IMG/VR virus record: IMGVR_UViG_3300032297_000501
Location: 1-57,346 of that record
Source: a virus
Reading direction: 5' to 3' (one strand)
DNA length: 57,346 nt
The position numbers and the translations under genes are program-made. Of the stretch, positions 1 to 57,346 are shown in pieces. Under the pieces are notes generated by a model that made no database searches, was not told the DNA's origin, and worked only from the letters and a program-made list of their open reading frames with translations. Numbering within the stretch: the first letter of the stretch is position 1; every line of letters begins with the position of its first letter.

Positions 1-2
1 AT

Positions 3-1028
3 AGCGATGTACTATTTCGCCCTAAGCGAAGTACAATGGGCAGTCGTAGCGAAGTTGACCTAAAGAGAACTTATACATTTAGGAACAGCCAACAAACCTA
101 TACAGGTATTCCTATCATGGCTGCTAACATGGATGGTGTTGGTACTTTTGATATGAGTTTGGCATTGGCAAAGCAGGGCTTGTTTACTTGCTTGGCTAAG
201 AGTTATCAACCAGCTGATATTCACGAATGGCTCAATACTAGTGAATATAAAGATGACCTAGTAAAAGCTATTGCAGTTAGTACCGGCATTACTGATGTTG
301 ATAGCGAACGTATTGAAGCTACACTTAAGTTTAGTCGCAGTATCAAATATGTTTGCATCGATGTTGCCAATGGCTATAGCGAAAAGTTTCTAGACTATGT
401 AGCACGTTTTAGGGACAGGTTCCCTCACGTAACTATTATTGCAGGCAATGTAGTAACGCCCGACGTAACAGAGGAATTGATTTTACGTGGAGCAGATATT
501 ATTAAAGTGGGTATCGGCCCCGGCAGTGTTTGTACTACTCGTATTAAGACTGGCGTAGGTTACCCGCAACTCAGCGCCGTCATCGAATGCGCGGATGCTG
601 CACACGGTCTCGGTGGGCATATTATTGCCGACGGCGGATGTACTTGCCCTGGTGATGTAGCTAAGGCATTTGGTGCAGGCGCGGACTTCGTGATGCTAGG
701 AGGCATGCTTGCCGGATGCGATGAAGGCGGAGGAGAGATTGGCTCCGACGACAACACAGTTAGCTTCTACGGAATGAGTTCTACTGCGGCACAAGACAAG
801 CATGGAGGCCGCAAGAGTTACAGAGCCAGTGAAGGGCGTGTAGTTAAGATTCCTTATCGCGGCGCTGTTGCTCCTGTGGTCCAAGATATTTTAGGTGGTG
901 TGCGTAGTACGTGTACATATGTGGGTGCTAAGAGTTTGAAAGAACTTAGTAAGCGTACAACCTTTATACAGGTTAATAACGGTAAACAATTTAACACAGT
1001 ATACGAAAGTAGTACTATAGGTAGCTAA
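3..1028 (+). CDS. guaC: GMP reductase, 5' end cut by window edge
   Basis: GMP reductase converts GMP to IMP with NADPH, moving guanine nucleotides back into the common purine pool. The reading frame is open from the first base, and the residues before the first ATG (position 36) still match the family (a DVLxRPKRST-like stretch), so the true start lies upstream of the window and the ATG at 36 is internal. Visible signatures are NMDGVGTF, the catalytic-cysteine loop [50 protein letters not shown] and GGMLAG. The GMPR-specific wording of the cysteine loop and the absence of CBS domains argue against IMP dehydrogenase. nadE starts 2 bp downstream, suggesting one nucleotide/cofactor transcription unit. 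Confidence 0.93.
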
Positions 1029-1029
1029 T

Positions 1030-1950
1030 ATGAACACAATAGATAAAATTTTTAAGTACAATAGAAGTCCAGTTATTTCTGATTTCTTTAAAGAAAAACT
1101 AAATGAGCTAATTGGTTTTGGAACCTATCATAATGAAATTGAAAAGGTCCGTGATGGTATTGTTCAAGAGCTAATTAACTACAGAGAAAAATATAAAATT
1201 ACAAATGTAGTAATTGGCATGAGCGGAGGTCTTGATAGCGCACTAACAGCAAGTCTGTATAAGGCTGCTGGTTATCATGTTATCGGTGTTACACTGCCCA
1301 TCCATCAGAATCCAGAAGAAACTGCTCGAGGTATTGAAGCTATCAAGACATTAGGATTGGATCATGTGCATATCGACTTAACTAAAGCATATGATAACTT
1401 AGTTGGTTTCTATCAAACAGAGACTGTTGACCTCACAGACAACGATAAACCTACACTAATGCGTAAAGGTAATATCAGAGCTCGCCTACGTATGATTACG
1501 CTATATAATCTTGCAGGTAGGTATAAAGGCTTTGTTGCTAGCACTGATAACTTTAGTGAGTTAGCTGCCGGCTTTTGGACACTGCACGGTGACGTAGGTG
1601 ACGTAGCACCTATCCAAAGTTTAACTAAAAGTTGGGAAGTGCCTGCATTAGCAGAGCTACAAGGTGTACCCAATAGCACTATCTATGCAGTGCCTACAGA
1701 TGGTCTAGGTATTGCCAACGGTGATGAGGATCAGTTTGGATTTAGTTATTTAGAGTTTGACATTGCTGTGTTTACTCTTATTAAAGGATTGAGTTTAGCA
1801 AATGCCACAGAACAAGATATTAAAATTATTGAAAGTGTTAAATCTAGACTAAGAGGAACTGCATTTAAACGCTCTAATCCTTATAACTTATTTCACCCTT
1901 TGTTTGGTGCTAGATTTGACGAACTCAGGATTTTAGATGAGACGCTATAA
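1030..1950 (+). CDS. nadE: Ammonia-dependent NAD synthetase
   Basis: NadE adenylates and amidates nicotinate adenine dinucleotide to make NAD. The PP-loop SGGLDS is at residues 65-70. Further family blocks are ASTDNFSE, GFWTLHGDVGDVAPIQ and TDGLGI followed by GDEDQFG. At 306 residues it is slightly longer than the usual single-domain enzyme and has no glutaminase domain, so it should use ammonia. QueC, another PP-loop enzyme, was considered because deazaguanine genes lie elsewhere in the window, but the NadE-specific blocks exclude it. It follows guaC by one base and is followed by a late-type promoter that starts the next unit. Confidence 0.93.
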   Translation: MNTIDKIFKYNRSPVISDFFKEKLNELIGFGTYHNEIEKVRDGIVQELINYREKYKITNVVIGMSGGLDSALTASLYKAAGYHVIGVTLPIHQNPEETARGIEAIKTLGLDHVHIDLTKAYDNLVGFYQTETVDLTDNDKPTLMRKGNIRARLRMITLYNLAGRYKGFVASTDNFSELAAGFWTLHGDVGDVAPIQSLTKSWEVPALAELQGVPNSTIYAVPTDGLGIANGDEDQFGFSYLEFDIAVFTLIKGLSLANATEQDIKIIESVKSRLRGTAFKRSNPYNLFHPLFGARFDELRILDETL

Positions 1951-1956
1951 TTATCA

Positions 1957-1964
1957 TATAAATA
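1957..1964 (+). promoter_or_regulatory. T4 late-type promoter box TATAAATA
   Basis: Exact T4 late consensus TATAAATA, followed by CTG, in the 47 bp gap before the EF-hand membrane protein; an AGGAG ribosome binding site and ATG follow at 1986-1998. The same gap position holds a GATAAATA variant before several virion genes in this window. Confidence 0.7.
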
Positions 1965-1997
1965 CTGTGTGATACACATTTATAACAGGAGAATATC

Positions 1998-2333
1998 ATG
2001 GGTATTGAACTATTAATTGTTGTGGTGCTAGTTGGCACAGGTTTAGCATTCTGGTACTTTAACAGAGATGCTAAGTCAGCTGACTTAAACAACGATGGCA
2101 AGACAGATGTTAAGGATGCAGTAGTTGCTGTTGAAAACACAGTTGAAGGTCTTAAGGCCGCCGCTGATGTTAACAACGACGGCAAAGTAAATGCAGAAGA
2201 TGTTAAAGTTGTTGCAACAAAAGCTAAGGCTACTGCTAAAAAAGCAGTTAGTAAGGCTAAGGCAGCTACAGCTAAGACAGCTAAGTCAGCTAAGACAACT
2301 ACAGCTAAGACGCCAAAGTCTCCGAAGAAGTAA
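1998..2333 (+). CDS. Membrane-anchored protein with two EF-hand/dockerin-like loops and a Lys/Ala-rich tail
   Basis: Function unknown. Three parts are visible in 111 residues. A hydrophobic segment (about 2-20) would be a single membrane anchor. Two 12-residue calcium-loop motifs follow, at 29-40 (DLNNDGKTDVKD) and 57-68 (DVNNDGKVNAED), each with Asp/Asn at loop positions 1, 3, 5 and 12, as in dockerin or EF-hand repeats. The C-terminal third (about 74-111) is a low-complexity Ala/Lys/Thr tail resembling histone H1 tails. A T4-type late promoter precedes it, so it is probably made late, perhaps as a virion or envelope protein. Calcium and nucleic-acid binding are inferences. Confidence 0.8.
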   Translation: MGIELLIVVVLVGTGLAFWYFNRDAKSADLNNDGKTDVKDAVVAVENTVEGLKAAADVNNDGKVNAEDVKVVATKAKATAKKAVSKAKAATAKTAKSAKTTTAKTPKSPKK

Positions 2334-2342
2334 GTAGCTTCA

Positions 2343-3089
2343 GTGTTTTTTGCGTTTGACGTAGACGGCACGTTAACGCCGAGTAGGCAAAGAATTGACC
2401 CTGATTTTGAGCAGTGGTTCGTCAATTGGATGAGCTTTGTTCAAGAAAAGGGTCATTCTGTCCTTTTAGTCACAGGTAGTGATTACGAAAAGACTGTTGA
2501 GCAATTAGGTTCATCTATCACTGAATCTGTAGATTATTGTTGCAACTGTTTGGGTAATCATGTATTACACAAAGGCCAACTCATCGAATCTTACACATTC
2601 ACTCCTACACAGGAATTAATTAGATTTTTAGAAAATGAGCTTGCTAATAGCTCATATACTGAACGTTACGGAAATCATATTGAACACAGAGGAAGTATGA
2701 TCAACTTTAGTGTAGTTGGTCGTAACGCTGTAGGTGAACAGCGCAAACGCTACTATGATTGGGATAAGTTTAGCTGTGAGCGACTGACATTGGCAGAAAA
2801 GATTAACACACTCTTTCCCGATGTGTCTGCACAAGCAGGCGGCGAGACAGGTATAGATATTATACCTAATGGCAGAGACAAGCGTCAGGTAATCAAGTAT
2901 ACCGGAGATCATAAGGTTTGGTTCTTTGGTGATAGGTTGGACGATGGCGGCAACGACAAACCCTTAGCAGATGTACTGTTAGTATCTGGAACACATTCCG
3001 AAGCATTTCATGTAAAGTCATGGCAAGAGACTTGGGAGATGCTACAGGATATAACTATCAACGATTTAAATATTATGATGCATAAGTGA
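2343..3089 (+). CDS. Eukaryotic-type phosphomannomutase-like HAD protein
   Basis: The N-terminal HAD motif DVDGTLTPSRQ (Asp nucleophile and general acid at about 6 and 8) is followed by a GSDYEK block, a cap region with NHIEHRGSMINFSVVGR, GGETGIDIIPNGRDKRQV and FFGDRLDDGGNDKPL. These match, in order, the blocks of the eukaryote-style phosphomannomutase family (PMM1/PMM2, about 250 residues), which interconverts mannose-6- and mannose-1-phosphate. The length (248) fits. The start is GTG at 2343. A role in making sugar nucleotides for surface glycans fits the glycosyltransferases and epimerase elsewhere in the window, but plain phosphatase activity cannot be excluded. Confidence 0.8.
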   Translation: MFFAFDVDGTLTPSRQRIDPDFEQWFVNWMSFVQEKGHSVLLVTGSDYEKTVEQLGSSITESVDYCCNCLGNHVLHKGQLIESYTFTPTQELIRFLENELANSSYTERYGNHIEHRGSMINFSVVGRNAVGEQRKRYYDWDKFSCERLTLAEKINTLFPDVSAQAGGETGIDIIPNGRDKRQVIKYTGDHKVWFFGDRLDDGGNDKPLADVLLVSGTHSEAFHVKSWQETWEMLQDITINDLNIMMHK

Positions 3090-3096
3090 AAAAATA

Positions 3097-3104
3097 GATA
3101 AATA
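3097..3104 (+). promoter_or_regulatory. T4 late-type promoter box GATAAATA
   Basis: GATAAATA in the 45 bp gap ahead of the gene at 3135. This variant recurs at 18742, 25236, 25687, 31080 and 37882, mostly before virion-like genes. Confidence 0.65.
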
Positions 3105-3134
3105 CACTTATATAACTTATTTTAGGAGTTCACC

Positions 3135-3485
3135 ATGGGGACAGTTACATATCCAGCAGGCGCAACAACATGGAGCGTTGCTGATAGACAAGCACAAAAA
3201 GAATTTGCTGCAAAGCTACACAATATTGATATTGAAGATCTAGTTGTTGGTGTACACATCGGCCCAGAAGAATCAAACGGAGTAGGATTACCTGAAGACT
3301 TTGAAGGTCTTCGTCCTTTCCATAAAGTTGATAATCCTGCGGAAGGTTGGAACAATGGTGCCAAATATGTAGTGTATTTTGAAAACGATGCAGGTGAAAT
3401 ATTCAAAGCTATTAATGCTGATCCTTCAACTATTTCTGCACTATCAGAAGGCCCTGAGTTTGAGTCAGTGATTTCTTATAAGTAA
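3135..3485 (+). CDS. Small late-expressed protein, unknown function
   Basis: A 116-residue soluble protein that I do not recognise. It is acidic with moderately hydrophobic beta-like stretches, contains three tryptophans and has no signal peptide or membrane segment. A GATAAATA late box lies upstream and an AGGAG ribosome binding site about 8 bp before the ATG. By promoter class it is probably a virion component or late accessory protein. A sigma70 promoter for the next gene begins just after its stop codon. Confidence 0.75.
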   Translation: MGTVTYPAGATTWSVADRQAQKEFAAKLHNIDIEDLVVGVHIGPEESNGVGLPEDFEGLRPFHKVDNPAEGWNNGAKYVVYFENDAGEIFKAINADPSTISALSEGPEFESVISYK

Positions 3486-3488
3486 TTC

Positions 3489-3517
3489 TTGACTTTTAAC
3501 AATATAGACATTATACT
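3489..3517 (+). promoter_or_regulatory. Sigma70 promoter for the sufE-clpP unit
   Basis: TTGACT (3489-3494), 17 bp spacer, TATACT (3512-3517). The predicted +1 is near 3524 and the ATG is at 3527, leaving a leader of only a few bases and no room for a ribosome binding site. Confidence 0.75.
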
Positions 3518-3526
3518 TACTGTATT

Positions 3527-3934
3527 ATGTCGACAAATACTTTAGAAACTTATATCGAAACTATAAACGATATAAAAGATTATAGCGAATTTGTAGAGTG
3601 GGTTAACTTGCTATCTAAACAGCTAACAGTTGATCCCTCTATCAGAACACCCGAACATTTTGTCTATGGTTGCCAGGTGTCTACCTGGTTTAAGTGTTCT
3701 GTTGACGATAATAAACTTTTCTTTTCCTTTGACAGCGATTCAAATTTTGCTAAAGGGGTAGTAAAAATACTACTTGATATTATTAATGGATCAACAGCAG
3801 AAGAAATTAAAAAGTTATCATTTTATGATTTTAGACAAATTAGTCGTTACTTGCCCACAGAACGACAACGCACATTACAAATTATCTTAAATAAAGCGCA
3901 TGAACTTGCAAACACAACAGGAGAAACACAATGA
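3527..3934 (+). CDS. sufE: SufE-like sulfur-acceptor protein for Fe-S assembly
   Basis: SufE takes persulfide sulfur from a cysteine desulfurase (SufS or CsdA) and passes it to the Fe-S scaffold. The key GCQ-x-x-x-W motif is present as GCQVSTW, placing the reactive cysteine at residue 49, close to the known position in the bacterial protein; length (135) is also typical. The flanking pattern (TPEHFVYGC before; [21 protein letters not shown] after) follows the SufE fold. No cysteine desulfurase is seen in the window, so it would work with the host's. It is near-leaderless and overlaps clpP by 4 bp, with an A-type Fe-S carrier two genes further on. Confidence 0.85.
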
Positions 3935-4518
3935 ACTTTGTACCATTCGTAATTGAAAAAACCAGCCAAGGCGAGCGCAGTTATGACATTTATAGTCGCT
4001 TACTCAAGGAACGCATTGTGTTTCTCAACGGCGAAGTTAACGACGCAGTTAGCAACAGCATTTGTGCTCAGCTGCTATTCCTTGAAGCAGAAGATCCTGA
4101 TGCAGACATCAGCTTCTATATTAATAGTCCGGGTGGTGTAGTTACTGCTGGTATGGCTATGTACGATACTATGCAGTACATCAAACCTGATATCAGTACT
4201 ATTGTTATGGGCCAAGCATGTAGTATGGGGTCACTGCTAGCGCAAGCTGGTACAGCAGGCAAGCGTAAGATGTTGCCAAATGCCCGGCATATGATTCACC
4301 AGCCCAGCGGCGGCGCAGGTGGTCAAGCCACAGACATGGAAATCCAAGTACGCGAAATCCTTGTCATGAAGAAGAACCTCACAGAGATTTATGTAAAGCA
4401 TAATAGCCGCGGCAAGACATTTGAGGACCTTAGCCGAGACATGGAGCGTGACTATTTTATGAGTGCAAACGAAGCATTAGCATACGGCCTAGTGGACGAA
4501 ATTATTGCCGGCCGATAA
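3931..4518 (+). CDS. clpP: ClpP-like protease subunit
   Basis: Proteolytic subunit of the ATP-dependent Clp protease, a barrel-shaped serine protease. The triad is readable: Ser98 in GQACSMGS, His123 in [10 protein letters not shown] and Asp174 in MERDYFMSA. The INSPGG oxyanion-region motif and the C-terminal YGLVDEI are also present. At 195 residues it is a full-length mature-type ClpP. The ATG overlaps the sufE stop. The window also encodes a ClpA-type unfoldase (22380-24584) carrying an IGF docking loop, so a complete phage ClpAP is plausible. T4-type prohead proteases have a different fold, so this is not that enzyme. Confidence 0.93.
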
Positions 4519-4540
4519 AGGTTTATAGTTAAATAGTGTT

Positions 4541-4906
4541 ATGCAAATAGAAAAACATTCACCTAACAAAGAGCTAATTACATTTACGGAATCAGCGCAA
4601 GAACATTTTAAACAAGTTGCTGGGTCTGCAAATGCATTAGGCGTCCGTCTTGCATTAGGCGGCGGCGGCTGTGCAGGATTTAGTTACAAATGGGAATTAA
4701 TCAAAACACCGAGTGAAATCGATGCAAGTGATTATTCTCAAGCCTATGATGGTTGGACATTCTGGTTAGACAAAACTTCTGAGCTGTATCTTATCGGTAG
4801 TACGGTAGATAAGAAAGTAGACATTTCTGGTAGTGTAATCGATATTCAATCTCCTCTCGCAGCCAGCAGTTGTGGATGTGGCGAAAGTGTTAACTTTAAA
4901 ATCTGA
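4541..4906 (+). CDS. A-type Fe-S carrier (IscA/SufA/ErpA, HesB family)
   Basis: A-type carriers bind an Fe-S cluster between subunits and deliver it to target proteins. The three conserved cysteines are Cys44 (GGGGCAGFSY) and Cys111/Cys113 (SSCGCGESV), in the canonical C...CxC arrangement near the C-terminus, within the usual length of about 110-120 residues. It lies just downstream of sufE-clpP, so this carrier, SufE and the Nfu-like protein at 21214 would make a partial Fe-S assembly set. A weak GTTAAATA box lies 5 bp before the ATG. The 3' end overlaps the next start by one base (TGATG). Confidence 0.9.
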   Translation: MQIEKHSPNKELITFTESAQEHFKQVAGSANALGVRLALGGGGCAGFSYKWELIKTPSEIDASDYSQAYDGWTFWLDKTSELYLIGSTVDKKVDISGSVIDIQSPLAASSCGCGESVNFKI

Positions 4907-5748
4907 TGTCAAATTTTAGCTTTATCGAATACAGTTTCGACCCATACGAAAGTAATCCAGAAGATATATATTCGTCCTTAAATAGGTTAGGTTTTGTTCA
5001 ACGTAATGTTCACACATCTAATGAATCTAGTATGTGGATACAGAATCAATGCATTGTTTTGCTGAGAGAAACTTCTCTTGTTGATACACCTAAGATAACC
5101 GGCTTAGGTTTAGTAATTGACGAGTCTATTGCTGACAATGATTTTTATTTTGAAGACCAATGTGGTATGTTAGTAGCACATGATCCAAATGGTTTTAGAA
5201 TATTAGCAATGCCTGAAAAAAGTTTAACTAAGATGATAACTCACGGTTATAGAGTTGTTGATCGAAAACAATACGAAACAACCGGGATAGAATATTTTAG
5301 TGGTATAGTTTATAATACCAAAGATTCAAAAATTATAAACTTTTATGAAAACTTAGGTTTTCGTTATACAAAAAATTCTGATCGATATGACACACTTATG
5401 TCAAAGAATAACAGATTTACCCTCCTTCTAAATAAAACAGATGATTCTAATTCTGTTGATATTCTATACGCTGATACAAATGATGTGTTTAAAACAACTA
5501 GTCATTATACAGTTGCAGGGTTTGACTCTAAAGAATATACAATTGACAAAGACAATTTAACTTTTGGCTCTAAACTTAATCATAAAATTATTGGTTATAA
5601 CTGTCTTGCTAAAGGTAACCGAGAAAGTTATACAATTGAAAATAGTGTTAGGCAACCGTTGCCTAGTTTTGATTTAATATTTAGAACTAGAAAGCAATAC
5701 CTACATATTGAAGAAGAAATTGTAGAGACGCACTATGCAACAGCGTAG
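4906..5748 (+). CDS. Unknown protein with weak glyoxalase/VOC-like features
   Basis: A 280-residue soluble protein. A block near residue 150 (a SKIINFYENLGFRYTKN-type stretch) looks like the start of a vicinal-oxygen-chelate (glyoxalase/dioxygenase) module, and an earlier SLNRLGFVQRN stretch could begin a first module, giving a possible two-module fold. Metal ligands cannot be assigned with confidence. Codon choice is more AT-rich than in clpP. The start is coupled to the stop of the Fe-S carrier (TGATG). The next gene overlaps it by 14 bp, beginning a run of four uncharacterised genes. Confidence 0.7.
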   Translation: MSNFSFIEYSFDPYESNPEDIYSSLNRLGFVQRNVHTSNESSMWIQNQCIVLLRETSLVDTPKITGLGLVIDESIADNDFYFEDQCGMLVAHDPNGFRILAMPEKSLTKMITHGYRVVDRKQYETTGIEYFSGIVYNTKDSKIINFYENLGFRYTKNSDRYDTLMSKNNRFTLLLNKTDDSNSVDILYADTNDVFKTTSHYTVAGFDSKEYTIDKDNLTFGSKLNHKIIGYNCLAKGNRESYTIENSVRQPLPSFDLIFRTRKQYLHIEEEIVETHYATA

Positions 5749-6052
5749 CAGAATTTATTCCGAAATATTCCCCGACGAGTTAATGCTCGAAGCATTCGGC
5801 ACCATAATGCCTACTCAAGCAGCTAAGAATGAATATTTTTTTAATCATTGGATGATTTGGAAAGAACATGAACTCAAAGCTACTTCAAATGTTACTCCCA
5901 ATGTTTTTAAAAAATCTGTAAAGGAAAAATGTAATCAAATCGGATTAAGAGAATTTTGGGATTATCAAACTCGAGGTTTTTCAATTAGATTTAAAGATGC
6001 GGAACTATTAGCATTTTTTAGAATATCAGTAGGCGACCAATGGACTATATAG
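5735..6052 (+). CDS. Unknown protein
   Basis: 105 residues, rich in Phe/Trp and Lys, no membrane segment or recognisable motif. It overlaps the preceding gene by 14 bp and the following gene by 13 bp, so it is translationally coupled within the 4906-7085 cluster. I do not recognise it. Confidence 0.7.
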   Translation: MQQRSRIYSEIFPDELMLEAFGTIMPTQAAKNEYFFNHWMIWKEHELKATSNVTPNVFKKSVKEKCNQIGLREFWDYQTRGFSIRFKDAELLAFFRISVGDQWTI

Positions 6053-6348
6053 CAAACTTGTACAATCTTAGTGACGATAAGTTATCTCACGAAATAATGA
6101 ATCTCTATAAGAAACTTTCTAAAGTCAATAGCATATCTCCTATCTACGGACAGATTTTAGAAATGATTAATACAGCAGAAGCAGTTAGGCAGGAAAGAAT
6201 GCTTTCTTCAAAATTTTCAGCTGAAGATAAAATTGACAGTGTTATTGAAATTGGGTCAGTTGAATCTGTAGTATATACTCCTATATACTCACAAGAAGAA
6301 TTTTTAGAAGTTGTAGCTAAAATGTATTTAGATAAAGGTAAACAATGA
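6040..6348 (+). CDS. Unknown small helical protein
   Basis: 102 residues with alternating Leu/Ile and charged positions suggesting a mainly alpha-helical protein; no catalytic motif seen. It overlaps both neighbours (13 bp upstream; ATG/TGA overlap downstream). Product unknown; the conserved tight packing supports that it is real. Confidence 0.68.
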   Translation: MDYIANLYNLSDDKLSHEIMNLYKKLSKVNSISPIYGQILEMINTAEAVRQERMLSSKFSAEDKIDSVIEIGSVESVVYTPIYSQEEFLEVVAKMYLDKGKQ

Positions 6349-7085
6349 TGAGAAGTCTATCGTTAGAAAAATCTAGTAATATCAAGTTAATTGTACTAGA
6401 AAACAAACGTTTCGTTGTTAGACATTACGAAATTAGTTTTTCGATGCTAACGAGAGTTGGTGAAGATCAAAAGGAAATGAGTGAATTGCATCTAGAGCAA
6501 AATATTAGTTTTGCTAAAGTGATGTGCTTTGTTGATGTAATACTCAACGACAGTATTGTTATTACCGCAGATAGCTTACCCCACTACGAAAAAACTTTGT
6601 GCGAATTTTCAAACAATTATGTTTTAATTCCTGATACAGAGGATTCATCGATCATCAATGTACTGACCTCAAAGTTTAATGCTATTGTTGGTGATAACAC
6701 TGAAGTTAATTCTGTTACATTGGTAGACCTAGATGATCAGTTAAAGTACCGGTTAGATTTGTTTGAAGATGATGAAGAAGAGGACAACGATATTATTAAT
6801 ATCAAGGAGTGGTTAGGTGAGTTTGCACTTAATGATGTTCCTTGGTGGCAGAGAGGTGACATCACTACTTGGGATGGTGTAGCTAAGAATCAAGAAGAAT
6901 TTGACGCAATTAAAAATATTACATCTGACGACGAACACGTATCTATATTTGACGATATCGAAGAAAGTATTAGAACTTTGTATAAATCTACACAGCAGAA
7001 AAATGTAGAAGCAGAAGCAGATGTAATTGAAGTAGATTTTCAAACCGAAACTAAAAAGAAAAAATGGAAACCAAAATTGGTTTGA
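6345..7085 (+). CDS. Unknown acidic protein with basic C-terminus
   Basis: 246 residues. The central part (about 140-150) is a run of Asp/Glu (DLFEDDEEEDND) and the last residues are a Lys-rich patch (TKKKKWKPK), so the molecule is strongly charge-polarised. No enzymatic motif is visible. It could be a DNA- or RNA-polymerase-binding accessory protein, but that is only a guess from charge distribution. The start is either ATG 6345 or ATG 6348. Its stop codon abuts the -35 box of the next promoter. Confidence 0.68.
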   Translation: MMRSLSLEKSSNIKLIVLENKRFVVRHYEISFSMLTRVGEDQKEMSELHLEQNISFAKVMCFVDVILNDSIVITADSLPHYEKTLCEFSNNYVLIPDTEDSSIINVLTSKFNAIVGDNTEVNSVTLVDLDDQLKYRLDLFEDDEEEDNDIINIKEWLGEFALNDVPWWQRGDITTWDGVAKNQEEFDAIKNITSDDEHVSIFDDIEESIRTLYKSTQQKNVEAEADVIEVDFQTETKKKKWKPKLV

Positions 7086-7114
7086 TTGACATAGTAGATA
7101 AAGTGTGTTATAGT
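7086..7114 (+). promoter_or_regulatory. Consensus sigma70 promoter giving a leaderless mRNA
   Basis: TTGACA (7086-7091), 17 bp spacer, TATAGT (7109-7114). The predicted +1 falls at about 7121 and the ATG is at 7122, so the transcript would have essentially no 5' leader. Confidence 0.8.
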
Positions 7115-7121
7115 TTAGACT

Positions 7122-7580
7122 ATGAATATAATTAAAGCAACTGAGTTAGATGGAATCGAGCTACTGTATAATAATAAGCAGATTGCAGGGATTCCTTTTG
7201 ATAACATTGCCCAATTTAATCAGTATGCAGATTTATTAGAAATTGAGAAATTAGTTGACTCAGTTGAGTATAGTAAAGATTTTAATATACCACAGAGGTA
7301 CAAAGAACTAGATGTAGAGGGTTTCTTAACCAGCATTGTAGAGGATGCTGACTCTAGTAGACGAGCGAGAGTATCCGAAGAGCTTGAGATGTTTCGTGCC
7401 AGGAACCTATTTCCAGTATTACAATTACTGATATATATTGTAGACACCATGCGTAAATATAATCTTGTTTGGGGTGTGGGTCGAGGCAGTAGCGTAGCCA
7501 GTTACTGTTTATACTTAATAGGTGTACATAAAATTGACAGCGTTAAGTATAATTTAGATATTCGCGAATTTTTAAAATGA
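7122..7580 (+). CDS. DnaE-like fragment (polymerase III alpha GRGS motif protein)
   Basis: The C-terminal 40 residues (WGVGRGSSVASYCLYLIGV followed by KIDSVKYNLDIREFL) match the GPGRGSSAGSLVxYLLGIT...IDPxxYxLLFERFL block that opens the polymerase core of bacterial DNA polymerase III alpha. The protein is only 152 residues, lacks the PHP domain, and ends before the catalytic aspartates, so it cannot be a polymerase. It may imitate DnaE to bind the host clamp, primer-template or another replisome part; this is inference. It is expressed from its own consensus promoter with a leaderless start. Confidence 0.75.
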   Translation: MNIIKATELDGIELLYNNKQIAGIPFDNIAQFNQYADLLEIEKLVDSVEYSKDFNIPQRYKELDVEGFLTSIVEDADSSRRARVSEELEMFRARNLFPVLQLLIYIVDTMRKYNLVWGVGRGSSVASYCLYLIGVHKIDSVKYNLDIREFLK

Positions 7581-7587
7581 GGAAAGT

Positions 7588-8019
7588 ATGACAATTAAAC
7601 GAAGCAACAGAGGCGTACAGATCGACTTTGATGCGCTAATGGCAAAGGCAGGAGAAGCTACTGCTGTTGGCAACATGCGAGTAAACGCCCAAGGTGATGT
7701 GCTCGGTAGAGGCGGCGAAGTCGTTCAGAAGAACGAAGAGCGTGTTAGAGCTTACTATAAAAATAATCCTCGTAGTAGTACATCAGCAAGTCTCAAGGGT
7801 GAAACGCCTACACAAAAGTTACAACCTGACACAACAGCCCCCGGAACACCAAAGACAGCCGCCACAGCAAAAGAAAATGTTCGTACTGCAAAACCAATTC
7901 CTGACCCTGTTACAGAACCGGATGAGTTTGATGCACCAAACGAACCTATTGGATATAGAGAAGTAGAATTGCCTAACGGCGATATTGAAATGGTTCCTGT
8001 GTACAAGCAAGATGAGTAA
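7588..8019 (+). CDS. Unknown Pro/Thr-rich protein, possibly virion-associated
   Basis: 143 residues. The N-terminal part (about 1-60) has a basic start, then VGNMRVNAQGDVLGRGGEVVQ and a coiled-coil-like EERVRAYYKNN. The middle is a low-complexity Pro/Thr/Ala linker, and the C-terminus is a short YREVELPNGDIEMVPVY beta-like segment. The modular look and position before fibre-like and GroES-like genes suggest a virion or assembly role, but no family is recognised. A GAGG ribosome binding site precedes the ATG. The next gene begins inside its last three codons. Confidence 0.68.
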   Translation: MTIKRSNRGVQIDFDALMAKAGEATAVGNMRVNAQGDVLGRGGEVVQKNEERVRAYYKNNPRSSTSASLKGETPTQKLQPDTTAPGTPKTAATAKENVRTAKPIPDPVTEPDEFDAPNEPIGYREVELPNGDIEMVPVYKQDE

Positions 8020-8365
8020 CACATCAACAATCACTACCGGCGGTATAGCAGTAGCTAACGGCGGCACCGGAGTTATCCAAACAACATCATTACCTACCAT
8101 AACTGCTGGTTCTCCTGGTCAAGTACTTACAACAGGAATCAACAGCTCACCATTTAGTTTTGTTAATCCTCCTAAAAACTTTAAAGCAGGAGCACTTACG
8201 ATTAAAGCCGGTGATGGTAACGAAGAAGCAGAAATTGATGCTGCCTTCATTAATGATTTAAAATTATTAATGGAAATAATTCAGGAAGTCCCAGACGAGC
8301 ATCCACTGGGAGATTTAAAACATGATTTGCGGAACCGCCGCGCTTTTAAGAAACTTGGAGGTTAA
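8012..8365 (+). CDS. Small fibre-like protein with NGGTG motif
   Basis: 117 residues from the ATG at 8012, which forms an ATGAGTAA overlap with the upstream stop; an in-frame upstream start at 7985 would overlap more and is less likely. The N-terminus (GGIAVANGGTG) repeats a motif also found in the large fibre at 31139 (PVANGGTGANAA), and a KAGALTIKAGDG segment follows. The C-terminus is acidic then basic. It may be a baseplate or fibre-attachment protein; no function is proven. Confidence 0.65.
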   Translation: MSNTSTITTGGIAVANGGTGVIQTTSLPTITAGSPGQVLTTGINSSPFSFVNPPKNFKAGALTIKAGDGNEEAEIDAAFINDLKLLMEIIQEVPDEHPLGDLKHDLRNRRAFKKLGG

Positions 8366-8737
8366 ATGAAACTGCGAGCAATTAGAGATAACATTCTTTG
8401 TACCGACGGCGACTTTGGAGACAAGGTTACTGCCGGTGGGTTAATTGTAAAAAGTACAATTGGTAAGAGCGAAGGTATTGTACCTCGCTGGTTCCGTGTA
8501 TTTGAAGTAGGCAGTGACATTGATTGGATCGAACCAGGGCAGTGGGTGTATGTCGAATACGGACGTTGGACTGAAGCTGTTGAAGTTGAAGACGAACGAT
8601 TTGACACCGAAAATAACAAAAAGAAGATTTGGAAGGTTGATCCTAGTGCTTGCCTGTTAGTATCAGATGAAGCACCTAGCGATACTATTACATTCAACAC
8701 AGAGGCAGTTAGCGCAATTAAGAAAGAGTTGTACTAA
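8366..8737 (+). CDS. GroES-like co-chaperonin (T4 gp31 analogue)
   Basis: A 123-residue Cpn10-like protein. The N-terminal KLRAIRDNILC block resembles the first strand of GroES. A mobile-loop region (GDKVTAGGLIVKS, about 18-30) carries the hydrophobic GGLIV tripeptide that would bind GroEL. The VFEVGSDIDWIEPGQWVYVEYGRW segment matches the VLAVG...VKVGDIVIF core. Phage Cpn10 proteins such as T4 gp31 let GroEL fold the capsid protein. No phage GroEL is seen, so it would partner with the host's. It starts directly after the preceding stop. Confidence 0.85.
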   Translation: MKLRAIRDNILCTDGDFGDKVTAGGLIVKSTIGKSEGIVPRWFRVFEVGSDIDWIEPGQWVYVEYGRWTEAVEVEDERFDTENNKKKIWKVDPSACLLVSDEAPSDTITFNTEAVSAIKKELY

Positions 8738-8913
8738 TGAAACTACCTGAATTTAATAATATAACTGTATCGGGAGGCTTAACAACAATTGGTTTGTTAG
8801 GTGTATCCCTTACTGTTTTAGTTGCCCTCGATAAAATTAGTGAATGGTGGCTTATTCTAAGTGTGTTATGCATACTTATGGGCGTTGGGATGGAATCAGG
8901 TAAACGTAAATAA
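8737..8913 (+). CDS. Small two-helix membrane protein (holin-like size)
   Basis: A 58-residue ORF beginning with ATG overlapping the GroES-like stop (TAATG). Residues about 12-31 (a GGLTTIGLLGVSLTVLVAL-type stretch) and 36-51 (WWLILSVLCILMGVGM) are hydrophobic, joined by a short charged turn, and the protein ends in a basic GKRK tail. The topology and size are compatible with a small holin or other phage membrane protein, but the spanin genes are 11 kb away and no function can be assigned. Confidence 0.65.
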   Translation: MKLPEFNNITVSGGLTTIGLLGVSLTVLVALDKISEWWLILSVLCILMGVGMESGKRK

Positions 8914-8916
8914 TAT

Positions 8917-9156
8917 ATGCCCTTCATAGAAAAACTAGGCGTTGAAAAAGTAAAAGAACAGATTTGGCAATACCAATATGTTTGCACTGACCCCAGAATG
9001 GACGGGTTTGTTGGTTTTGATTGTAAACAAAGATTATATGAAATAAAATTTGCTGTAGATGAAGCATTAGCTAAATGTCCTGCTTATCACGGCGAAGAAG
9101 AATGGCTTGAAGAGAAACGTACAGATAAAGCATTTCAAAAATTGGGGAATAGGTAA
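8917..9156 (+). CDS. Unknown small protein
   Basis: 79 residues, acidic and helical in character, with three cysteines (positions 23, 36, 54) in no recognised metal pattern. It sits between the small membrane protein and the ugd gene, whose ATG overlaps its stop (TAATG). Whether it belongs to the lipid module functionally is unknown. Confidence 0.65.
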   Translation: MPFIEKLGVEKVKEQIWQYQYVCTDPRMDGFVGFDCKQRLYEIKFAVDEALAKCPAYHGEEEWLEEKRTDKAFQKLGNR

Positions 9157-9956
9157 TGAGACTAAGATTAGGTGTTGTCGGCAGTGGCTTCGTTGGCGGA
9201 GCAGTAATTAATGGTTTTAACGAACCTAATGTTGACATGTGGGTAGTTGATCCAAAGAAAACCACAACGACGCTACAACAGCTAGCAGAAGCCGGCACTC
9301 ATATTACATTCATTTGTTTACCTACACCTGAGGGTGCCGACGGCTCTGTTGATGTTTCTATTGTAGACAATGTGTTATCGGATCTCAACAAGTTTGCGTA
9401 TGATGGATTAGTTGTTATTAAAAGCACAATTACACCCGATCATCTAACACGATTTGTTGAGCAGTACGATCTACGCATTGTCTATAATCCAGAATTTTTA
9501 ACAGAAGCAAACGCACATCAAGACTTTATCAACCCGCCAATGCAGATCCTGGGCGGTGTTTGGGAAGAGTGTGAAATTGTTGAGCGTGCGTATGTTGAGT
9601 TCAGTAAGGTAAAAGTAGTACCTACGTTTAAAACTGATATTGTAAGTGCTAGTTTGCTCAAGTATACTATAAATAGTTGGCTAGCAACTAAAGTATCTTT
9701 TATGAACGAGTTGTACCAATTGCATAAAACCAGTGGTGCAAAAACTTCGTGGGATCAATTTACTGATATGTTACAGCGTGACAAACGCATAGGTGACAGT
9801 CATTTACGTGTTCCAGGACCAGATGGACAGTTTGGTTTTGGTGGACATTGTTTTCCTAAAGATACAGCAGGTTTGCTAAGTTACGCAGATAAGAATAAAG
9901 TTAACTTATCTGTACTAAGCAAAGCAGTAGAATTCAATGACCACATCAGGAAATAA
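9156..9956 (+). CDS. ugd: UDP-glucose 6-dehydrogenase, short form
   Basis: Oxidises UDP-glucose to UDP-glucuronate with NAD. Visible are the Rossmann motif GVVGSGFVGGAV (residues 6-17), FICLPTPEG, KSTITP, VYNPEFLTEANA, the central-domain helix LLKYTINSWLATKVSFMNE and the catalytic-cysteine block FGFGGHCFPKD (Cys232). At 266 residues it lacks the C-terminal UDP-binding domain of standard enzymes (about 390-440), a real departure that may alter activity or oligomerisation. It overlaps plcP by 20 bp, and in this context UDP-glucuronate would be the donor for glucuronosyl-diacylglycerol. Confidence 0.85.
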   Translation: MRLRLGVVGSGFVGGAVINGFNEPNVDMWVVDPKKTTTTLQQLAEAGTHITFICLPTPEGADGSVDVSIVDNVLSDLNKFAYDGLVVIKSTITPDHLTRFVEQYDLRIVYNPEFLTEANAHQDFINPPMQILGGVWEECEIVERAYVEFSKVKVVPTFKTDIVSASLLKYTINSWLATKVSFMNELYQLHKTSGAKTSWDQFTDMLQRDKRIGDSHLRVPGPDGQFGFGGHCFPKDTAGLLSYADKNKVNLSVLSKAVEFNDHIRK

Positions 9957-10704
9957 GTATAAAACAGTTTTTATCAGTGATGTTCACTTAGGCACACACG
10001 GATGCCAAGCAGAAGCATTAGTTAGCTTTCTCAAAGAACACACTTGCGATTCTTTATATCTTGTTGGCGATATCATTGACGGTTGGCGTCTTAAGAAACG
10101 CATCTACTGGCCACAAAGTCACAGCGATGTTATACGAAGAATATTAACTGTAGCTCGTAATGGTAATAGAGTTTATTACATATTAGGCAACCACGACGAA
10201 GCACTACGCAAATGGTTAACGTTTGATCTACGCTTCGGTCGTGTGCGTATTTTAAACAGACAAGACCATATTGCACTAAATGGTAAACGTTATCTTGTTG
10301 TACACGGCGACATGTTTGACGGCTTGATGCAGAAAGACTGGAAGTGGCTTATGCACGCCGGTGATATTGCTTATAATTTATTAATTTGGCTAAACATTAA
10401 ATTTAATATTGTCCGCGGTTGGTTAGGTATGGACTACTGGAGTTTAAGCAAATACTTAAAAACAAAAACCAAAGAAGCAGTAAGTTTTGTCGACGGCTTT
10501 GAAGAAAAGCTAGCAGCCTACGCTGATCAAAAGGGATATGCTGGTGTTATTTGTGGACACATTCACAGTGCTGCAATCAAAAACATTAACGGCATAGAAT
10601 ATTTAAACACAGGCGACTGGGTCGAAAGTTGCACTGCTATAGTGGAGACGCACGATGGAAACTTCAAACTTGTCGACTGGTCAAAAAATATTAATCGTAA
10701 CTGA
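9937..10704 (+). CDS. plcP: PlcP-type metallophosphoesterase (phospholipase C), LpxH-like annotation
   Basis: A calcineurin-fold metallophosphoesterase with all metal motifs: SDVHLG (14-19), GDIID (44-48), GNHD (84-87), HGD (123-125) and GHIH (207-210). Such proteins are often labelled UDP-2,3-diacylglucosamine hydrolase, but the extra blocks (LKKRIYWPQSHSDV, MDYWSLSKYLK, NTGDWVESCTA) are those of the alphaproteobacterial PlcP family, which removes phosphate-bearing head groups from phospholipids to leave diacylglycerol under phosphate starvation. The gene overlaps ugd by 20 bp and the Agt-like glycosyltransferase by 50 bp, the same plcP-agt pairing known in bacteria. There is no signal peptide, so it should act on the inner leaflet. 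Confidence 0.85.
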   Translation: MTTSGNKYKTVFISDVHLGTHGCQAEALVSFLKEHTCDSLYLVGDIIDGWRLKKRIYWPQSHSDVIRRILTVARNGNRVYYILGNHDEALRKWLTFDLRFGRVRILNRQDHIALNGKRYLVVHGDMFDGLMQKDWKWLMHAGDIAYNLLIWLNIKFNIVRGWLGMDYWSLSKYLKTKTKEAVSFVDGFEEKLAAYADQKGYAGVICGHIHSAAIKNINGIEYLNTGDWVESCTAIVETHDGNFKLVDWSKNINRN

Positions 10705-11683
10705 TGCGTGGCGTCAGATTAATGGGGTAGTTACTACATTAGAAAATCTTAATCGTACTCTCACAGATATGGGTCACGACGTAGATTTTTTAAACTATGA
10801 TGATGCTGACTATACCTGCGATATGCCATTCTACCCTGAAGTCAAACTTGCTTATGTTAAGCAGTATGTTATAAAAAGAAAAGTAAACTGGGCTGATGCA
10901 GTACATATTGCTACGCCAGAAGGTCCAATTGGCTTTAAAACTTTACGCTATTGTGTAAAGAATAAAATTCCATTTACCACAGGCTATCATACCAAGTGGC
11001 CCGAGTTTGTGCGAGCCCGTTTACCTATACCAACTTCATTAACTTATGCGTATATGCGTTGGCTACACAAGCACAGCAAAAACATTTTAGTACCAACCCA
11101 AACTGTTGTAGACGAACTTGGATTAAAAGGATTTTGCAATCTTGTTGTTTGGACACGCGGTGTAGACCAAACTATATTCAATCCTAGTAGCAGAACAAAA
11201 CTTATTTGTGGTAAACCATTGTTGTTATGTGTAACCAGAGTAAGTCACGAAAAAGGCTTAGACGATTTTTGCAAACTCGCTTATCCTGGTGCAACTAAAA
11301 TGATAGTAGGTGATGGTCCATATCGTGCTGAGCTTGAAGCAAAATATCCTGATGTTATTTTCACAGGAGTGAAACGCGGTAAAGATCTAGCTGATTATTA
11401 TGCAAATGCTGATGTTTTTGTGTTCCCTAGCAAATCGGATACATTTGGTGTAGTAATGATTGAGAGCATGGCCTGTGGCACACCTGTTGCTGCCTTCCCC
11501 GTAACAGGACCATTAGATGTCATTAAACACGGTGTAACAGGTGCAATGGACAATAATTTGAATACTGCTATAGATATGTGTTTAACACTAGATAGAAAAA
11601 AGGTATATAGCAATAGCCTCGAATGGTCTTGGGAAAAATGTGCAGTTCAATTTATCAATAGCCTTACCAAAAAGAAATCTTGA
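10655..11683 (+). CDS. agt: Agt-type lipid glycosyltransferase (GT4)
   Basis: GT-B glycosyltransferase of 342 residues. The N-terminal ILIVTDAWRQINGVVTTLENL, the acceptor-region TGYHTKWPEFVR, the hinge LLLCVTRVSHEKGLDDF, and the donor-site block FVFPSKSDTFGVVMIESMACGTPVAAFPV (about 256-284, with the family E-x7-E) are all present. The CGTPVAAFPVTGPLDVI wording is typical of alphaproteobacterial Agt enzymes, which add glucose or glucuronate to diacylglycerol. An SD (GGAG, 10644-10647) and the ATG lie inside plcP. Its product would be a phosphorus-free glycolipid. Mannosyltransferase or LPS glycosyltransferase activity is an alternative. Confidence 0.82.
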   Translation: METSNLSTGQKILIVTDAWRQINGVVTTLENLNRTLTDMGHDVDFLNYDDADYTCDMPFYPEVKLAYVKQYVIKRKVNWADAVHIATPEGPIGFKTLRYCVKNKIPFTTGYHTKWPEFVRARLPIPTSLTYAYMRWLHKHSKNILVPTQTVVDELGLKGFCNLVVWTRGVDQTIFNPSSRTKLICGKPLLLCVTRVSHEKGLDDFCKLAYPGATKMIVGDGPYRAELEAKYPDVIFTGVKRGKDLADYYANADVFVFPSKSDTFGVVMIESMACGTPVAAFPVTGPLDVIKHGVTGAMDNNLNTAIDMCLTLDRKKVYSNSLEWSWEKCAVQFINSLTKKKS

Positions 11684-11708
11684 CAACTTTGCTTTTATAC
11701 TTTATAAT
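11680..11708 (+). promoter_or_regulatory. Consensus sigma70 promoter
   Basis: TTGACA (11680-11685), 17 bp spacer, TATAAT (11703-11708): a perfect consensus overlapping the end of agt. A 15-20 base leader with a TAGGAG ribosome binding site leads to the ATG at 11731. Confidence 0.85.
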
Positions 11709-11730
11709 AAGAAAACTATAGGAGTAAGTT

Positions 11731-11919
11731 ATGCCAATACCTGAACAAATTATTATCCCTGCTGCCAAAGATCCAGGCCGCGGCCATTTTTATGTAAGTC
11801 TTAGTAAGAGTGCTATCCGCATTGCTGCTGGGGTATTTTTGATCCAAGGCAACATTGTGGGAGCAGGTCTTCTTCTAATTGGTGCTGAACTATTGGGCGT
11901 TATTGAAGAAATTGTATAA
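11731..11919 (+). CDS. Small hydrophobic membrane protein
   Basis: 62 residues with one long hydrophobic region (about 29-61, containing the Gly-rich VFLIQGNIVGAGLLLIGAEL stretch) that could form one or two short membrane helices. The first 25 residues are polar with a Pro/Lys-rich segment. It is driven by a perfect consensus promoter with a good ribosome binding site, so strong early expression is likely. Function unknown; it might act on the host membrane early in infection. Confidence 0.7.
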   Translation: MPIPEQIIIPAAKDPGRGHFYVSLSKSAIRIAAGVFLIQGNIVGAGLLLIGAELLGVIEEIV

Positions 11920-11922
11920 GCA

Positions 11923-13380
11923 ATGAAAGTATGTATTCTTAGTGAAAATTCTAATGGTGTTGTCCCTTGGGTACATTATAGAAATTTAGGGGCCAGCGAA
12001 GTTTCTAAACGATTATACGCTAGAAACATAGAGTGTACTACAGTAGAGTGGTTCACGCATTGGGATCAGGGCGACCTCTATACTTGTGTTAAACAATATC
12101 TAAGCGGTACCGATCGACCAGTTATTGCTATTAGTGTACCTTTCGTGCCTGATGACATTTATAAGATTAAAGATGTTCTTTTTAAACTTAAACGTAGTAT
12201 TCCTAACCTCACTGTTATAAGCGGGGGCAACAGAACCTACGATAAAAAATTATCTGATGTAGTTGATTATTTCTTTATTGGCCGTAGTATGGAAATTTTC
12301 GAATCTTGGTTAGACGGCAAAGATTTATCTAAATTTATATCAAACCAATCAAATGTTTTTCTAAATAGAAATATTAATGTTGCGTTAGAGGATCCAGTTT
12401 TACCTCATTTTAGTGATGCAGATTATTTAAATTCAAACGATGTTTTAGGGTTTGAATTAGGTATTGGTTGTAGATTTAATTGTGCATTTTGTAATTTTGA
12501 CTTGAGAAAGATGCACAATCCTAAGATGGCAAATGCTGACAAAATTGCAGCTACCCTTAATGAATTGTATTCCAAATACGGAGTATATAATTATTTTGTC
12601 ACAGACGATACAATTAACGAGTCAATTGATAAAATGCAAGTATTAGCTGACGTAGTATCAAAACTAAATTTTAAAATAAACTTAACTGGATATTGTAGAT
12701 TAGATTTATTAGAAAGTCCTAAACAACAAGAGCTATGGCAGAAGATAAATTTAGCCGGCGTCTTTTTTGGTATTGAGACTTTTAATCCTGAATCAAGTAA
12801 GCTGGTTAGAAAAACCAGTCGCATTTCTTCTCAAATAGAAACTTTAAAAAAGCTAAGGAAACTTACACCTAATACTTTTTTAAGTTGTGGAATGATAATT
12901 GGTTTAACGGGAGATAGTAGAGAACATATCTTAGATAGTATGGAAAATGTATCTCAAAATAATCTTTTGGATTGTATGCAATACAACGTCCTTAATCTTC
13001 CTGAAATGGAAACAGATATTTTTGACGAATACATGCTTAGTGACATGTCTAAGAATCCTGAAAATTTTGGATATACAATAACTGGTAAGATACCTAGAAC
13101 AGACTTGTCGATACAATCAAAATTAAGGTGGAAGAACGATTGGTGCGATTCAGAAAGCGCACTTAAAATATATGGCGAAGTTAGACAAAAGCTAAAAGGA
13201 CAAAACTTAAGTAATGCTGATGCGTTTGAATACCTTTCCTTTTTGAGTTTAGGTATAGTTGATGAAAAGGAATCGGTTAGAAAAATGGAACAACTTATTA
13301 TTTCTAAAGCATCAAAAAAAGCTGATAAACTTCGTGCCGAATATATTGAAAAGAAAAAACAACATCTATTAAACAGTTAA
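11923..13380 (+). CDS. Radical SAM protein 1 with B12-binding-like N-domain
   Basis: 485 residues. The N-terminal half (about 1-130) has the alternating strand/helix pattern of a cobalamin-binding-type Rossmann domain (AISVPFV, TVISGGNRTYDK). The radical SAM cluster motif is C183-x3-C187-x2-C190 (GCRFNCAFCNF), followed by YFVTDDTINES and GVFFGIETFNPESSKLVRKTS, as in B12-type radical SAM enzymes. The substrate is unknown. It is clearly paralogous to the gene at 14320 (same cysteine block, DDTxNE, FGIET and KNPExFG motifs), with the clamp-loader gene between them. It needs a 4Fe-4S cluster, which links it to the phage's Fe-S assembly genes. Confidence 0.85.
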   Translation: MKVCILSENSNGVVPWVHYRNLGASEVSKRLYARNIECTTVEWFTHWDQGDLYTCVKQYLSGTDRPVIAISVPFVPDDIYKIKDVLFKLKRSIPNLTVISGGNRTYDKKLSDVVDYFFIGRSMEIFESWLDGKDLSKFISNQSNVFLNRNINVALEDPVLPHFSDADYLNSNDVLGFELGIGCRFNCAFCNFDLRKMHNPKMANADKIAATLNELYSKYGVYNYFVTDDTINESIDKMQVLADVVSKLNFKINLTGYCRLDLLESPKQQELWQKINLAGVFFGIETFNPESSKLVRKTSRISSQIETLKKLRKLTPNTFLSCGMIIGLTGDSREHILDSMENVSQNNLLDCMQYNVLNLPEMETDIFDEYMLSDMSKNPENFGYTITGKIPRTDLSIQSKLRWKNDWCDSESALKIYGEVRQKLKGQNLSNADAFEYLSFLSLGIVDEKESVRKMEQLIISKASKKADKLRAEYIEKKKQHLLNS

Positions 13381-13396
13381 CACACAGGAAAAACAT

Positions 13397-14320
13397 ATGA
13401 AAGAACTTTGGACAGAAAAATATCGACCTAACAATATCAACAACTATGTGTTTCGCGATGCTAAACAGAAGCAACAAGTAACAGGTTGGTTGAAGGACGG
13501 AGCATTACCACACTTGCTATTCAGCGGTGCACCTGGTACGGGCAAGACTACACTAGCCAAAGTATTGCTCAACGAGCTAGGTATCAACAGTATGGATGTA
13601 CTAGAGATTAACGCATCTAACGAAAACAACGTTGATACTATTCGCAATAAGATTACTAACTTTGCAAGTACTATGCCATTCGGTGACATGAAGTATGTGT
13701 TGCTAGACGAAGCTGATTACATTACACCAAACGGTCAGGCAGCACTGCGTGGCGTTATGGAAATGTATCATACTTGCTGTCGCTTTATTCTTACCTGTAA
13801 TTATCCACAGCGTGTTATTCCTGCACTTCATAGCAGAACACAAGGCTTCCACATTGAGAAGTTGGATGTTACCGAGTTCACTGCTCGTATTGCAGAGATC
13901 TGTGTAACTGAAGGTGTTGATATTGATTTAGAAACACTAGACACTTATGTACAAGCAACCTACCCTGACTTGCGTAAGTGTATTAACCTAGTACAGCAAA
14001 ATGTTGTTGATGGTGCGCTACAGAAGCCTCAAGCAGGAGATGGTAACCAAAGTGATTGGATGCTTAGTGCTATTGACTTGTTCAAGAACGGTGAGTTCAA
14101 ACCGGCACGTGAACTTATTGTAAGTCAAGCTCGCCCAGAGGAATATGATGAAGTATATCGCTTCATGTATCGTAACTTAGATCTATGGGGCAAGAGTCAA
14201 CTACAGCAGGATCAAGCTATTGTTATTATTCGCGACGGTATGTCTAAGAGTAGCTTGTGCGCTGACCCTGAAATCAATCTTAGTGCAACACTAATTGAGC
14301 TACAATTAAATAGCAATTGA
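13397..14320 (+). CDS. 44: Clamp loader large-subunit ATPase (T4 gp44-like)
   Basis: AAA+ ATPase of the RFC small-subunit type that opens the sliding clamp and loads it on DNA. The N-terminal WTEKYRPNNINNYV, Walker A GAPGTGKTT (44-52), Walker B VLLDEAD (about 101-107), sensor-1 LTCNYP and a SRC-like arginine-finger motif in LHSRTQGF are present. Length (307) is close to T4 gp44 (319). The companion small subunit gp62 was not recognised in the window; the clamp is at 44173. It has an AGGA ribosome binding site and lies between two radical SAM paralogues, overlapping the second by one base. Confidence 0.92.
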   Translation: MKELWTEKYRPNNINNYVFRDAKQKQQVTGWLKDGALPHLLFSGAPGTGKTTLAKVLLNELGINSMDVLEINASNENNVDTIRNKITNFASTMPFGDMKYVLLDEADYITPNGQAALRGVMEMYHTCCRFILTCNYPQRVIPALHSRTQGFHIEKLDVTEFTARIAEICVTEGVDIDLETLDTYVQATYPDLRKCINLVQQNVVDGALQKPQAGDGNQSDWMLSAIDLFKNGEFKPARELIVSQARPEEYDEVYRFMYRNLDLWGKSQLQQDQAIVIIRDGMSKSSLCADPEINLSATLIELQLNSN

Positions 14321-15822
14321 TGCACACATATGACGGCGCCATAATTTTAGAATGTACTAATACGTTTGAAAAAAATCGTCAACGTAGTGGTATTATTAGA
14401 CCGTTGGCGCCGTTTGCTCTCAATCAATTATTTGTTGAACGTAACATACCTTCAACGGTAATCAACTATGTTAATGGTTGGCAACATACTGTATTAATAC
14501 AAACACTGTTGCAATGGATTAATAAAAATAATATATCTAATCCATTAATTCTTTGCAGTACATTATTTAATGAGTACCTTCTCAGTAAAGGTTCCCATGT
14601 TTCTAATATAATATTAGAACTGAAACAACATTACCCTAAACTAGGTTTAATTGTTGGTGGCCCCATCAATCTAATTGATTACAATTTCGATGAGTTACTT
14701 CCAGATGCGGTCTTTCAAGGTCGCAGTCTACATTTGTTTGAACAATGGTTGGACAAGCCCGATTATATTGAACCTAACACAGTAAAAGTTATTAATGGTA
14801 TTCCTACCTATCACAGGGAAACTAATACAGTTGTTGAAAATCCAATTGTACCTAAATTGTACAATGACTACTGTTTAACAGCAAATGATATTTTGCAGTT
14901 TGAAGTGAGATTAGGCTGTAAATTTAATTGCACCTTTTGTACATTTGAATTTAGAAATGCTAAACGAGTAAATGATACGTCAGCTGACTGTTTAACAAAT
15001 TTCTTTAAAGATGCAAACAATAATTTTGGTATCACTCGTTTTAGCTGTGTAGATGACACGTTTAACGAAGATGACAACAAGATTAAAACGCTTAAAGCCG
15101 CGGTTGATAATTTAGATTTTAAACCTATTATTGTTGGCTATAATCGATTTGATATTATGCAGGCCAAACCTGAACAAGCAGAATTGCTAGATAGTTGCGG
15201 CTTCATAGGACATTATTTTGGTATCGAAACTCTTCACCGCGAAGCTAGTAAGTATATTAGAAAAGGTATACATCGCGAGCAAGCATTTGAATTTTTGAGA
15301 TACATTAAAGAGCAATTTCCGCACTGGCACGTGTGTAGTGGGTATATCATAGGACTACCTAAAGAGCCTATAGAACATATCACTGAAACACATCATTTAA
15401 TTAGACACGAACGTTTGATTGATGCTATAATTCCTGTTGACTTAGGGTTGTATCAAATACCAGGTAATGAACATAACTACAGTGATTTCAGTAAGAATCC
15501 GGAACAGTTTGGTATCAAAGTACTAGGCGGCGATCCAAAGAATTTGAATTGGCAACATGAGCTAATGGATAAAGGTACAGCAAAAATACTTGCTAAAACA
15601 TTAGCTAGTAAGAATATTCGTGCAGGAGTTACAACTATTGATCCCTGGGAAGCACTGAGCAGAGACGCAATCGGTTCAGATGATATGTTTGGTTGTAAAA
15701 CATACAAGGACAGGATGGCTGCTGATCCTACACAGCTCTATAGTGATGAGTGGTATGTACTGAGCAACGAACATATTGCTCAGTACATACAGCGTAAAGT
15801 ATCTTACATTAACAGCTTATAA
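14320..15822 (+). CDS. Radical SAM protein 2 with B12-binding-like N-domain
   Basis: 500 residues from the ATG at 14320 (TGATG overlap with gp44; a TTG three bases earlier is less likely). The architecture matches the gene at 11923: a Rossmann-like N-domain (ILCSTLF, LGLIVGGPINLID), the cluster motif C200-x3-C204-x2-C207 (GCKFNCTFCTFEFR), then SCVDDTFNEDD and GHYFGIETLHREASKYIRK. The C-terminal part carries DFSKNPEQFGIKVLGG, also shared with its paralogue. Substrate unknown. Its stop codon is directly adjacent to the stop codon of phoH on the other strand. Confidence 0.85.
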   Translation: MHTYDGAIILECTNTFEKNRQRSGIIRPLAPFALNQLFVERNIPSTVINYVNGWQHTVLIQTLLQWINKNNISNPLILCSTLFNEYLLSKGSHVSNIILELKQHYPKLGLIVGGPINLIDYNFDELLPDAVFQGRSLHLFEQWLDKPDYIEPNTVKVINGIPTYHRETNTVVENPIVPKLYNDYCLTANDILQFEVRLGCKFNCTFCTFEFRNAKRVNDTSADCLTNFFKDANNNFGITRFSCVDDTFNEDDNKIKTLKAAVDNLDFKPIIVGYNRFDIMQAKPEQAELLDSCGFIGHYFGIETLHREASKYIRKGIHREQAFEFLRYIKEQFPHWHVCSGYIIGLPKEPIEHITETHHLIRHERLIDAIIPVDLGLYQIPGNEHNYSDFSKNPEQFGIKVLGGDPKNLNWQHELMDKGTAKILAKTLASKNIRAGVTTIDPWEALSRDAIGSDDMFGCKTYKDRMAADPTQLYSDEWYVLSNEHIAQYIQRKVSYINSL

Positions 15823-16572
15823 TTATTCTTCGCCGTAAATGCGTAGCACTTCTTCTACTACAGGGTGACGTTCAATATCGCCTCTGTCAAAGTTTACTAC
15901 TTTAATTCTTTCTGAACCTCTATCTAATAGACGCTCCATAAACATTTTTAGACCATTGCTTTCGTAACCTCTATCATGTTGGTTAAGGTCACCGGTTACT
16001 ACTAGCTTGCTGCCGTCGCCGATACGTGTTAACAACATCTTCATTTGACTGTCAGTTGCGTTCTGCATTTCGTCTGCAATAATAAAACTATTCTTAAATG
16101 TTCTACCACGCATGTAAGCAAGGGGTGCAATCTCTAGTTTATTTGCTTTTAACAAATATTCAAGTTGCTCTGGATGATAGTATTCCTCAAAAATGTCAAA
16201 GATTGGACGAGTCCATGGTGCCATTTTTTCTTGTAGAGTTCCTGGTAGGAAGCCGTGTTGTTCGTCTACACTGACCGCTGGTCGTGTTAATACAAACTTA
16301 TCGATATATCCTTTTTTAAATCCTTTGATACCTGCTAAGGTTGAGATTAGTGTTTTACCTGTTCCTGCCGGACCAATCGCAAACACTATGTTGACGTTGT
16401 CATCTTCTAAATGACCCAATAAATCGTCTTGGTGAAAATTTCTTGGTACAATATTTACATCTTTCTGTCTGGGCTTTGTAACAGCACCGCCCTCGATTAC
16501 TCTCAAATGGTTTTCTCCTTTATTGTTGAACTCTTTTGCATACTCGCGTTCTTTTCTTCTGCGACGTGACAT
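15823..16572 (-). CDS. phoH: PhoH-like ATPase
   Basis: 249-residue P-loop protein. Walker A GPAGTGKT is at 67-74; VLTRPAVSVDEQHGFLPGTLQEKM, YMRGRTFKNSFIIADEMQNA (Walker B) and VVTGDLNQHDRG are the family blocks. PhoH is very common in marine phages; its biochemical role is unsettled, with RNA metabolism suggested by fused RNase/RNA-binding partners in bacteria. It is one of only two minus-strand genes here. The N-terminus is Arg-rich (SRRRRKERE), and the minus-strand upstream region has a GGGAG ribosome binding site and a terminator-like hairpin at 16602-16643. Confidence 0.93.
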   Translation of the reverse strand: MSRRRRKEREYAKEFNNKGENHLRVIEGGAVTKPRQKDVNIVPRNFHQDDLLGHLEDDNVNIVFAIGPAGTGKTLISTLAGIKGFKKGYIDKFVLTRPAVSVDEQHGFLPGTLQEKMAPWTRPIFDIFEEYYHPEQLEYLLKANKLEIAPLAYMRGRTFKNSFIIADEMQNATDSQMKMLLTRIGDGSKLVVTGDLNQHDRGYESNGLKMFMERLLDRGSERIKVVNFDRGDIERHPVVEEVLRIYGEE

Positions 16573-16601
16573 CTTAAGGTACTCCCTTTAGTGTAGTCAA
16601 T

Positions 16602-16643
16602 AAAAAAGGCGCAGGCAGCACTTTCCGCTGTTCCTAACGCCTT
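16602..16643 (-). terminator. Hairpin with T-run on the minus strand, upstream of phoH
   Basis: AAGGCG (16606-16611) pairs with CGCCTT (16638-16643); within it AGG/CCT (16613-16615 with 16633-16635) and CAGC/GCTG (16616-16619 with 16627-16630) continue the stem around a 7-base loop. Read on the minus strand the hairpin is followed by six T (complement of 16602-16607). It would stop a short minus-strand transcript, or attenuate transcription into phoH. Confidence 0.5.
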
Positions 16644-16750
16644 GTTTAGTTGAGTGTTGTATAAAGTGTTTAACATCATACACTTTTATTTAGCAGGGTA
16701 TCCGAAACAATAACAGCTAACTTATTGATTTTGAAGGGTAATACAAACGG

Positions 16751-16778
16751 TTGACTTTATTAAACTATGTGTTATATT
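16751..16778 (+). promoter_or_regulatory. Sigma70 promoter for the ParB-like gene
   Basis: TTGACT (16751-16756), 16 bp spacer, TATATT (16773-16778); predicted +1 near 16785, giving a leader of about 50 bases that includes an AAGGAG ribosome binding site before the ATG at 16837. Confidence 0.7.
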
Positions 16779-16836
16779 ATTGTTACAGATGAAAATTAAA
16801 GTAATCTTATCTGAAACTTAAAGTAAGGAGAAACAC

Positions 16837-18024
16837 ATGAAACTACGACAATCAAAGACGAGAACATGGAATAAGAAGCAAGCAATTCTTGCGTTTGTAA
16901 AAAAGTTTAAATTCCCATTTGATATGAAAGACGACATGATCGATCTTCGAGAAATGGCAAAAAACTTTAATGATGGTCCAATTCCGGTAGAAGAAATTCA
17001 TAAAGCTATCGTTACTATGCTTGGGCCGCAATACGATAATATTGAATTTAATTATGATCCTAGCGGCGGACATTATCTTGGTTATGGCCCTGGGAAACGT
17101 CCAAAAGAATATTTTGATTATATTTCTTGGTTAGATTTATTTCTCTGGACAATTTTCCAGAGAGATGTTGCGCCTAATCACGTTGAAAAAATTTACAAAG
17201 ATTTTGAAGAATCTAGTGTAATTGTTCCGTGCATTATTAAAATTACATTACTTGATGGCCGAACAATTTATTGTGTGTGGGACGGTCACCATACAATACA
17301 AGTTTGCAGGCTTAAAGGATGGACTAAGTTTCCTGCTTGGGTAATTGATCTAGATCAATTTACGACACAAGAAATTGAAGAAGCAGGATTTGGTGATACT
17401 GATGAAGAACGTATTCGCTTTGGTTGCTACATTGCAGGAAAAAATTCTAGGCGGATCAACGGCTTAATGAAAAGAGTGATGAGCCCTTATGATGATTTTA
17501 TGATTGGGCTAGAGACACGAGATCCTAAATTTGTTGCAATGAATAATATTCTAGCACAATATGGCTGTATGCCTAAACGACACGCAAGTTGTGACGGGGC
17601 ATGGACGCAAATTAAAAGTGGTATTGAGTGTTTTGATATGGAAGGATCTCAAGGCCCTAGTAATGGTGCATTTTGGAGCCGAGCAATTGCATTCCAGCGC
17701 AATCACTGGAAGAAAGGGCATCTTGTTCTAGAACTTTATCGCCCCATGAGCTATCTTTATCAATTAGCAAATATTCAAGGATTTTCTATTCCGGCGGCTT
17801 TTGATACTGAACTTGCAAATATGCTAAGTAGTCGATTTGGTTCAGCTGAAGAGGTTCAGGAAGAAATCAAGGAGAGTTACTGGAAAGCAGTGCATACTAA
17901 TGCCACTGTAGGTGAGCAGCCACAGCACGATAAATTTCGTGTATTAAATGGCATCATTAATTTCTATAAACAATCCGGTGGCAAAGTATTGTTACCATCC
18001 CCTACAATACAATGGAAGGTATAA
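16837..18024 (+). CDS. ParB/sulfiredoxin-fold nuclease-like protein
   Basis: 395 residues. A VPCIIKITLLDGRTIYCVWDGHHTIQVCRLKG segment (about 128-160) resembles the ParB/Srx domain, in which a DGHHRL-type loop binds nucleotide or catalyses DNA nicking. The N-terminus is basic (KLRQSKTRTWNKK). The remaining 230 residues are not recognised. It may modify or nick host or phage DNA. It has its own sigma70 promoter and ribosome binding site, and its stop overlaps the ATG of a GIY-YIG-like gene, so the two may be functionally linked. Confidence 0.7.
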   Translation: MKLRQSKTRTWNKKQAILAFVKKFKFPFDMKDDMIDLREMAKNFNDGPIPVEEIHKAIVTMLGPQYDNIEFNYDPSGGHYLGYGPGKRPKEYFDYISWLDLFLWTIFQRDVAPNHVEKIYKDFEESSVIVPCIIKITLLDGRTIYCVWDGHHTIQVCRLKGWTKFPAWVIDLDQFTTQEIEEAGFGDTDEERIRFGCYIAGKNSRRINGLMKRVMSPYDDFMIGLETRDPKFVAMNNILAQYGCMPKRHASCDGAWTQIKSGIECFDMEGSQGPSNGAFWSRAIAFQRNHWKKGHLVLELYRPMSYLYQLANIQGFSIPAAFDTELANMLSSRFGSAEEVQEEIKESYWKAVHTNATVGEQPQHDKFRVLNGIINFYKQSGGKVLLPSPTIQWKV

Positions 18025-18413
18025 TGAATAAACTTTTTTATATCTTTAACGATCCGCTTGGCGCAAAAGATGCTAAGATTGGTATCACAGGACACCCAGC
18101 CGTAAGGCTGGGTGTCTATCAAAATAGTTACAGTAGAAACAGTCATGTTGCATGTTTTAATGTTGTATATGTTGGTTCAGCAAAAGCTATTGCTAGTTTA
18201 GAAAAAGTTGTTAAACAACAATTTGAATGGGATATTGAACGGGATGGCCGAGGGGCAAGCGAGTGGATAGGCGGTCAGACTGCTGACGAGATTGAAATTA
18301 AGATTGATTCTATCATAGATGGTTATAAGTTTAAGATAGAAAAAATTAGTAATGATTTTCTACCTTTAACAGTTGATCTCCTAGATGACCTAAAAGAGCA
18401 GTATGTATTATAA
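18024..18413 (+). CDS. GIY-YIG/T5orf172-like nuclease-fold protein
   Basis: 129 residues from ATG 18024 (TAATG overlap, GGAAGG ribosome binding site at 18014-18019); an in-frame ATG at 18012 is less likely. The N-terminal FYIFNDPLGAKDAKIGITGHPAVRLGVYQNS and the later VYVGSAKAIASLEKVVKQQF follow the pattern of the T5orf172/MUG113 branch of the GIY-YIG superfamily (strand Y-I, K-I-G-x-T, R, then a helix). The late EWIGG block is compatible with the conserved acidic residue. Probable small endonuclease or degenerate relative; not proven. Confidence 0.65.
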   Translation: MNKLFYIFNDPLGAKDAKIGITGHPAVRLGVYQNSYSRNSHVACFNVVYVGSAKAIASLEKVVKQQFEWDIERDGRGASEWIGGQTADEIEIKIDSIIDGYKFKIEKISNDFLPLTVDLLDDLKEQYVL

Positions 18414-18738
18414 AGTATCAAAGCTAGATGGGCGTAACACGTGGCATCGGCATTTTAGTCATCGTGTAGAAATTAGACGTCATCACAATGATCGAAAACT
18501 ATTTGAGCACACATCTAACTTTATAATGCTACGCCAGTGGTGTTGGGACAACTTCGGCCCTAGTGTTGAAACCATGTACTGGGAACAACTACAAGTTACT
18601 GAGCAAGCACATTTAGCTAGCGATAAGTGGGCTTGGTATGTAAACACACACGACGGATATAGAACTTTCCTGTATTTTGCTGACGAAACAGCATTATCCT
18701 TTTTTAAGCTCAATTGGCCCGTAATGTATAAGCATTAA
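18403..18738 (+). CDS. Unknown Trp/His-rich protein
   Basis: 111 residues, unusually rich in Trp, His and Tyr, with no recognised motif. It overlaps the preceding gene by 11 bp and is followed by a late-type box that starts the next unit. It may be a structural or small regulatory protein; nothing firmer can be said. Confidence 0.68.
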   Translation: MYYKVSKLDGRNTWHRHFSHRVEIRRHHNDRKLFEHTSNFIMLRQWCWDNFGPSVETMYWEQLQVTEQAHLASDKWAWYVNTHDGYRTFLYFADETALSFFKLNWPVMYKH

Positions 18739-18741
18739 ACT

Positions 18742-18749
18742 GATAAATA
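18742..18749 (+). promoter_or_regulatory. T4 late-type promoter box GATAAATA
   Basis: CTGATAAATAG, 19 bp before the ATG at 18769; an AGGAG ribosome binding site lies between. Starts the 18769-20126 late unit and possibly the spanin genes. Confidence 0.7.
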
Positions 18750-18768
18750 GTTATAACAGGAGATTGTT

Positions 18769-19320
18769 ATGACTATATCAGTTAAGATGGTCAATGACCA
18801 GATTAAAAAGATCAGCGAAACTAACACCCTTCTAGACATGTTGCTAGAAGTTGAAAAGGTGTTAGACAGTTGCGATCTTTATGCCTATGCTAACTGGAAA
18901 AAGGGCGAAGTACTAGAAGGCCCTACATTAGAGCGCCATTGGGTAAATGTAAAACTACTTTATCCTTATAATGAGATGCCCGACCCTGAAGGTGCAAAGA
19001 GACTACTAGCACGTCAATGCATAGTTGACTATAAAAAAGACACTCTATTAACTCCTGTTAAAGTTAAAACATTTGACGATGTTGAAGTAGACGTTCGTCC
19101 AGATGGTAGTACACGATATAAGACTCGTACTGAAAGTCAGCCTGTATGGGTTGTTGAGTTGAAAATTCCTCGTAAGTATGTAGACGAATTCTCAACCTCT
19201 GTAATTGAAGCTGATGAAAATTCATATGTTGATACAGAGGATACAAATACTGAAACTGATTTACAATCACAGCAGATGGTAACTCCGCCTGAACAACAAC
19301 CTGACCAAGGAGCGTTCTAA
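18769..19320 (+). CDS. Late protein, probably virion-related
   Basis: 183 residues. The N-terminal half is helical (VNDQIKKISETNTLLDMLLEVEKVLD) then mixed; the last 40 residues are a polar, Gln/Thr/Glu-rich tail. No family recognised. It follows a GATAAATA late box and an AGGAG ribosome binding site and is coupled (TAATG) to the next gene, so the pair is probably expressed together with virion or lysis genes. Confidence 0.7.
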   Translation: MTISVKMVNDQIKKISETNTLLDMLLEVEKVLDSCDLYAYANWKKGEVLEGPTLERHWVNVKLLYPYNEMPDPEGAKRLLARQCIVDYKKDTLLTPVKVKTFDDVEVDVRPDGSTRYKTRTESQPVWVVELKIPRKYVDEFSTSVIEADENSYVDTEDTNTETDLQSQQMVTPPEQQPDQGAF

Positions 19321-20126
19321 TGTCTCTCAAAGAAGGTGATCTAAAAAACGTTGTACTTAAAAAACTTAGTATTGACGAATTTGAACCTAAAACCGGCGAA
19401 GCTAAAGAAGTTCTAGTACTTGGATTCCAAGTAACAGAAAGTAATGTAGGCGAGGATTTATACGGTTTCCTAAATGGTGCTGTAGTTGAAGTACGCGATA
19501 TTGAAGTAAGCCCAAATCCAAATGATAATGGCTACTATATGGTATTTGTTGAAATGGACCGTAAGGAAGGTGTAGTTGAGGACATCAAAACTTTAATTCG
19601 CGATACTGAGCGCCTTGCAGGTAAACTTGCATGGGAGGCAAGAACGTATCTCAACGACGACTATCTTCCTCTAAGCGAAGATGAAATTTACGAATACATT
19701 ATTACTGATCCTGCTAACTATGTAACTCGCGAAGAGTTTGAAAATCAACGAGCTGCACGAATAGAAGAACAAAAGCGTTTGGAAGAACAAGCAGCCGCAG
19801 AGGCTGCGGCACAAGATAGATCAAACCAAATCTTAGAATTTCTCAAGGACAGTAATTTATTACAGGCAGGAATCAACGAAGGTCGCTTGGTACTGCAAGA
19901 TTCACGCAACGTTGTTGCGTTGGAACTAGTTGATTTTGGTCCTAGTAGTGAAGTAATGCTACAGCACGGCATAAAAGAAAGTGCTATTAAATTTGATTTC
20001 GATAAGGTACTGTTTGGTAAGTTAAAAGGTATGCTAGGTGAAATGGCAGCATTGCCAATTGACCAATACGTTGTTATCTATAACCCTTCAAAGCAAGATA
20101 ACATTTTAATTGCTAAAGCAACTTAA
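19320..20126 (+). CDS. Late protein with coiled-coil middle
   Basis: 268 residues. The N-terminal 130 residues are beta-rich and acidic. A charged Ala/Glu-rich coiled coil (about 140-165, REEFENQRAARIEEQKRLEEQ followed by AAAEAAAQD) links to a C-terminal domain with mixed strands. Family not recognised. Its start overlaps the stop of the previous gene and has an AGGAG ribosome binding site (19308-19312). Its position ahead of the spanins and in a late unit suggests a structural or assembly role. Confidence 0.7.
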   Translation: MSLKEGDLKNVVLKKLSIDEFEPKTGEAKEVLVLGFQVTESNVGEDLYGFLNGAVVEVRDIEVSPNPNDNGYYMVFVEMDRKEGVVEDIKTLIRDTERLAGKLAWEARTYLNDDYLPLSEDEIYEYIITDPANYVTREEFENQRAARIEEQKRLEEQAAAEAAAQDRSNQILEFLKDSNLLQAGINEGRLVLQDSRNVVALELVDFGPSSEVMLQHGIKESAIKFDFDKVLFGKLKGMLGEMAALPIDQYVVIYNPSKQDNILIAKAT

Positions 20127-20176
20127 TTTAACCGAAAGGTAAATTATCGAATACACAGAACAGGAGTGATTAGGCC

Positions 20177-20659
20177 ATGATGTGGTTGTTCTTTTGGATT
20201 ATTGGAAAAATACCTGCAACATTTTGGCTCATTACAGCTTGTGTTGGTGTTGCACTTTTCTTTGCAGCGGGCATATTAGGAAGACTTCCTCCTTTCAAAG
20301 CCTACTCGATCTTTATCAAACCCCTTAGCGTTATAATGACTGTAGTGGGAATCTACATGTACGGCGGAGCAAGTATCAATGATCATTATCAAAAAATGAT
20401 CAAAGAGTACGAACAAAAAATTGCTATAGCTGAACAAAAAAGTGTAGCAGTTAATACAGTAATCGAAGAACGTGTCAAATATCAAACACAGGTTATTAGG
20501 GACAACCAAATTGTGTACCAAGATAAAATTATTGAAGTAGCCAAGGAAGTAAATGGTCAATGCAAACTTGATCCTAGAGTTGCTGAGATACTTAATGGTG
20601 CTTCTGTTTATCCAATTACAAAACCTGCACTAGACACAGATAAGAAGGATCCAAAATGA
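20177..20659 (+). CDS. Inner-membrane spanin-like protein (Rz-like)
   Basis: 160 residues with hydrophobic segments at about 2-30 and 45-63 followed by a long polar coiled-coil region (about 70-125, ending in KIIEVAKEVNGQC). A periplasmic coiled coil anchored in the inner membrane immediately before, and overlapping by 4 bp, a small outer-membrane lipoprotein is the hallmark of the i-spanin/o-spanin pair that fuses the membranes at the end of lysis. Classical Rz has one N-terminal anchor; this one appears to have two or three, which is unusual. No endolysin was found next to it. Confidence 0.75.
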   Translation: MMWLFFWIIGKIPATFWLITACVGVALFFAAGILGRLPPFKAYSIFIKPLSVIMTVVGIYMYGGASINDHYQKMIKEYEQKIAIAEQKSVAVNTVIEERVKYQTQVIRDNQIVYQDKIIEVAKEVNGQCKLDPRVAEILNGASVYPITKPALDTDKKDPK

Positions 20660-20937
20660 AAAAACTGATACTGATTCCTATGCTGATCATAATGTCTGGT
20701 TGTGCAACAAAGGTTCCTGTTGCCATGAAATTTCCTGCCGCACCTGAAAGTCTGCTAATTACATGTAAGGACCTCGAACAGGTAAAACCTAATGAAGAAC
20801 AACTTAGTGAAATGCTCAAAACAGTTGTTACAAATTATGGTCAATACCACGAGTGCAGAGCAAAAGTTGAAGCGTGGATAGATTGGTATAAAGGCCAAAA
20901 AGAAATACACGATTCGGTTACGGGTAAAGGGAAATAA
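20656..20937 (+). CDS. Outer-membrane spanin-like lipoprotein (Rz1-like)
   Basis: 93 residues. The signal peptide MKKLILIPMLIIMSGC ends in a lipobox (IMSGC) with the lipidated cysteine at about 16, and the mature part starts ATKVPVAMKFPAAP, a Pro/Ala-rich stretch like other Rz1 proteins. Two further cysteines may form a disulfide with the partner spanin. It begins within the last codons of the i-spanin gene. Together they would complete lysis by fusing inner and outer membranes, implying a Gram-negative host. Confidence 0.8.
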   Translation: MKKLILIPMLIIMSGCATKVPVAMKFPAAPESLLITCKDLEQVKPNEEQLSEMLKTVVTNYGQYHECRAKVEAWIDWYKGQKEIHDSVTGKGK

Positions 20938-20940
20938 CTA

Positions 20941-21213
20941 ATGCGTAAATGGTTTTTTGAACTGTTTGAACAAAAGGCAGCAAATAGCCTCAAGATGATG
21001 TTCATGGACACTCAACGTTTAATTAGTGAGTCTGAAAATGAAATTGCAAAATGGGAAGCTCTAATTAAAAATGAACGTGAGTTCCTAACAAAGTTAACAG
21101 CTAAGGCACGAGATATCTCAATTGAACGTACTAAACTTGCTAAAGATGAAGTAGCAGAACGACTAAAAGAATTTGACAGAGCAAACCAACTTGCGAATAG
21201 GTTTAAAAAATAA
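20941..21213 (+). CDS. Coiled-coil protein, unknown
   Basis: 90 residues, almost entirely charged heptad-like sequence (NEIAKWEALIKNEREFL and ERTKLAKDEVAERLKEF), predicted to be a long helix or coiled coil. No membrane segment, since the WFFELF N-terminus is too short. It lies between the spanins and the Nfu-like gene; the downstream start is immediate. Possibly a scaffold or lysis accessory; function unknown. Confidence 0.66.
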   Translation: MRKWFFELFEQKAANSLKMMFMDTQRLISESENEIAKWEALIKNEREFLTKLTAKARDISIERTKLAKDEVAERLKEFDRANQLANRFKK

Positions 21214-21525
21214 ATGAGAACTAAAGAAGAAATTGTAGCTGCAATTATTGAACAGCTAGACGAAAAAGTAGCACCCATGGTTGACCAGCATGGCGGCATT
21301 GTTAAGTTTATGGATTTTGATGTAGACACAGGCATGGTAGAGCTCATGCTTAGTGGTTCGTGCAGTGGTTGTTCTGGAAGCAGTATGACACTTAAGTATG
21401 GAATCGAAAACTTGTTAATGCATTATATTCCTGAGGTTAAGGGTGTTACAGGACACCATGACCCAATGTCAATGAGTCAACCTTTTTACCATTCAAATTT
21501 GTTTAATCCTACATTTGATCGTTGA
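21214..21525 (+). CDS. nfu: Nfu-type Fe-S carrier (NifU C-terminal domain)
   Basis: 103 residues. The single Nfu domain is complete: a helical N-terminus (EEIVAAIIEQLDEKVAPMVDQHGG), then VELMLSGSCSGCSGSSMTLKYGIE, with the cluster-binding CxxC at Cys50/Cys53. Nfu proteins accept and pass on 4Fe-4S clusters to client enzymes. Here likely clients are the phage's own three radical SAM proteins. The extra C-terminal 30 residues contain two His-Asp or His-Ser pairs and are not part of the family core. The stop codon overlaps the -35 box of the next promoter. Confidence 0.9.
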   Translation: MRTKEEIVAAIIEQLDEKVAPMVDQHGGIVKFMDFDVDTGMVELMLSGSCSGCSGSSMTLKYGIENLLMHYIPEVKGVTGHHDPMSMSQPFYHSNLFNPTFDR

Positions 21526-21550
21526 CAAAATAGTCTAACTATACTATAAT
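21522..21550 (+). promoter_or_regulatory. Perfect consensus sigma70 promoter, leaderless start
   Basis: TTGACA (21522-21527), 17 bp, TATAAT (21545-21550). The +1 expected 7 bases after the -10 box is exactly the A of the ATG at 21557, so the mRNA should be leaderless. Confidence 0.85.
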
Positions 21551-21556
21551 AGTAGA

Positions 21557-22372
21557 ATGGACTATTATCAACAATTAGGCGTAAATCGTAATTCTTCTCC
21601 GGAAGAAATTAAACAAGCCTTTCGTAGACTAGCAATGAAACACCATCCCGATAAAGGTGGTGATGAAGCTGAGTTTAAAAAGATAAACGAAGCATATGCA
21701 GTATTAGGCGATCCTCAAAAAAAATCGGATTACGACAGTCCGCAATCTCAGCAGAGCTGGACAGGCTTTAATTGGAATAATGAAAGGCCCTCTCCGGGCG
21801 ACCCGTTTGACTTTGAAGATATTTTACGTCATGTAAGAAACTTCCAAGACCGCGGTCCGCGACAAAAAAATCCCGATGCTATCACTGATGTACATATTAA
21901 TCTAGAACAATTATTTACAGGCACAGATATGCTTGTTGATGTAGGCTATGCTAGAGAAGTAATTTATGTGAATCCAGGTACACGTAATGGTACTAAACTT
22001 AGAATTAAAGGTAAGGGTCCTAGAAGATACAAGGATGCACTACCTGGTGATTTAATTGTTCGGGTCAACGTTGATATACCTGAAAATATGGCTATTGACG
22101 GCAATAATCTTTATGCTAGAATAGATGTAAATGCATTAGAAGCAATTGTAGGTTCTGATATAACCCTTGATCATCCTCTCGGAAAAGAATTAAAAGTTAC
22201 TATTCCTAAAGGTACGCAAGGCGGAACAAAGCTACGATTAAAAGGACTAGGTATACCAGATTCTAATACTAGAACAACAGGAGACTATTTTGTTATAGTT
22301 AACATTTTTATACCAGATGTAAGCGATGTTAATCACTTAGAAGCATTAAATAAAATTATAGAGAATAGGTAA
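21557..22372 (+). CDS. DnaJ/CbpA-type J-domain co-chaperone
   Basis: 271 residues. The J-domain (about 1-65) has DYYQQLGVNRNSSPEEIKQAF-type helices and the essential HPD (His30-Asp32 in KHHPDKGG). There is no zinc-finger region; a Gly/Phe-type linker leads to two beta-rich client-binding domains with VNPGTRNGTKLRIKGKGPRR and TIPKGTQGGTKLRLKGLGIP, giving the CbpA-like type. It should stimulate host DnaK. It is expressed from a perfect leaderless promoter with clpA directly behind it, forming a chaperone/protease unit. Confidence 0.9.
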   Translation: MDYYQQLGVNRNSSPEEIKQAFRRLAMKHHPDKGGDEAEFKKINEAYAVLGDPQKKSDYDSPQSQQSWTGFNWNNERPSPGDPFDFEDILRHVRNFQDRGPRQKNPDAITDVHINLEQLFTGTDMLVDVGYAREVIYVNPGTRNGTKLRIKGKGPRRYKDALPGDLIVRVNVDIPENMAIDGNNLYARIDVNALEAIVGSDITLDHPLGKELKVTIPKGTQGGTKLRLKGLGIPDSNTRTTGDYFVIVNIFIPDVSDVNHLEALNKIIENR

Positions 22373-22379
22373 CTAATTA

Positions 22380-24584
22380 ATGAGCAATAATACCCAAGTT
22401 GAAAAGATTATTCGTAATGCAGCTAGTTTTGCTACAGACAAAGGACACGAGTACATTTGTTTAGAGCACGTGATGCTGTCATTGTTTGATGACGACGATA
22501 TTATTAGTCTTTGTGCAAATCTTAGTGTTGACCACGGTCAAATTAAAGAAGATTTAGTTAATTATTTGAGCGATCAAGATTTAAATGGTCTTGTTCCCAC
22601 AAATGGTATTAAAGGTGCACCTAAAAAGACTATGAGCTTAGATCGTGTTATTCAACGTTCTCTAGCACAGATTCTGTTTAGCGGCAGAGACAGATTGAGC
22701 CCTATTGATGTACTAATCAGTATTCTTACAGAGGATAATTGTCATGCACGTTATATCTGCGAAATAAACGGATTAGATAGAAACACAATTTCTCAATACA
22801 TTGAGCAAGAAAATCGCACAACAGAAAATCAAGAATTGCTCAATGAATTTACAACTAATTTAAATGAAGAAGCACTTAAGAGTCGGATTGATCCTCTTAT
22901 TGGACGTTATGAAGAAGTTAACGATCTTATTCATGTTCTTGCCCGGCGCAAGAAGAACAACTGTGTGCTGGTAGGCGAACCCGGAACAGGTAAGACTGCA
23001 ATTGCAGAAGGTCTTGCTAAGAAGATTGTTGAAGGCGAAGTCCCTGACATTCTTAAGAACAAAGTTGTTTACAGCTTAGACATTGGTAAGTTGCTTGCTG
23101 GTACACGTTATCGCGGAGACTTTGAAGAACGTATCAAAGGCGTACTGCAAACATTAGAATCAAACCCAAACACTATTTTGTTCATCGACGAAATTCATAT
23201 GATTATGGGTGCAGGTAGTGCCGGTGGTAGCAGTGTTGACGTTGCTAACTTGATTAAGCCAGTTCTAGGCAAAGGACGTTTACTAACCATTGGTGCAACA
23301 ACACCAGATGAATTTGCTGACAGCTTTGAAAAGGACCGCGCACTAATGCGTCGTTTTGCAAGACTAGATATTGAACAAACATCAGTAGAAGATACTAAAC
23401 TCATTGTTAAAGGTCTTAAGAGCTACTATGAAGAATTCCATGGTGTTTCATATGACGATAAGGTCTTAGAGAAGAGCGTAGAACTTGTTGACCGTTATGT
23501 AAAGACCAAATACTTTCCTGATAAGGCGCTAGATGCTGTTGACGCGGCTGGTGCCGCAGTTAAACTTCGTGGCGACAAGCAAGTAATGCTTAAGGATATT
23601 GTTACTGTTGTTGCTAAGACTAGTAAGATTGGTGTCGATGTTATTGATACAGAAAGCACCACAGGCTATAAGAATCTAGACGGACGTATCAAAGGCACAG
23701 TGTACGGACAGGATAACGCTGTTGACAAGATTGTAGAAGCTATCCTTGTTAGCAAGAGCGGACTACGTGAACCCAACAAGCCAATTGGCAGCTTCTTGTT
23801 TGTAGGTCCAACAGGTACAGGTAAAACAGAAACAGCACGTTCGTTGTCTAACGAACTACAAGCCAAGCTGGTCAAATTTGATATGAGCGAATATCAGGAG
23901 CGTCACAGTGTAGCAAAGTTAATAGGTGCACCTCCAGGATATGTAGGCCATGCTGAAGGCAAAATGGGACAAGGTCAGCTGATTGCTGCCGTTGAAGACA
24001 GTCCTAACTGTGTGCTACTATTAGACGAAGTTGAAAAGGCGGCACCAGAAGTGCTACAGGTTCTTCTACAGGTTATGGATGATGGACGACTAACTAGTGC
24101 TACAGGTAAGACTGTAGACTTTACTAACGTCATTCTTATTATGACATCTAACCTTGGTGCTGCCAACGCAGAGAAGCGTAAGATTGGTTTTGGCGACAGT
24201 GTTAAGGCTGGCGAGATCAACAAAGCAATCGAAAACTTCTTTACACCAGAATTTAGAAATCGCTTAGACGCTGTAGTTGAATTTAGCAAGTTAGACAAGG
24301 ACATGATGCTTAAGATCGTAGATCGTCTAGTAGTTGATACTAACAAACTATTAAGCAATAATGACAGTAGTGTGCGTATTGCAATTACAGAAGTTTGTCG
24401 CCAACAACTTTCAACAGACGGGTATGAGCCGAGTATGGGCGCAAGACCACTAAAACGTGTATTCGAAGAAAAAATCAAAAAGCCTCTGAGCCGTAAAATT
24501 TTGTTTGATAATCTTGCTGATTGCACGGTGGAGGTAAACTATGATCAAGAAAAAAACACCTACGATTTCTCAGTCAGAAGTTAA
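22380..24584 (+). CDS. clpA: ClpA-type AAA+ unfoldase
   Basis: 734 residues with a Clp N-domain (about 1-140), first AAA+ module (Walker A GEPGTGKT near 200; [12 protein letters not shown]) and second AAA+ module (Walker [10 protein letters not shown] near 475; [20 protein letters not shown]). There is no roughly 120-residue coiled-coil middle domain, so it is ClpA-like, not the ClpB disaggregase. The second module carries KIGFGDS at 601-607; the IGF tripeptide (602-604) is the loop that docks unfoldases onto ClpP. With the phage clpP at 3931 this should give a phage ClpAP protease. It overlaps the next gene by 44 bp. Confidence 0.93.
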
Positions 24585-25233
24585 GGTACTTAAAAAGAAG
24601 GCAGTAGGGTTTGACTTACTGCCTTCTAACAGTATCTATTTTGGACGTTATCCTTATAAAATAGTTTTTAATCTAAAGTTTGATCCTAACAAAAAATACG
24701 GCGAGCAAATCTTAAATTTCAAATTTGATTTGACAAATTTTACCGAAGAAGCTTTAAAGCATCCTACAAGGCAATTAATATCTACAGAAAAACCGAGTCT
24801 TTTTATTCAAGATTATAAAGACTTGATGCTTACATTAGCTGTTTATAAAGATTCTATTCATCAAGTTTGCGGGCCGATATCTAAGGAACACTTAGAATTA
24901 TTATTTTCAAATAACTATCGATGTCAAGGAAAAGACCGGTTGTGGTATGGGATTTATGATTGTAAGATTGAAACTTGGTTACCTTTCAAGTATCGGAAAA
25001 ATGTTACATACGGCAATATAAGGCACCAGGATAGCGAAGATGCAGAAGAAATTAAGTCTCTAATAGATTTTATTAAAGAAAATCTTAACGCACATATCCC
25101 CAAACACTGGACTGCTAGATTTACTACTACAATTTATTGTAAGTTTGATGAGTTTGTAAACATTCTACCTTTCCTTAAACTCAGCTACCCGAAGCACACT
25201 ATGATGATTACACGAGCAATACTAAACGGCTAA
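24541..25233 (+). CDS. Unknown protein overlapping clpA
   Basis: 230 residues, basic N-terminus ([11 protein letters not shown]), no recognised motif. The start is supported by a strong GGAGG ribosome binding site 6 bp upstream although it lies 44 bp inside clpA. Aromatic- and Lys-rich sequence with four cysteines. Genomic coupling to clpA hints at a role with the protease (adaptor, substrate or regulator), but nothing in the sequence shows this. Confidence 0.7.
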   Translation: MIKKKTPTISQSEVKVLKKKAVGFDLLPSNSIYFGRYPYKIVFNLKFDPNKKYGEQILNFKFDLTNFTEEALKHPTRQLISTEKPSLFIQDYKDLMLTLAVYKDSIHQVCGPISKEHLELLFSNNYRCQGKDRLWYGIYDCKIETWLPFKYRKNVTYGNIRHQDSEDAEEIKSLIDFIKENLNAHIPKHWTARFTTTIYCKFDEFVNILPFLKLSYPKHTMMITRAILNG

Positions 25234-25235
25234 GT

Positions 25236-25243
25236 GATAAATA
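25236..25243 (+). promoter_or_regulatory. T4 late-type promoter box GATAAATA
   Basis: GTGATAAATATAT, 26 bp before the ATG at 25270. Confidence 0.68.
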
Positions 25244-25269
25244 TATTGAAATAGTTATCGGGATTCAAT

Positions 25270-25683
25270 ATGCCAATTAATCGTAGAAGTGTAACAATTA
25301 TGAGTGCCTCGGGCACAGAAATGAATAAGTATAGTGAAACTGTAAAAGGTGACAGCTATTACGGCTTCACTGACGGTTTACACACTATCCAAGTTACCTA
25401 CAATCAGTATGTTGGCAGATTACGTATTCAAGGAACACTGAGCTTATCTCCCACAGCCTCAGATTGGTTCGATATTGTTCCTAGTACAACAGCAGGCGGT
25501 TTTTGGAATCCTGCAGGTTACATTCAATTTAACGCAAATAATCCAGCCGATCTTTCGGAAGCATATACCTTCCAGGGCAACTTCGCTTTCATCCGTGTTT
25601 ATATGGACAGAGAACACGTAGGTGACGGCGCTACCTACGACAGTTCATACGGTCAAGTTAGTCGAGTTATCCTATCGAGCTAA
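25270..25683 (+). CDS. Small beta-rich virion protein
   Basis: 137 residues, Ser/Thr/Gly-rich with alternating hydrophobic strands and many aromatics, like tail or fibre accessory proteins. The C-terminal VGDGATYDSSYGQVSRVILSS looks like a beta-sandwich end. It has its own late box and the next fibre gene another one 4 bp after its stop. Probably a fibre-associated or baseplate decoration protein; exact role unknown. Confidence 0.72.
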   Translation: MPINRRSVTIMSASGTEMNKYSETVKGDSYYGFTDGLHTIQVTYNQYVGRLRIQGTLSLSPTASDWFDIVPSTTAGGFWNPAGYIQFNANNPADLSEAYTFQGNFAFIRVYMDREHVGDGATYDSSYGQVSRVILSS

Positions 25684-25686
25684 AGT

Positions 25687-25694
25687 GATAAATA
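25687..25694 (+). promoter_or_regulatory. T4 late-type promoter box GATAAATA
   Basis: GTGATAAATAG, 42 bp before the ATG of the large fibre gene at 25737. Confidence 0.7.
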
Positions 25695-25736
25695 GTTGTA
25701 ATAAACAGCTATATTACTTTGCTGATAGGATGGCAG

Positions 25737-28700
25737 ATGGCAAACACCTTTATTGAATTAAACGACACCCCTTCAGATTTTACCGGTTCCGGATTAAAAT
25801 TCGTACGAGTTAATGCTGCCGCAAATGCGCTGGTTTTTGGTTCTGTTGAGATTAATGATCTTGTTGATGTCCAGGCAAATCTAGCATATACTCCACAAGG
25901 TGGCCAGGCTTTAATTTATAGTTCAGCAGCAGGTAAATGGCGTCCAGGAACAATGGACGTATATAGTCCTGGTAATGGTTTAAACAAAAGCGCACTAACA
26001 CTTAACGTAGTTGCAGGTACAGGCGGCGGTTTAACTTCTAATAGTAGTGGTTTATTCATTACCGATATTGCGGGTGTTTCTGGTACTTGGGGTAATGCTA
26101 GCCACGTTCCCGTTTTAACTATTAACAGTAAAGGTCAAGTTACTGGCGTAACACCTACCTTAATTACTGCAACACAAGCACAAACAATTACAAACCCATT
26201 TGTTGGTAATGTAACTGGTACAAGTGGTCAAATACGTGTTACTGGTGGCACAGGTAATAATTCGAACGCTGTTATCGATCTTGTAGCAACAGGTGTTACT
26301 GCGGCAACATATGGTAATACAACTCACTTACCCCGTATTACTGTTGACACTTACGGACGTATCCAAAACGTTGACTTAATTGAAGTCGCCGGAGGCGGCG
26401 ATGGTGGTGGTTACAGTTTAGGCTTCGCTAATATTATTGTAGCCGGGCAAACAACAGTAAGTGCTGATCAAGCGTCCGACGACCTGACACTTGTTGCAGG
26501 TTCTGGTATATCTATTACTACGCAAGCTAATGCTGATAGAATTACTTTCAGCGTGAACACTAGTACTGTAGCAAATTCAATTAATTTAGCTGACTTAAAT
26601 GATATTGATGCAACAGGTATTGTCAACGGCCAAGTATTAATTTGGAATAGCTCAACTAATAAGTTTGAAGCTGGTACTATTTCGGGCGGTGGCGGAAACA
26701 GTAACGTAGATCTAACAGATTTCAGTATTGTTACAGCCGCGCCAAGCGGCAATGGCAGTTTAGCATATAATAACGCAGGCGTGTTTACGTTTACACCCGC
26801 TAATGTACAGGCCAGCGGAAGCACACAATCATTAAGTTGGAACTCATCTACTTATAGTTTAAGTATCAGTGGTGGTAACAGTGTCGACCTAAGTGTATTA
26901 AAAGATAACACTGATTCTCAAACACTAAGTCTAAGTGGCAATGTTATTACTATCAGCGGAAGTAATAGTTCAGTAAATTTAACATCAGCGTTAGGAAATG
27001 TTGCTGGAAATTATGGTGACAGCAATGTTTTAACTTTACTTGGAAATGTTGGTGCAAATATTGTTCCAAGTTCAAATAATCTTTATAGCTTAGGTAGTTC
27101 TTCAAACAGATGGAAAGAGTTACACTTATCTGGTAACACTATCTATATTGCCGGTGCAACAGTAAGTGGTGATTCTAAATTAAAATACAACGGTTCAAAT
27201 CTAGCAACAGAATCGTATGTCACTAGCGCATTGTCTGGTGTATCCGGTAATTACGGAGATTCGAATGTCGCTGCATATCTAAGCACAAACAGTTATGCTA
27301 CACAAAGTTATGTTACTGCACAAATTAGTGCATTAACAGCAGGTGCATCTACTGCACTAGATACACTAGCAGAAGTAGCTAATGCGTTGAACAACAGCAA
27401 TGCTACACTTGCAACAGTAGCATTCACAGGTAACTATGCAAACTTAACTAACCGTCCTACGCTAACACTAAGTTCGAGTAACCTAACGTTAGATGGTACC
27501 ACAGTTAATCTTAGCAGTGTAATAGGCCAGCAAGGTATACAAGGTAATGCGGGTCTACAAGGTAATACTGGTGTCAGTGTTACAAGTGCAACACTTTCAG
27601 GTTCTAACTTAATACTAACATTAAGCAATGCATCTACAATTGATGCTGGCAATGTTCGTGGCGCCCAAGGTCCACAAGGTCTAGCTGGCGACGGTAACGC
27701 AGGTATTGCTAATGCTACTGTAGCTGGTAATAACAACTTAATTATTGGTCTTGTAAACGGCACATATATTAATGCCGGCAATGTACAAGGCCCAATTGGT
27801 CTTCAAGGTAACGCGGGTACAAATGGCGTAAGCATTACTAGCGTAAGTCTAGTAAGTAGTAACTTAGTATTAAACTATAGTAATACATCAACTCAAGATG
27901 TCGGTAACATCAGAGGTCCACAAGGTGATGCTGGTACCAACGGTACAAGTATTTCAACTGCTACAGTCAACGGTAGTGGTAACTTAATTATTACATTAAG
28001 CAATAGTTCTACCGTTGATGCTGGTAATGTTCGCGGTGCGGCTGGTGCTGATGGCGCAGCCGGTATTCAGCTTTCAAATCTAAGTGTAACTACAGCATCA
28101 GCTAGTGGCAACGGTAGTTTAGCCTACAATAATACAACCGGTGTATTCACATTTACTCCACCAGATCTAAGCAGCACAGGTGACATAACATCTGTAACAG
28201 CTGGCACAGGTCTAAGTGGAGGCGGAAGCAGCGGTGCAGTAACAGTAAGTTTAGGTACTAGTGGTGTAACAGCAGGCACATATGGTAACGCTACCACAAT
28301 GCCGCAGTTCACAGTTGATACCTATGGTAGAATCACTGGTGTAAGTAATATTGCTATTAGTGCAGGCGGCGGTGGTTCAGGCGACATTGAAGGTGTTACG
28401 GCAGGTGCTGGTTTAACCGATGGCGGTACTACTGGTACAGTTACGCTCAACGTTGGTGCGGGCGCAGGTATTACTGTAAACTCAGATAACATAGCATTAA
28501 CCAGCAATATTATCACAACAGGCGCTAAGACTTATGGTAGTGCAACATTAATTCCTCAGATTACTGTTGACACATACGGTCGTGTAACCAGTGTCAGTAA
28601 CGTTTCGGTAAGCGGTGGTGGTGGAGGTGGCAGTGGTGCTACTATCCAAAGGTTTAAACTTAATTATAGCACAACTGGTGCATTAGCCAGCACTGCCAAC

Positions 28701-29027
28701 TTATCAGCTGGTATAAGCTCGGTTACAATCGACAGCGCCAGCGGTGGTGAAGTTACTGTTAACTTCACAGGTTATTATTACCCACCAGGTTCGATTATGC
28801 TTTATGGTTATGATAGAACCAATAACAAATATCTAATATCGCATTTAGAAACTACAATGGGACAAAGAGAAGTTCCAGGTGGTGGTTCAGCCGGATCTCC
28901 TACAGCGTTTGATGGTGCAACCAGCAATACTGTTATAAAACTGAAACTTAGAGAAGCTGAAACAGGAGCCAGTCGTGCATTTGGTACAACCACACATGCT
29001 TGGATCCAGTTTGTGATGTATGATTAA
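25737..29027 (+). CDS. Large tail fibre with collagen-like repeats
   Basis: 1,096 residues from ATG 25737, preceded by an AGGA ribosome binding site; an in-frame upstream start at 25719 lacks support. The N-terminus (ANTFIELNDTPSDFTGSG) is a probable attachment region. Four copies of a fibre repeat of the form TYGNAT-x-x-PQFTVDTYGRITGV are spread along the chain. The centre has about five collagen-like Gly-X-Y stretches (GPQGLAGDGNAG-type). A Gly-rich hinge (SGGGGGGSG) leads to a C-terminal beta domain of about 130 residues, likely the receptor-binding tip. Driven by a late box. Confidence 0.88.
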   Translation: MANTFIELNDTPSDFTGSGLKFVRVNAAANALVFGSVEINDLVDVQANLAYTPQGGQALIYSSAAGKWRPGTMDVYSPGNGLNKSALTLNVVAGTGGGLTSNSSGLFITDIAGVSGTWGNASHVPVLTINSKGQVTGVTPTLITATQAQTITNPFVGNVTGTSGQIRVTGGTGNNSNAVIDLVATGVTAATYGNTTHLPRITVDTYGRIQNVDLIEVAGGGDGGGYSLGFANIIVAGQTTVSADQASDDLTLVAGSGISITTQANADRITFSVNTSTVANSINLADLNDIDATGIVNGQVLIWNSSTNKFEAGTISGGGGNSNVDLTDFSIVTAAPSGNGSLAYNNAGVFTFTPANVQASGSTQSLSWNSSTYSLSISGGNSVDLSVLKDNTDSQTLSLSGNVITISGSNSSVNLTSALGNVAGNYGDSNVLTLLGNVGANIVPSSNNLYSLGSSSNRWKELHLSGNTIYIAGATVSGDSKLKYNGSNLATESYVTSALSGVSGNYGDSNVAAYLSTNSYATQSYVTAQISALTAGASTALDTLAEVANALNNSNATLATVAFTGNYANLTNRPTLTLSSSNLTLDGTTVNLSSVIGQQGIQGNAGLQGNTGVSVTSATLSGSNLILTLSNASTIDAGNVRGAQGPQGLAGDGNAGIANATVAGNNNLIIGLVNGTYINAGNVQGPIGLQGNAGTNGVSITSVSLVSSNLVLNYSNTSTQDVGNIRGPQGDAGTNGTSISTATVNGSGNLIITLSNSSTVDAGNVRGAAGADGAAGIQLSNLSVTTASASGNGSLAYNNTTGVFTFTPPDLSSTGDITSVTAGTGLSGGGSSGAVTVSLGTSGVTAGTYGNATTMPQFTVDTYGRITGVSNIAISAGGGGSGDIEGVTAGAGLTDGGTTGTVTLNVGAGAGITVNSDNIALTSNIITTGAKTYGSATLIPQITVDTYGRVTSVSNVSVSGGGGGGSGATIQRFKLNYSTTGALASTANLSAGISSVTIDSASGGEVTVNFTGYYYPPGSIMLYGYDRTNNKYLISHLETTMGQREVPGGGSAGSPTAFDGATSNTVIKLKLREAETGASRAFGTTTHAWIQFVMYD
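27525..28070 (+). repeat. Collagen-like Gly-X-Y segments within the fibre gene
   Basis: Five short Gly-X-Y runs (for example GIQGNAGLQGNTG, GPQGLAGDGNAG, GPIGLQGNAGTNG, GPQGDAGTNG, GAAGADGAAG) alternate with about 30-residue spacer units of related sequence (SGSNLIITLSNSSTVDAGNV-like). They probably form short triple helices in a trimeric shaft. Confidence 0.75.
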
Positions 29028-29035
29028 GGATTAGC

Positions 29036-31066
29036 ATGGCACTGATTAATTACAAATCTAGTCAGATTAGATTAAACATTCCTAACAAAGTTTTACCTGT
29101 ATCTGTATCCAGTATTGCAGGTGAAAACTATTGGGATTATGCAAATGGTACAGGCGACCTATGGTACTCTGGAGTAGGCACAAAAAAATATTATCAATGG
29201 ACTGTTACTTTTAATGTAACAGCACAGACGCACGGTAGTCATTTAACTCGTGATGATTTTACTTACAATGGTTTAGATATTGTTGTAGGCGACTGGATTG
29301 CAGGTGCTACTAGCGGTCAATGTCTTAAAATTGTAAGCATTACATCAAAGACTGCAAACACAGTTACTTGTGTTGTTGAAGATTGGTTACGCTATAATAC
29401 TTTTAAGAGTGCTACCGGTAACGGTATTTTTAATACTGGTGCAGCAGTTATATTTAGTTTAAATGAAAACGGATTGCCATTACTTGACCCATTACCTGGT
29501 ACTGTAAGCACAGACTTTTATCCTACAGTAATGAGTAGGTTTCAATATTTAAATCCTCTACTAAACTATGTACTAGAACAAGACAATCATGGGTTCAGCA
29601 AAGGTGATGTTATTGCTGTGACAGCAAATGGTTTTTCTGTAGCTAATACAACTACCATGGACAAGATGATTGGTACTGTAATTGAAACCGGTCCAGGTCC
29701 AAACTTCTTTATGATATCGCCTAACAATCGTATCATTGACTTTGAGCCTAGTATTCCAGGCACGCAAGGCGACTATATCTATTTAGATACTGACGGAGAC
29801 TTAACTGCCAGTGACGTGACAGGTAAAATTGTTTTCTTAAAGATCCAAGATGCTATTGCTACTGTAATAGAAGGCACAGTTGACAATCCGGAAGTGCCTG
29901 ACACTCACCAAATGGCTTTAAACGGAACCATTGTTACATTTGCTGGTACCGGTGGTGCCAATGCTAATCTTAGCCAAATGGTTTCAACTATAAATGCAAA
30001 CACCAGTAATCATTATGTTACAGCGTCTAGTGTGCCAACACCAACTGTTATTTCCAGTGATGCTGATAATACAATCTACGGTCTAGTTGGCGGATTTGTT
30101 CCTTTTAGTGCATACATAAACAGCGGTAGCGGAAATACGCTAGTTAATTTTACTACTGACACATCAGGTTCTGTTGCGTTCGGTTTGCCTGTTTCTATAT
30201 CATCAGACATGGCTATAGATATCAATGCAACCAATATAGCAAATTTGACTGCTACAGCTACCACAACAGCATTAACGTTGACAGAAGCAAACGGTAATGC
30301 AATTACTATCACCAACGCTAATGTTGACACTGAAGGTTATGGTTTTGTTGGTTCTGGCAATGTTTCAGGCCTACCTGCTTCAACCAGTGCTACTGGTGCA
30401 AGAAGATTAGTGTTGACTAGATCCGATGGCGGCGAAATTTTAATCTTCGAAGGCACAGAATTTTTCCGTGTGGGAACAGGTGTGGCCAGTGGTCACAACG
30501 GAATGTATCCTTTGGCTATGAACATTGAGCGTGGCCTTAGAAGTGCTGGCACAAGCGTAGTAGCAAATATTGCTGCCAGAGATGCACTAAATCCGCAAAT
30601 AGGTGATCAAGCATATGTTCTAAATGCAGGCACCGGTGAATGGGGCCTATATGTTTATAACGGTAGTGCTTGGGTACAGGTAGCTAACGCAGATAGTGCT
30701 ACCACTGACGCTAAAACAATGATCACAACATTTACTATGCCGGCTGTGGGTTTCGGCAATAGTACCACAAACACACTGGGTAATATTAGTCCGGGACGTA
30801 AAATTACCAGCGTAAGTTTCGATGTTCATACAGCATTTAGTGGCTACTCAGGTAACATTATTCCCAATATCGAAGTTGGTGTGCTAGGTCAACCTGCAGA
30901 ATTCGTAGCCTCAAGCGCAAACGATTTGACAGATACTACTGAATTTTATGTAAATCCAGAATATGTATACCCGGCATCAAACAGTCAAGATTTACAAATT
31001 CGTGTACGTTGCAATCATTATGGTGCAACATCTGGAAACGTCACAGTTAAGCTCACATACGTATAA
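29036..31066 (+). CDS. Virion/tail-fibre-associated protein
   Basis: 676 residues, Thr/Asn/Gly-rich and beta-rich throughout. The N-terminus (KSSQIRLNIPNKVLPVSVSS) may be an attachment domain. A middle segment (about 290-440) has repeated TxTxTxLTLTEANGNAITITNANV-like strands, and the region near 510-560 (ARDALNPQIGDQAYVLNAGTGEWGLYVYNGSAWVQV) is a known type of fibre/baseplate repeat in which a parameter-like DxxYV...W..Y.. pattern recurs. It starts 8 bp after the large fibre with an AGGA ribosome binding site. Probably a second fibre or a baseplate-proximal tail protein. Confidence 0.78.
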   Translation: MALINYKSSQIRLNIPNKVLPVSVSSIAGENYWDYANGTGDLWYSGVGTKKYYQWTVTFNVTAQTHGSHLTRDDFTYNGLDIVVGDWIAGATSGQCLKIVSITSKTANTVTCVVEDWLRYNTFKSATGNGIFNTGAAVIFSLNENGLPLLDPLPGTVSTDFYPTVMSRFQYLNPLLNYVLEQDNHGFSKGDVIAVTANGFSVANTTTMDKMIGTVIETGPGPNFFMISPNNRIIDFEPSIPGTQGDYIYLDTDGDLTASDVTGKIVFLKIQDAIATVIEGTVDNPEVPDTHQMALNGTIVTFAGTGGANANLSQMVSTINANTSNHYVTASSVPTPTVISSDADNTIYGLVGGFVPFSAYINSGSGNTLVNFTTDTSGSVAFGLPVSISSDMAIDINATNIANLTATATTTALTLTEANGNAITITNANVDTEGYGFVGSGNVSGLPASTSATGARRLVLTRSDGGEILIFEGTEFFRVGTGVASGHNGMYPLAMNIERGLRSAGTSVVANIAARDALNPQIGDQAYVLNAGTGEWGLYVYNGSAWVQVANADSATTDAKTMITTFTMPAVGFGNSTTNTLGNISPGRKITSVSFDVHTAFSGYSGNIIPNIEVGVLGQPAEFVASSANDLTDTTEFYVNPEYVYPASNSQDLQIRVRCNHYGATSGNVTVKLTYV

Positions 31067-31079
31067 AAACCAGTTTTTT

Positions 31080-31087
31080 GATAAATA
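31080..31087 (+). promoter_or_regulatory. T4 late-type promoter box GATAAATA
   Basis: TTGATAAATATCA, 51 bp before the ATG at 31139, within a 72 bp gap. Confidence 0.68.
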
Positions 31088-31138
31088 TCAATAACGATTT
31101 CCAGTAGTTAAAATAATACGTATTATTAGGAGAAACAA

Positions 31139-34100
31139 ATGGCTGACATTAAGAACTTTGGTATCAAAGGTCTTGCAGCTGATGTTCAAATGGGTAAGAG
31201 CGGTGGTCGTCTAAAGTACGACTCTGCTAACAATCGATTCGATTTTACTCAGAGTAACGGCTCAACATTAGAAAACGTTCGTTTTGGTAGTGTTGTTGCT
31301 GGTACGTGGACAGGCACAGCGGTAGGTACACAATATGGTGGTACTGGGCAAGATTTAAGTAGCGCCAATGGTGTGCTACAATATAACAGTGGTGTTGCTA
31401 GTTCGGCAGCAATCAACTTAGCATCTAACGTTTTCGTTACAGGTGTACTACCAGTTGCAAATGGTGGTACTGGCGCCAATGCTGCACCAGCAGCAAGAAC
31501 AAACTTAGGTTTAGGCACAATTGCAACGCAAGATGCTAGTAACGTAGCATTAACCGGCGGCGCAATTAATGGTATCACAATTGGTGGTACTACAGCGGCA
31601 GCTGGTAGCTTTACAACACTAAGCGCAACAAGCGGTATCACAGGCGAACTAACAGGTAATGTTAGTGGCAATGCTGGTACAGCAACAACATTAAAGAACG
31701 CACGTAACTTTAGCGCAAGCGGTGATGCAACTGCAACCGCAGTAAGTTTTGATGGCAGCGGTAACGTTGACCTAGCTCTTACATTGGCTAACAGCGGTGT
31801 AGGTGCTGGCACATATGGTAGCGCAACTAACATTCCACAATTTACAGTGGATGCAAAAGGTCGTGTTACCAGCGTAAGCAACGTTGCAATCGCAACAAAC
31901 TTCAGTATCGCTGGTGACAGCGGTAACGTTGATGTTGTTAATGGCGGCGAAACACTAACAGTAGTTGGTGCAAGCGGTCAGCTTTCAACAGCAATCACAA
32001 ACAATCAAATTCAAGTTGCTATCGTTGATGGCGCTTCAATTGCTAACCTAAGCGTAACTGGTACATTTACTTCAGATGATATTACATCAAGTCAAGTATC
32101 GATTACAGGTGATGCAGTTATTACTGGTAACTTAACAGTTAACGGTACACAAACAATTGTTAACTCAACAACAGTAAACATTGATGATGCAGTAGTTCGC
32201 GTAAACAGCGATGGCGTTTCAACAAGTGCTGGTCTTGAAGCTAACATCGGTGGCACAATTCAGAGCATCCTGTTTAACCCAGTTTCGAGCAAGTGGGAAT
32301 TCAGCAAAGACATTTCAACTGCTAATACAATTACAGCAACAGGTGGTTTCGTTGGTAACTTAACTGGCGATGTAACTGGTAACGTAACTGGTACAGTAAG
32401 CAGTCTAGCTAACCACACAACTACTAACCTTGCTGAAGGTGCTAACCTTTACTTTACCACTGGTCGTGCAAACACTGCAATGGATGCATACCTAGTTGGT
32501 GGTACAGGCTTAACATATAGCGGTGGTACAATTGATCTAGACAACACCGCTGTAACAGCAGGTGTATACGGCGACGCCACAAATATTCCTCAGTTCACAG
32601 TTGATGCACAAGGTCGTATTACAGCGGCAAGCAACATTGCAATTTCAACACAATGGACTCTAGCAGGTGATACAGGTACCAGCACTATTGCTGGTGGTGA
32701 TACTGCTAACGTTCTCGGTGGAAGAAATATCACAACTATCGTAAATGGTGATAGTGTAACTATTGATTTAGACAACACTATTGCACTAAGCGGTAACGTA
32801 ACTGCCAACGGTACAGTACAAGGTGCTACACTAACTGATGGTACACTAAGCATTAATGCAGGTGATATTACCAATGGTAGTGACGCAACATTTAGCGGTA
32901 CTATCCAAGGTGGTAGCTTAACTGATGGTACATTAACAATCAGTGCAGGTAACGTTACAAGTGGTGTTTCTGCAACATTCAGTGGTGCAGTACAAGGTGG
33001 TAGCATTAAAGACGGTACAGCTACACTAACAGGCGGCGCATTAAGTGGTGCAACGACTGGTTCATTCAGCGGTAACGTAAGTGTAGGTAATTTAAGTACA
33101 TCTGGTACAGTTACAGCAAGTAATGCAAATGTCACTAATACATTAACATTTGGTTCACTAAGCGACGGTGCTATTACTATCACAGGCTTTGTTGACGAAG
33201 ACAATATGGTTAGCGATAGCAACGTATTAATTCCAACACAGCAAAGCGTTAAGGCTTATGTTGACTCACAACTAGGTGCAACCGCACTTGATATCGCTGG
33301 TGACAGTGGAACAGGTAACATTGACTTAGATAGTCAAACACTAACATTTGCTGGTGGTACAGGTTTAACTTCAAGCGTTTCAGGTCAAACTGTAACAGTC
33401 AACTTAGACAATACCGCAGTAACAGCGGCTACTTATGGCACAGCAAACAGTGTTGCTACATTTACAGTTGATGCACAAGGTCGTTTAACAAATGCTGTTG
33501 CTACAGCTATTAGTATTACTAATAGTCAAGTTAGTGACTTTAACGCAGGCGTTGATGCTCGTGTATCAGGTGGTGTTGGTTTAACATATACTGCTGGTGT
33601 ACTAGACTTAGACAATACCGCAGTAACAGCTGGCGTTTATGGTAGTGCAACAAATATTCCTCAGTTCACAGTTGATGCACAGGGTCGTATTACTGCCGCA
33701 AGTAACATTGCAGTAGCAACAAACTTCAGCATTGCAGGTGACAGTGGTGCAGCAGATGTTGTTAACGGTGGTGAAACACTAACAGTAACAGGTGCTAGCG
33801 GTCAGATCGCAACAACAATTACTAACAATCAAATTCAAGTTGGTATTGTTGACGGTGCAAGCATTGCTAACCTAAGCGTAACCGGTACATTAACATCCGA
33901 TGATATTACATCTAACCAGATTACAATTGCTGGTAATGCTATTATCACTGGTAACTTGACTGTACAGGGTCAGCAGACAATAGTTGATTCAACAACTGTT
34001 CAAACAGCTGATGCAGTATTCCGTGTAAACAGCAATGGTACAACTGGTGCTAACGTAGGCTTTGAAGCTAACGTTGGTGGCAGTATGAAGCAGATTGTTT

Positions 34101-35125
34101 ATACACCAACGAACGCATGGTCATTTGGTGCTGAAACTGTTAACGCATCTACATTCGTAGGTAACTTAACTGGTACTGCCGCTAATGCAACAGTACTAGC
34201 CACAGCACGTAACTTTAGTGCTACTGGTGACGCTACTGCTTCAAACGTATCATTTGATGGTAGTGCTGACGTAGCCCTAGCATTAACACTTGCTAACACT
34301 GCGGTAACAGCAGGTAGCTATGGTAGTGCAACACAGATTCCAACTTTCACAGTTGATTCTAAGGGCCGACTAACAGCCGCTGGTGTAGCTAACGTTGCAA
34401 CAGTACTAAACATTGCTGGCGATAGCGGTAGTGATGCTATTGACTTGTTAAGTGATACACTAACAATTGTTGGTGGTACAAACCTTACAACAGCGGTTAC
34501 AGCTAATACTGCAACAGTTAACTTAGATGCTAATATCAGCTTAACAACTGTAACAGCAACTTCACTAGTAGGTGACTTAACTGGTAACGTAACTGCTAGC
34601 GGTGTTGTTAGCTTTGGTACACTAACTGACTCAGGTGCAAACATTGCAATCACTAAGTTTGTTAACGAAGCTGATGGTATTGCTAACAATGACAACGATA
34701 CAACGATTCCGACAACAGCAGCCGTTATTGATTATATCTCTAACAACTCTGGCGACGGGTTATTACTACGCAGTACATTTACTGCAAATAGCAGTGCAAG
34801 TAGCTTTACAGTTGGTACAGTTCCAAATGTTGGCAACCGCACATACTATGCTGAAAAGGTTGTTATCAAAGTTGGTACAGCATTCAGCGGTGGTAGCTTC
34901 AACCATATCCTAGTTAAGGAAAATGGTGGTAGCGGTAGCACACTAGTAGCAGCAGATGATGCAGATGCAGCAACAGCAGGTACATACATTGTTGAGCTAG
35001 ACGGTGATACATCACTCACAAAGAATCAGGGTGTTGTAGTACAGTTTAAGCAGAGCGATGGTGCAACTGCGGCAGCTACATCAGCAGGTAGCATGACTGT
35101 AAGCGTACACTACAAGTACGTGTAA
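31139..35125 (+). CDS. Very large tail fibre with internal duplication
   Basis: 1,328 residues, Gly/Ser/Thr/Asn-rich. An N-terminal domain (about 1-60) with FGIKGLAADVQMGKSGGRLKYD may attach to the baseplate. Five copies of the VYGSAT-x-IPQFTVDAQGRITAA fibre repeat follow; they are shared with the fibre at 25737. A block of about 150 residues is present twice (DNA 31790-32250 and 33614-34074, exactly 1,824 bp apart). The C-terminal 110 residues (after SNNSGDGLLLR) lack repeats and are the likely tip. Late box upstream; a strong terminator follows. Confidence 0.88.
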   Translation: MADIKNFGIKGLAADVQMGKSGGRLKYDSANNRFDFTQSNGSTLENVRFGSVVAGTWTGTAVGTQYGGTGQDLSSANGVLQYNSGVASSAAINLASNVFVTGVLPVANGGTGANAAPAARTNLGLGTIATQDASNVALTGGAINGITIGGTTAAAGSFTTLSATSGITGELTGNVSGNAGTATTLKNARNFSASGDATATAVSFDGSGNVDLALTLANSGVGAGTYGSATNIPQFTVDAKGRVTSVSNVAIATNFSIAGDSGNVDVVNGGETLTVVGASGQLSTAITNNQIQVAIVDGASIANLSVTGTFTSDDITSSQVSITGDAVITGNLTVNGTQTIVNSTTVNIDDAVVRVNSDGVSTSAGLEANIGGTIQSILFNPVSSKWEFSKDISTANTITATGGFVGNLTGDVTGNVTGTVSSLANHTTTNLAEGANLYFTTGRANTAMDAYLVGGTGLTYSGGTIDLDNTAVTAGVYGDATNIPQFTVDAQGRITAASNIAISTQWTLAGDTGTSTIAGGDTANVLGGRNITTIVNGDSVTIDLDNTIALSGNVTANGTVQGATLTDGTLSINAGDITNGSDATFSGTIQGGSLTDGTLTISAGNVTSGVSATFSGAVQGGSIKDGTATLTGGALSGATTGSFSGNVSVGNLSTSGTVTASNANVTNTLTFGSLSDGAITITGFVDEDNMVSDSNVLIPTQQSVKAYVDSQLGATALDIAGDSGTGNIDLDSQTLTFAGGTGLTSSVSGQTVTVNLDNTAVTAATYGTANSVATFTVDAQGRLTNAVATAISITNSQVSDFNAGVDARVSGGVGLTYTAGVLDLDNTAVTAGVYGSATNIPQFTVDAQGRITAASNIAVATNFSIAGDSGAADVVNGGETLTVTGASGQIATTITNNQIQVGIVDGASIANLSVTGTLTSDDITSNQITIAGNAIITGNLTVQGQQTIVDSTTVQTADAVFRVNSNGTTGANVGFEANVGGSMKQIVYTPTNAWSFGAETVNASTFVGNLTGTAANATVLATARNFSATGDATASNVSFDGSADVALALTLANTAVTAGSYGSATQIPTFTVDSKGRLTAAGVANVATVLNIAGDSGSDAIDLLSDTLTIVGGTNLTTAVTANTATVNLDANISLTTVTATSLVGDLTGNVTASGVVSFGTLTDSGANIAITKFVNEADGIANNDNDTTIPTTAAVIDYISNNSGDGLLLRSTFTANSSASSFTVGTVPNVGNRTYYAEKVVIKVGTAFSGGSFNHILVKENGGSGSTLVAADDADAATAGTYIVELDGDTSLTKNQGVVVQFKQSDGATAAATSAGSMTVSVHYKYV
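31790..32250 (+). repeat. Fibre duplication, copy 1
   Basis: Encodes the segment from the YGSATNIPQFTVDA repeat through NFSIAGDSGNVDVVNGGETLTV to the VNGTQTIVNSTTV region. It corresponds position by position to copy 2 at a constant offset of 1,824 bp (608 codons). Confidence 0.75.
33614..34074 (+). repeat. Fibre duplication, copy 2
   Basis: Second copy of the block at 31790-32250. Protein is highly similar but many codons differ at third positions, so the duplication is old and protein-level constrained. Confidence 0.75.
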
Positions 35126-35154
35126 TAAATTAAACTTTCGGGATGGGAAGTTTG

Positions 35155-35183
35155 GGAAGGGGTCGAAAGGCCCCTTCCTTTTT
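35155..35183 (+). terminator. Rho-independent terminator after the fibre genes
   Basis: Stem of 10 bp, GGAAGGGGTC (35155-35164) with GGCCCCTTCC (35169-35178), closed by a GAAA tetraloop (35165-35168) and followed by TTTTT. Ends the late fibre unit before the minus-strand gene. Confidence 0.92.
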
Positions 35184-35188
35184 GAGTG

Positions 35189-35782
35189 CTAATCACTTAG
35201 TGTAAAATTACAGCAAAGAACTACATTATCAGCTATACTATTGTTTGGTGTGAAACCCCATGGAATATGAGCAGGGAAGAAAACAATTTTATTAGGCTCG
35301 GGCTGTATATAATGCGTCATTTCCTGTATATTAGGCGGGGTATTATGTAGTTTTGAACTATGTAAATCTAGATATAATGAACTACCTTTTTCAAATGTTT
35401 GTAAAAATAATACACATTGATACCACCTAACTTTTTCAACATTTTGCGGAATCATACCATTTGGCTTTATTCCATATAACCAAATGTCAGGTATTTCCAT
35501 TTTGCGATTCTTATTTTTCATTCTAAAATGACTAACAGCATTATCGAAAAATACACTGCCAGCAAATTGACTTGCTTTAATAATATTATTTCCTATTTGG
35601 CGTTGCTTGGCATTTTTATTAGTAGTCCAACCAAATACTGTGTCAGTGTAATTCCCATTAGTTTTTAATATTTCTACATCAGAAATTATAGATTTAGTAA
35701 TTTCCGGAGTTAATTGTAAATGACCTTCAAAAACCCACTCGGGAAATACTGGATAACTAGATAAAGTTGAATTTATTTTCAT
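35189..35782 (-). CDS. Unknown protein, possible degenerate 2OG-oxygenase/cupin-like fold
   Basis: 197 residues on the minus strand, convergent with the fibre gene. The C-terminal half (WYQCVLFLQTFEKGSSLYLD ... NKIVFFPAHIPWGFTPNN ... VVLCCNFTL) follows the strand order of phage 2-oxoglutarate/Fe(II) oxygenases, but the HxD motif and the final arginine are not at the expected places, so it may be inactive or a different cupin. Only the second minus-strand gene in the window; more AT-rich than its neighbours, suggesting a recently acquired insert. No strong promoter seen upstream. Confidence 0.6.
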   Translation of the reverse strand: MKINSTLSSYPVFPEWVFEGHLQLTPEITKSIISDVEILKTNGNYTDTVFGWTTNKNAKQRQIGNNIIKASQFAGSVFFDNAVSHFRMKNKNRKMEIPDIWLYGIKPNGMIPQNVEKVRWYQCVLFLQTFEKGSSLYLDLHSSKLHNTPPNIQEMTHYIQPEPNKIVFFPAHIPWGFTPNNSIADNVVLCCNFTLSD

Positions 35783-35858
35783 ATTTTTATTTACTTAAAA
35801 TAACAGTTATTTTTGTAAGTTATTGAATTCTAATGGGGATTTTCTATACAAAAAACGG

Positions 35859-35886
35859 TTGACACTAGCTGTGATTCTGCTATACT
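35859..35886 (+). promoter_or_regulatory. Sigma70 promoter
   Basis: TTGACA (35859-35864), 16 bp, TATACT (35881-35886). Leader of about 26 bases with an AAGGAG ribosome binding site before the ATG at 35919. Confidence 0.78.
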
Positions 35887-35918
35887 ATATATGTAGGATG
35901 AGAAATAAGGAGTGAAGA

Positions 35919-36194
35919 ATGCTGTATACAATTGAAATTTACAAGACCGACAAGCGCACTAAGATGGGTCAGCGCCTGGTTGGCAAATACGATTACGATC
36001 GCAAGGATCGTGCTAGCATGGAGCGTGAAGTCCAAGCACTTTACCCCACTTACAAAACCAAAGACGGTTACATTTTTAACATCATTGAAACTATGGTGAC
36101 CCGCACTAATGCAATGAGCGGTAAGACGTTTCAGGAGCGTTACGACACGCCCTACTACTGCTCAGCCAGTTCTGAATCTTATTGGAGCATGTAA
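35919..36194 (+). CDS. Unknown small basic protein
   Basis: 91 residues, Lys/Arg/Tyr-rich with an IEIYKTDKRTKMGQRLVGKYD N-terminal half. Codons are less AT-rich than in neighbouring genes (many CGC, CTG, CCC), unlike most of the window. It has a sigma70 promoter and a good ribosome binding site, suggesting abundant early product. It begins a run of small genes (35919-36572). Possibly a nucleic-acid-binding early protein; no family recognised. Confidence 0.7.
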   Translation: MLYTIEIYKTDKRTKMGQRLVGKYDYDRKDRASMEREVQALYPTYKTKDGYIFNIIETMVTRTNAMSGKTFQERYDTPYYCSASSESYWSM

Positions 36195-36196
36195 TT

Positions 36197-36343
36197 ATGA
36201 AGATTGTTTTTAATCCTTTGCTCAACGGTTGGTACATTGTTCGTGGACGTCATCAGACTCCCATCGGTGGCCGTTTTGAAAGCAAGCAAGCCGCACTTGC
36301 TCACTTGCGTCGTCGTAACCCTTTGTATACCGAGGTAATGTAA
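36197..36343 (+). CDS. Very small basic protein
   Basis: 48 residues: NPLLNGWYIVRGRHQTPIGG then SKQAALAHLRRR. It looks like a minimal strand-strand-helix unit with a basic C-terminal helix that could touch nucleic acid. It begins 2 bp after the preceding stop and ends 1 bp before the next ATG, and shares the less AT-rich codon use of its upstream neighbour. No ribosome binding site is obvious, so it is probably translated by coupling. Confidence 0.62.
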   Translation: MKIVFNPLLNGWYIVRGRHQTPIGGRFESKQAALAHLRRRNPLYTEVM

Positions 36344-36344
36344 A

Positions 36345-36572
36345 ATGGTTGATAATAAAGTTGAATATGATACCCGCCATGGTGGTCCATATGACCGTGG
36401 TTCAGCAGATAGTTACTACGGTCGTCCGTTTAATCCTCATTATTATCAAGGTGCTACTTATAGCACACCTGAAGTAAAATTGGAAGATATGACTGCTGAA
36501 GAAATTGTAGCCTATACCGCTGGCTACCGTGATAATGAAGCTGATGGTAACTTTAAGGATTGGGGTCGATAA
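36345..36572 (+). CDS. Small conserved-looking phage protein
   Basis: 75 residues with HGGPYDRGSADSYYGRPFNPHYY and EEIVAYTAGYRDNEADG, the latter a helix-turn pattern common in small T4-like marine phage proteins of unknown role. The ribosome binding site (GAGG) is inside the preceding gene. Follows two small basic genes in the same unit and precedes a HAD-type gene that starts with GTG. Confidence 0.68.
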   Translation: MVDNKVEYDTRHGGPYDRGSADSYYGRPFNPHYYQGATYSTPEVKLEDMTAEEIVAYTAGYRDNEADGNFKDWGR

Positions 36573-36575
36573 ATT

Positions 36576-37175
36576 GTGTTTAGTGTAATTAAAAATAAAA
36601 TTATTTTAACTGATGTTGATGGTGTGCTACTCGACTGGGAAGAAGGCTTTGGTATTTGGATGGAGCATCACGGTCATACAATGGTCGATGGTGGTAAGCT
36701 AATTTATAACATCGGTGACCGCTACAATATCACTAACGATCAAGGTAAGCAGTTAATCAAGCAGTTTAACGAAAGTGCCGCTATTGGCTTTTTGCCTCCG
36801 GTACGTGATGCACAGTACTATGTAAAGTTGATGGCAGAAAAACATCAATATCGTTTTCTTGCTGTTACTTCGTTGAGTTTGGATCCGTATGCTAAGAAAT
36901 TACGTATTCGTAACTTGATGAAAATTTTTGGTAACGACACGTTTATGGATGTTATCTGTTTGGACACTGGTGCAGACAAGGACGAGATTCTTGCAGAACT
37001 TGCACATACGTACAAAGGTAACTGGTGGATCGAAGACAAGCCTGCTAACGTAGATGCAGGTGTTGCAGTTGGGTTTAAGGGAATTCTTGTAGAACATGGT
37101 CATAACATGGATTACGAGGGTAATGCTGTAGTAGCTAAAACTTGGGAAGAAATTTACAATGTCATCACTGCCTAA
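36576..37175 (+). CDS. HAD-superfamily phosphatase/nucleotidase
   Basis: 199 residues starting at GTG 36576. HAD motif I is TDVDGVLLDW (Asp13/Asp15), the middle has VTSLSLDPYAKKLRIRNL (motif II Thr, motif III Lys) and WWIEDKPANVDAGVAVGF is motif IV. Small-cap HAD proteins of this kind in phages include 5'-nucleotidases and polynucleotide 3'-phosphatases; the substrate cannot be told from sequence. It may support nucleotide scavenging along with guaC and the phosphoribosyltransferase. It overlaps the next gene by 17 bp. Confidence 0.82.
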   Translation: MFSVIKNKIILTDVDGVLLDWEEGFGIWMEHHGHTMVDGGKLIYNIGDRYNITNDQGKQLIKQFNESAAIGFLPPVRDAQYYVKLMAEKHQYRFLAVTSLSLDPYAKKLRIRNLMKIFGNDTFMDVICLDTGADKDEILAELAHTYKGNWWIEDKPANVDAGVAVGFKGILVEHGHNMDYEGNAVVAKTWEEIYNVITA

Positions 37176-37821
37176 TCAATTCAATACCAACGAAGTAGTT
37201 GCCGTTTCTTGTGCTGTTGACCGAGTAAATGGTTTTGTCAAGAAGACAGAAGTTGGTTACGGAGAAAATGCTAATAAGAAACCTAATGTCTCCTTTTTGT
37301 ATGAGCATTTTTGTAACAACGAAAAAGTTGAAATTTTAGATGCTGACCGTGAAATGGCAGCAGAAATTATTGATTATCTTAAAGGTCTTAGCTTTAAAGC
37401 ACTTGAGCGTCGACTCACTGATTTCGAATCCAACGTCCTAAACTTTGTTGGTTCTGAAACTGTAGGTAAGGAACAGCTAGGTATTGCTGCCAGCTTACCA
37501 AATGTATATCGTAACAAGCTAGAAGCTGATACATGGACAGCTAGAGAAGCAGAACTTGCTCGTACTAGCGATTATATCGGTGAAGTAGGCAAGCGCGGAG
37601 AGTTCACTGCTAAGATTGAAAACTTACGCTATATTGCTAAAACTTCGAGCTATCTTGTTAGTTGCAGTGTTGACAATAAACATATTCTAAAGTTCTTTAG
37701 CGGTGTTGCATCTGGCAAGGTCGGTGATAATGTACAAATTACAGGCTTTGTTAAGAGTCAAAGTATTAGCTCATATAGTAATGCTAAAGAAACAATGATC
37801 AATAGAGTTAAACTTACTTAA
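37159..37821 (+). CDS. Probable OB-fold-like protein
   Basis: 220 residues. The C-terminal 80 residues (GKRGEFTAKIENLRYIAKTS ... VGDNVQITGFVKSQSISSYS ... INRVKLT) have the strand and Gly pattern of an OB-fold nucleic-acid-binding domain. The N-terminal 130 residues are mixed and unrecognised. It may bind single-stranded DNA or RNA; gp32-like ssDNA-binding proteins of T4 type are larger and zinc-binding, so it is not gp32. A strong terminator follows. Confidence 0.68.
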   Translation: MSSLPNQFNTNEVVAVSCAVDRVNGFVKKTEVGYGENANKKPNVSFLYEHFCNNEKVEILDADREMAAEIIDYLKGLSFKALERRLTDFESNVLNFVGSETVGKEQLGIAASLPNVYRNKLEADTWTAREAELARTSDYIGEVGKRGEFTAKIENLRYIAKTSSYLVSCSVDNKHILKFFSGVASGKVGDNVQITGFVKSQSISSYSNAKETMINRVKLT

Positions 37822-37843
37822 TTAAAAACTGTGTTAATAAACT

Positions 37844-37868
37844 AACCCCAACTTAGTTGGGGTTTTTT
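37844..37868 (+). terminator. Rho-independent terminator
   Basis: AACCCCAAC (37844-37852), TTA loop, GTTGGGGTT (37856-37864) then T-run. Perfect 9 bp stem; ends the 35919-37821 unit directly before a late promoter. Confidence 0.92.
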
Positions 37869-37881
37869 ATTGACCTTTTCT

Positions 37882-37889
37882 GATAAATA
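37882..37889 (+). promoter_or_regulatory. T4 late-type promoter box GATAAATA
   Basis: CTGATAAATACTAA, 37 bp before the ATG at 37926 and directly after the terminator, so a new late unit begins here. An AGGAAGGGAG ribosome binding region lies between. Confidence 0.75.
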
Positions 37890-37925
37890 CTAATACCAAC
37901 GAACGTAGGAAGGGAGATTGGTATT

Positions 37926-38273
37926 ATGGCAAGAAAAACAGTAACAGTTGACGATGAAGTCTATGCTAAGGACACAAACGGCGACGGACACATTTCTAAG
38001 TTAGAGATTGAAATGGATATGGAATTTAAACGCAAGCGTTTAGAAGACGAAGATGCAATGCGTGATAGTCAACGTAAAATGGCTTGGTTCGCATTATTTG
38101 GTATGTTGTTATACCCAGCTTGTGTATTAATTGCATCATATTTTAGTATGGAAAATGGCGCAGGTGTATTAGGTGATATGGCACCTACATACTTCGTATC
38201 AGTGGCAGCGATTGTTGCTGCATTTTACGGTAAAACTGCGTTTGAAAATACAGCTAGAAAAGACGGCGAGTAA
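37926..38273 (+). CDS. Membrane protein with one EF-hand loop
   Basis: 115 residues. A canonical EF-hand loop lies at 16-27 (DTNGDGHISKLE: Asp, Asn, Asp at 1/3/5 and Glu at 12). Then a charged helix leads into two membrane helices (about 50-73, WFALFGMLLYPACVLIASYF, and 84-102, PTYFVSVAAIVAAFYG). The late promoter and topology (soluble N-terminal domain, two helices) resemble phage holins or holin regulators, but no direct proof exists. It echoes the two-loop protein at 1998, suggesting calcium-sensing membrane proteins are a theme in this phage. Confidence 0.78.
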   Translation: MARKTVTVDDEVYAKDTNGDGHISKLEIEMDMEFKRKRLEDEDAMRDSQRKMAWFALFGMLLYPACVLIASYFSMENGAGVLGDMAPTYFVSVAAIVAAFYGKTAFENTARKDGE

Positions 38274-38282
38274 AGGTAAACA

Positions 38283-38579
38283 ATGGCTTTTGTAAAGAAT
38301 TTTTGTAGGTTAGTCACAGATCACGAGCTCACTGATGAGGAGGTGATTGATTTCTTTGATATTGTTCAAAGTATTGTGCCTACAAAAATTCTTACAGGTT
38401 TTAGTGGGACAGGTGATGTTGTCAGTGTAGATGTTATAGCATACACTGATCAAAATCAACAAGTCTACGAAGTAGTCCTCAAAGAGAATATCGGACCAGA
38501 TGACGGCGATATTATTGCTGAAGAACTAGCAAATGAATTTAACTTTGACTTCGATTTTGAAGCAAGTGTAGAAGTATAA
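38283..38579 (+). CDS. Unknown acidic protein
   Basis: 98 residues, strongly acidic, ending in NFDFDFEASVEV. Some beta-strand propensity in the centre (TGDVVSVDVIAYTDQNQQVYEVVLKE). It sits between the EF-hand membrane protein and a fibre gene, in a late unit, so a virion-accessory role is possible. Not recognised. Confidence 0.66.
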   Translation: MAFVKNFCRLVTDHELTDEEVIDFFDIVQSIVPTKILTGFSGTGDVVSVDVIAYTDQNQQVYEVVLKENIGPDDGDIIAEELANEFNFDFDFEASVEV

Positions 38580-38602
38580 CATTATAACAAAAAGAGAAAA
38601 CT

Positions 38603-40312
38603 ATGCCTTATGATCCGCCCGAGCAACCTAATGAATTAAATAATATCCACAACGCTATGCAATACAATGCTAGCGGGGAACCTGTTGTCAGGGTTCACGT
38701 CGACGGCATAAATCTAGAAGGCGACGTTATTGTAAGTGAAGTAACAATTAACAATCCTACCAGTAATCCAGCTAACGTAAGAGTTAATAGTGGTACAGTT
38801 AATGCTAACATTACTGGTGGCACCGTTGCTATAACAGATGGTGGTGGAAGCATAACCGTAGATGGTAATGTTGGGGTAACAGGTAACGTAGGCGTCAACG
38901 GTAACGTTACTGTTGTAGACGGCGGCGGAAGTATAACCGTAGATGGCACCGTTGGTATTAGTGGAACCCCCACGGTTAATATCGGAACTATGCCAGAAGT
39001 AGAAATTAAAAACGATTCTGGTAATGCTATTCCTGTAACAGGAAATGTAAATGCTACTATTACCGGCACAATCACATCTACTGTGCAAGACGGACAACAA
39101 GATGCATTTGGTCGTTTACGAGTATCAGAGGCATTTACTCTAGGCGATTACAAGCACACCTATGGCATAGATCCTAACTTTAGAGATACATATATCAATG
39201 GCGGAACAGTAACTCATATTCTCAATCAAGCCTGTGCCAGATTAGCTACCAGTAATAATAGCAGTAGTCGCGCAATACATCAGACTAAAATGTATCACAA
39301 CTACATGCCCGGTAAGAGTCAGTTAATTAAAAGTACTATTAACTTTTATGCTCCTGTGGCTAACGTAACCAAACGTACTGGATATTTTGACGATCTCAAC
39401 GGCATATATTTTGAACAAAATGGCGCAGGTGTGTTAAGTTTTGTAATTAGAACTAATACATCTGGCACAGCATCAGATGCTCGTAGAATTGTACAATCTA
39501 GTTGGAACAAAGATACGTGTGATGGTAATGGTCCAAGTGGGTTTGAATTAGACATTACTAAAACACAGATTGTGTTTATTGACTTTCAGTGGTTAGGTGT
39601 TGGCCGTGTTCGTTGCGGATTTGTTCATGATGGACAGATGATTATAGCTCACGAGTTTTACAATAGTAACAATCTAACAGAAGTGTATATAAGTAACCCC
39701 AACTTGCCTATACGTTGTGAAATACTAAACACCGGTACTACTGCTGGAGGATTTTTTGATCAGATCTGTAGCACCGTAGTATCAGAAGGCGGCTATGTAG
39801 AAAGCGGCATTGACTTTAGCATAGACAGTGGGCAAACATCGCAAAGCATTACAGTGGCCAATGGCATGTATCCTGTTGTAGCCATCAGATTGAAAAACAC
39901 CTTTAGAGGTTATCCTAATAGAGTTGTGGTGCGTTCAGGTAACATTAACATCTACGGCGAAAATTATCCAGCTTATTGGGCGCTGATTAAACTAGATGCG
40001 CTTGCTAATATCACATTATCCAACGCAACCTGGACTTCAGCAGATGCTGATTCTGCTGTTGAATATTCTTTAAATGCCACAGCATTTACAGGCGGCGATA
40101 GAATAGATGGTGGTTTAGTTGGTACTACTAGTCCTGGCGGGTCAGCCAAAGGCACAGGTACTGCGCCAGTGAATCAACCTAGTGGTGCTAAAAAGAACTT
40201 TATTGCCCAAAATTTAGATTCAACCGACAGCGAGATATATGTAGTATGTGGCAAGGCAATTGGCGGGACAACTAATATATGGGTTGACTTCCAGTGGCGA
40301 GAAATTTACTAA
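38603..40312 (+). CDS. Tail-fibre/receptor-binding-type protein
   Basis: 569 residues. The N-terminal 150 residues carry a repetitive beta region with strand units of the form GSITVDGNVGVTGNVGVNGNV, typical of triple-stranded beta-helix shafts. The region from about 190 on (TYGIDPNFRDTYINGG ...) is non-repetitive and includes a lectin-like beta-rich domain. The last 130 residues are Gly/Ala/Thr-rich. It is preceded only by weak ribosome binding signals (AGAG). Likely a short tail fibre or baseplate-linked receptor-binding protein. Confidence 0.8.
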   Translation: MPYDPPEQPNELNNIHNAMQYNASGEPVVRVHVDGINLEGDVIVSEVTINNPTSNPANVRVNSGTVNANITGGTVAITDGGGSITVDGNVGVTGNVGVNGNVTVVDGGGSITVDGTVGISGTPTVNIGTMPEVEIKNDSGNAIPVTGNVNATITGTITSTVQDGQQDAFGRLRVSEAFTLGDYKHTYGIDPNFRDTYINGGTVTHILNQACARLATSNNSSSRAIHQTKMYHNYMPGKSQLIKSTINFYAPVANVTKRTGYFDDLNGIYFEQNGAGVLSFVIRTNTSGTASDARRIVQSSWNKDTCDGNGPSGFELDITKTQIVFIDFQWLGVGRVRCGFVHDGQMIIAHEFYNSNNLTEVYISNPNLPIRCEILNTGTTAGGFFDQICSTVVSEGGYVESGIDFSIDSGQTSQSITVANGMYPVVAIRLKNTFRGYPNRVVVRSGNINIYGENYPAYWALIKLDALANITLSNATWTSADADSAVEYSLNATAFTGGDRIDGGLVGTTSPGGSAKGTGTAPVNQPSGAKKNFIAQNLDSTDSEIYVVCGKAIGGTTNIWVDFQWREIY

Positions 40313-40519
40313 ATGCGAGTTGAAGTTCATTTCATTGGCAACCAATTCGTTGCCTACGATGAACGTGGCAACCAAATACGAGATCGTTACATTCTCGATC
40401 AGATTAGCTTTGACCAAATGCCCGGTTTCAAGACTTCCTACTATATAGAAGTTGACAAAAACCAGAATCCTGTTATAATGAACACTGTTAAAATAAATAT
40501 TAACACACAAAACACTTGA
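40313..40519 (+). CDS. Small beta-rich protein, unknown
   Basis: 68 residues, starting immediately after the fibre stop; the pattern VEVHFIGNQFVAYDERGNQIRDRYI suggests a compact beta fold. It contains the promoter of the next gene (40452-40479) within its coding sequence. Role unknown; a fibre chaperone is one possibility given its position. Confidence 0.62.
   Translation: MRVEVHFIGNQFVAYDERGNQIRDRYILDQISFDQMPGFKTSYYIEVDKNQNPVIMNTVKININTQNT
40452..40479 (+). promoter_or_regulatory. Sigma70 promoter inside the upstream gene
   Basis: TTGACA (40452-40457), 16 bp, TATAAT (40474-40479) inside the 40313-40519 gene; a leader of about 41 bases with a GAGG ribosome binding site leads to the DsbA-like gene. 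Confidence 0.78.
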
Positions 40520-40526
40520 GGAACAT

Positions 40527-40790
40527 ATGGCATATAACAGATCTTTTAATGAAGAAGAACGAGCACGTCTTAAGCGCCTAATTGACGAAGGCATGCAAGT
40601 TACCTATGAGATTGAAACTCTCAAGGAAGGTTTGAGCGATACCGTCAAAGCCATTGCTGAAGAAATGGATATCAAGGCTGCTACACTAAACAAAGCTATC
40701 AAAATTGCACACAAGGCAAAGTTCGGTGAAGAGCGTGATAAGTTTGACGAGCTCGAAACTATCCTAGAAGCTGTTGGTAAGACTCTTTAA
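40527..40790 (+). CDS. dsbA: DsbA-like dsDNA-binding/late-transcription accessory protein
   Basis: 87 residues, predicted all-helical and charged (a FNEEERARLKRLIDEGMQV N-terminus; AIAEEMDIKAATLNKAIKIAHK core). The size, helix order and basic recognition-type helix resemble the T4 DsbA family, small dsDNA-binding proteins that bind near late promoters. Phage late boxes present in this genome make such a protein useful. The match is by pattern, not by strong identity. It has a consensus promoter of its own. Confidence 0.6.
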   Translation: MAYNRSFNEEERARLKRLIDEGMQVTYEIETLKEGLSDTVKAIAEEMDIKAATLNKAIKIAHKAKFGEERDKFDELETILEAVGKTL

Positions 40791-40806
40791 CTAGGATATA
40801 AATTTC

Positions 40807-41349
40807 GTGCATAACGACGGAATACTAGTTAAAGAAAACGCATTGTCTTTTGATGAAATATCTCAAATTTTAAATAGTGGCGATCTTGCTTTTAAAAAAG
40901 CAAGTGTATTGTTACAAAACGACAGTGTTGGAAGACTTTCAAACTACAGGAGAGTTTGGACTGCTACCTTTATTGATAATAATTTAACAGAAAAATTAAA
41001 TCAACTTTTTAAAGAAGCGTCTGATATTTTTAACATTTCCTTCGATTCTTCTTTAACCGAATTGGCTATAATGCGATATAAATCAGATGACTATGGACAT
41101 TATGGTTGGCATGTTGATACTATTGATGATTCTGAAATTAAAAAAAATAGAAAACTTTCTATGACTATTGTATTAGATAAAAATTATACAGGTGGTAGTC
41201 TGTGCTTTGAAAATAAAAAATTTGAAAATTTAAACGCAGGCACCTGTGTTATTTTTTCCAGTGCGTTGAAGCATTGTGTTGAACCTGTTATATCAGGAAC
41301 AAGACATTCTTTAGTATCATGGGCTTACGAAAAAGCACTTGACTATTAA
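40807..41349 (+). CDS. 2-oxoglutarate/Fe(II)-dependent oxygenase
   Basis: 180 residues starting at GTG 40807. The double-stranded beta-helix signature is complete: HxD at His102/Asp104 (GWHVDTID), distal His156 (KHCVEP) and 2OG-binding Arg166 (GTRHSL). The order resembles prolyl-hydroxylase-like phage enzymes. Its substrate (protein, DNA base or small molecule) is unknown. One of two clear family members in the window; the other is at 54112. It lies directly after the DsbA-like gene, with a weak AGGA ribosome binding site. Confidence 0.85.
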   Translation: MHNDGILVKENALSFDEISQILNSGDLAFKKASVLLQNDSVGRLSNYRRVWTATFIDNNLTEKLNQLFKEASDIFNISFDSSLTELAIMRYKSDDYGHYGWHVDTIDDSEIKKNRKLSMTIVLDKNYTGGSLCFENKKFENLNAGTCVIFSSALKHCVEPVISGTRHSLVSWAYEKALDY

Positions 41350-41415
41350 AACTTCTATAATAAATAATATTGGTATTGCGTCAGCCGTAAATGATGCTTA
41401 GAGAAAGACACACAT

Positions 41416-44097
41416 ATGAGTTACGTAGATGCCTTCTATGATAAGGCAAAAGACTTTATTCGAGTAGTTGAGCGAGTCAACGGTAAAAGAATATTGATCG
41501 ATCACAGGCCCGAATATAATTTTTATATCGCAGATCCGCGTGGTACCCATCGCAGCATATATGGCGATCCTGTAAGTGAGATACGCTGTAAGAATGTCAA
41601 AGACTTCAGAAAAAACGTTGCTATCAACAGTCAATCTAAGAAGTTTGAAAGTGACATTAAACCTCTAAACAAAACTATTGCTAAACACTATAGCGGTGCT
41701 GATACACCAAAACTGCAAACAGCATTTTGGGATATTGAGGTTGACTTTGACCCTGAGCGCGGATATGCTAATCCGGAAGAAGCATTTATGCCTATTACTG
41801 CTATCGGTGTTTATCTCCAATGGCAAGAAGCTATGGTATGTTTAGCTGTACCACCTAAGACACTAAGTTGGGAGCAAGCGCAAGCAATTGCCAGCAGACT
41901 GCCCGAAGTTATTTTATTTCGCACAGAAAAGGAAATGCTTGAAACATTCCTTGTACTAATTGAAGATGCTGATATCCTAAGTGGTTGGAATAGTGAGGGT
42001 TATGATATTCCTTACACTATCAACCGAATCATTAAAGTATTAGGTAAGAATGAACTACGCAGACTATGCCTATGGGACCAAATGCCAACCGTGCGGGAGT
42101 ACGAAGCATATGGTAGTCAACGCCAAACATATGACTTAGTTGGTCGTGTACACTTGGACTACATGCAGTTGTACCGCAAGTATAACTATGAAGAACGTCA
42201 CAGTTATCGACTAGATTACATCGGTGAGATGGAGATCGGTGAACGCAAGGTTGCGTATGAAGGCAGTTTAGATCGCCTTTATAATCACGACTTTGAAAAG
42301 TTCTTAGAATATAACATTCAAGATACTGTACTGCTTAACAAGCTAGATAAGAAGCTACAGTTTATTGATTTAGCTAATACTATTGCCCACGATAACACTG
42401 TGCTACTGCCTACAACAATGGGCGCTGTTGCTACTACAGAACAGGCTATTATCAATGAAGCTCATCGCAGAGGATTTGTAGTACCTGATCGCAATAGAAG
42501 TGAGCGAGGCGATACGCAAGCCGCAGGTGCTTATGTGGCCTTCCCAAAGAAAGGCTACCATGATTGGGTGGGCAGTATGGACATCAACAGTCTATATCCT
42601 AGTGTGTTCCGGGCGCTAAACATGGCTGCTGAAACTATTGTTGGACAGCTACGGCCTGAGTACACCGAAGAAGAAATTAACAACAAGATCAAATTAGAGA
42701 AAGCTAGCTTTGCTGACGCTTGGTTAGGCAAATTTGGTACAAATGAGTTTGAGTTTGTAATAAACAAAGACGTTAATCATGTCATGAAGCTTGATATGGA
42801 AGATGGTGCTACTGTTGAAGTTACTGGTGCCGATGTGTATAACCTAATCTTTAACAGCGGCCAACCTTGGAATATTAGTGCTAACGGTACTATCTTTAAA
42901 ACTGACTTCCAAGGTATTGTTCCAGGTTTGCTAGAGCGTTGGTATGCTGAACGTAAAGAGCTACAAGCCAAAAAGAAAGAAGCAACCACAGACGAAGAAA
43001 AGGCGTTTTGGGACAAGCGACAGTTGGTTAAGAAGATTAACCTGAACAGTTTGTACGGTGCTATTCTTAATCCAGGTTGCCGCTTCTTCGATAAGCGCAT
43101 CGGTCAAAGTACAACGCTAACTGGTCGTCGCATTACACGGTTTATGGCAGGCAAGACTAACGAATTGCTCACTGGTAAGTTTGACCACGTAGGTGATTGT
43201 ATTATTTACGGCGACACTGACTCTGTATACTTTACTGCGGTTCCTGCACTTCCTCAAGGCAGTGAACTTGATCTAGACAGTGCTGTTAAACTATATGATC
43301 ATATCAGTGATACTGTTAGCGATGGTTTCCCTGGTTTCTTAAAAACAGAATTCAATGTTCCTTATGAAAACGGTAAGGTTCTAAAGGCAGGTCGTGAAGT
43401 AGTTGGCCGTTCCGGACTATTCATTACTAAAAAGCGTTACGCTATTAAGTGTCTAGATATCGAAGGTTACCAACCAGAAGGTGGTAAGCTCAAGATCATG
43501 GGCATGGAGATCAAGCGTAGTGACACGCCTGAATTTGTGCAGGACTTCCTAGAAGAGGTTCTCGATGATGCACTAAGTGGTGCAACTGAAAAAGAAGTTA
43601 TCACTAAGGTAAAAGAGTTTAAGAAGAACTTCCAAAGTTTAGATCCGTGGAAGAAAGGCATGCCCAAGCGTGTCAACAACTTAACTAATTACACCGAAAA
43701 ACTAAAGAGTACACGTAAGACAGAAAACATGAAACTGTTCAAACTAGAGTCTCTAAAAGATGAATCTAGCAATAATATGATTCCAGGTCACGTTCGAGCA
43801 AGTATAAACTGGAATGACATTAAAACTGCATTCGGCGACAATTACAGTATGACTATCATGGATGGTATGAAAGTTATTGTATGTCGCTTGAAGAATAATG
43901 CTATGGGTTATAGTAGCATTGCGTACCCTACCGATGAACTAAACCTACCGCAATGGTTCAAAGATCTACCATTTGACAATGAAGCAATGGAAGAAGCGGT
44001 ATTAGATAAGAAGGTAGAAAACGTTCTTGGGCAAATGGGTTGGGACTTGTCTCAAACCAAAGAAAGCGAAGCACTTAGTGAATTTTTTGATTTTTAA
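41416..44097 (+). CDS. 43: Family B replicative DNA polymerase (T4 gp43-like)
   Basis: 893 residues, almost the length of T4 gp43 (898). The 3'-5' exonuclease motif FWDIEVDFD, polymerase motif A SMDINSLYPS, motif B KKINLNSLYGAILNPG and motif C IYGDTDSVYF are all visible. The last residues (SEALSEFFDF) resemble the short C-terminal clamp-binding peptide of T4-type polymerases, matching the clamp encoded next. No obvious ribosome binding site; a purine-rich AGAGAAAG lies near the start. The preceding 66 bp gap shows no clear promoter. Confidence 0.95.
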   Translation: MSYVDAFYDKAKDFIRVVERVNGKRILIDHRPEYNFYIADPRGTHRSIYGDPVSEIRCKNVKDFRKNVAINSQSKKFESDIKPLNKTIAKHYSGADTPKLQTAFWDIEVDFDPERGYANPEEAFMPITAIGVYLQWQEAMVCLAVPPKTLSWEQAQAIASRLPEVILFRTEKEMLETFLVLIEDADILSGWNSEGYDIPYTINRIIKVLGKNELRRLCLWDQMPTVREYEAYGSQRQTYDLVGRVHLDYMQLYRKYNYEERHSYRLDYIGEMEIGERKVAYEGSLDRLYNHDFEKFLEYNIQDTVLLNKLDKKLQFIDLANTIAHDNTVLLPTTMGAVATTEQAIINEAHRRGFVVPDRNRSERGDTQAAGAYVAFPKKGYHDWVGSMDINSLYPSVFRALNMAAETIVGQLRPEYTEEEINNKIKLEKASFADAWLGKFGTNEFEFVINKDVNHVMKLDMEDGATVEVTGADVYNLIFNSGQPWNISANGTIFKTDFQGIVPGLLERWYAERKELQAKKKEATTDEEKAFWDKRQLVKKINLNSLYGAILNPGCRFFDKRIGQSTTLTGRRITRFMAGKTNELLTGKFDHVGDCIIYGDTDSVYFTAVPALPQGSELDLDSAVKLYDHISDTVSDGFPGFLKTEFNVPYENGKVLKAGREVVGRSGLFITKKRYAIKCLDIEGYQPEGGKLKIMGMEIKRSDTPEFVQDFLEEVLDDALSGATEKEVITKVKEFKKNFQSLDPWKKGMPKRVNNLTNYTEKLKSTRKTENMKLFKLESLKDESSNNMIPGHVRASINWNDIKTAFGDNYSMTIMDGMKVIVCRLKNNAMGYSSIAYPTDELNLPQWFKDLPFDNEAMEEAVLDKKVENVLGQMGWDLSQTKESEALSEFFDF

Positions 44098-44121
44098 TCT
44101 AAGAAAATGATAACAAAACAC

Positions 44122-44150
44122 TTGACTTTTCTAAATAACAATAGTATAAT
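44122..44150 (+). promoter_or_regulatory. Sigma70 promoter for the clamp gene
   Basis: TTGACT (44122-44127), 17 bp, TATAAT (44145-44150); short leader with TAGGAG ribosome binding site before the ATG at 44173. Confidence 0.8.
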
Positions 44151-44172
44151 ATCTAAAATATAGGAGCACTCT

Positions 44173-44928
44173 ATGGCAAATAATTATATCAAAGACACAT
44201 TAAAAGACATTATCAAGCACACACATAGCCTTGGCATTTATGAAATGGTAAAGGTCACTGGAACACTTGAGGAAACAAAAATTGAAACTGTTGACGCAAA
44301 TAAGACAGTAATTTTTAAAGGCAAGACAGTTAATCCTGTAGCAGACTTCGTTGATGCTACTGTTGGTCTGAGCCGTATGAGCGTACTTGACGGATATCTA
44401 AAGTATCCTGGTTTTGACAGCGAAGAAGCAACTGTTGCTGTAGTTTCGCAGAAGCGTAACGAAGTAGACATTCCAGTTGAAGTTAAGTTTGTAGCTAATG
44501 ACGGCACAGATGCTAACTATCGCTTTATGCTAGCAGATGTTGTTAATCAGCAGTTAAAGGACATTACATTTAAGGGTGCAGAGTTTGATATCAACATTGT
44601 GCCTACTGCAAAGAATCTTAAGGACCTTGGTTACTTTAACAGCGTTCTTGGCGCATATGAATCAACCTTTATGCCTAAGACAGATGGCGGTAAGTTATAT
44701 TTCCACATCGGTGACGGCGTAAGTGATCGTACAAAGATTCTCATTGCCGAAGGTGTTGACGGTGAAACTAAACATGAGTTCCGTTGGCCACTTGATATTG
44801 TACTAAAGATTTTACGCCTCGGTGATAGTGCCGGTATGGTTCTAAGTATTAATAACAAAGGTTTGCTACAAATTAAGGTAGATAGTGGCATGGGCGAATA
44901 CACTTACCTACTTCCAGCTAAAGGTTAA
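44173..44928 (+). CDS. 45: Sliding clamp (T4 gp45-like)
   Basis: 251 residues, acidic, with the alternating strand/helix pattern of a two-domain DNA clamp (MSVLDGYLKYPGFDSEE near the domain start; C-terminal LLQIKVDSGMGEYTYLLPAKG). T4 gp45 is 228 residues. It tethers the polymerase and, in T4, is also the mobile enhancer for late transcription, which may matter for the GATAAATA promoters here. Placed between the polymerase and dpdA-like genes, with its own consensus promoter. Confidence 0.82.
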   Translation: MANNYIKDTLKDIIKHTHSLGIYEMVKVTGTLEETKIETVDANKTVIFKGKTVNPVADFVDATVGLSRMSVLDGYLKYPGFDSEEATVAVVSQKRNEVDIPVEVKFVANDGTDANYRFMLADVVNQQLKDITFKGAEFDINIVPTAKNLKDLGYFNSVLGAYESTFMPKTDGGKLYFHIGDGVSDRTKILIAEGVDGETKHEFRWPLDIVLKILRLGDSAGMVLSINNKGLLQIKVDSGMGEYTYLLPAKG

Positions 44929-44931
44929 TTA

Positions 44932-46488
44932 ATGAAAGACTTAGGAAAACGTCAAAGCGACTATGCGGTATATTTGCCTGCTATCAGTAGCTTTTATACA
45001 AAGCAATTACAAAAAACATTAGCTAATCCAACCGAATGGCGTACTCCTCCGGGGTTTGAATTAGGTAATGCAGGGTTAGATTTTCTTAACCCAGAACACA
45101 GCTACTATCATTATCCTTACGGACTTTATTCCGCAGGCCACGCACACTTAGATACTACTAAGAGCGACAATGAAGAACCAATGGTTCAAAAGCGTAATAG
45201 GTCTGTAACAACTATCCTCGGTGACTCAGGCGGGTTCCAGGTTGCTAGTGGTGTGCTAAAACTAGATTGGTCTAATGCAAAAGATCCTGCAGATCCTAGC
45301 CGTATTGAGCTTTGTGAAAAGATCTTACGCTGGCTTGAGCATACAGCTGACTGGGCTATGACACTAGATATTCCAGGTTTTGCTGCCGTACCTCCATACA
45401 ACAAGAAGACTGGACTGACTAAGATCCAGGACACTATTGATATCAGTATGCTTAACCTAGATTACTTTGTACGCAATCGCGTACCAGGTAAAACTAAGTT
45501 TCTAAATGTGTTATCAGGTACTGATCAAAAGAGTGCCGATGACTGGTATGAAAGTGTTAAGCATTTTAGTGACCCTAAGTTTGTTGCTGCTAATTACGGT
45601 GACGCAGATCGCACACTAGAAGGCTATGCGTTCGCTGGTATTAACATGCGTAACATGCCAATCGCTCTTAAACGTATCTTAAAGCTACGTGAAGATGGCT
45701 TACTTGAGGACAAAGGATGGATTCACTTCCTTGGTACAGGTAAATTGAATTGGGCTTGCTATTTAACCAGTATTCAGCGTATGCTACGTAAGTATGACAG
45801 TCCAAACATAACAATCAGCTTTGATGCCGCTAGTCCGTTTGTTAATACAGCATACGGTCAATGTTACAGCTACAACTACTTTTCTCCAAAGCGTTTTGGT
45901 TATTTTATGAACCGTGCATTTGATAATCAACAGCTAAAGGGTAGTACATTACCAATGCCATTCAATGGTCCAATTATGGAACGTCTTGTAGCAGGCGATA
46001 TGTGTTGCATGGAAGAAGGCGACTTGGATCGTAATGGTAAAGCAAAGACTAAAGACAGTACAAGTTGGGACACACAAAGCTATCTTTACTATATGGCCCA
46101 TAGTGTGTTCAATCATATTACTGCGGTACAAGAAGCTAATCGTTTAGCTGATATGGAAAAGTATCGTGCTAATGTACATTACAGCGATTGGATCAATGAC
46201 AAAACAAATAAAGGTACAAACGAGTTTAGTCCGTATGTTCCTTATAGTGTTGTATACTTTGACAGCTTTGTTCAGGAAGTACTTGATCCTGCATGTCCTA
46301 ATCCTTATGAACTCATCGACAAGTACAGTAAATTCTTAGATGAAATCAGCTTTGGTAGCTATGCCACTGAAACACATCTAGATACTAGTTTCTTCGAAGA
46401 AGCATCAACTGCGGTACACGACGAAACTGTTAGTAGAGAAGATGAAATGCTTAGTCCTGCAATGATGGGAGACTTCGATGGAGAATAG
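44932..46488 (+). CDS. dpdA: DpdA-like 7-deazaguanine DNA transglycosylase (TGT superfamily)
   Basis: 518 residues. The TGT-type motif DSGGFQ (98-103) and the distal FDAASP (297-302, nucleophile-type Asp298) mark the tRNA-guanine transglycosylase fold; phage members of this branch (DpdA) exchange guanine in DNA for preQ0-derived bases. Bacterial TGT is about 370-390 residues and has a C-terminal zinc site that is not evident here, while DpdA is longer, supporting DpdA. Nearby queD-like, folE and queE genes supply the precursor. A host-tRNA target cannot be ruled out. Confidence 0.82.
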   Translation: MKDLGKRQSDYAVYLPAISSFYTKQLQKTLANPTEWRTPPGFELGNAGLDFLNPEHSYYHYPYGLYSAGHAHLDTTKSDNEEPMVQKRNRSVTTILGDSGGFQVASGVLKLDWSNAKDPADPSRIELCEKILRWLEHTADWAMTLDIPGFAAVPPYNKKTGLTKIQDTIDISMLNLDYFVRNRVPGKTKFLNVLSGTDQKSADDWYESVKHFSDPKFVAANYGDADRTLEGYAFAGINMRNMPIALKRILKLREDGLLEDKGWIHFLGTGKLNWACYLTSIQRMLRKYDSPNITISFDAASPFVNTAYGQCYSYNYFSPKRFGYFMNRAFDNQQLKGSTLPMPFNGPIMERLVAGDMCCMEEGDLDRNGKAKTKDSTSWDTQSYLYYMAHSVFNHITAVQEANRLADMEKYRANVHYSDWINDKTNKGTNEFSPYVPYSVVYFDSFVQEVLDPACPNPYELIDKYSKFLDEISFGSYATETHLDTSFFEEASTAVHDETVSREDEMLSPAMMGDFDGE

Positions 46489-46993
46489 AGACGGACATGA
46501 CAACGACACTAAGTTTTTTGTTGGTGTTGAGGTAGAGTATAGTCCTGCACACGGGCAGAGAACACTGTTTGTTGTAGGATTACAGCCCAAAGAAGAAATC
46601 TTAACTCGTGCGTTTAACAACAAATGCCCACATATCTATTTAGGTGCTAATCAAAGTTTTAATCCATCCAACGATGACTGGGATGCGTGGAATGAACTTA
46701 TTACTGGGTTACTGCAAGATGGCATTTGGGTTACACTAGATTTTGATAGTGATTACGCACAGCATCCTTGGTTCCACGACGGTGGTTGGTGTGAGTTTGA
46801 TAACTTCATCCCCATGATTAGTGTTAAAATACCCTATATTCGTTTATTCAATTATAATGCTACAATTAAAATTGACGATATTGGATTTAGGAAGTCTAAT
46901 CCCGGTGTTTGGTGCCATAGCTTGCACAACCTACAAAACAGAGAAAACTTCACCGACTGGTCTAAATACACTAGCGATGAAGTTATCTCTTGA
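46478..46993 (+). CDS. Unknown protein coupled to dpdA
   Basis: 171 residues overlapping the dpdA stop by 11 bp with GGGAG upstream. Contains KFFVGVEVEYSPAHGQRTLFVVG, CPHIYLGANQSFNP and SNPGVWCHSLHNLQ blocks with conserved-looking Asp, His, Cys and Trp. The strand pattern (VEVEY, LFVVG, VTLDFDSDY) suggests an enzyme-like fold, but I recognise no family. Constant coupling to dpdA suggests a partner in deazaguanine DNA modification, perhaps further processing the base. Confidence 0.72.
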   Translation: MENRDGHDNDTKFFVGVEVEYSPAHGQRTLFVVGLQPKEEILTRAFNNKCPHIYLGANQSFNPSNDDWDAWNELITGLLQDGIWVTLDFDSDYAQHPWFHDGGWCEFDNFIPMISVKIPYIRLFNYNATIKIDDIGFRKSNPGVWCHSLHNLQNRENFTDWSKYTSDEVIS

Positions 46994-47017
46994 CATACAC
47001 AAAAAGTGTAGTATATT
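46990..47017 (+). promoter_or_regulatory. Sigma70 promoter with near-leaderless start
   Basis: TTGACA (46990-46995), 16 bp, TATATT (47012-47017); predicted +1 at about 47024, ATG at 47028, so the leader is about four bases. Confidence 0.72.
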
Positions 47018-47027
47018 ATAAACTAAT

Positions 47028-47210
47028 ATGAATATAAAATTAGAATGTGATGACGATGGGGTAGTAGTACATACCACTTTAAAGATTGATAGTTTAGAAA
47101 CTGAACAAGAACTACAGGAAGTTTTTATGAAGTTTATTAAATTCATTCGCAAGTGTGGTGCTAAGTTTCCTGAAGAGTTAGAACAAATAGAGCAGGAGTT
47201 TAGAAAGTAA
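47028..47210 (+). CDS. Small unknown protein
   Basis: 60 residues; N-terminal beta-like KLECDDDGVVVHTTLKID and C-terminal amphipathic helix rich in Glu/Phe/Lys. Near-leaderless from the sigma70 promoter at 46990-47017. The stop overlaps the next ATG (TAATG). Unrecognised. Confidence 0.64.
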   Translation: MNIKLECDDDGVVVHTTLKIDSLETEQELQEVFMKFIKFIRKCGAKFPEELEQIEQEFRK

Positions 47211-47404
47211 TGGAAATAATAACTGACATTATAGTTGGCTTAGCCGCATTTGTTTTCTTTTCAATTCTAACTTGGTTCGTTTGGGAATCAAACAAATATA
47301 TTTCTGAAAGAAACCGTTTGAGAAAAGAAACAGGCAAATACTACGAACATGAGATTCACGAAGAAATTCTAAAGCGTTCTGCTGAAAGCAAGGATAAAAA
47401 ATGA
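47210..47404 (+). CDS. Small single-pass membrane protein
   Basis: 64 residues with one N-terminal membrane helix (about 4-25, DIIVGLAAFVFFSILTWFVW) and a charged cytoplasmic tail (RNRLRKETGKYYEHEIHEEI). Coupled on both sides (TAATG at its start; ATG of the queD-like gene overlapping its stop). Function unknown. Confidence 0.65.
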   Translation: MEIITDIIVGLAAFVFFSILTWFVWESNKYISERNRLRKETGKYYEHEIHEEILKRSAESKDKK

Positions 47405-47811
47405 AAACTATTTGGGTTACGTTTCAAAAAGAAGGTGTACATATGTACCCGGGGGCCGATACAGATCCTAAACTAGCCACAGGCAGTTGGGATGATGTAA
47501 GTTTTCTAGGTGTGCCACACAGGCACATCTTCCATTTCAAAGTATGGCTAGAAGTATTCCATGATGACAGAGATATTGAATTTATTCAGTTCAAGCGTTG
47601 GCTAGAACGGCAGTACAGCGAAGGCGTACTTGAATTGAATCATAAGAGTTGCGAAATGATCGCAGAAGATTTAGCAGTGGAGATTACTAACAAGTATCCT
47701 AACCGCTGGCTAAAGATTTCTGTAGCCGAAGATAACGAAAACGGCTGCGAAATTGATTTTCCTGTCAAACAACAAGACTGGCAGGTTGATGGTCCAACAT
47801 ATTTTAAATAA
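47401..47811 (+). CDS. queD: QueD-like (6-carboxy-tetrahydropterin synthase) T-fold protein
   Basis: 136 residues. The HRHIFHFKVWLEV segment has the His pattern of the QueD zinc site (bacterial LHGHSFxVxLEV), FIQFKRWLERQ is the D/F-x-x-K helix, SCEMIAEDLAVEI matches the N-P-T-A-E-N-L-A helix and ISVAEDNENGCEI matches VxVYETxxxGCxY. The spacing is shortened and the catalytic Cys/His/Glu set is not fully conventional, so this is a divergent T-fold enzyme. In the pathway it would make 6-carboxy-tetrahydropterin from the FolE product. Confidence 0.55.
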   Translation: MKTIWVTFQKEGVHMYPGADTDPKLATGSWDDVSFLGVPHRHIFHFKVWLEVFHDDRDIEFIQFKRWLERQYSEGVLELNHKSCEMIAEDLAVEITNKYPNRWLKISVAEDNENGCEIDFPVKQQDWQVDGPTYFK

Positions 47812-47823
47812 TAGGAGAAAAAC

Positions 47824-48012
47824 ATGACCGAGACACACTTAAAATTAAAGGCTCTTTTCGAAGAGTATGTTAAAGAATCAGATGCATTTGAAGTTAAGGG
47901 CGTAAAGGCAGCAGCCGCTCGCGCTCGTAAGGCACTAGGCGAAATTGGCAAGTTGTCAAAGGTTCGTCGTGCAGAAATTCAGGACAAGAAGAACGCTGCC
48001 AGCGCAGCCTAA
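47824..48012 (+). CDS. Small histone H1-like (Hc1-type) protein
   Basis: 62 residues, helical and basic at its centre (KAAAARARKALGEIGKLSKVRRAEIQDKKNAASAA). The pattern resembles small Hc1/histone-H1-like proteins common in T4-like marine phages, which probably bind DNA. An AGGAG ribosome binding site precedes it. Ala/Arg-rich codon choice (GCC, CGC) is less AT-rich than neighbours. DNA binding is inferred from composition only. Confidence 0.62.
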   Translation: MTETHLKLKALFEEYVKESDAFEVKGVKAAAARARKALGEIGKLSKVRRAEIQDKKNAASAA

Positions 48013-48023
48013 GGAGACCTATA

Positions 48024-48701
48024 ATGTCGTTTGATACAACCGTTAAGACAGCAAGTGATATTAATCTTGCAATGGCTCGTGTATATAATAACATGTTCTT
48101 TGCTGTGCTAACCAGTATGGTAGTAAGTTACTTTGTTGGCACATCACAAGAGCTACTACAATTTTTCTTCACGGGATTTATTAAGTGGATTGTAATTTTT
48201 GCACCGCTTGCATTTATCTTTGCTGTGCCAATTTTGCTCAACGCAGGTATTGGCCGTACAGGCAAGCAACTAGTACTGCATAGTTTTGCGGCACTAATGG
48301 GACTTAGTTTTGCTATCATTTTTGCTGTATACACAATGGGTAGTATCTTTAGTGCATTTATGGGTGCAGCCGTACTTTTTGGTACTATGAGCTTCTATGG
48401 CTACTTTACTAAAAAGGATCTTAACAGCATGGGAAGATTCATGTTTGTCGGACTAATTGCTATCATTATTGCTAGTATTATCAATATCTTTATTGGTAGT
48501 ACATTGTTCTCAATGGTGATCAGCGCACTAGCAATCATTATTTTCCTAGGACTAACTGCTTACGATACACAAAAGATTCGTGAGCAGATCATGTACGGCA
48601 ACTTTGACGACAGTGCCGAAATTTCAGGTGCGCTAACGCTGTACTTGGATTTCATTAACATCTTTTTATCATTGTTAAATCTGTTTGGTGACAGGAAGTA
48701 A
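48024..48701 (+). CDS. Bax inhibitor-1 family membrane protein (YccA/YbhL-like)
   Basis: 225 residues with about seven hydrophobic segments and the family C-terminal signature (FLGLTAYDTQKIREQIMYG ... GALTLYLDFINIFLSLLNL), including the conserved Asp pair region associated with the pH-sensitive channel. Bacterial relatives include YccA, which interacts with the membrane protease FtsH, and YbhL. An AAGGAGA ribosome binding site and promoter-less coupling follow the Hc1-like gene. A phage copy might protect phage proteins from FtsH or alter ion homeostasis; this is inference. Confidence 0.88.
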   Translation: MSFDTTVKTASDINLAMARVYNNMFFAVLTSMVVSYFVGTSQELLQFFFTGFIKWIVIFAPLAFIFAVPILLNAGIGRTGKQLVLHSFAALMGLSFAIIFAVYTMGSIFSAFMGAAVLFGTMSFYGYFTKKDLNSMGRFMFVGLIAIIIASIINIFIGSTLFSMVISALAIIIFLGLTAYDTQKIREQIMYGNFDDSAEISGALTLYLDFINIFLSLLNLFGDRK

Positions 48702-48702
48702 C

Positions 48703-48879
48703 ATGAACGATACACCCAAAAGTGCTGATGACAAAGCAGTGGTTCCTCAACCTGAAATAGTTGATCGTGCTACTGCTGATCGTCTAAATAACTACGCACA
48801 GAGTCTAGATGAACCTATTACTCATGTAGTAGATTACGGTGGTCTAGTTGATGGATCTAATAAAAAGAAAAAGCAATGA
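48703..48879 (+). CDS. Small unknown protein
   Basis: 58 residues from ATG 48703, supported by an AGGAAG ribosome binding site; an in-frame TTG at 48685 would overlap the BI-1 gene more. Polar, ending in a KKKK-type basic tail, with PEIVDRATADRLNNYAQSLDEP as a helical core. No recognised motif. Its stop overlaps the glycosyltransferase start (ATGA). Confidence 0.6.
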   Translation: MNDTPKSADDKAVVPQPEIVDRATADRLNNYAQSLDEPITHVVDYGGLVDGSNKKKKQ

Positions 48880-49955
48880 AAATCTTTTTAGTTGAATTGG
48901 AACCAGTTGAAACACGCTATACTGCACAGTGGAAGCAATTCCTGCCTGAGCAGATGCGAGCTGCCGGGCTTAATGTTGAAGTAATTGAAGGACCGAGTGA
49001 TGCGCCTCAGGATACTACTCCTGGGGCCTTCCTCAACTTTAGTGGCACTAACTATTGGAAAAGTGAACAGCTAAAAACTATTGCACAACTGTTCGCAGAC
49101 GGTAAAGTACAAGATGGCGATTACTTTTTGTACACCGATGCGTGGAACCCCACAGTACTACAACTCAAGTATATGAGCGAACTGTTAGGTGTTAAGGTAC
49201 GTATTGGTGGTATGTGGCATGCCGGTAGTTATGATCCTGCTGACTTCTTAGGGCGTCTAATTGGTAATGCACCTTGGGTACGTCATGCAGAGATGAGCAT
49301 GTACGAATGCTTTGACGATAACTTCTTTGCTACACAGTTTCACTTAGACCTGTTCCTTAATACATTTTGGAATGATGACAGAGATATTGATAGACAACTG
49401 CTACATAAAGTTCATCGTGTAGGTTGGCCTATGGAATATCTTGTTGGCAAGTTAAACGGATACAAGAACTTAACTAAAAAGAATCTTATTCTTTTCCCGC
49501 ATAGAATTGCGCCCGAGAAACAACTAGATATTTTTGAAGACTTAGCCAAACACCTACCACAGTATGACTTTGTGGTATGTCAGAATAAGAAACTAACCAA
49601 GCACGAATATCATACACTGTTAGGTCAGTCAAAGATGGTGTTTAGTGCTAACTTACAAGAAACACTTGGTATAAGTTGGTATGAAGGAATCGCAGTAGAT
49701 GCAATACCTATGGTACCAGATAGACTAAGTTATAGTGAAATGGCGCTTAATGAATTTAAGTATCCCAGTGACTGGACAATAAGCTATGAGTCGTATCTAC
49801 GACACAGAGAACAGGTTGTACAACATGTTGATTATTTAATGACAAATTATGATAACTTGAAACCAGTTATCCAAGAACAACGTAAAAAACTAGCAGATGA
49901 TTTCTTTAGTGGTAACGCACTTTATGATGTCGTCAGGAGAAACAATAATGGCTAA
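48876..49955 (+). CDS. Glycosyltransferase-like protein (GT-B fold)
   Basis: 359 residues. The C-terminal half has LFPHRIAPEKQLDIFEDLAKHLP (hinge and donor-domain start) and MVFSANLQETLGISWYEGIAVDAIPMVPDRLSY (the E-containing donor-binding region of GT4-type enzymes), while the N-terminal half (FLVELEPVETRYTAQWKQFLP) is the acceptor domain. Donor and acceptor are unknown. It is followed at once by a UDP-glucose-4-epimerase-like gene, so a UDP-galactose-type donor is a reasonable guess. Could glycosylate phage DNA, virion or host surface. Confidence 0.78.
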   Translation: MKIFLVELEPVETRYTAQWKQFLPEQMRAAGLNVEVIEGPSDAPQDTTPGAFLNFSGTNYWKSEQLKTIAQLFADGKVQDGDYFLYTDAWNPTVLQLKYMSELLGVKVRIGGMWHAGSYDPADFLGRLIGNAPWVRHAEMSMYECFDDNFFATQFHLDLFLNTFWNDDRDIDRQLLHKVHRVGWPMEYLVGKLNGYKNLTKKNLILFPHRIAPEKQLDIFEDLAKHLPQYDFVVCQNKKLTKHEYHTLLGQSKMVFSANLQETLGISWYEGIAVDAIPMVPDRLSYSEMALNEFKYPSDWTISYESYLRHREQVVQHVDYLMTNYDNLKPVIQEQRKKLADDFFSGNALYDVVRRNNNG

Positions 49956-50925
49956 AGATATACAAAAAACAGTACTTGTTACAGGTGGTAGCGGATTCGT
50001 AGGAGGCATGGTATGTCGCTTACTTGTTGCTGCCGGACATAACGTTATTAACATCGATAAAAAGAAGAAAGATATTGACGGTGTAACTCAATATCCGTTT
50101 GATATCGATAATCACCAACTTAAAGGTGTTATTCAATTAACAAGGCCGGACACCATTATGCACTTTGCTGCCGAACATGAAGTTGGCCGTAGCATGATTG
50201 AACCTGGCAAATACTACTGGAACAATGTTGCTAATACCATTGCACTTCTTAATCATGCGGTTGGCGCAGGTGTAAAAAACTTTGTGTTTAGTAGCAGTAG
50301 TAGCGTATATGGTATGATCGATACATTCCCTACTCCAGAGACAACTGACCGCGATCCTGCATCGCCATATGGCAGAACGAAAAAGATGGTAGAAGATATC
50401 CTAATCGACTATTATCGCGCATACGGGCTTAATTTCGCTGCACTACGTTATTTTAATGCCGCAGGGGCCGACCCTGAACTAAAGCATGGTTACACACAAG
50501 AGCCTGCTAGTCATCTTATCCCGATCTTAGCAAGAGCAGCAATTACTGGTGACACAGTCAATGTGTACGGTAATGATTATGTTACTAAGGACGGTACAGC
50601 AGAGCGTGATTATACACACGTTTTTGATATTGCAACTGCACATTTATCTGCTATGCATTATCTAGAAGATGGTGGTACCTCGGGAGCATTTAATATTGGC
50701 GCTGGTACGACATCTAGCGTATTAGAAGTTATTAATACATTTAATCGTGTCAATCAGACTAGCATCGAATATAATATTACTGATCGAAGACCAGGTGACC
50801 CTAAGCAAACATTTGCAGATATCACAAAGGCAAAAAGTTCGTTTGGTTGGGAGCCGGTATATAAATTAGAAGATATTGTTAAACACGCCTATGAATGGGA
50901 AAAGAAAGTACAGAAGGTAAAGTGA
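49948..50925 (+). CDS. galE: UDP-glucose 4-epimerase-like SDR enzyme
   Basis: 325 residues from ATG 49948, with an AGGAGA ribosome binding site (49935-49940); an upstream in-frame start is unlikely. NAD-binding TGGSGFVGG, MHFAAEHEV, the Ser and Tyr-x3-Lys pair in SSSSSVYG and SPYGRTK, and YFNAAGADPE are the GalE blocks. It interconverts UDP-glucose and UDP-galactose (or the N-acetyl forms). Together with the preceding glycosyltransferase it probably forms a small glycosylation unit; overlap is 8 bp. Confidence 0.88.
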   Translation: MAKDIQKTVLVTGGSGFVGGMVCRLLVAAGHNVINIDKKKKDIDGVTQYPFDIDNHQLKGVIQLTRPDTIMHFAAEHEVGRSMIEPGKYYWNNVANTIALLNHAVGAGVKNFVFSSSSSVYGMIDTFPTPETTDRDPASPYGRTKKMVEDILIDYYRAYGLNFAALRYFNAAGADPELKHGYTQEPASHLIPILARAAITGDTVNVYGNDYVTKDGTAERDYTHVFDIATAHLSAMHYLEDGGTSGAFNIGAGTTSSVLEVINTFNRVNQTSIEYNITDRRPGDPKQTFADITKAKSSFGWEPVYKLEDIVKHAYEWEKKVQKVK

Positions 50926-50926
50926 T

Positions 50927-51109
50927 ATGGTAAAAGAAGTTAAAGGTGGTACATTTGCTCAAACTGATATTCCTGTAATCAAGCGAGCAATACAATTATA
51001 CGTTACAGAAATTCAGCGCATCGAAGGATACAGTGATCGTGAACCACATCCTGATCTTAGCATAGCTGCAAATCTTTTACACAGATTAGGACGTATCAGC
51101 GATGCCTAA
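50927..51109 (+). CDS. Small unknown protein
   Basis: 60 residues, helical (VIKRAIQLYVTEIQRIEGYSD and LSIAANLLHRLGRI); could be a small DNA- or protein-binding helix bundle. One base after the galE stop; overlaps the phosphoribosyltransferase by 8 bp. Unrecognised. Confidence 0.62.
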   Translation: MVKEVKGGTFAQTDIPVIKRAIQLYVTEIQRIEGYSDREPHPDLSIAANLLHRLGRISDA

Positions 51110-51566
51110 ATACGAATATTTGTCGCACAAGGATATGGATAGCTACTATGCAGAAGTTATTCGTGCTATGACAGTTGATAAATTTAAACCTGATGTAGTT
51201 TTCGCACCAATGCGCGGAGGGGCCGACTTTGGTATTAAACTAAGCAACTACTATAATATTCCGTTTGAATCAATTCAATGGCAGACACGGGATGGGTCAA
51301 TTAAAGATACAACTCAACTAATTGAGATGTATACAAAATATAATGGAAAAAATATTCTAATTGTTGATGATATCTGTGATAGCGGAGAAACCCTTAAAGG
51401 AATCGAAGCAGCATCTGGATACCGCAGAACTAATATTAGATTTGCAGTTGCTATCGAAAATATCGAATGTGGATTCGCGTGTGATTATTCGTCCAGAGAA
51501 ATTAGTCGCACAGAAGATACACAATGGTTTATTTTTCCTTGGGAAGATTGGTGGCGTAGAAATTGA
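51102..51566 (+). CDS. Phosphoribosyltransferase (type I PRTase, Gpt-like)
   Basis: 154 residues with the PRPP-binding motif ILIVDDICDSGETLKGI (about 85-101) and an N-terminal FAPMRGGADFGIKLSNYY loop. The size fits xanthine/guanine-type phosphoribosyltransferases, which salvage purine bases. With guaC this gives the phage control over guanine nucleotides, which are also the GTP source for the FolE-QueD-QueE branch. The exact base is not readable. Overlaps its upstream neighbour by 8 bp. Confidence 0.82.
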   Translation: MPKYEYLSHKDMDSYYAEVIRAMTVDKFKPDVVFAPMRGGADFGIKLSNYYNIPFESIQWQTRDGSIKDTTQLIEMYTKYNGKNILIVDDICDSGETLKGIEAASGYRRTNIRFAVAIENIECGFACDYSSREISRTEDTQWFIFPWEDWWRRN

Positions 51567-51607
51567 CAAAAAAATGCACAGTAAAACAATACTTTGCCTA
51601 AATAACA

Positions 51608-51636
51608 TTGACAAATAAACAATTTGTCTGTATAAT
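51608..51636 (+). promoter_or_regulatory. Consensus sigma70 promoter for folE
   Basis: TTGACA (51608-51613), 17 bp, TATAAT (51631-51636): a perfect consensus. About 36 bases of leader lead to a TTG start at 51679 with a CGGAG ribosome binding site (51666-51670). Confidence 0.85.
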
Positions 51637-51678
51637 AAAACAAATAGACATCCTCGTCTATAACTCGGAGATTTTAAC

Positions 51679-52491
51679 TTGACACAAAAATTTAAATTAG
51701 ACGCTACTATGACCGGTGATTCACGTACACCGTTTACAGCAGATGAATACAAAAACATAGCTAAGGCAGGTGATGATATGAGCGACAAGGGGTACGAAGA
51801 AGAAAAGTACCTAGGCAATTATCTTCGTGCTAAAATGAAACGTGATAATAAGCGTTTCTGGGCAGGCGATAACATTAGTGATTACGTTACAGAAGAACAA
51901 AAAAATCAGCTTATCGACGAAGCTACAGAAGCATTTGAACTAGTTCTTGATCGATTGCTCATCGATCGTGAAACCGACCCAAACAGTAACGGTACAGCAA
52001 GACGTCTTGCTAAAATGTACTTTAATGAAATTATGGCAGGAAGATATGACCCAGCACCAGACGCAACAGCATTTCCAAATGACTCGCAGGACCGTTACGA
52101 AGGTATGCTTGTTGTTCGCAGTGAGCTTCGCAGTATGTGTAGCCATCATCACCAACCCGTTACTGGCGTTGCTTATATTGGCATTATTGCTGCCGAAAAG
52201 CTCATTGGACTTAGCAAGTACACACGAATCGCACAGTGGTGTGCTAGACGCGGAACTCTCCAGGAGGAACTTGCTAATGACATTGCTCGGGAGATCGAAA
52301 AAGCTACAGGAGCCAAAGACTTAGGTGTTTACATTCAAGCCGTACATGGGTGCTGTGAGAATCGTGGTATTATGGCACATAGTAGTCTAACACAAACAAC
52401 TGTTCTAAAAGGTGCGTTTAAGAATGATCCAGGAACTAAGAAAGAGTTTTTCGATAACATTAAACTACAACAGGAATTTGCGCCACGATGA
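51679..52491 (+). CDS. folE: GTP cyclohydrolase I
   Basis: 270 residues starting at TTG 51679 (CGGAG ribosome binding site 8 bp upstream). GTP cyclohydrolase I opens GTP to 7,8-dihydroneopterin triphosphate, the common first step of folate and 7-deazaguanine synthesis. The zinc ligands are Cys154 and His157 (SMCSHHHQP) and Cys225 (AVHGCCENRG); KLIGLSKYTRIAQWCARR is the family core. The N-terminal 45 residues are an extension. With queE and dpdA in the same region its role is probably preQ0 precursor supply rather than folate. Confidence 0.93.
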   Translation: MTQKFKLDATMTGDSRTPFTADEYKNIAKAGDDMSDKGYEEEKYLGNYLRAKMKRDNKRFWAGDNISDYVTEEQKNQLIDEATEAFELVLDRLLIDRETDPNSNGTARRLAKMYFNEIMAGRYDPAPDATAFPNDSQDRYEGMLVVRSELRSMCSHHHQPVTGVAYIGIIAAEKLIGLSKYTRIAQWCARRGTLQEELANDIAREIEKATGAKDLGVYIQAVHGCCENRGIMAHSSLTQTTVLKGAFKNDPGTKKEFFDNIKLQQEFAPR

Positions 52492-52718
52492 CAATGTATA
52501 AATCATATGACCGCATAGCTATTGTTGAATGTATTGATAATAACAAAACAGTTCAAGCAGATGTAATAACATTTGTTGAGGGTAAGTATCTAACAGTTTC
52601 TTTGAATACAGTTAAAGTTAATCTTCAATATAACAGCAAGTACAATAATTACATTGGTGCAATGGGCGGATTAGAATTCCAAAGCACAGGACCAAAGATA
52701 TTGGGGCATCATCGATGA
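52488..52718 (+). CDS. Small unknown protein
   Basis: 76 residues, beta-rich (DRIAIVECIDNNKTVQADVITF then KYLTVSLNTVKVNLQYNSK), coupled to folE by an ATGA overlap and to the next gene by another. Could be a small binding or regulatory protein; unrecognised. Confidence 0.66.
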   Translation: MTMYKSYDRIAIVECIDNNKTVQADVITFVEGKYLTVSLNTVKVNLQYNSKYNNYIGAMGGLEFQSTGPKILGHHR

Positions 52719-53254
52719 TTAAAACTAAAGGGCCTCGCAATATTCATGTTATTGCAAGAAATAGTGTTCCCGTATCAGACATTTGTGATTGTGTTGCTGA
52801 ACACAAGACATTGGAGTGGATTACAAACAGATACCTCATTTCTGAAGATGAAGTGTTTGAGTGTTTAGATACATACGTTGATCTGTTTGAAAAGAAGCCG
52901 TACATGCTTAAACTAAGTTGTATTGCTGATCCAAAAGGTTCTGACATTTATGGAATAGAAACTTCAGAAATCAATGATAAGATGTATTTTAGCATTTTAA
53001 CATATGGTAGACTGTTTTTTGATATTAAATCATTACAAGAGATGTTTACATATGCTCTTAACCTAGTTATTATTGAAGCTATACTTGATCTTAAAGAAAA
53101 TATTGTAGTTGACGAAGATAGTATGCATGGTGTAGTATTAAATGCATTTAAGCAGAGCTACGGTGATGTTGACCAAACAAATATTGATCATGTTTTAACA
53201 CAGCTAGATCATAACGCACTTATGAGAATGATGAAAAATGGAAAAACCAATTAA
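52715..53254 (+). CDS. Unknown protein with DUF433-like N-terminal region
   Basis: 179 residues. The N-terminal 55 residues (HVIARNSVPVSDICDCVAEHKTLEWITNRYLISEDEVFECLDTYVDL) resemble the DUF433/VapB-type helix-turn-helix antitoxin-like pattern. The rest is acidic and not recognised. It is coupled by overlap to the genes on both sides (folE operon and queE), so it might regulate or assist that unit; that is inference. Confidence 0.62.
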   Translation: MIKTKGPRNIHVIARNSVPVSDICDCVAEHKTLEWITNRYLISEDEVFECLDTYVDLFEKKPYMLKLSCIADPKGSDIYGIETSEINDKMYFSILTYGRLFFDIKSLQEMFTYALNLVIIEAILDLKENIVVDEDSMHGVVLNAFKQSYGDVDQTNIDHVLTQLDHNALMRMMKNGKTN

Positions 53255-54128
53255 ATATAGCGAACTCTTTTACAGCGCACAAGGTGAAGGGAAATACGTA
53301 GGTATACCTAGTCTTTGGTTACGTTTCTTTCTTTGCAATCTTCAGTGTAATGGATTCGGCCAATGCAACCCAACTGACCCAAGCACTTACGAGTTGCCTT
53401 ATGAGACTATTGATATCAGTGATATTACTCGTGTAGAGGACTTGCCTGTTTTTGATAAGGGTTGCGATAGCAGTTACACTTGGAGTAAGCGTTATAGTCA
53501 TCTTATTACAGAACGTACTGTAAAAGAAACAGTTGATAATCTAACAGCACTATTACCAAACGGGACCTTTCAACATCCTAAGAGTTCTCAATGGGCACAC
53601 ATGGTGTTTACTGGTGGTGAGCCTATGCTCAAGAAGTCGCAGGAAGGCATTGTTGCTATCCTTAACGAATTTGGCCGTAGAGATAATATGCCTAAAAATA
53701 TCACAATAGAGACCAACGGCACTCAACCAATCACGCCCGAACTAGAACAATTTATTACTGAATACTTTTGGAAGCATGGTGGCGATTGGTATTGGAGTAT
53801 TAGTCCTAAACTCTGGAGTACAGCAGGCGAGAAGCATAAGAGAGCCATACAACCCGAAGTGGTAGCACAGTATGCAAATGTTTCACGTCATGGTCAGTTG
53901 AAGTTTGTTGTCAATGGCAGTAAAGAAAGCTGGCAGGAAGTAGAAGAAAATACTAAGTTATTCCGAGAAGCTGGATGCAACTTCCCTGTGTGGATCATGG
54001 GCGTTGGTGGCACACTCGAAGGCTTAAAGATTACTGAAGCAATGATTGCTGACGAAGCAATTCAACGTGGATACAATTACACAAGTCGAGTACACGTACA
54101 CATTTATGGTAATGCAATTGGAAAGTAA
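53238..54128 (+). CDS. queE: 7-carboxy-7-deazaguanine synthase, variant cysteine spacing
   Basis: 296 residues. Radical SAM enzyme converting 6-carboxy-tetrahydropterin to 7-carboxy-7-deazaguanine. The N-terminus (YSELFYSAQGEGKYVGIPSLWLR), TGGEP and IETNGTQ blocks identify it. The cluster cysteines are unusual: Cys33 and Cys37 (CNLQC) are followed by Gly at the third position, and the third cysteine appears to be Cys76 in GCDSSYTW after an insert of about 35 residues. Similar insertions exist in some QueE proteins. It starts inside the preceding gene. Confidence 0.88.
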   Translation: MEKPIKYSELFYSAQGEGKYVGIPSLWLRFFLCNLQCNGFGQCNPTDPSTYELPYETIDISDITRVEDLPVFDKGCDSSYTWSKRYSHLITERTVKETVDNLTALLPNGTFQHPKSSQWAHMVFTGGEPMLKKSQEGIVAILNEFGRRDNMPKNITIETNGTQPITPELEQFITEYFWKHGGDWYWSISPKLWSTAGEKHKRAIQPEVVAQYANVSRHGQLKFVVNGSKESWQEVEENTKLFREAGCNFPVWIMGVGGTLEGLKITEAMIADEAIQRGYNYTSRVHVHIYGNAIGK

Positions 54129-54693
54129 AAAATTTCTTGTTGTAGATAATATATTTTCAGATAAGGTTTTAAAAATCTTAGAACCTTATGCTAAATTATT
54201 GCCTACTGATAAAAGTAGTTACAGTGCATGGCCAGATAAGTCTACTAACAATAAAACTGCACCTGAGTGTTTTACTTGCGATATAACAGGAAAAGATAGA
54301 TTATTGATAATCGAAGAGTTATATAATAATCCTATCCTTCCTTGTTATCAAAAGAACTGGCTTAAAAGCAGTGACATTGCAATTCAAAAAATACCTATAA
54401 CCGGTTTTATACCTAAACATAGTGATTACTGTTTGTTTAGTCTTACTGTATTTCTTTCAGGTTGCGAAGGGGGAGAATTTTGTTGGTGGGACGAAAACAA
54501 TACTAGTTATTTGATTGAACCTTATATCAATAGAGGAATCATTAATAGTTATTGCGAAAATTTTAGTCGAGGTGCAAGCCATAAAGTATTACCTGTACAA
54601 AGCGGCACAAGATTTACACTTCAACTATTTGTATTTGATAAAGTTTTAAATACTCAACAAGGTGCTATAATAGAGGACGATACAAATGAATAA
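54112..54693 (+). CDS. 2-oxoglutarate/Fe(II)-dependent oxygenase
   Basis: 193 residues from ATG 54112 (alternative ATG 54106), overlapping queE by 17 bp. The iron-binding HxD is His103/Asp105 (PKHSDY), distal His157 (GASHKVLP) and 2OG-binding Arg167 (SGTRFTLQLF), with the typical LSGCEGGEFCWW strand. A substrate is not evident; next to deazaguanine genes it could conceivably hydroxylate a base or a protein. More AT-rich codons than its neighbours. A second clear member of this family in the window is at 40807. Confidence 0.82.
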   Translation: MQLESKKFLVVDNIFSDKVLKILEPYAKLLPTDKSSYSAWPDKSTNNKTAPECFTCDITGKDRLLIIEELYNNPILPCYQKNWLKSSDIAIQKIPITGFIPKHSDYCLFSLTVFLSGCEGGEFCWWDENNTSYLIEPYINRGIINSYCENFSRGASHKVLPVQSGTRFTLQLFVFDKVLNTQQGAIIEDDTNE

Positions 54694-55180
54694 AAAACTA
54701 CCATTTTGGATGCTACCAGCTAGCTGGGGTCTTAAAGGCAAAACACGGGCGGTAGCTGAAGCTGAGTACATGTTTGAAGGCAAAGAGCTAGAAGAAAAAC
54801 TAGCTGAAATTAATGCTGATACTCCTGAAGATAAGGAAATAGCTGTACTTGCTATTAAACTTAAGCATGAAGAAATTAGTCAAGCGGCACACGATAAAGC
54901 TGTTGCAACTATCCGCAAAGAGCCTTGGGTGAATGTTGTTAAGATGGGAGTAAACCCAACTAATGTTGCGGCTGGATTCTTTGAGTTAGACTGGAATGAT
55001 GAGTTCATTGCTATGCTACATGAAAATGCATATGTAGGTCAGAGCGATGAAGAAGTTGTTAACAAGTGGTTCAATGATGTTTGTCGAACAGTTCTTATCC
55101 AAGAGAAGGCTGACCAGGACTACGGCTTAGAGCAAACGGAGCGTGAAGATGTCGAAATTAGAAGAGACAGCAAGGAATAA
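54686..55180 (+). CDS. Conserved-looking phage protein, unknown
   Basis: 164 residues. The N-terminal PFWMLPASWGLKGKTRAVAEAEY and the charged helical middle are patterns I associate with T4-like marine phage proteins of unknown function. Strongly acidic overall. It overlaps the 2OG gene by 8 bp and, at its end, the small gene before RNase H by 32 bp. It may belong to the replication/transcription group because of its position next to RNase H, but no motif supports this. Confidence 0.7.
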   Translation: MNKKLPFWMLPASWGLKGKTRAVAEAEYMFEGKELEEKLAEINADTPEDKEIAVLAIKLKHEEISQAAHDKAVATIRKEPWVNVVKMGVNPTNVAAGFFELDWNDEFIAMLHENAYVGQSDEEVVNKWFNDVCRTVLIQEKADQDYGLEQTEREDVEIRRDSKE

Positions 55181-55382
55181 ACTGGGCACACTAATGGCCG
55201 CGGTGCAGCCTATTATTGATCAACATATTTTAGAAATGGATACAAAGGAGGTAGATTATATCTTGACAAACTACCGAAAGTATCTTAAAATAAACTTAGA
55301 AAGAGACTTTGAGAAGGCACGAGTTTCTAAACTAACAGCAAGTCCTTTTGACGATATATTGAACGGTGGATTAAATGGCTAA
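55149..55382 (+). CDS. Small protein upstream of RNase H
   Basis: 77 residues from ATG 55149 (a GTG at 55143 is a poorer choice). Helical (NKLGTLMAAVQPIIDQHILEM; TNYRKYLKINLERDFEKA) with an acidic-hydrophobic SPFDDIL near the end. In T4 the late-transcription co-activator gene 33 lies near RNase H, so position makes gp33 a candidate, but nothing in the sequence proves it. Overlaps both neighbours. Confidence 0.62.
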   Translation: MSKLEETARNKLGTLMAAVQPIIDQHILEMDTKEVDYILTNYRKYLKINLERDFEKARVSKLTASPFDDILNGGLNG

Positions 55383-56385
55383 TTATATTCTAGTAGACAG
55401 TCTAAACATGTTTTTTCGTGCAAAGCACGTGGGTGGCGGTAAGGACATTGACATGCGTGTAGGCATGGCTATGCATATCATGTTTAACAGTGTACGCAAG
55501 GCATGGCGCGACTTTAATGGTGACCATGTTGTGTTCTGTTTAGAAGGTCGTAGCTGGCGCAAAGACTTTTATCCTCCGTACAAAGCTAATCGCAAAGTTC
55601 TTGCAGACAAGAGAACACCACGCGAAATTGAAGACGACGAACTCTTCTTTGAAGCATATGATAATATGGTTAATTTCTTTAACGACAAGACTAATTGCAG
55701 TGTTATTCGATGCCCTAATGCTGAAGCAGATGATCTTATTGCTACTTGGATTCAAACTCATCCAGACGATAATCATATTATCGTTAGCACAGACAGTGAC
55801 TTCTACCAGTTACTAGCTAACAACGTGAAGCAGTATAACGGTACTACAGAACAGATTGTTAGCTTAGACGGGTTCTTTGATGCTAAGACTGGCAAACAGG
55901 TTGTAGATAAGAAAACAGGTAAGCCTAAGGTAGTTGAAGATCCTGCGTTTATCCTTTTTGAGAAGTGTGTACGTGGTGATCCCACTGACAATGTGTTTAG
56001 TGCTTTTCCTGGTGCGCGACTAAAGGGCAGTAAGAACAAGACTGGTATCACTGAAGCATACGAAGATCGCGAACGTGGCGGATATAATTTTAACAACTTC
56101 ATGCTACAGCGTTGGGTTGACCACGAAGAAGTTGAACACCGTGTACGTGATGATTTTGATCGTAATCGTGTGCTCATTGATCTTACTGCACAGCCCGACG
56201 ACATTAAAGACGCTTGTCGCGCAGTTGTACGTGATGCAGTTAACAAACCGCATGTTGGACAAGTTGGTATTCATTTTATGAAATTCTGTTCTAAATGGAA
56301 TATGCAGCGACTAAGCGATAGTGCAGGTGACTTTGCTGAAATTCTAGGTAAAGGAATTACTGAAAGCAAAATGGTCGAAGCTTAA
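55375..56385 (+). CDS. rnh: RNase H / 5'-3' exonuclease (T4 Rnh, FEN-1 family)
   Basis: 336 residues. The N-terminal DSLNMFFRAKHV, the basic-patch region EGRSWRKDFYPPYKANRK, the acidic metal-site block CPNAEADDLIATW and IVSTDSDFYQLL are the FEN-1/T4 RNase H motifs; GDPTDNVF is the second metal region. It removes RNA primers from lagging-strand fragments. T4 RNase H is 305 residues; the extra length is an insert near 180-200 (DAKTGKQVVDKKTGKPKVV). Overlaps its upstream neighbour by 8 bp. Confidence 0.92.
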   Translation: MANYILVDSLNMFFRAKHVGGGKDIDMRVGMAMHIMFNSVRKAWRDFNGDHVVFCLEGRSWRKDFYPPYKANRKVLADKRTPREIEDDELFFEAYDNMVNFFNDKTNCSVIRCPNAEADDLIATWIQTHPDDNHIIVSTDSDFYQLLANNVKQYNGTTEQIVSLDGFFDAKTGKQVVDKKTGKPKVVEDPAFILFEKCVRGDPTDNVFSAFPGARLKGSKNKTGITEAYEDRERGGYNFNNFMLQRWVDHEEVEHRVRDDFDRNRVLIDLTAQPDDIKDACRAVVRDAVNKPHVGQVGIHFMKFCSKWNMQRLSDSAGDFAEILGKGITESKMVEA

Positions 56386-56387
56386 GA

Positions 56388-57346
56388 ATGAAAATTAATC
56401 GCTATAATCAAGCTCTGTCAGCATTTGATAGTTGCATTTGTGATGCAGTACAGCTTGCTTCTAACGAATATAAAAATTTAGGAATCATAAATTGGTGGTG
56501 GACATCTGAAGAAGAAGCGCAACTAGAAAATTTAAAAAAGTTTGTTGAGTCACAGGATATATGTTTCTTTATTAGCGAAGAAATTTTCGATCGACATCGC
56601 AGTACTGATATTAACAAAGTATTTGAACTTCTTAATTCATATAATGTTTATTATATTTTGTTTTCTCGTGACCTAACATTAAAAATTCAACCAAATCCAA
56701 GTAAGACTTTTTGTAATCCATGGTTTTTTAAATCTCCTATATATGTACCTTCTAGCTTTACACCAGATCTGGATTATATCGAAAAAGCGTATGCTTTTAA
56801 TTTAATGTTAGGATCTAAAAAGTCGTATAGAACGTTATCATATAAAGTATTAAAAGACAACAAGGATATATATTCTAAATATGTAGGTCATCCTGATTTT
56901 AAATTTGACAGTGTACCTAATTTAGATGAAAGAGAAGTTTACGCTGATCTAATTTCACAAGATGTGGTGCAACATAAATTAAATACAATGAACTTTATTG
57001 AAAAAGGTGATTGTAAGTATCCAATATCGCATGTTATACCAGAAAAAATTTATGCTAACACACATTTTGACATTGTAACAGAAACTTTTGTAAAACAACA
57101 AAATATGTTTATCACAGAAAAAACAGCTAAACCATTAGCTACCGGTAGATTTTTTTGTTGGTTCAATTCAAATAATGTTATAAACTATCTAAGCCAGTTT
57201 GGATTTGACTTTACACATTATGAAGCAGAGTACGACAAAACGTACAATGATGTTGATCGATTAAATGCAATGTTAGAAGTAGTAGAGGAAATTTCTAACA
57301 ATCCTCTTTACATAAAAAATATTTACGAAAAATCAAAGAACGCACG
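56388..57346 (+). CDS. Unknown protein cut by the right edge (glycosyltransferase-like C-terminal motif)
   Basis: Starts with ATG 56388 two bases after the rnh stop and runs open to the last base (at least 319 residues); the stop lies outside. A late block HFDIVTETFVKQQNMFITEKTAKPLATGRFF resembles the VTET...ITEKTxKPL signature seen in phage and bacterial glycosyltransferase-like proteins of the GT10/exostosin type, but the catalytic residues cannot be confirmed. AT-rich codons. Confidence 0.6.
   Translation, partial: MKINRYNQALSAFDSCICDAVQLASNEYKNLGIINWWWTSEEEAQLENLKKFVESQDICFFISEEIFDRHRSTDINKVFELLNSYNVYYILFSRDLTLKIQPNPSKTFCNPWFFKSPIYVPSSFTPDLDYIEKAYAFNLMLGSKKSYRTLSYKVLKDNKDIYSKYVGHPDFKFDSVPNLDEREVYADLISQDVVQHKLNTMNFIEKGDCKYPISHVIPEKIYANTHFDIVTETFVKQQNMFITEKTAKPLATGRFFCWFNSNNVINYLSQFGFDFTHYEAEYDKTYNDVDRLNAMLEVVEEISNNPLYIKNIYEKSKNA

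Follow-up and report, generated by a model that had tools for sequence, protein, structure and literature searches.

The window analysed here, a virus contig of 57,346 bases taken at its whole length, encodes a protein of 111 residues (MGIELLIVVVLVGTGLAFWYFNRDAKSADLNNDGKTDVKDAVVAVENTVEGLKAAADVNNDGKVNAEDVKVVATKAKATAKKAVSKAKAATAKTAKSAKTTTAKTPKSPKK, as translated from the window) in which an N-terminal hydrophobic helix, two calcium-type loops and a Lys/Ala-rich tail follow one another. The open reading frame and these three parts are real. At one locus shared with related phages, the parts behave as modules: the C-terminus is exchanged, helical and amphipathic-looking N-termini take each other's place, and the loops, where they occur, are complete. 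We tentatively favour, with a little less than even confidence, the view that this protein is a small, cytoplasm-facing tether of nucleic acid, most likely phage DNA, at the inner membrane.

Features of the anchor gene and its surroundings (positions refer to the window)
Feature	Positions	Strand	Remarks
NAD synthetase (NadE)	1030..1950	+	Upstream neighbour; PF02540, 139.5 bits; bait for orthologous loci
TATAAATA octamer	1957..1964	+	T4-late-promoter-like; 5' of the 111-residue open reading frame
AGGAG ribosome-binding site	1987..1991	+	6 bases before the ATG of the 111-residue open reading frame
Membrane-anchored loop protein, 111 aa	1998..2333	+	ATG at 1998; TAA ending at 2333
N-terminal membrane helix	2004..2069	+	Residues 3-24; hydropathy, and AlphaFold2 helix at low confidence
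Dockerin-type loop 1	2082..2117	+	Residues 29-40; DLNNDGKTDVKD
Dockerin-type loop 2	2166..2201	+	Residues 57-68; DVNNDGKVNAED
Lys/Ala tail	2214..2330	+	Residues 73-111
Terminal SPKK	2319..2330	+	Residues 108-111

The three parts had been described in an earlier note made from the sequence, and all of them were borne out. The membrane anchor was recovered both by hydropathy and as a helix in the AlphaFold2 model, the latter at low confidence. The two 12-residue loops gave a Pfam Dockerin_1 score of 29.6 bits (cut-off 22.9), and of 200,000 shuffles of the protein 13 contained a single strict loop and none contained two; even a loose loop is present in just three of the 154 open reading frames of at least 60 residues in the window. 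The ligand positions for calcium are present in the loops, which probably bind metal. The tail is the richest 40-residue Lys/Ala stretch among the 154 window frames (25 of 40 residues, the runner-up having 18), and it ends in SPKK, a DNA minor-groove motif. The AlphaFold2 model of the whole protein is poor (mean pLDDT 59), and a fold search with it returned mostly EF-hand chains with E-values above 1; because of these two values that search was left out of the evidence.

The gene order is IMP dehydrogenase, NAD synthetase, anchor gene and HAD-type hydrolase (with a phosphomannomutase match). An IMP dehydrogenase gene directly 5' of NAD synthetase (36-1950) occurs here in a phage, and the order IMP dehydrogenase, NadE, anchor gene was found again in other viral contigs. 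The DNA polymerase of the window is related, at less than 60% identity, to 2,593 phage records, with the best matches in large phages, among them Sinorhizobium phage Phosso and Agrobacterium phage Atu_ph07.

Because finding relatives by their loops biases a sample toward loops, NadE was used as bait, and the downstream gene was read in 81 loci (the window and the best 80 of 156 relatives). A family or HeH gene was found downstream of NadE in 35 of these 81 loci, mostly 3-53 bases 3' of the NadE match (1.5 kb in L186), and in the other 46 the gene is absent within 1.8 kb or the sequence ends. The 35 anchor loci of this sample represent 27 distinct proteins of four layouts: membrane helix, two loops and Lys/Ala tail in three (the window, L167 and L168); membrane helix, one loop and HeH-like C-terminus in eight; membrane helix, linker and HeH in nine; and a short amphipathic-looking N-terminus, linker and HeH in seven. 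The last two layouts are loop-free, and loop-free proteins thus make up 16 of the 27 at this position (window and best 80 of 156). Sixteen of these proteins went into the HeH profile, so that their own scores against it are circular; eight proteins outside it (L177, L181, L182, L183, L186, L231, L234 and L236) match it with E-values of 6e-14 to 8e-24.

Over residues 1-54, the window protein is 54% identical to L188, which also lies 3' of NadE and carries an HeH tail; this is therefore one gene whose C-terminus has been changed. In a NadE tree that covers 27 of the 35 anchor loci and seven of the 46 others, the two-loop type forms one group and the amphipathic-looking type another, while the label of one loop plus HeH needs at least three changes forced by well-supported branches; a loop-bearing locus (L169) and a loop-free one (L176) are sisters with support of 97/98. 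In all 14 loops of the NadE sample (window and best 80 of 156), position 9 is D or N and position 12 is D, even though the regular expression used for them left position 9 free and allowed E at position 12. Loops in this sample are whole or absent, and no decayed ones were seen; the poor conservation of loop residues that the earlier note had named as speaking against its reading is not what was found. Since the anchor is shared, the tail exchanged and the loops often absent, the constant part is a membrane anchor with a C-terminus of nucleic-acid type, and the calcium-type loops appear to be an optional spacer between them. Of the link between calcium, membrane and DNA that had been proposed, the part that joins membrane and DNA is supported by comparison, in that the anchor is kept while the Lys/Ala tail is swapped for an HeH/Rho_N-like domain; calcium, in contrast, is not central to it, given the number of loop-free proteins at the NadE locus.

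The HeH part of the orthologs was compared with known domains by profile and by structure. An AlphaFold2 model of L188 has helices at residues 62-67, 70-79 and 90-105, with pLDDT values of 81-88 in residues 61-100. Foldseek matched the HeH model to endonuclease VII, Rho, SAP domains and YqbF, every one with an E-value above 1. VIA-align placed it on the Rho RNA-binding domain with Z 6.0 (rmsd 1.9, 47 residues), on T4 endonuclease VII with Z 5.7, on YqbF with Z 4.4 and on SAP domains with Z 3.3-3.9, but an unrelated ATPase reaches Z 5.9 against the same model, and Z values up to 6.0 lie within the warning range of the tool. The Pfam matches to Rho_N in L225 (16.6 against a cut-off of 24.9) and to YqbF_HeH in L069 (13.5 against 27) are below threshold, and in PHROGs the HeH part matches a prohead protease inhibitor, endonuclease VII, Arc-like and unnamed families. 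In comparison with the HeH/Rho_N/SAP domains (C-terminus of T4 endonuclease VII, Inh, N-terminus of Rho), then, the helices of L188 align with Rho and endonuclease VII, whereas the window protein differs in having a Lys/Ala tail, and the ortholog matches are weak in both E-value and Z. Rho, SAP and endonuclease VII bind nucleic acid, and the same role is therefore likely, if unproven, for the HeH part of the orthologs. An HeH-like module with the motif GRxxGIELDRRxxK also begins or ends many small phage proteins with quite different remainders (L293-L345); its spread suggests a docking or nucleic-acid module in wide use among aquatic phages.

With the loops as bait, the window protein found 18 loci in viral contigs and an alignment query found at least 80. 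The window and 97 loci among the matches listed gave 98 sources, of which 96 had a readable family frame (68 distinct), and clustering at 80% identity left at least 54 representatives, all in uncultured phages. The earlier note had suggested a search for the same three-part architecture in other phage genomes; it exists in these uncultured phages, but in tblastn searches of 50,697 phage records neither the window protein (E up to 1) nor any of three relatives used as queries (E up to 10) had a match, with the reservation that the low-complexity filter of BLAST may hide some. Two loops are present in 40 of the 54 representatives among the matches listed, one in 12 and three in two, counts that, like loop conservation in this set, are biased because loops were the bait (the regular expression fixes positions 1, 3, 5, 6 and 12, and most family loci were recovered by it). 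The spacing between loops is 28 residues in 34 of the 44 pairs in these representatives, as in the window protein; the others are 17, 21, 32, 39 and 46 residues apart.

Hydropathy predicts a membrane helix in 50 of the 54 representatives among the matches listed, and the remaining four (L014, L077, L090 and L091) have short N-termini such as MFGFLKKLFG. The tails are Lys/Ala-rich, with a median net charge of +11, and RGR[KP], which we take to be an AT-hook-like motif, is present in 16 of the 54 against a shuffled mean of 0.1. Ends of the form [ST]P[KR][KR] are not clearly enriched (4 of the 54 among the matches listed; shuffled mean 0.9, maximum 4). A loop-free relative (L269:267-620) consists of a membrane helix, a PYKVEPP linker similar to those in L090 and L093, and a long histone-like tail of KKPAA type; a query with a loop-free Lys/Ala tail matched nothing beyond its own record.

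The octamer TATAAATA, which we take to be the T4 late promoter, occurs twice in the window, both strands counted, where 7.1 copies would be expected, and one of the two lies 5' of the anchor gene; this scarcity looks as if the octamer were reserved for a special use. An exact copy lies within 100 bases upstream of 10 of the 54 family genes (among the matches listed) and of 16 of 514 other frames, and a copy with at most one mismatch upstream of 25 of the 54 and 129 of the 514, a comparison confounded by the longer intergenic gaps before some family genes. The gene product had been called a late membrane protein. The membrane half of that name agrees with the predicted helix, and for the other half the evidence is this promoter-like octamer, which makes expression of the anchor gene look late.

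The orientation in the membrane can be judged from the distribution of charge. In the 50 helix-bearing representatives among the matches listed, the residues before the helix carry a negative charge in 38, no net charge in 12 and a positive charge in none, and the tail is net positive in 49 (the exception is L013). Because just 23 of these 50 have a positive charge in the 12 residues that follow the helix (17 are neutral there and 10 negative), the positive-inside argument rests on the tail. The amphipathic-looking N-termini that replace the helix show no export signal by eye, and in only four of ten candidates does the hydrophobic moment exceed that of shuffles at 0.05 or better. A basic tail, an N-terminal flank that is never positive and replacements devoid of an export signal therefore favour a C-terminus in the cytoplasm. 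These features speak against the role at the cell surface and the role as a lysis sensor that had both been envisaged for the protein.

In the tether reading, the N-terminal helix would sit in the inner membrane of the host with the remainder of the protein in the cytoplasm; the Lys/Ala tail, or the HeH/Rho_N-like domain of the orthologs, would hold nucleic acid late in infection, with phage DNA as the likeliest ligand; and an optional spacer between the two, stabilised by metal, would be made up of the metal-binding loops, one to three in number, and their short helices. This reading is favoured by a Dps-like gene directly downstream at three loci (L012:5260-5697, L013:5420-5857 and L084:6212-6703; in L012 it matches the PHROG "DNA binding protein" with 116.1 bits), by the excess of RGR[KP] in the tails, and by L269, which keeps membrane helix and KKPAA-type tail in the absence of loops. 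Against it, a Lys-rich tail could equally bind acidic phospholipid and an HeH-type domain could bind protein or RNA, the HeH module is also found in phage proteins with quite different N-termini, and 46 of the 81 NadE loci (window and best 80 of 156) either lack such a gene in the vicinity or end too early.

The protein p16.7 of phage phi29, which organises the replication of phage DNA, has the layout of transmembrane segment, spacer and C-terminal DNA-binding domain, and is expressed early. Excerpts of one account describe it as an integral membrane protein that interacts with terminal protein and single-stranded DNA (PMC4974454). By description, then, it is likewise a small phage protein with membrane and nucleic-acid-binding roles, but in the window family dockerin-type loops can serve as the spacer, the protein ends in Lys/Ala or HeH, and the timing of expression appears to be late. 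Basic tails of the histone-H1-like and AT-hook kinds are known classes; the family shares with them the Lys/Ala tail, RGR[KP] in 16 of 54 representatives (among the matches listed) and, in the window, the SPKK end, but here they are carried by a membrane protein with no globular histone domain. If the tether reading is true, large aquatic phages own a dedicated device, built of interchangeable parts, for attaching nucleic acid or assembly sites to the inner membrane, and metal loops of the dockerin kind are in use in a membrane protein of phages, no cohesin having been found alongside.

An unlikely alternative, which needs no DNA binding, is that the protein holds the growing prohead, or its protease or scaffold, at the inner membrane in the T4 manner. 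According to the portions of a review available to us, T4 proheads start at the portal on the inner membrane with the help of gp40 (PMC9958956). In one group of relatives the anchor gene is flanked by head protease and capsid genes; in L010, the locus compared with PHROGs, it has the head maturation protease (phrog_207, 171.9 bits) on one side, the major head protein (phrog_138, 234.3 bits) on the other, and the portal (phrog_213, 216.8 bits) upstream. The HeH domain resembles the start of the T4-type prohead protease inhibitor families in PHROGs. The anchor gene comes next after the protease in nine of the 19 protease-bearing loci read, but another gene does so in eight and two run out of sequence. 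In the window and most relatives, moreover, the anchor gene lies apart from head genes and adjoins NadE or Fe-S/SOD-, UV-repair- or Dps-like genes (one group of relatives has it near putative IscU-, IscA-, SOD- and UvsE-like genes, named by reading).

Slightly less probable again is a membrane-surface protein with no nucleic-acid role, whose basic tail would lie on acidic phospholipid and whose loops would stiffen it, changing the charge or curvature of the membrane. A low-complexity Lys/Ala tail with the median charge given above and amphipathic-looking N-termini able to replace the helix would suit such a protein, but on this view there is no reason to expect RGR[KP] motifs, or a folded HeH/Rho_N-like domain where the tail would be at the same locus.

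We consider it improbable that the tether is a metal-gated clamp, in which the loops would be empty or Mg-bound in the low-calcium cytoplasm and the tether flexible; on breach of the membrane at lysis, calcium from sea or lake water would fill the loops and lock the helices, phage DNA or heads would be released or handed over, and loop-free relatives would be ungated versions. More improbable still is a calcium-triggered lysis or cell-surface sensor, with loops outside or at the membrane that sense calcium and trigger lysis or surface assembly. The loops are canonical (position 9 is D or N and position 12 is D in all 14 from the window and best 80 of 156) and Dockerin_1 passes its cut-off, but 16 of the 27 proteins at the NadE locus in that sample are loop-free, the sequence features point to the cytoplasmic face, a spanin-like pair sits elsewhere (20177-20937), and for the loop-bearing members no positive evidence of a lysis sensor was found. 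A true dockerin docking on a phage cohesin is very improbable: Dockerin_1 is above cut-off in four of the nine relatives scanned besides the window protein, and dockerin chains are among the best PDB sequence matches, but cohesin (PF00963) was found in none of 11 loop-bearing records (possibly fragments; the profile matched one of 14 control genomes), and loops are spaced 17-46 residues apart and single in 12 of the 54 representatives among the matches listed. The family shares with type I dockerins (PF00404) the usually tandem loop D-x-N-x-D-G-x-V/T-N/D-x-x-D, but it differs from them in its variable spacing, its occasional single loop and in being a short membrane protein and not a secreted enzyme.

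Three other identities were rejected. An Rz-type spanin was suggested by phrog_89 over the helix and Lys-rich coil with just 19.4 bits (E 0.0017), but no Rz1 lies beside the gene, whose neighbours are NadE and the HAD hydrolase, and another candidate pair exists. A lanmodulin-like reading gave a weak match, and proline at loop position 2, the criterion for lanmodulin, is absent. As to a bacterial origin, seven of 65 genome-contig loci were read, with frames of 487-2354 residues, and none had the short three-part layout.

The protein apparently is a small anchor protein of large aquatic phages that has been undescribed so far. No match in PHROGs or NCBIfam names it (those in NCBIfam are all far below cut-off), HeH queries in isolated phages match mainly the HeH part, our literature searches found no paper describing the family, and PMC7824862 mentions none of EF-hand, dockerin, HeH, AT-hook, calcium or transmembrane. 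The series at the one locus (helical or amphipathic-looking anchor; zero, one or two metal loops; Lys/Ala or HeH) offers natural variants for dissecting the parts.

Two further regions of the window may be mentioned. The probable spanin pair at 20177-20937 (+) overlaps; one member is a coiled protein whose N-terminal part has hydrophobic stretches, the other a lipoprotein-like protein of 93 residues (Rz1-like, LysC, 24.2 bits against a cut-off of 27). At 37926-38273 (+), a 115-residue membrane-type protein (Pfam EF-hand_5 16.7 bits, below cut-off) has two hydrophobic stretches by eye and an EF-hand-like loop, DTNGDGHISKLE.
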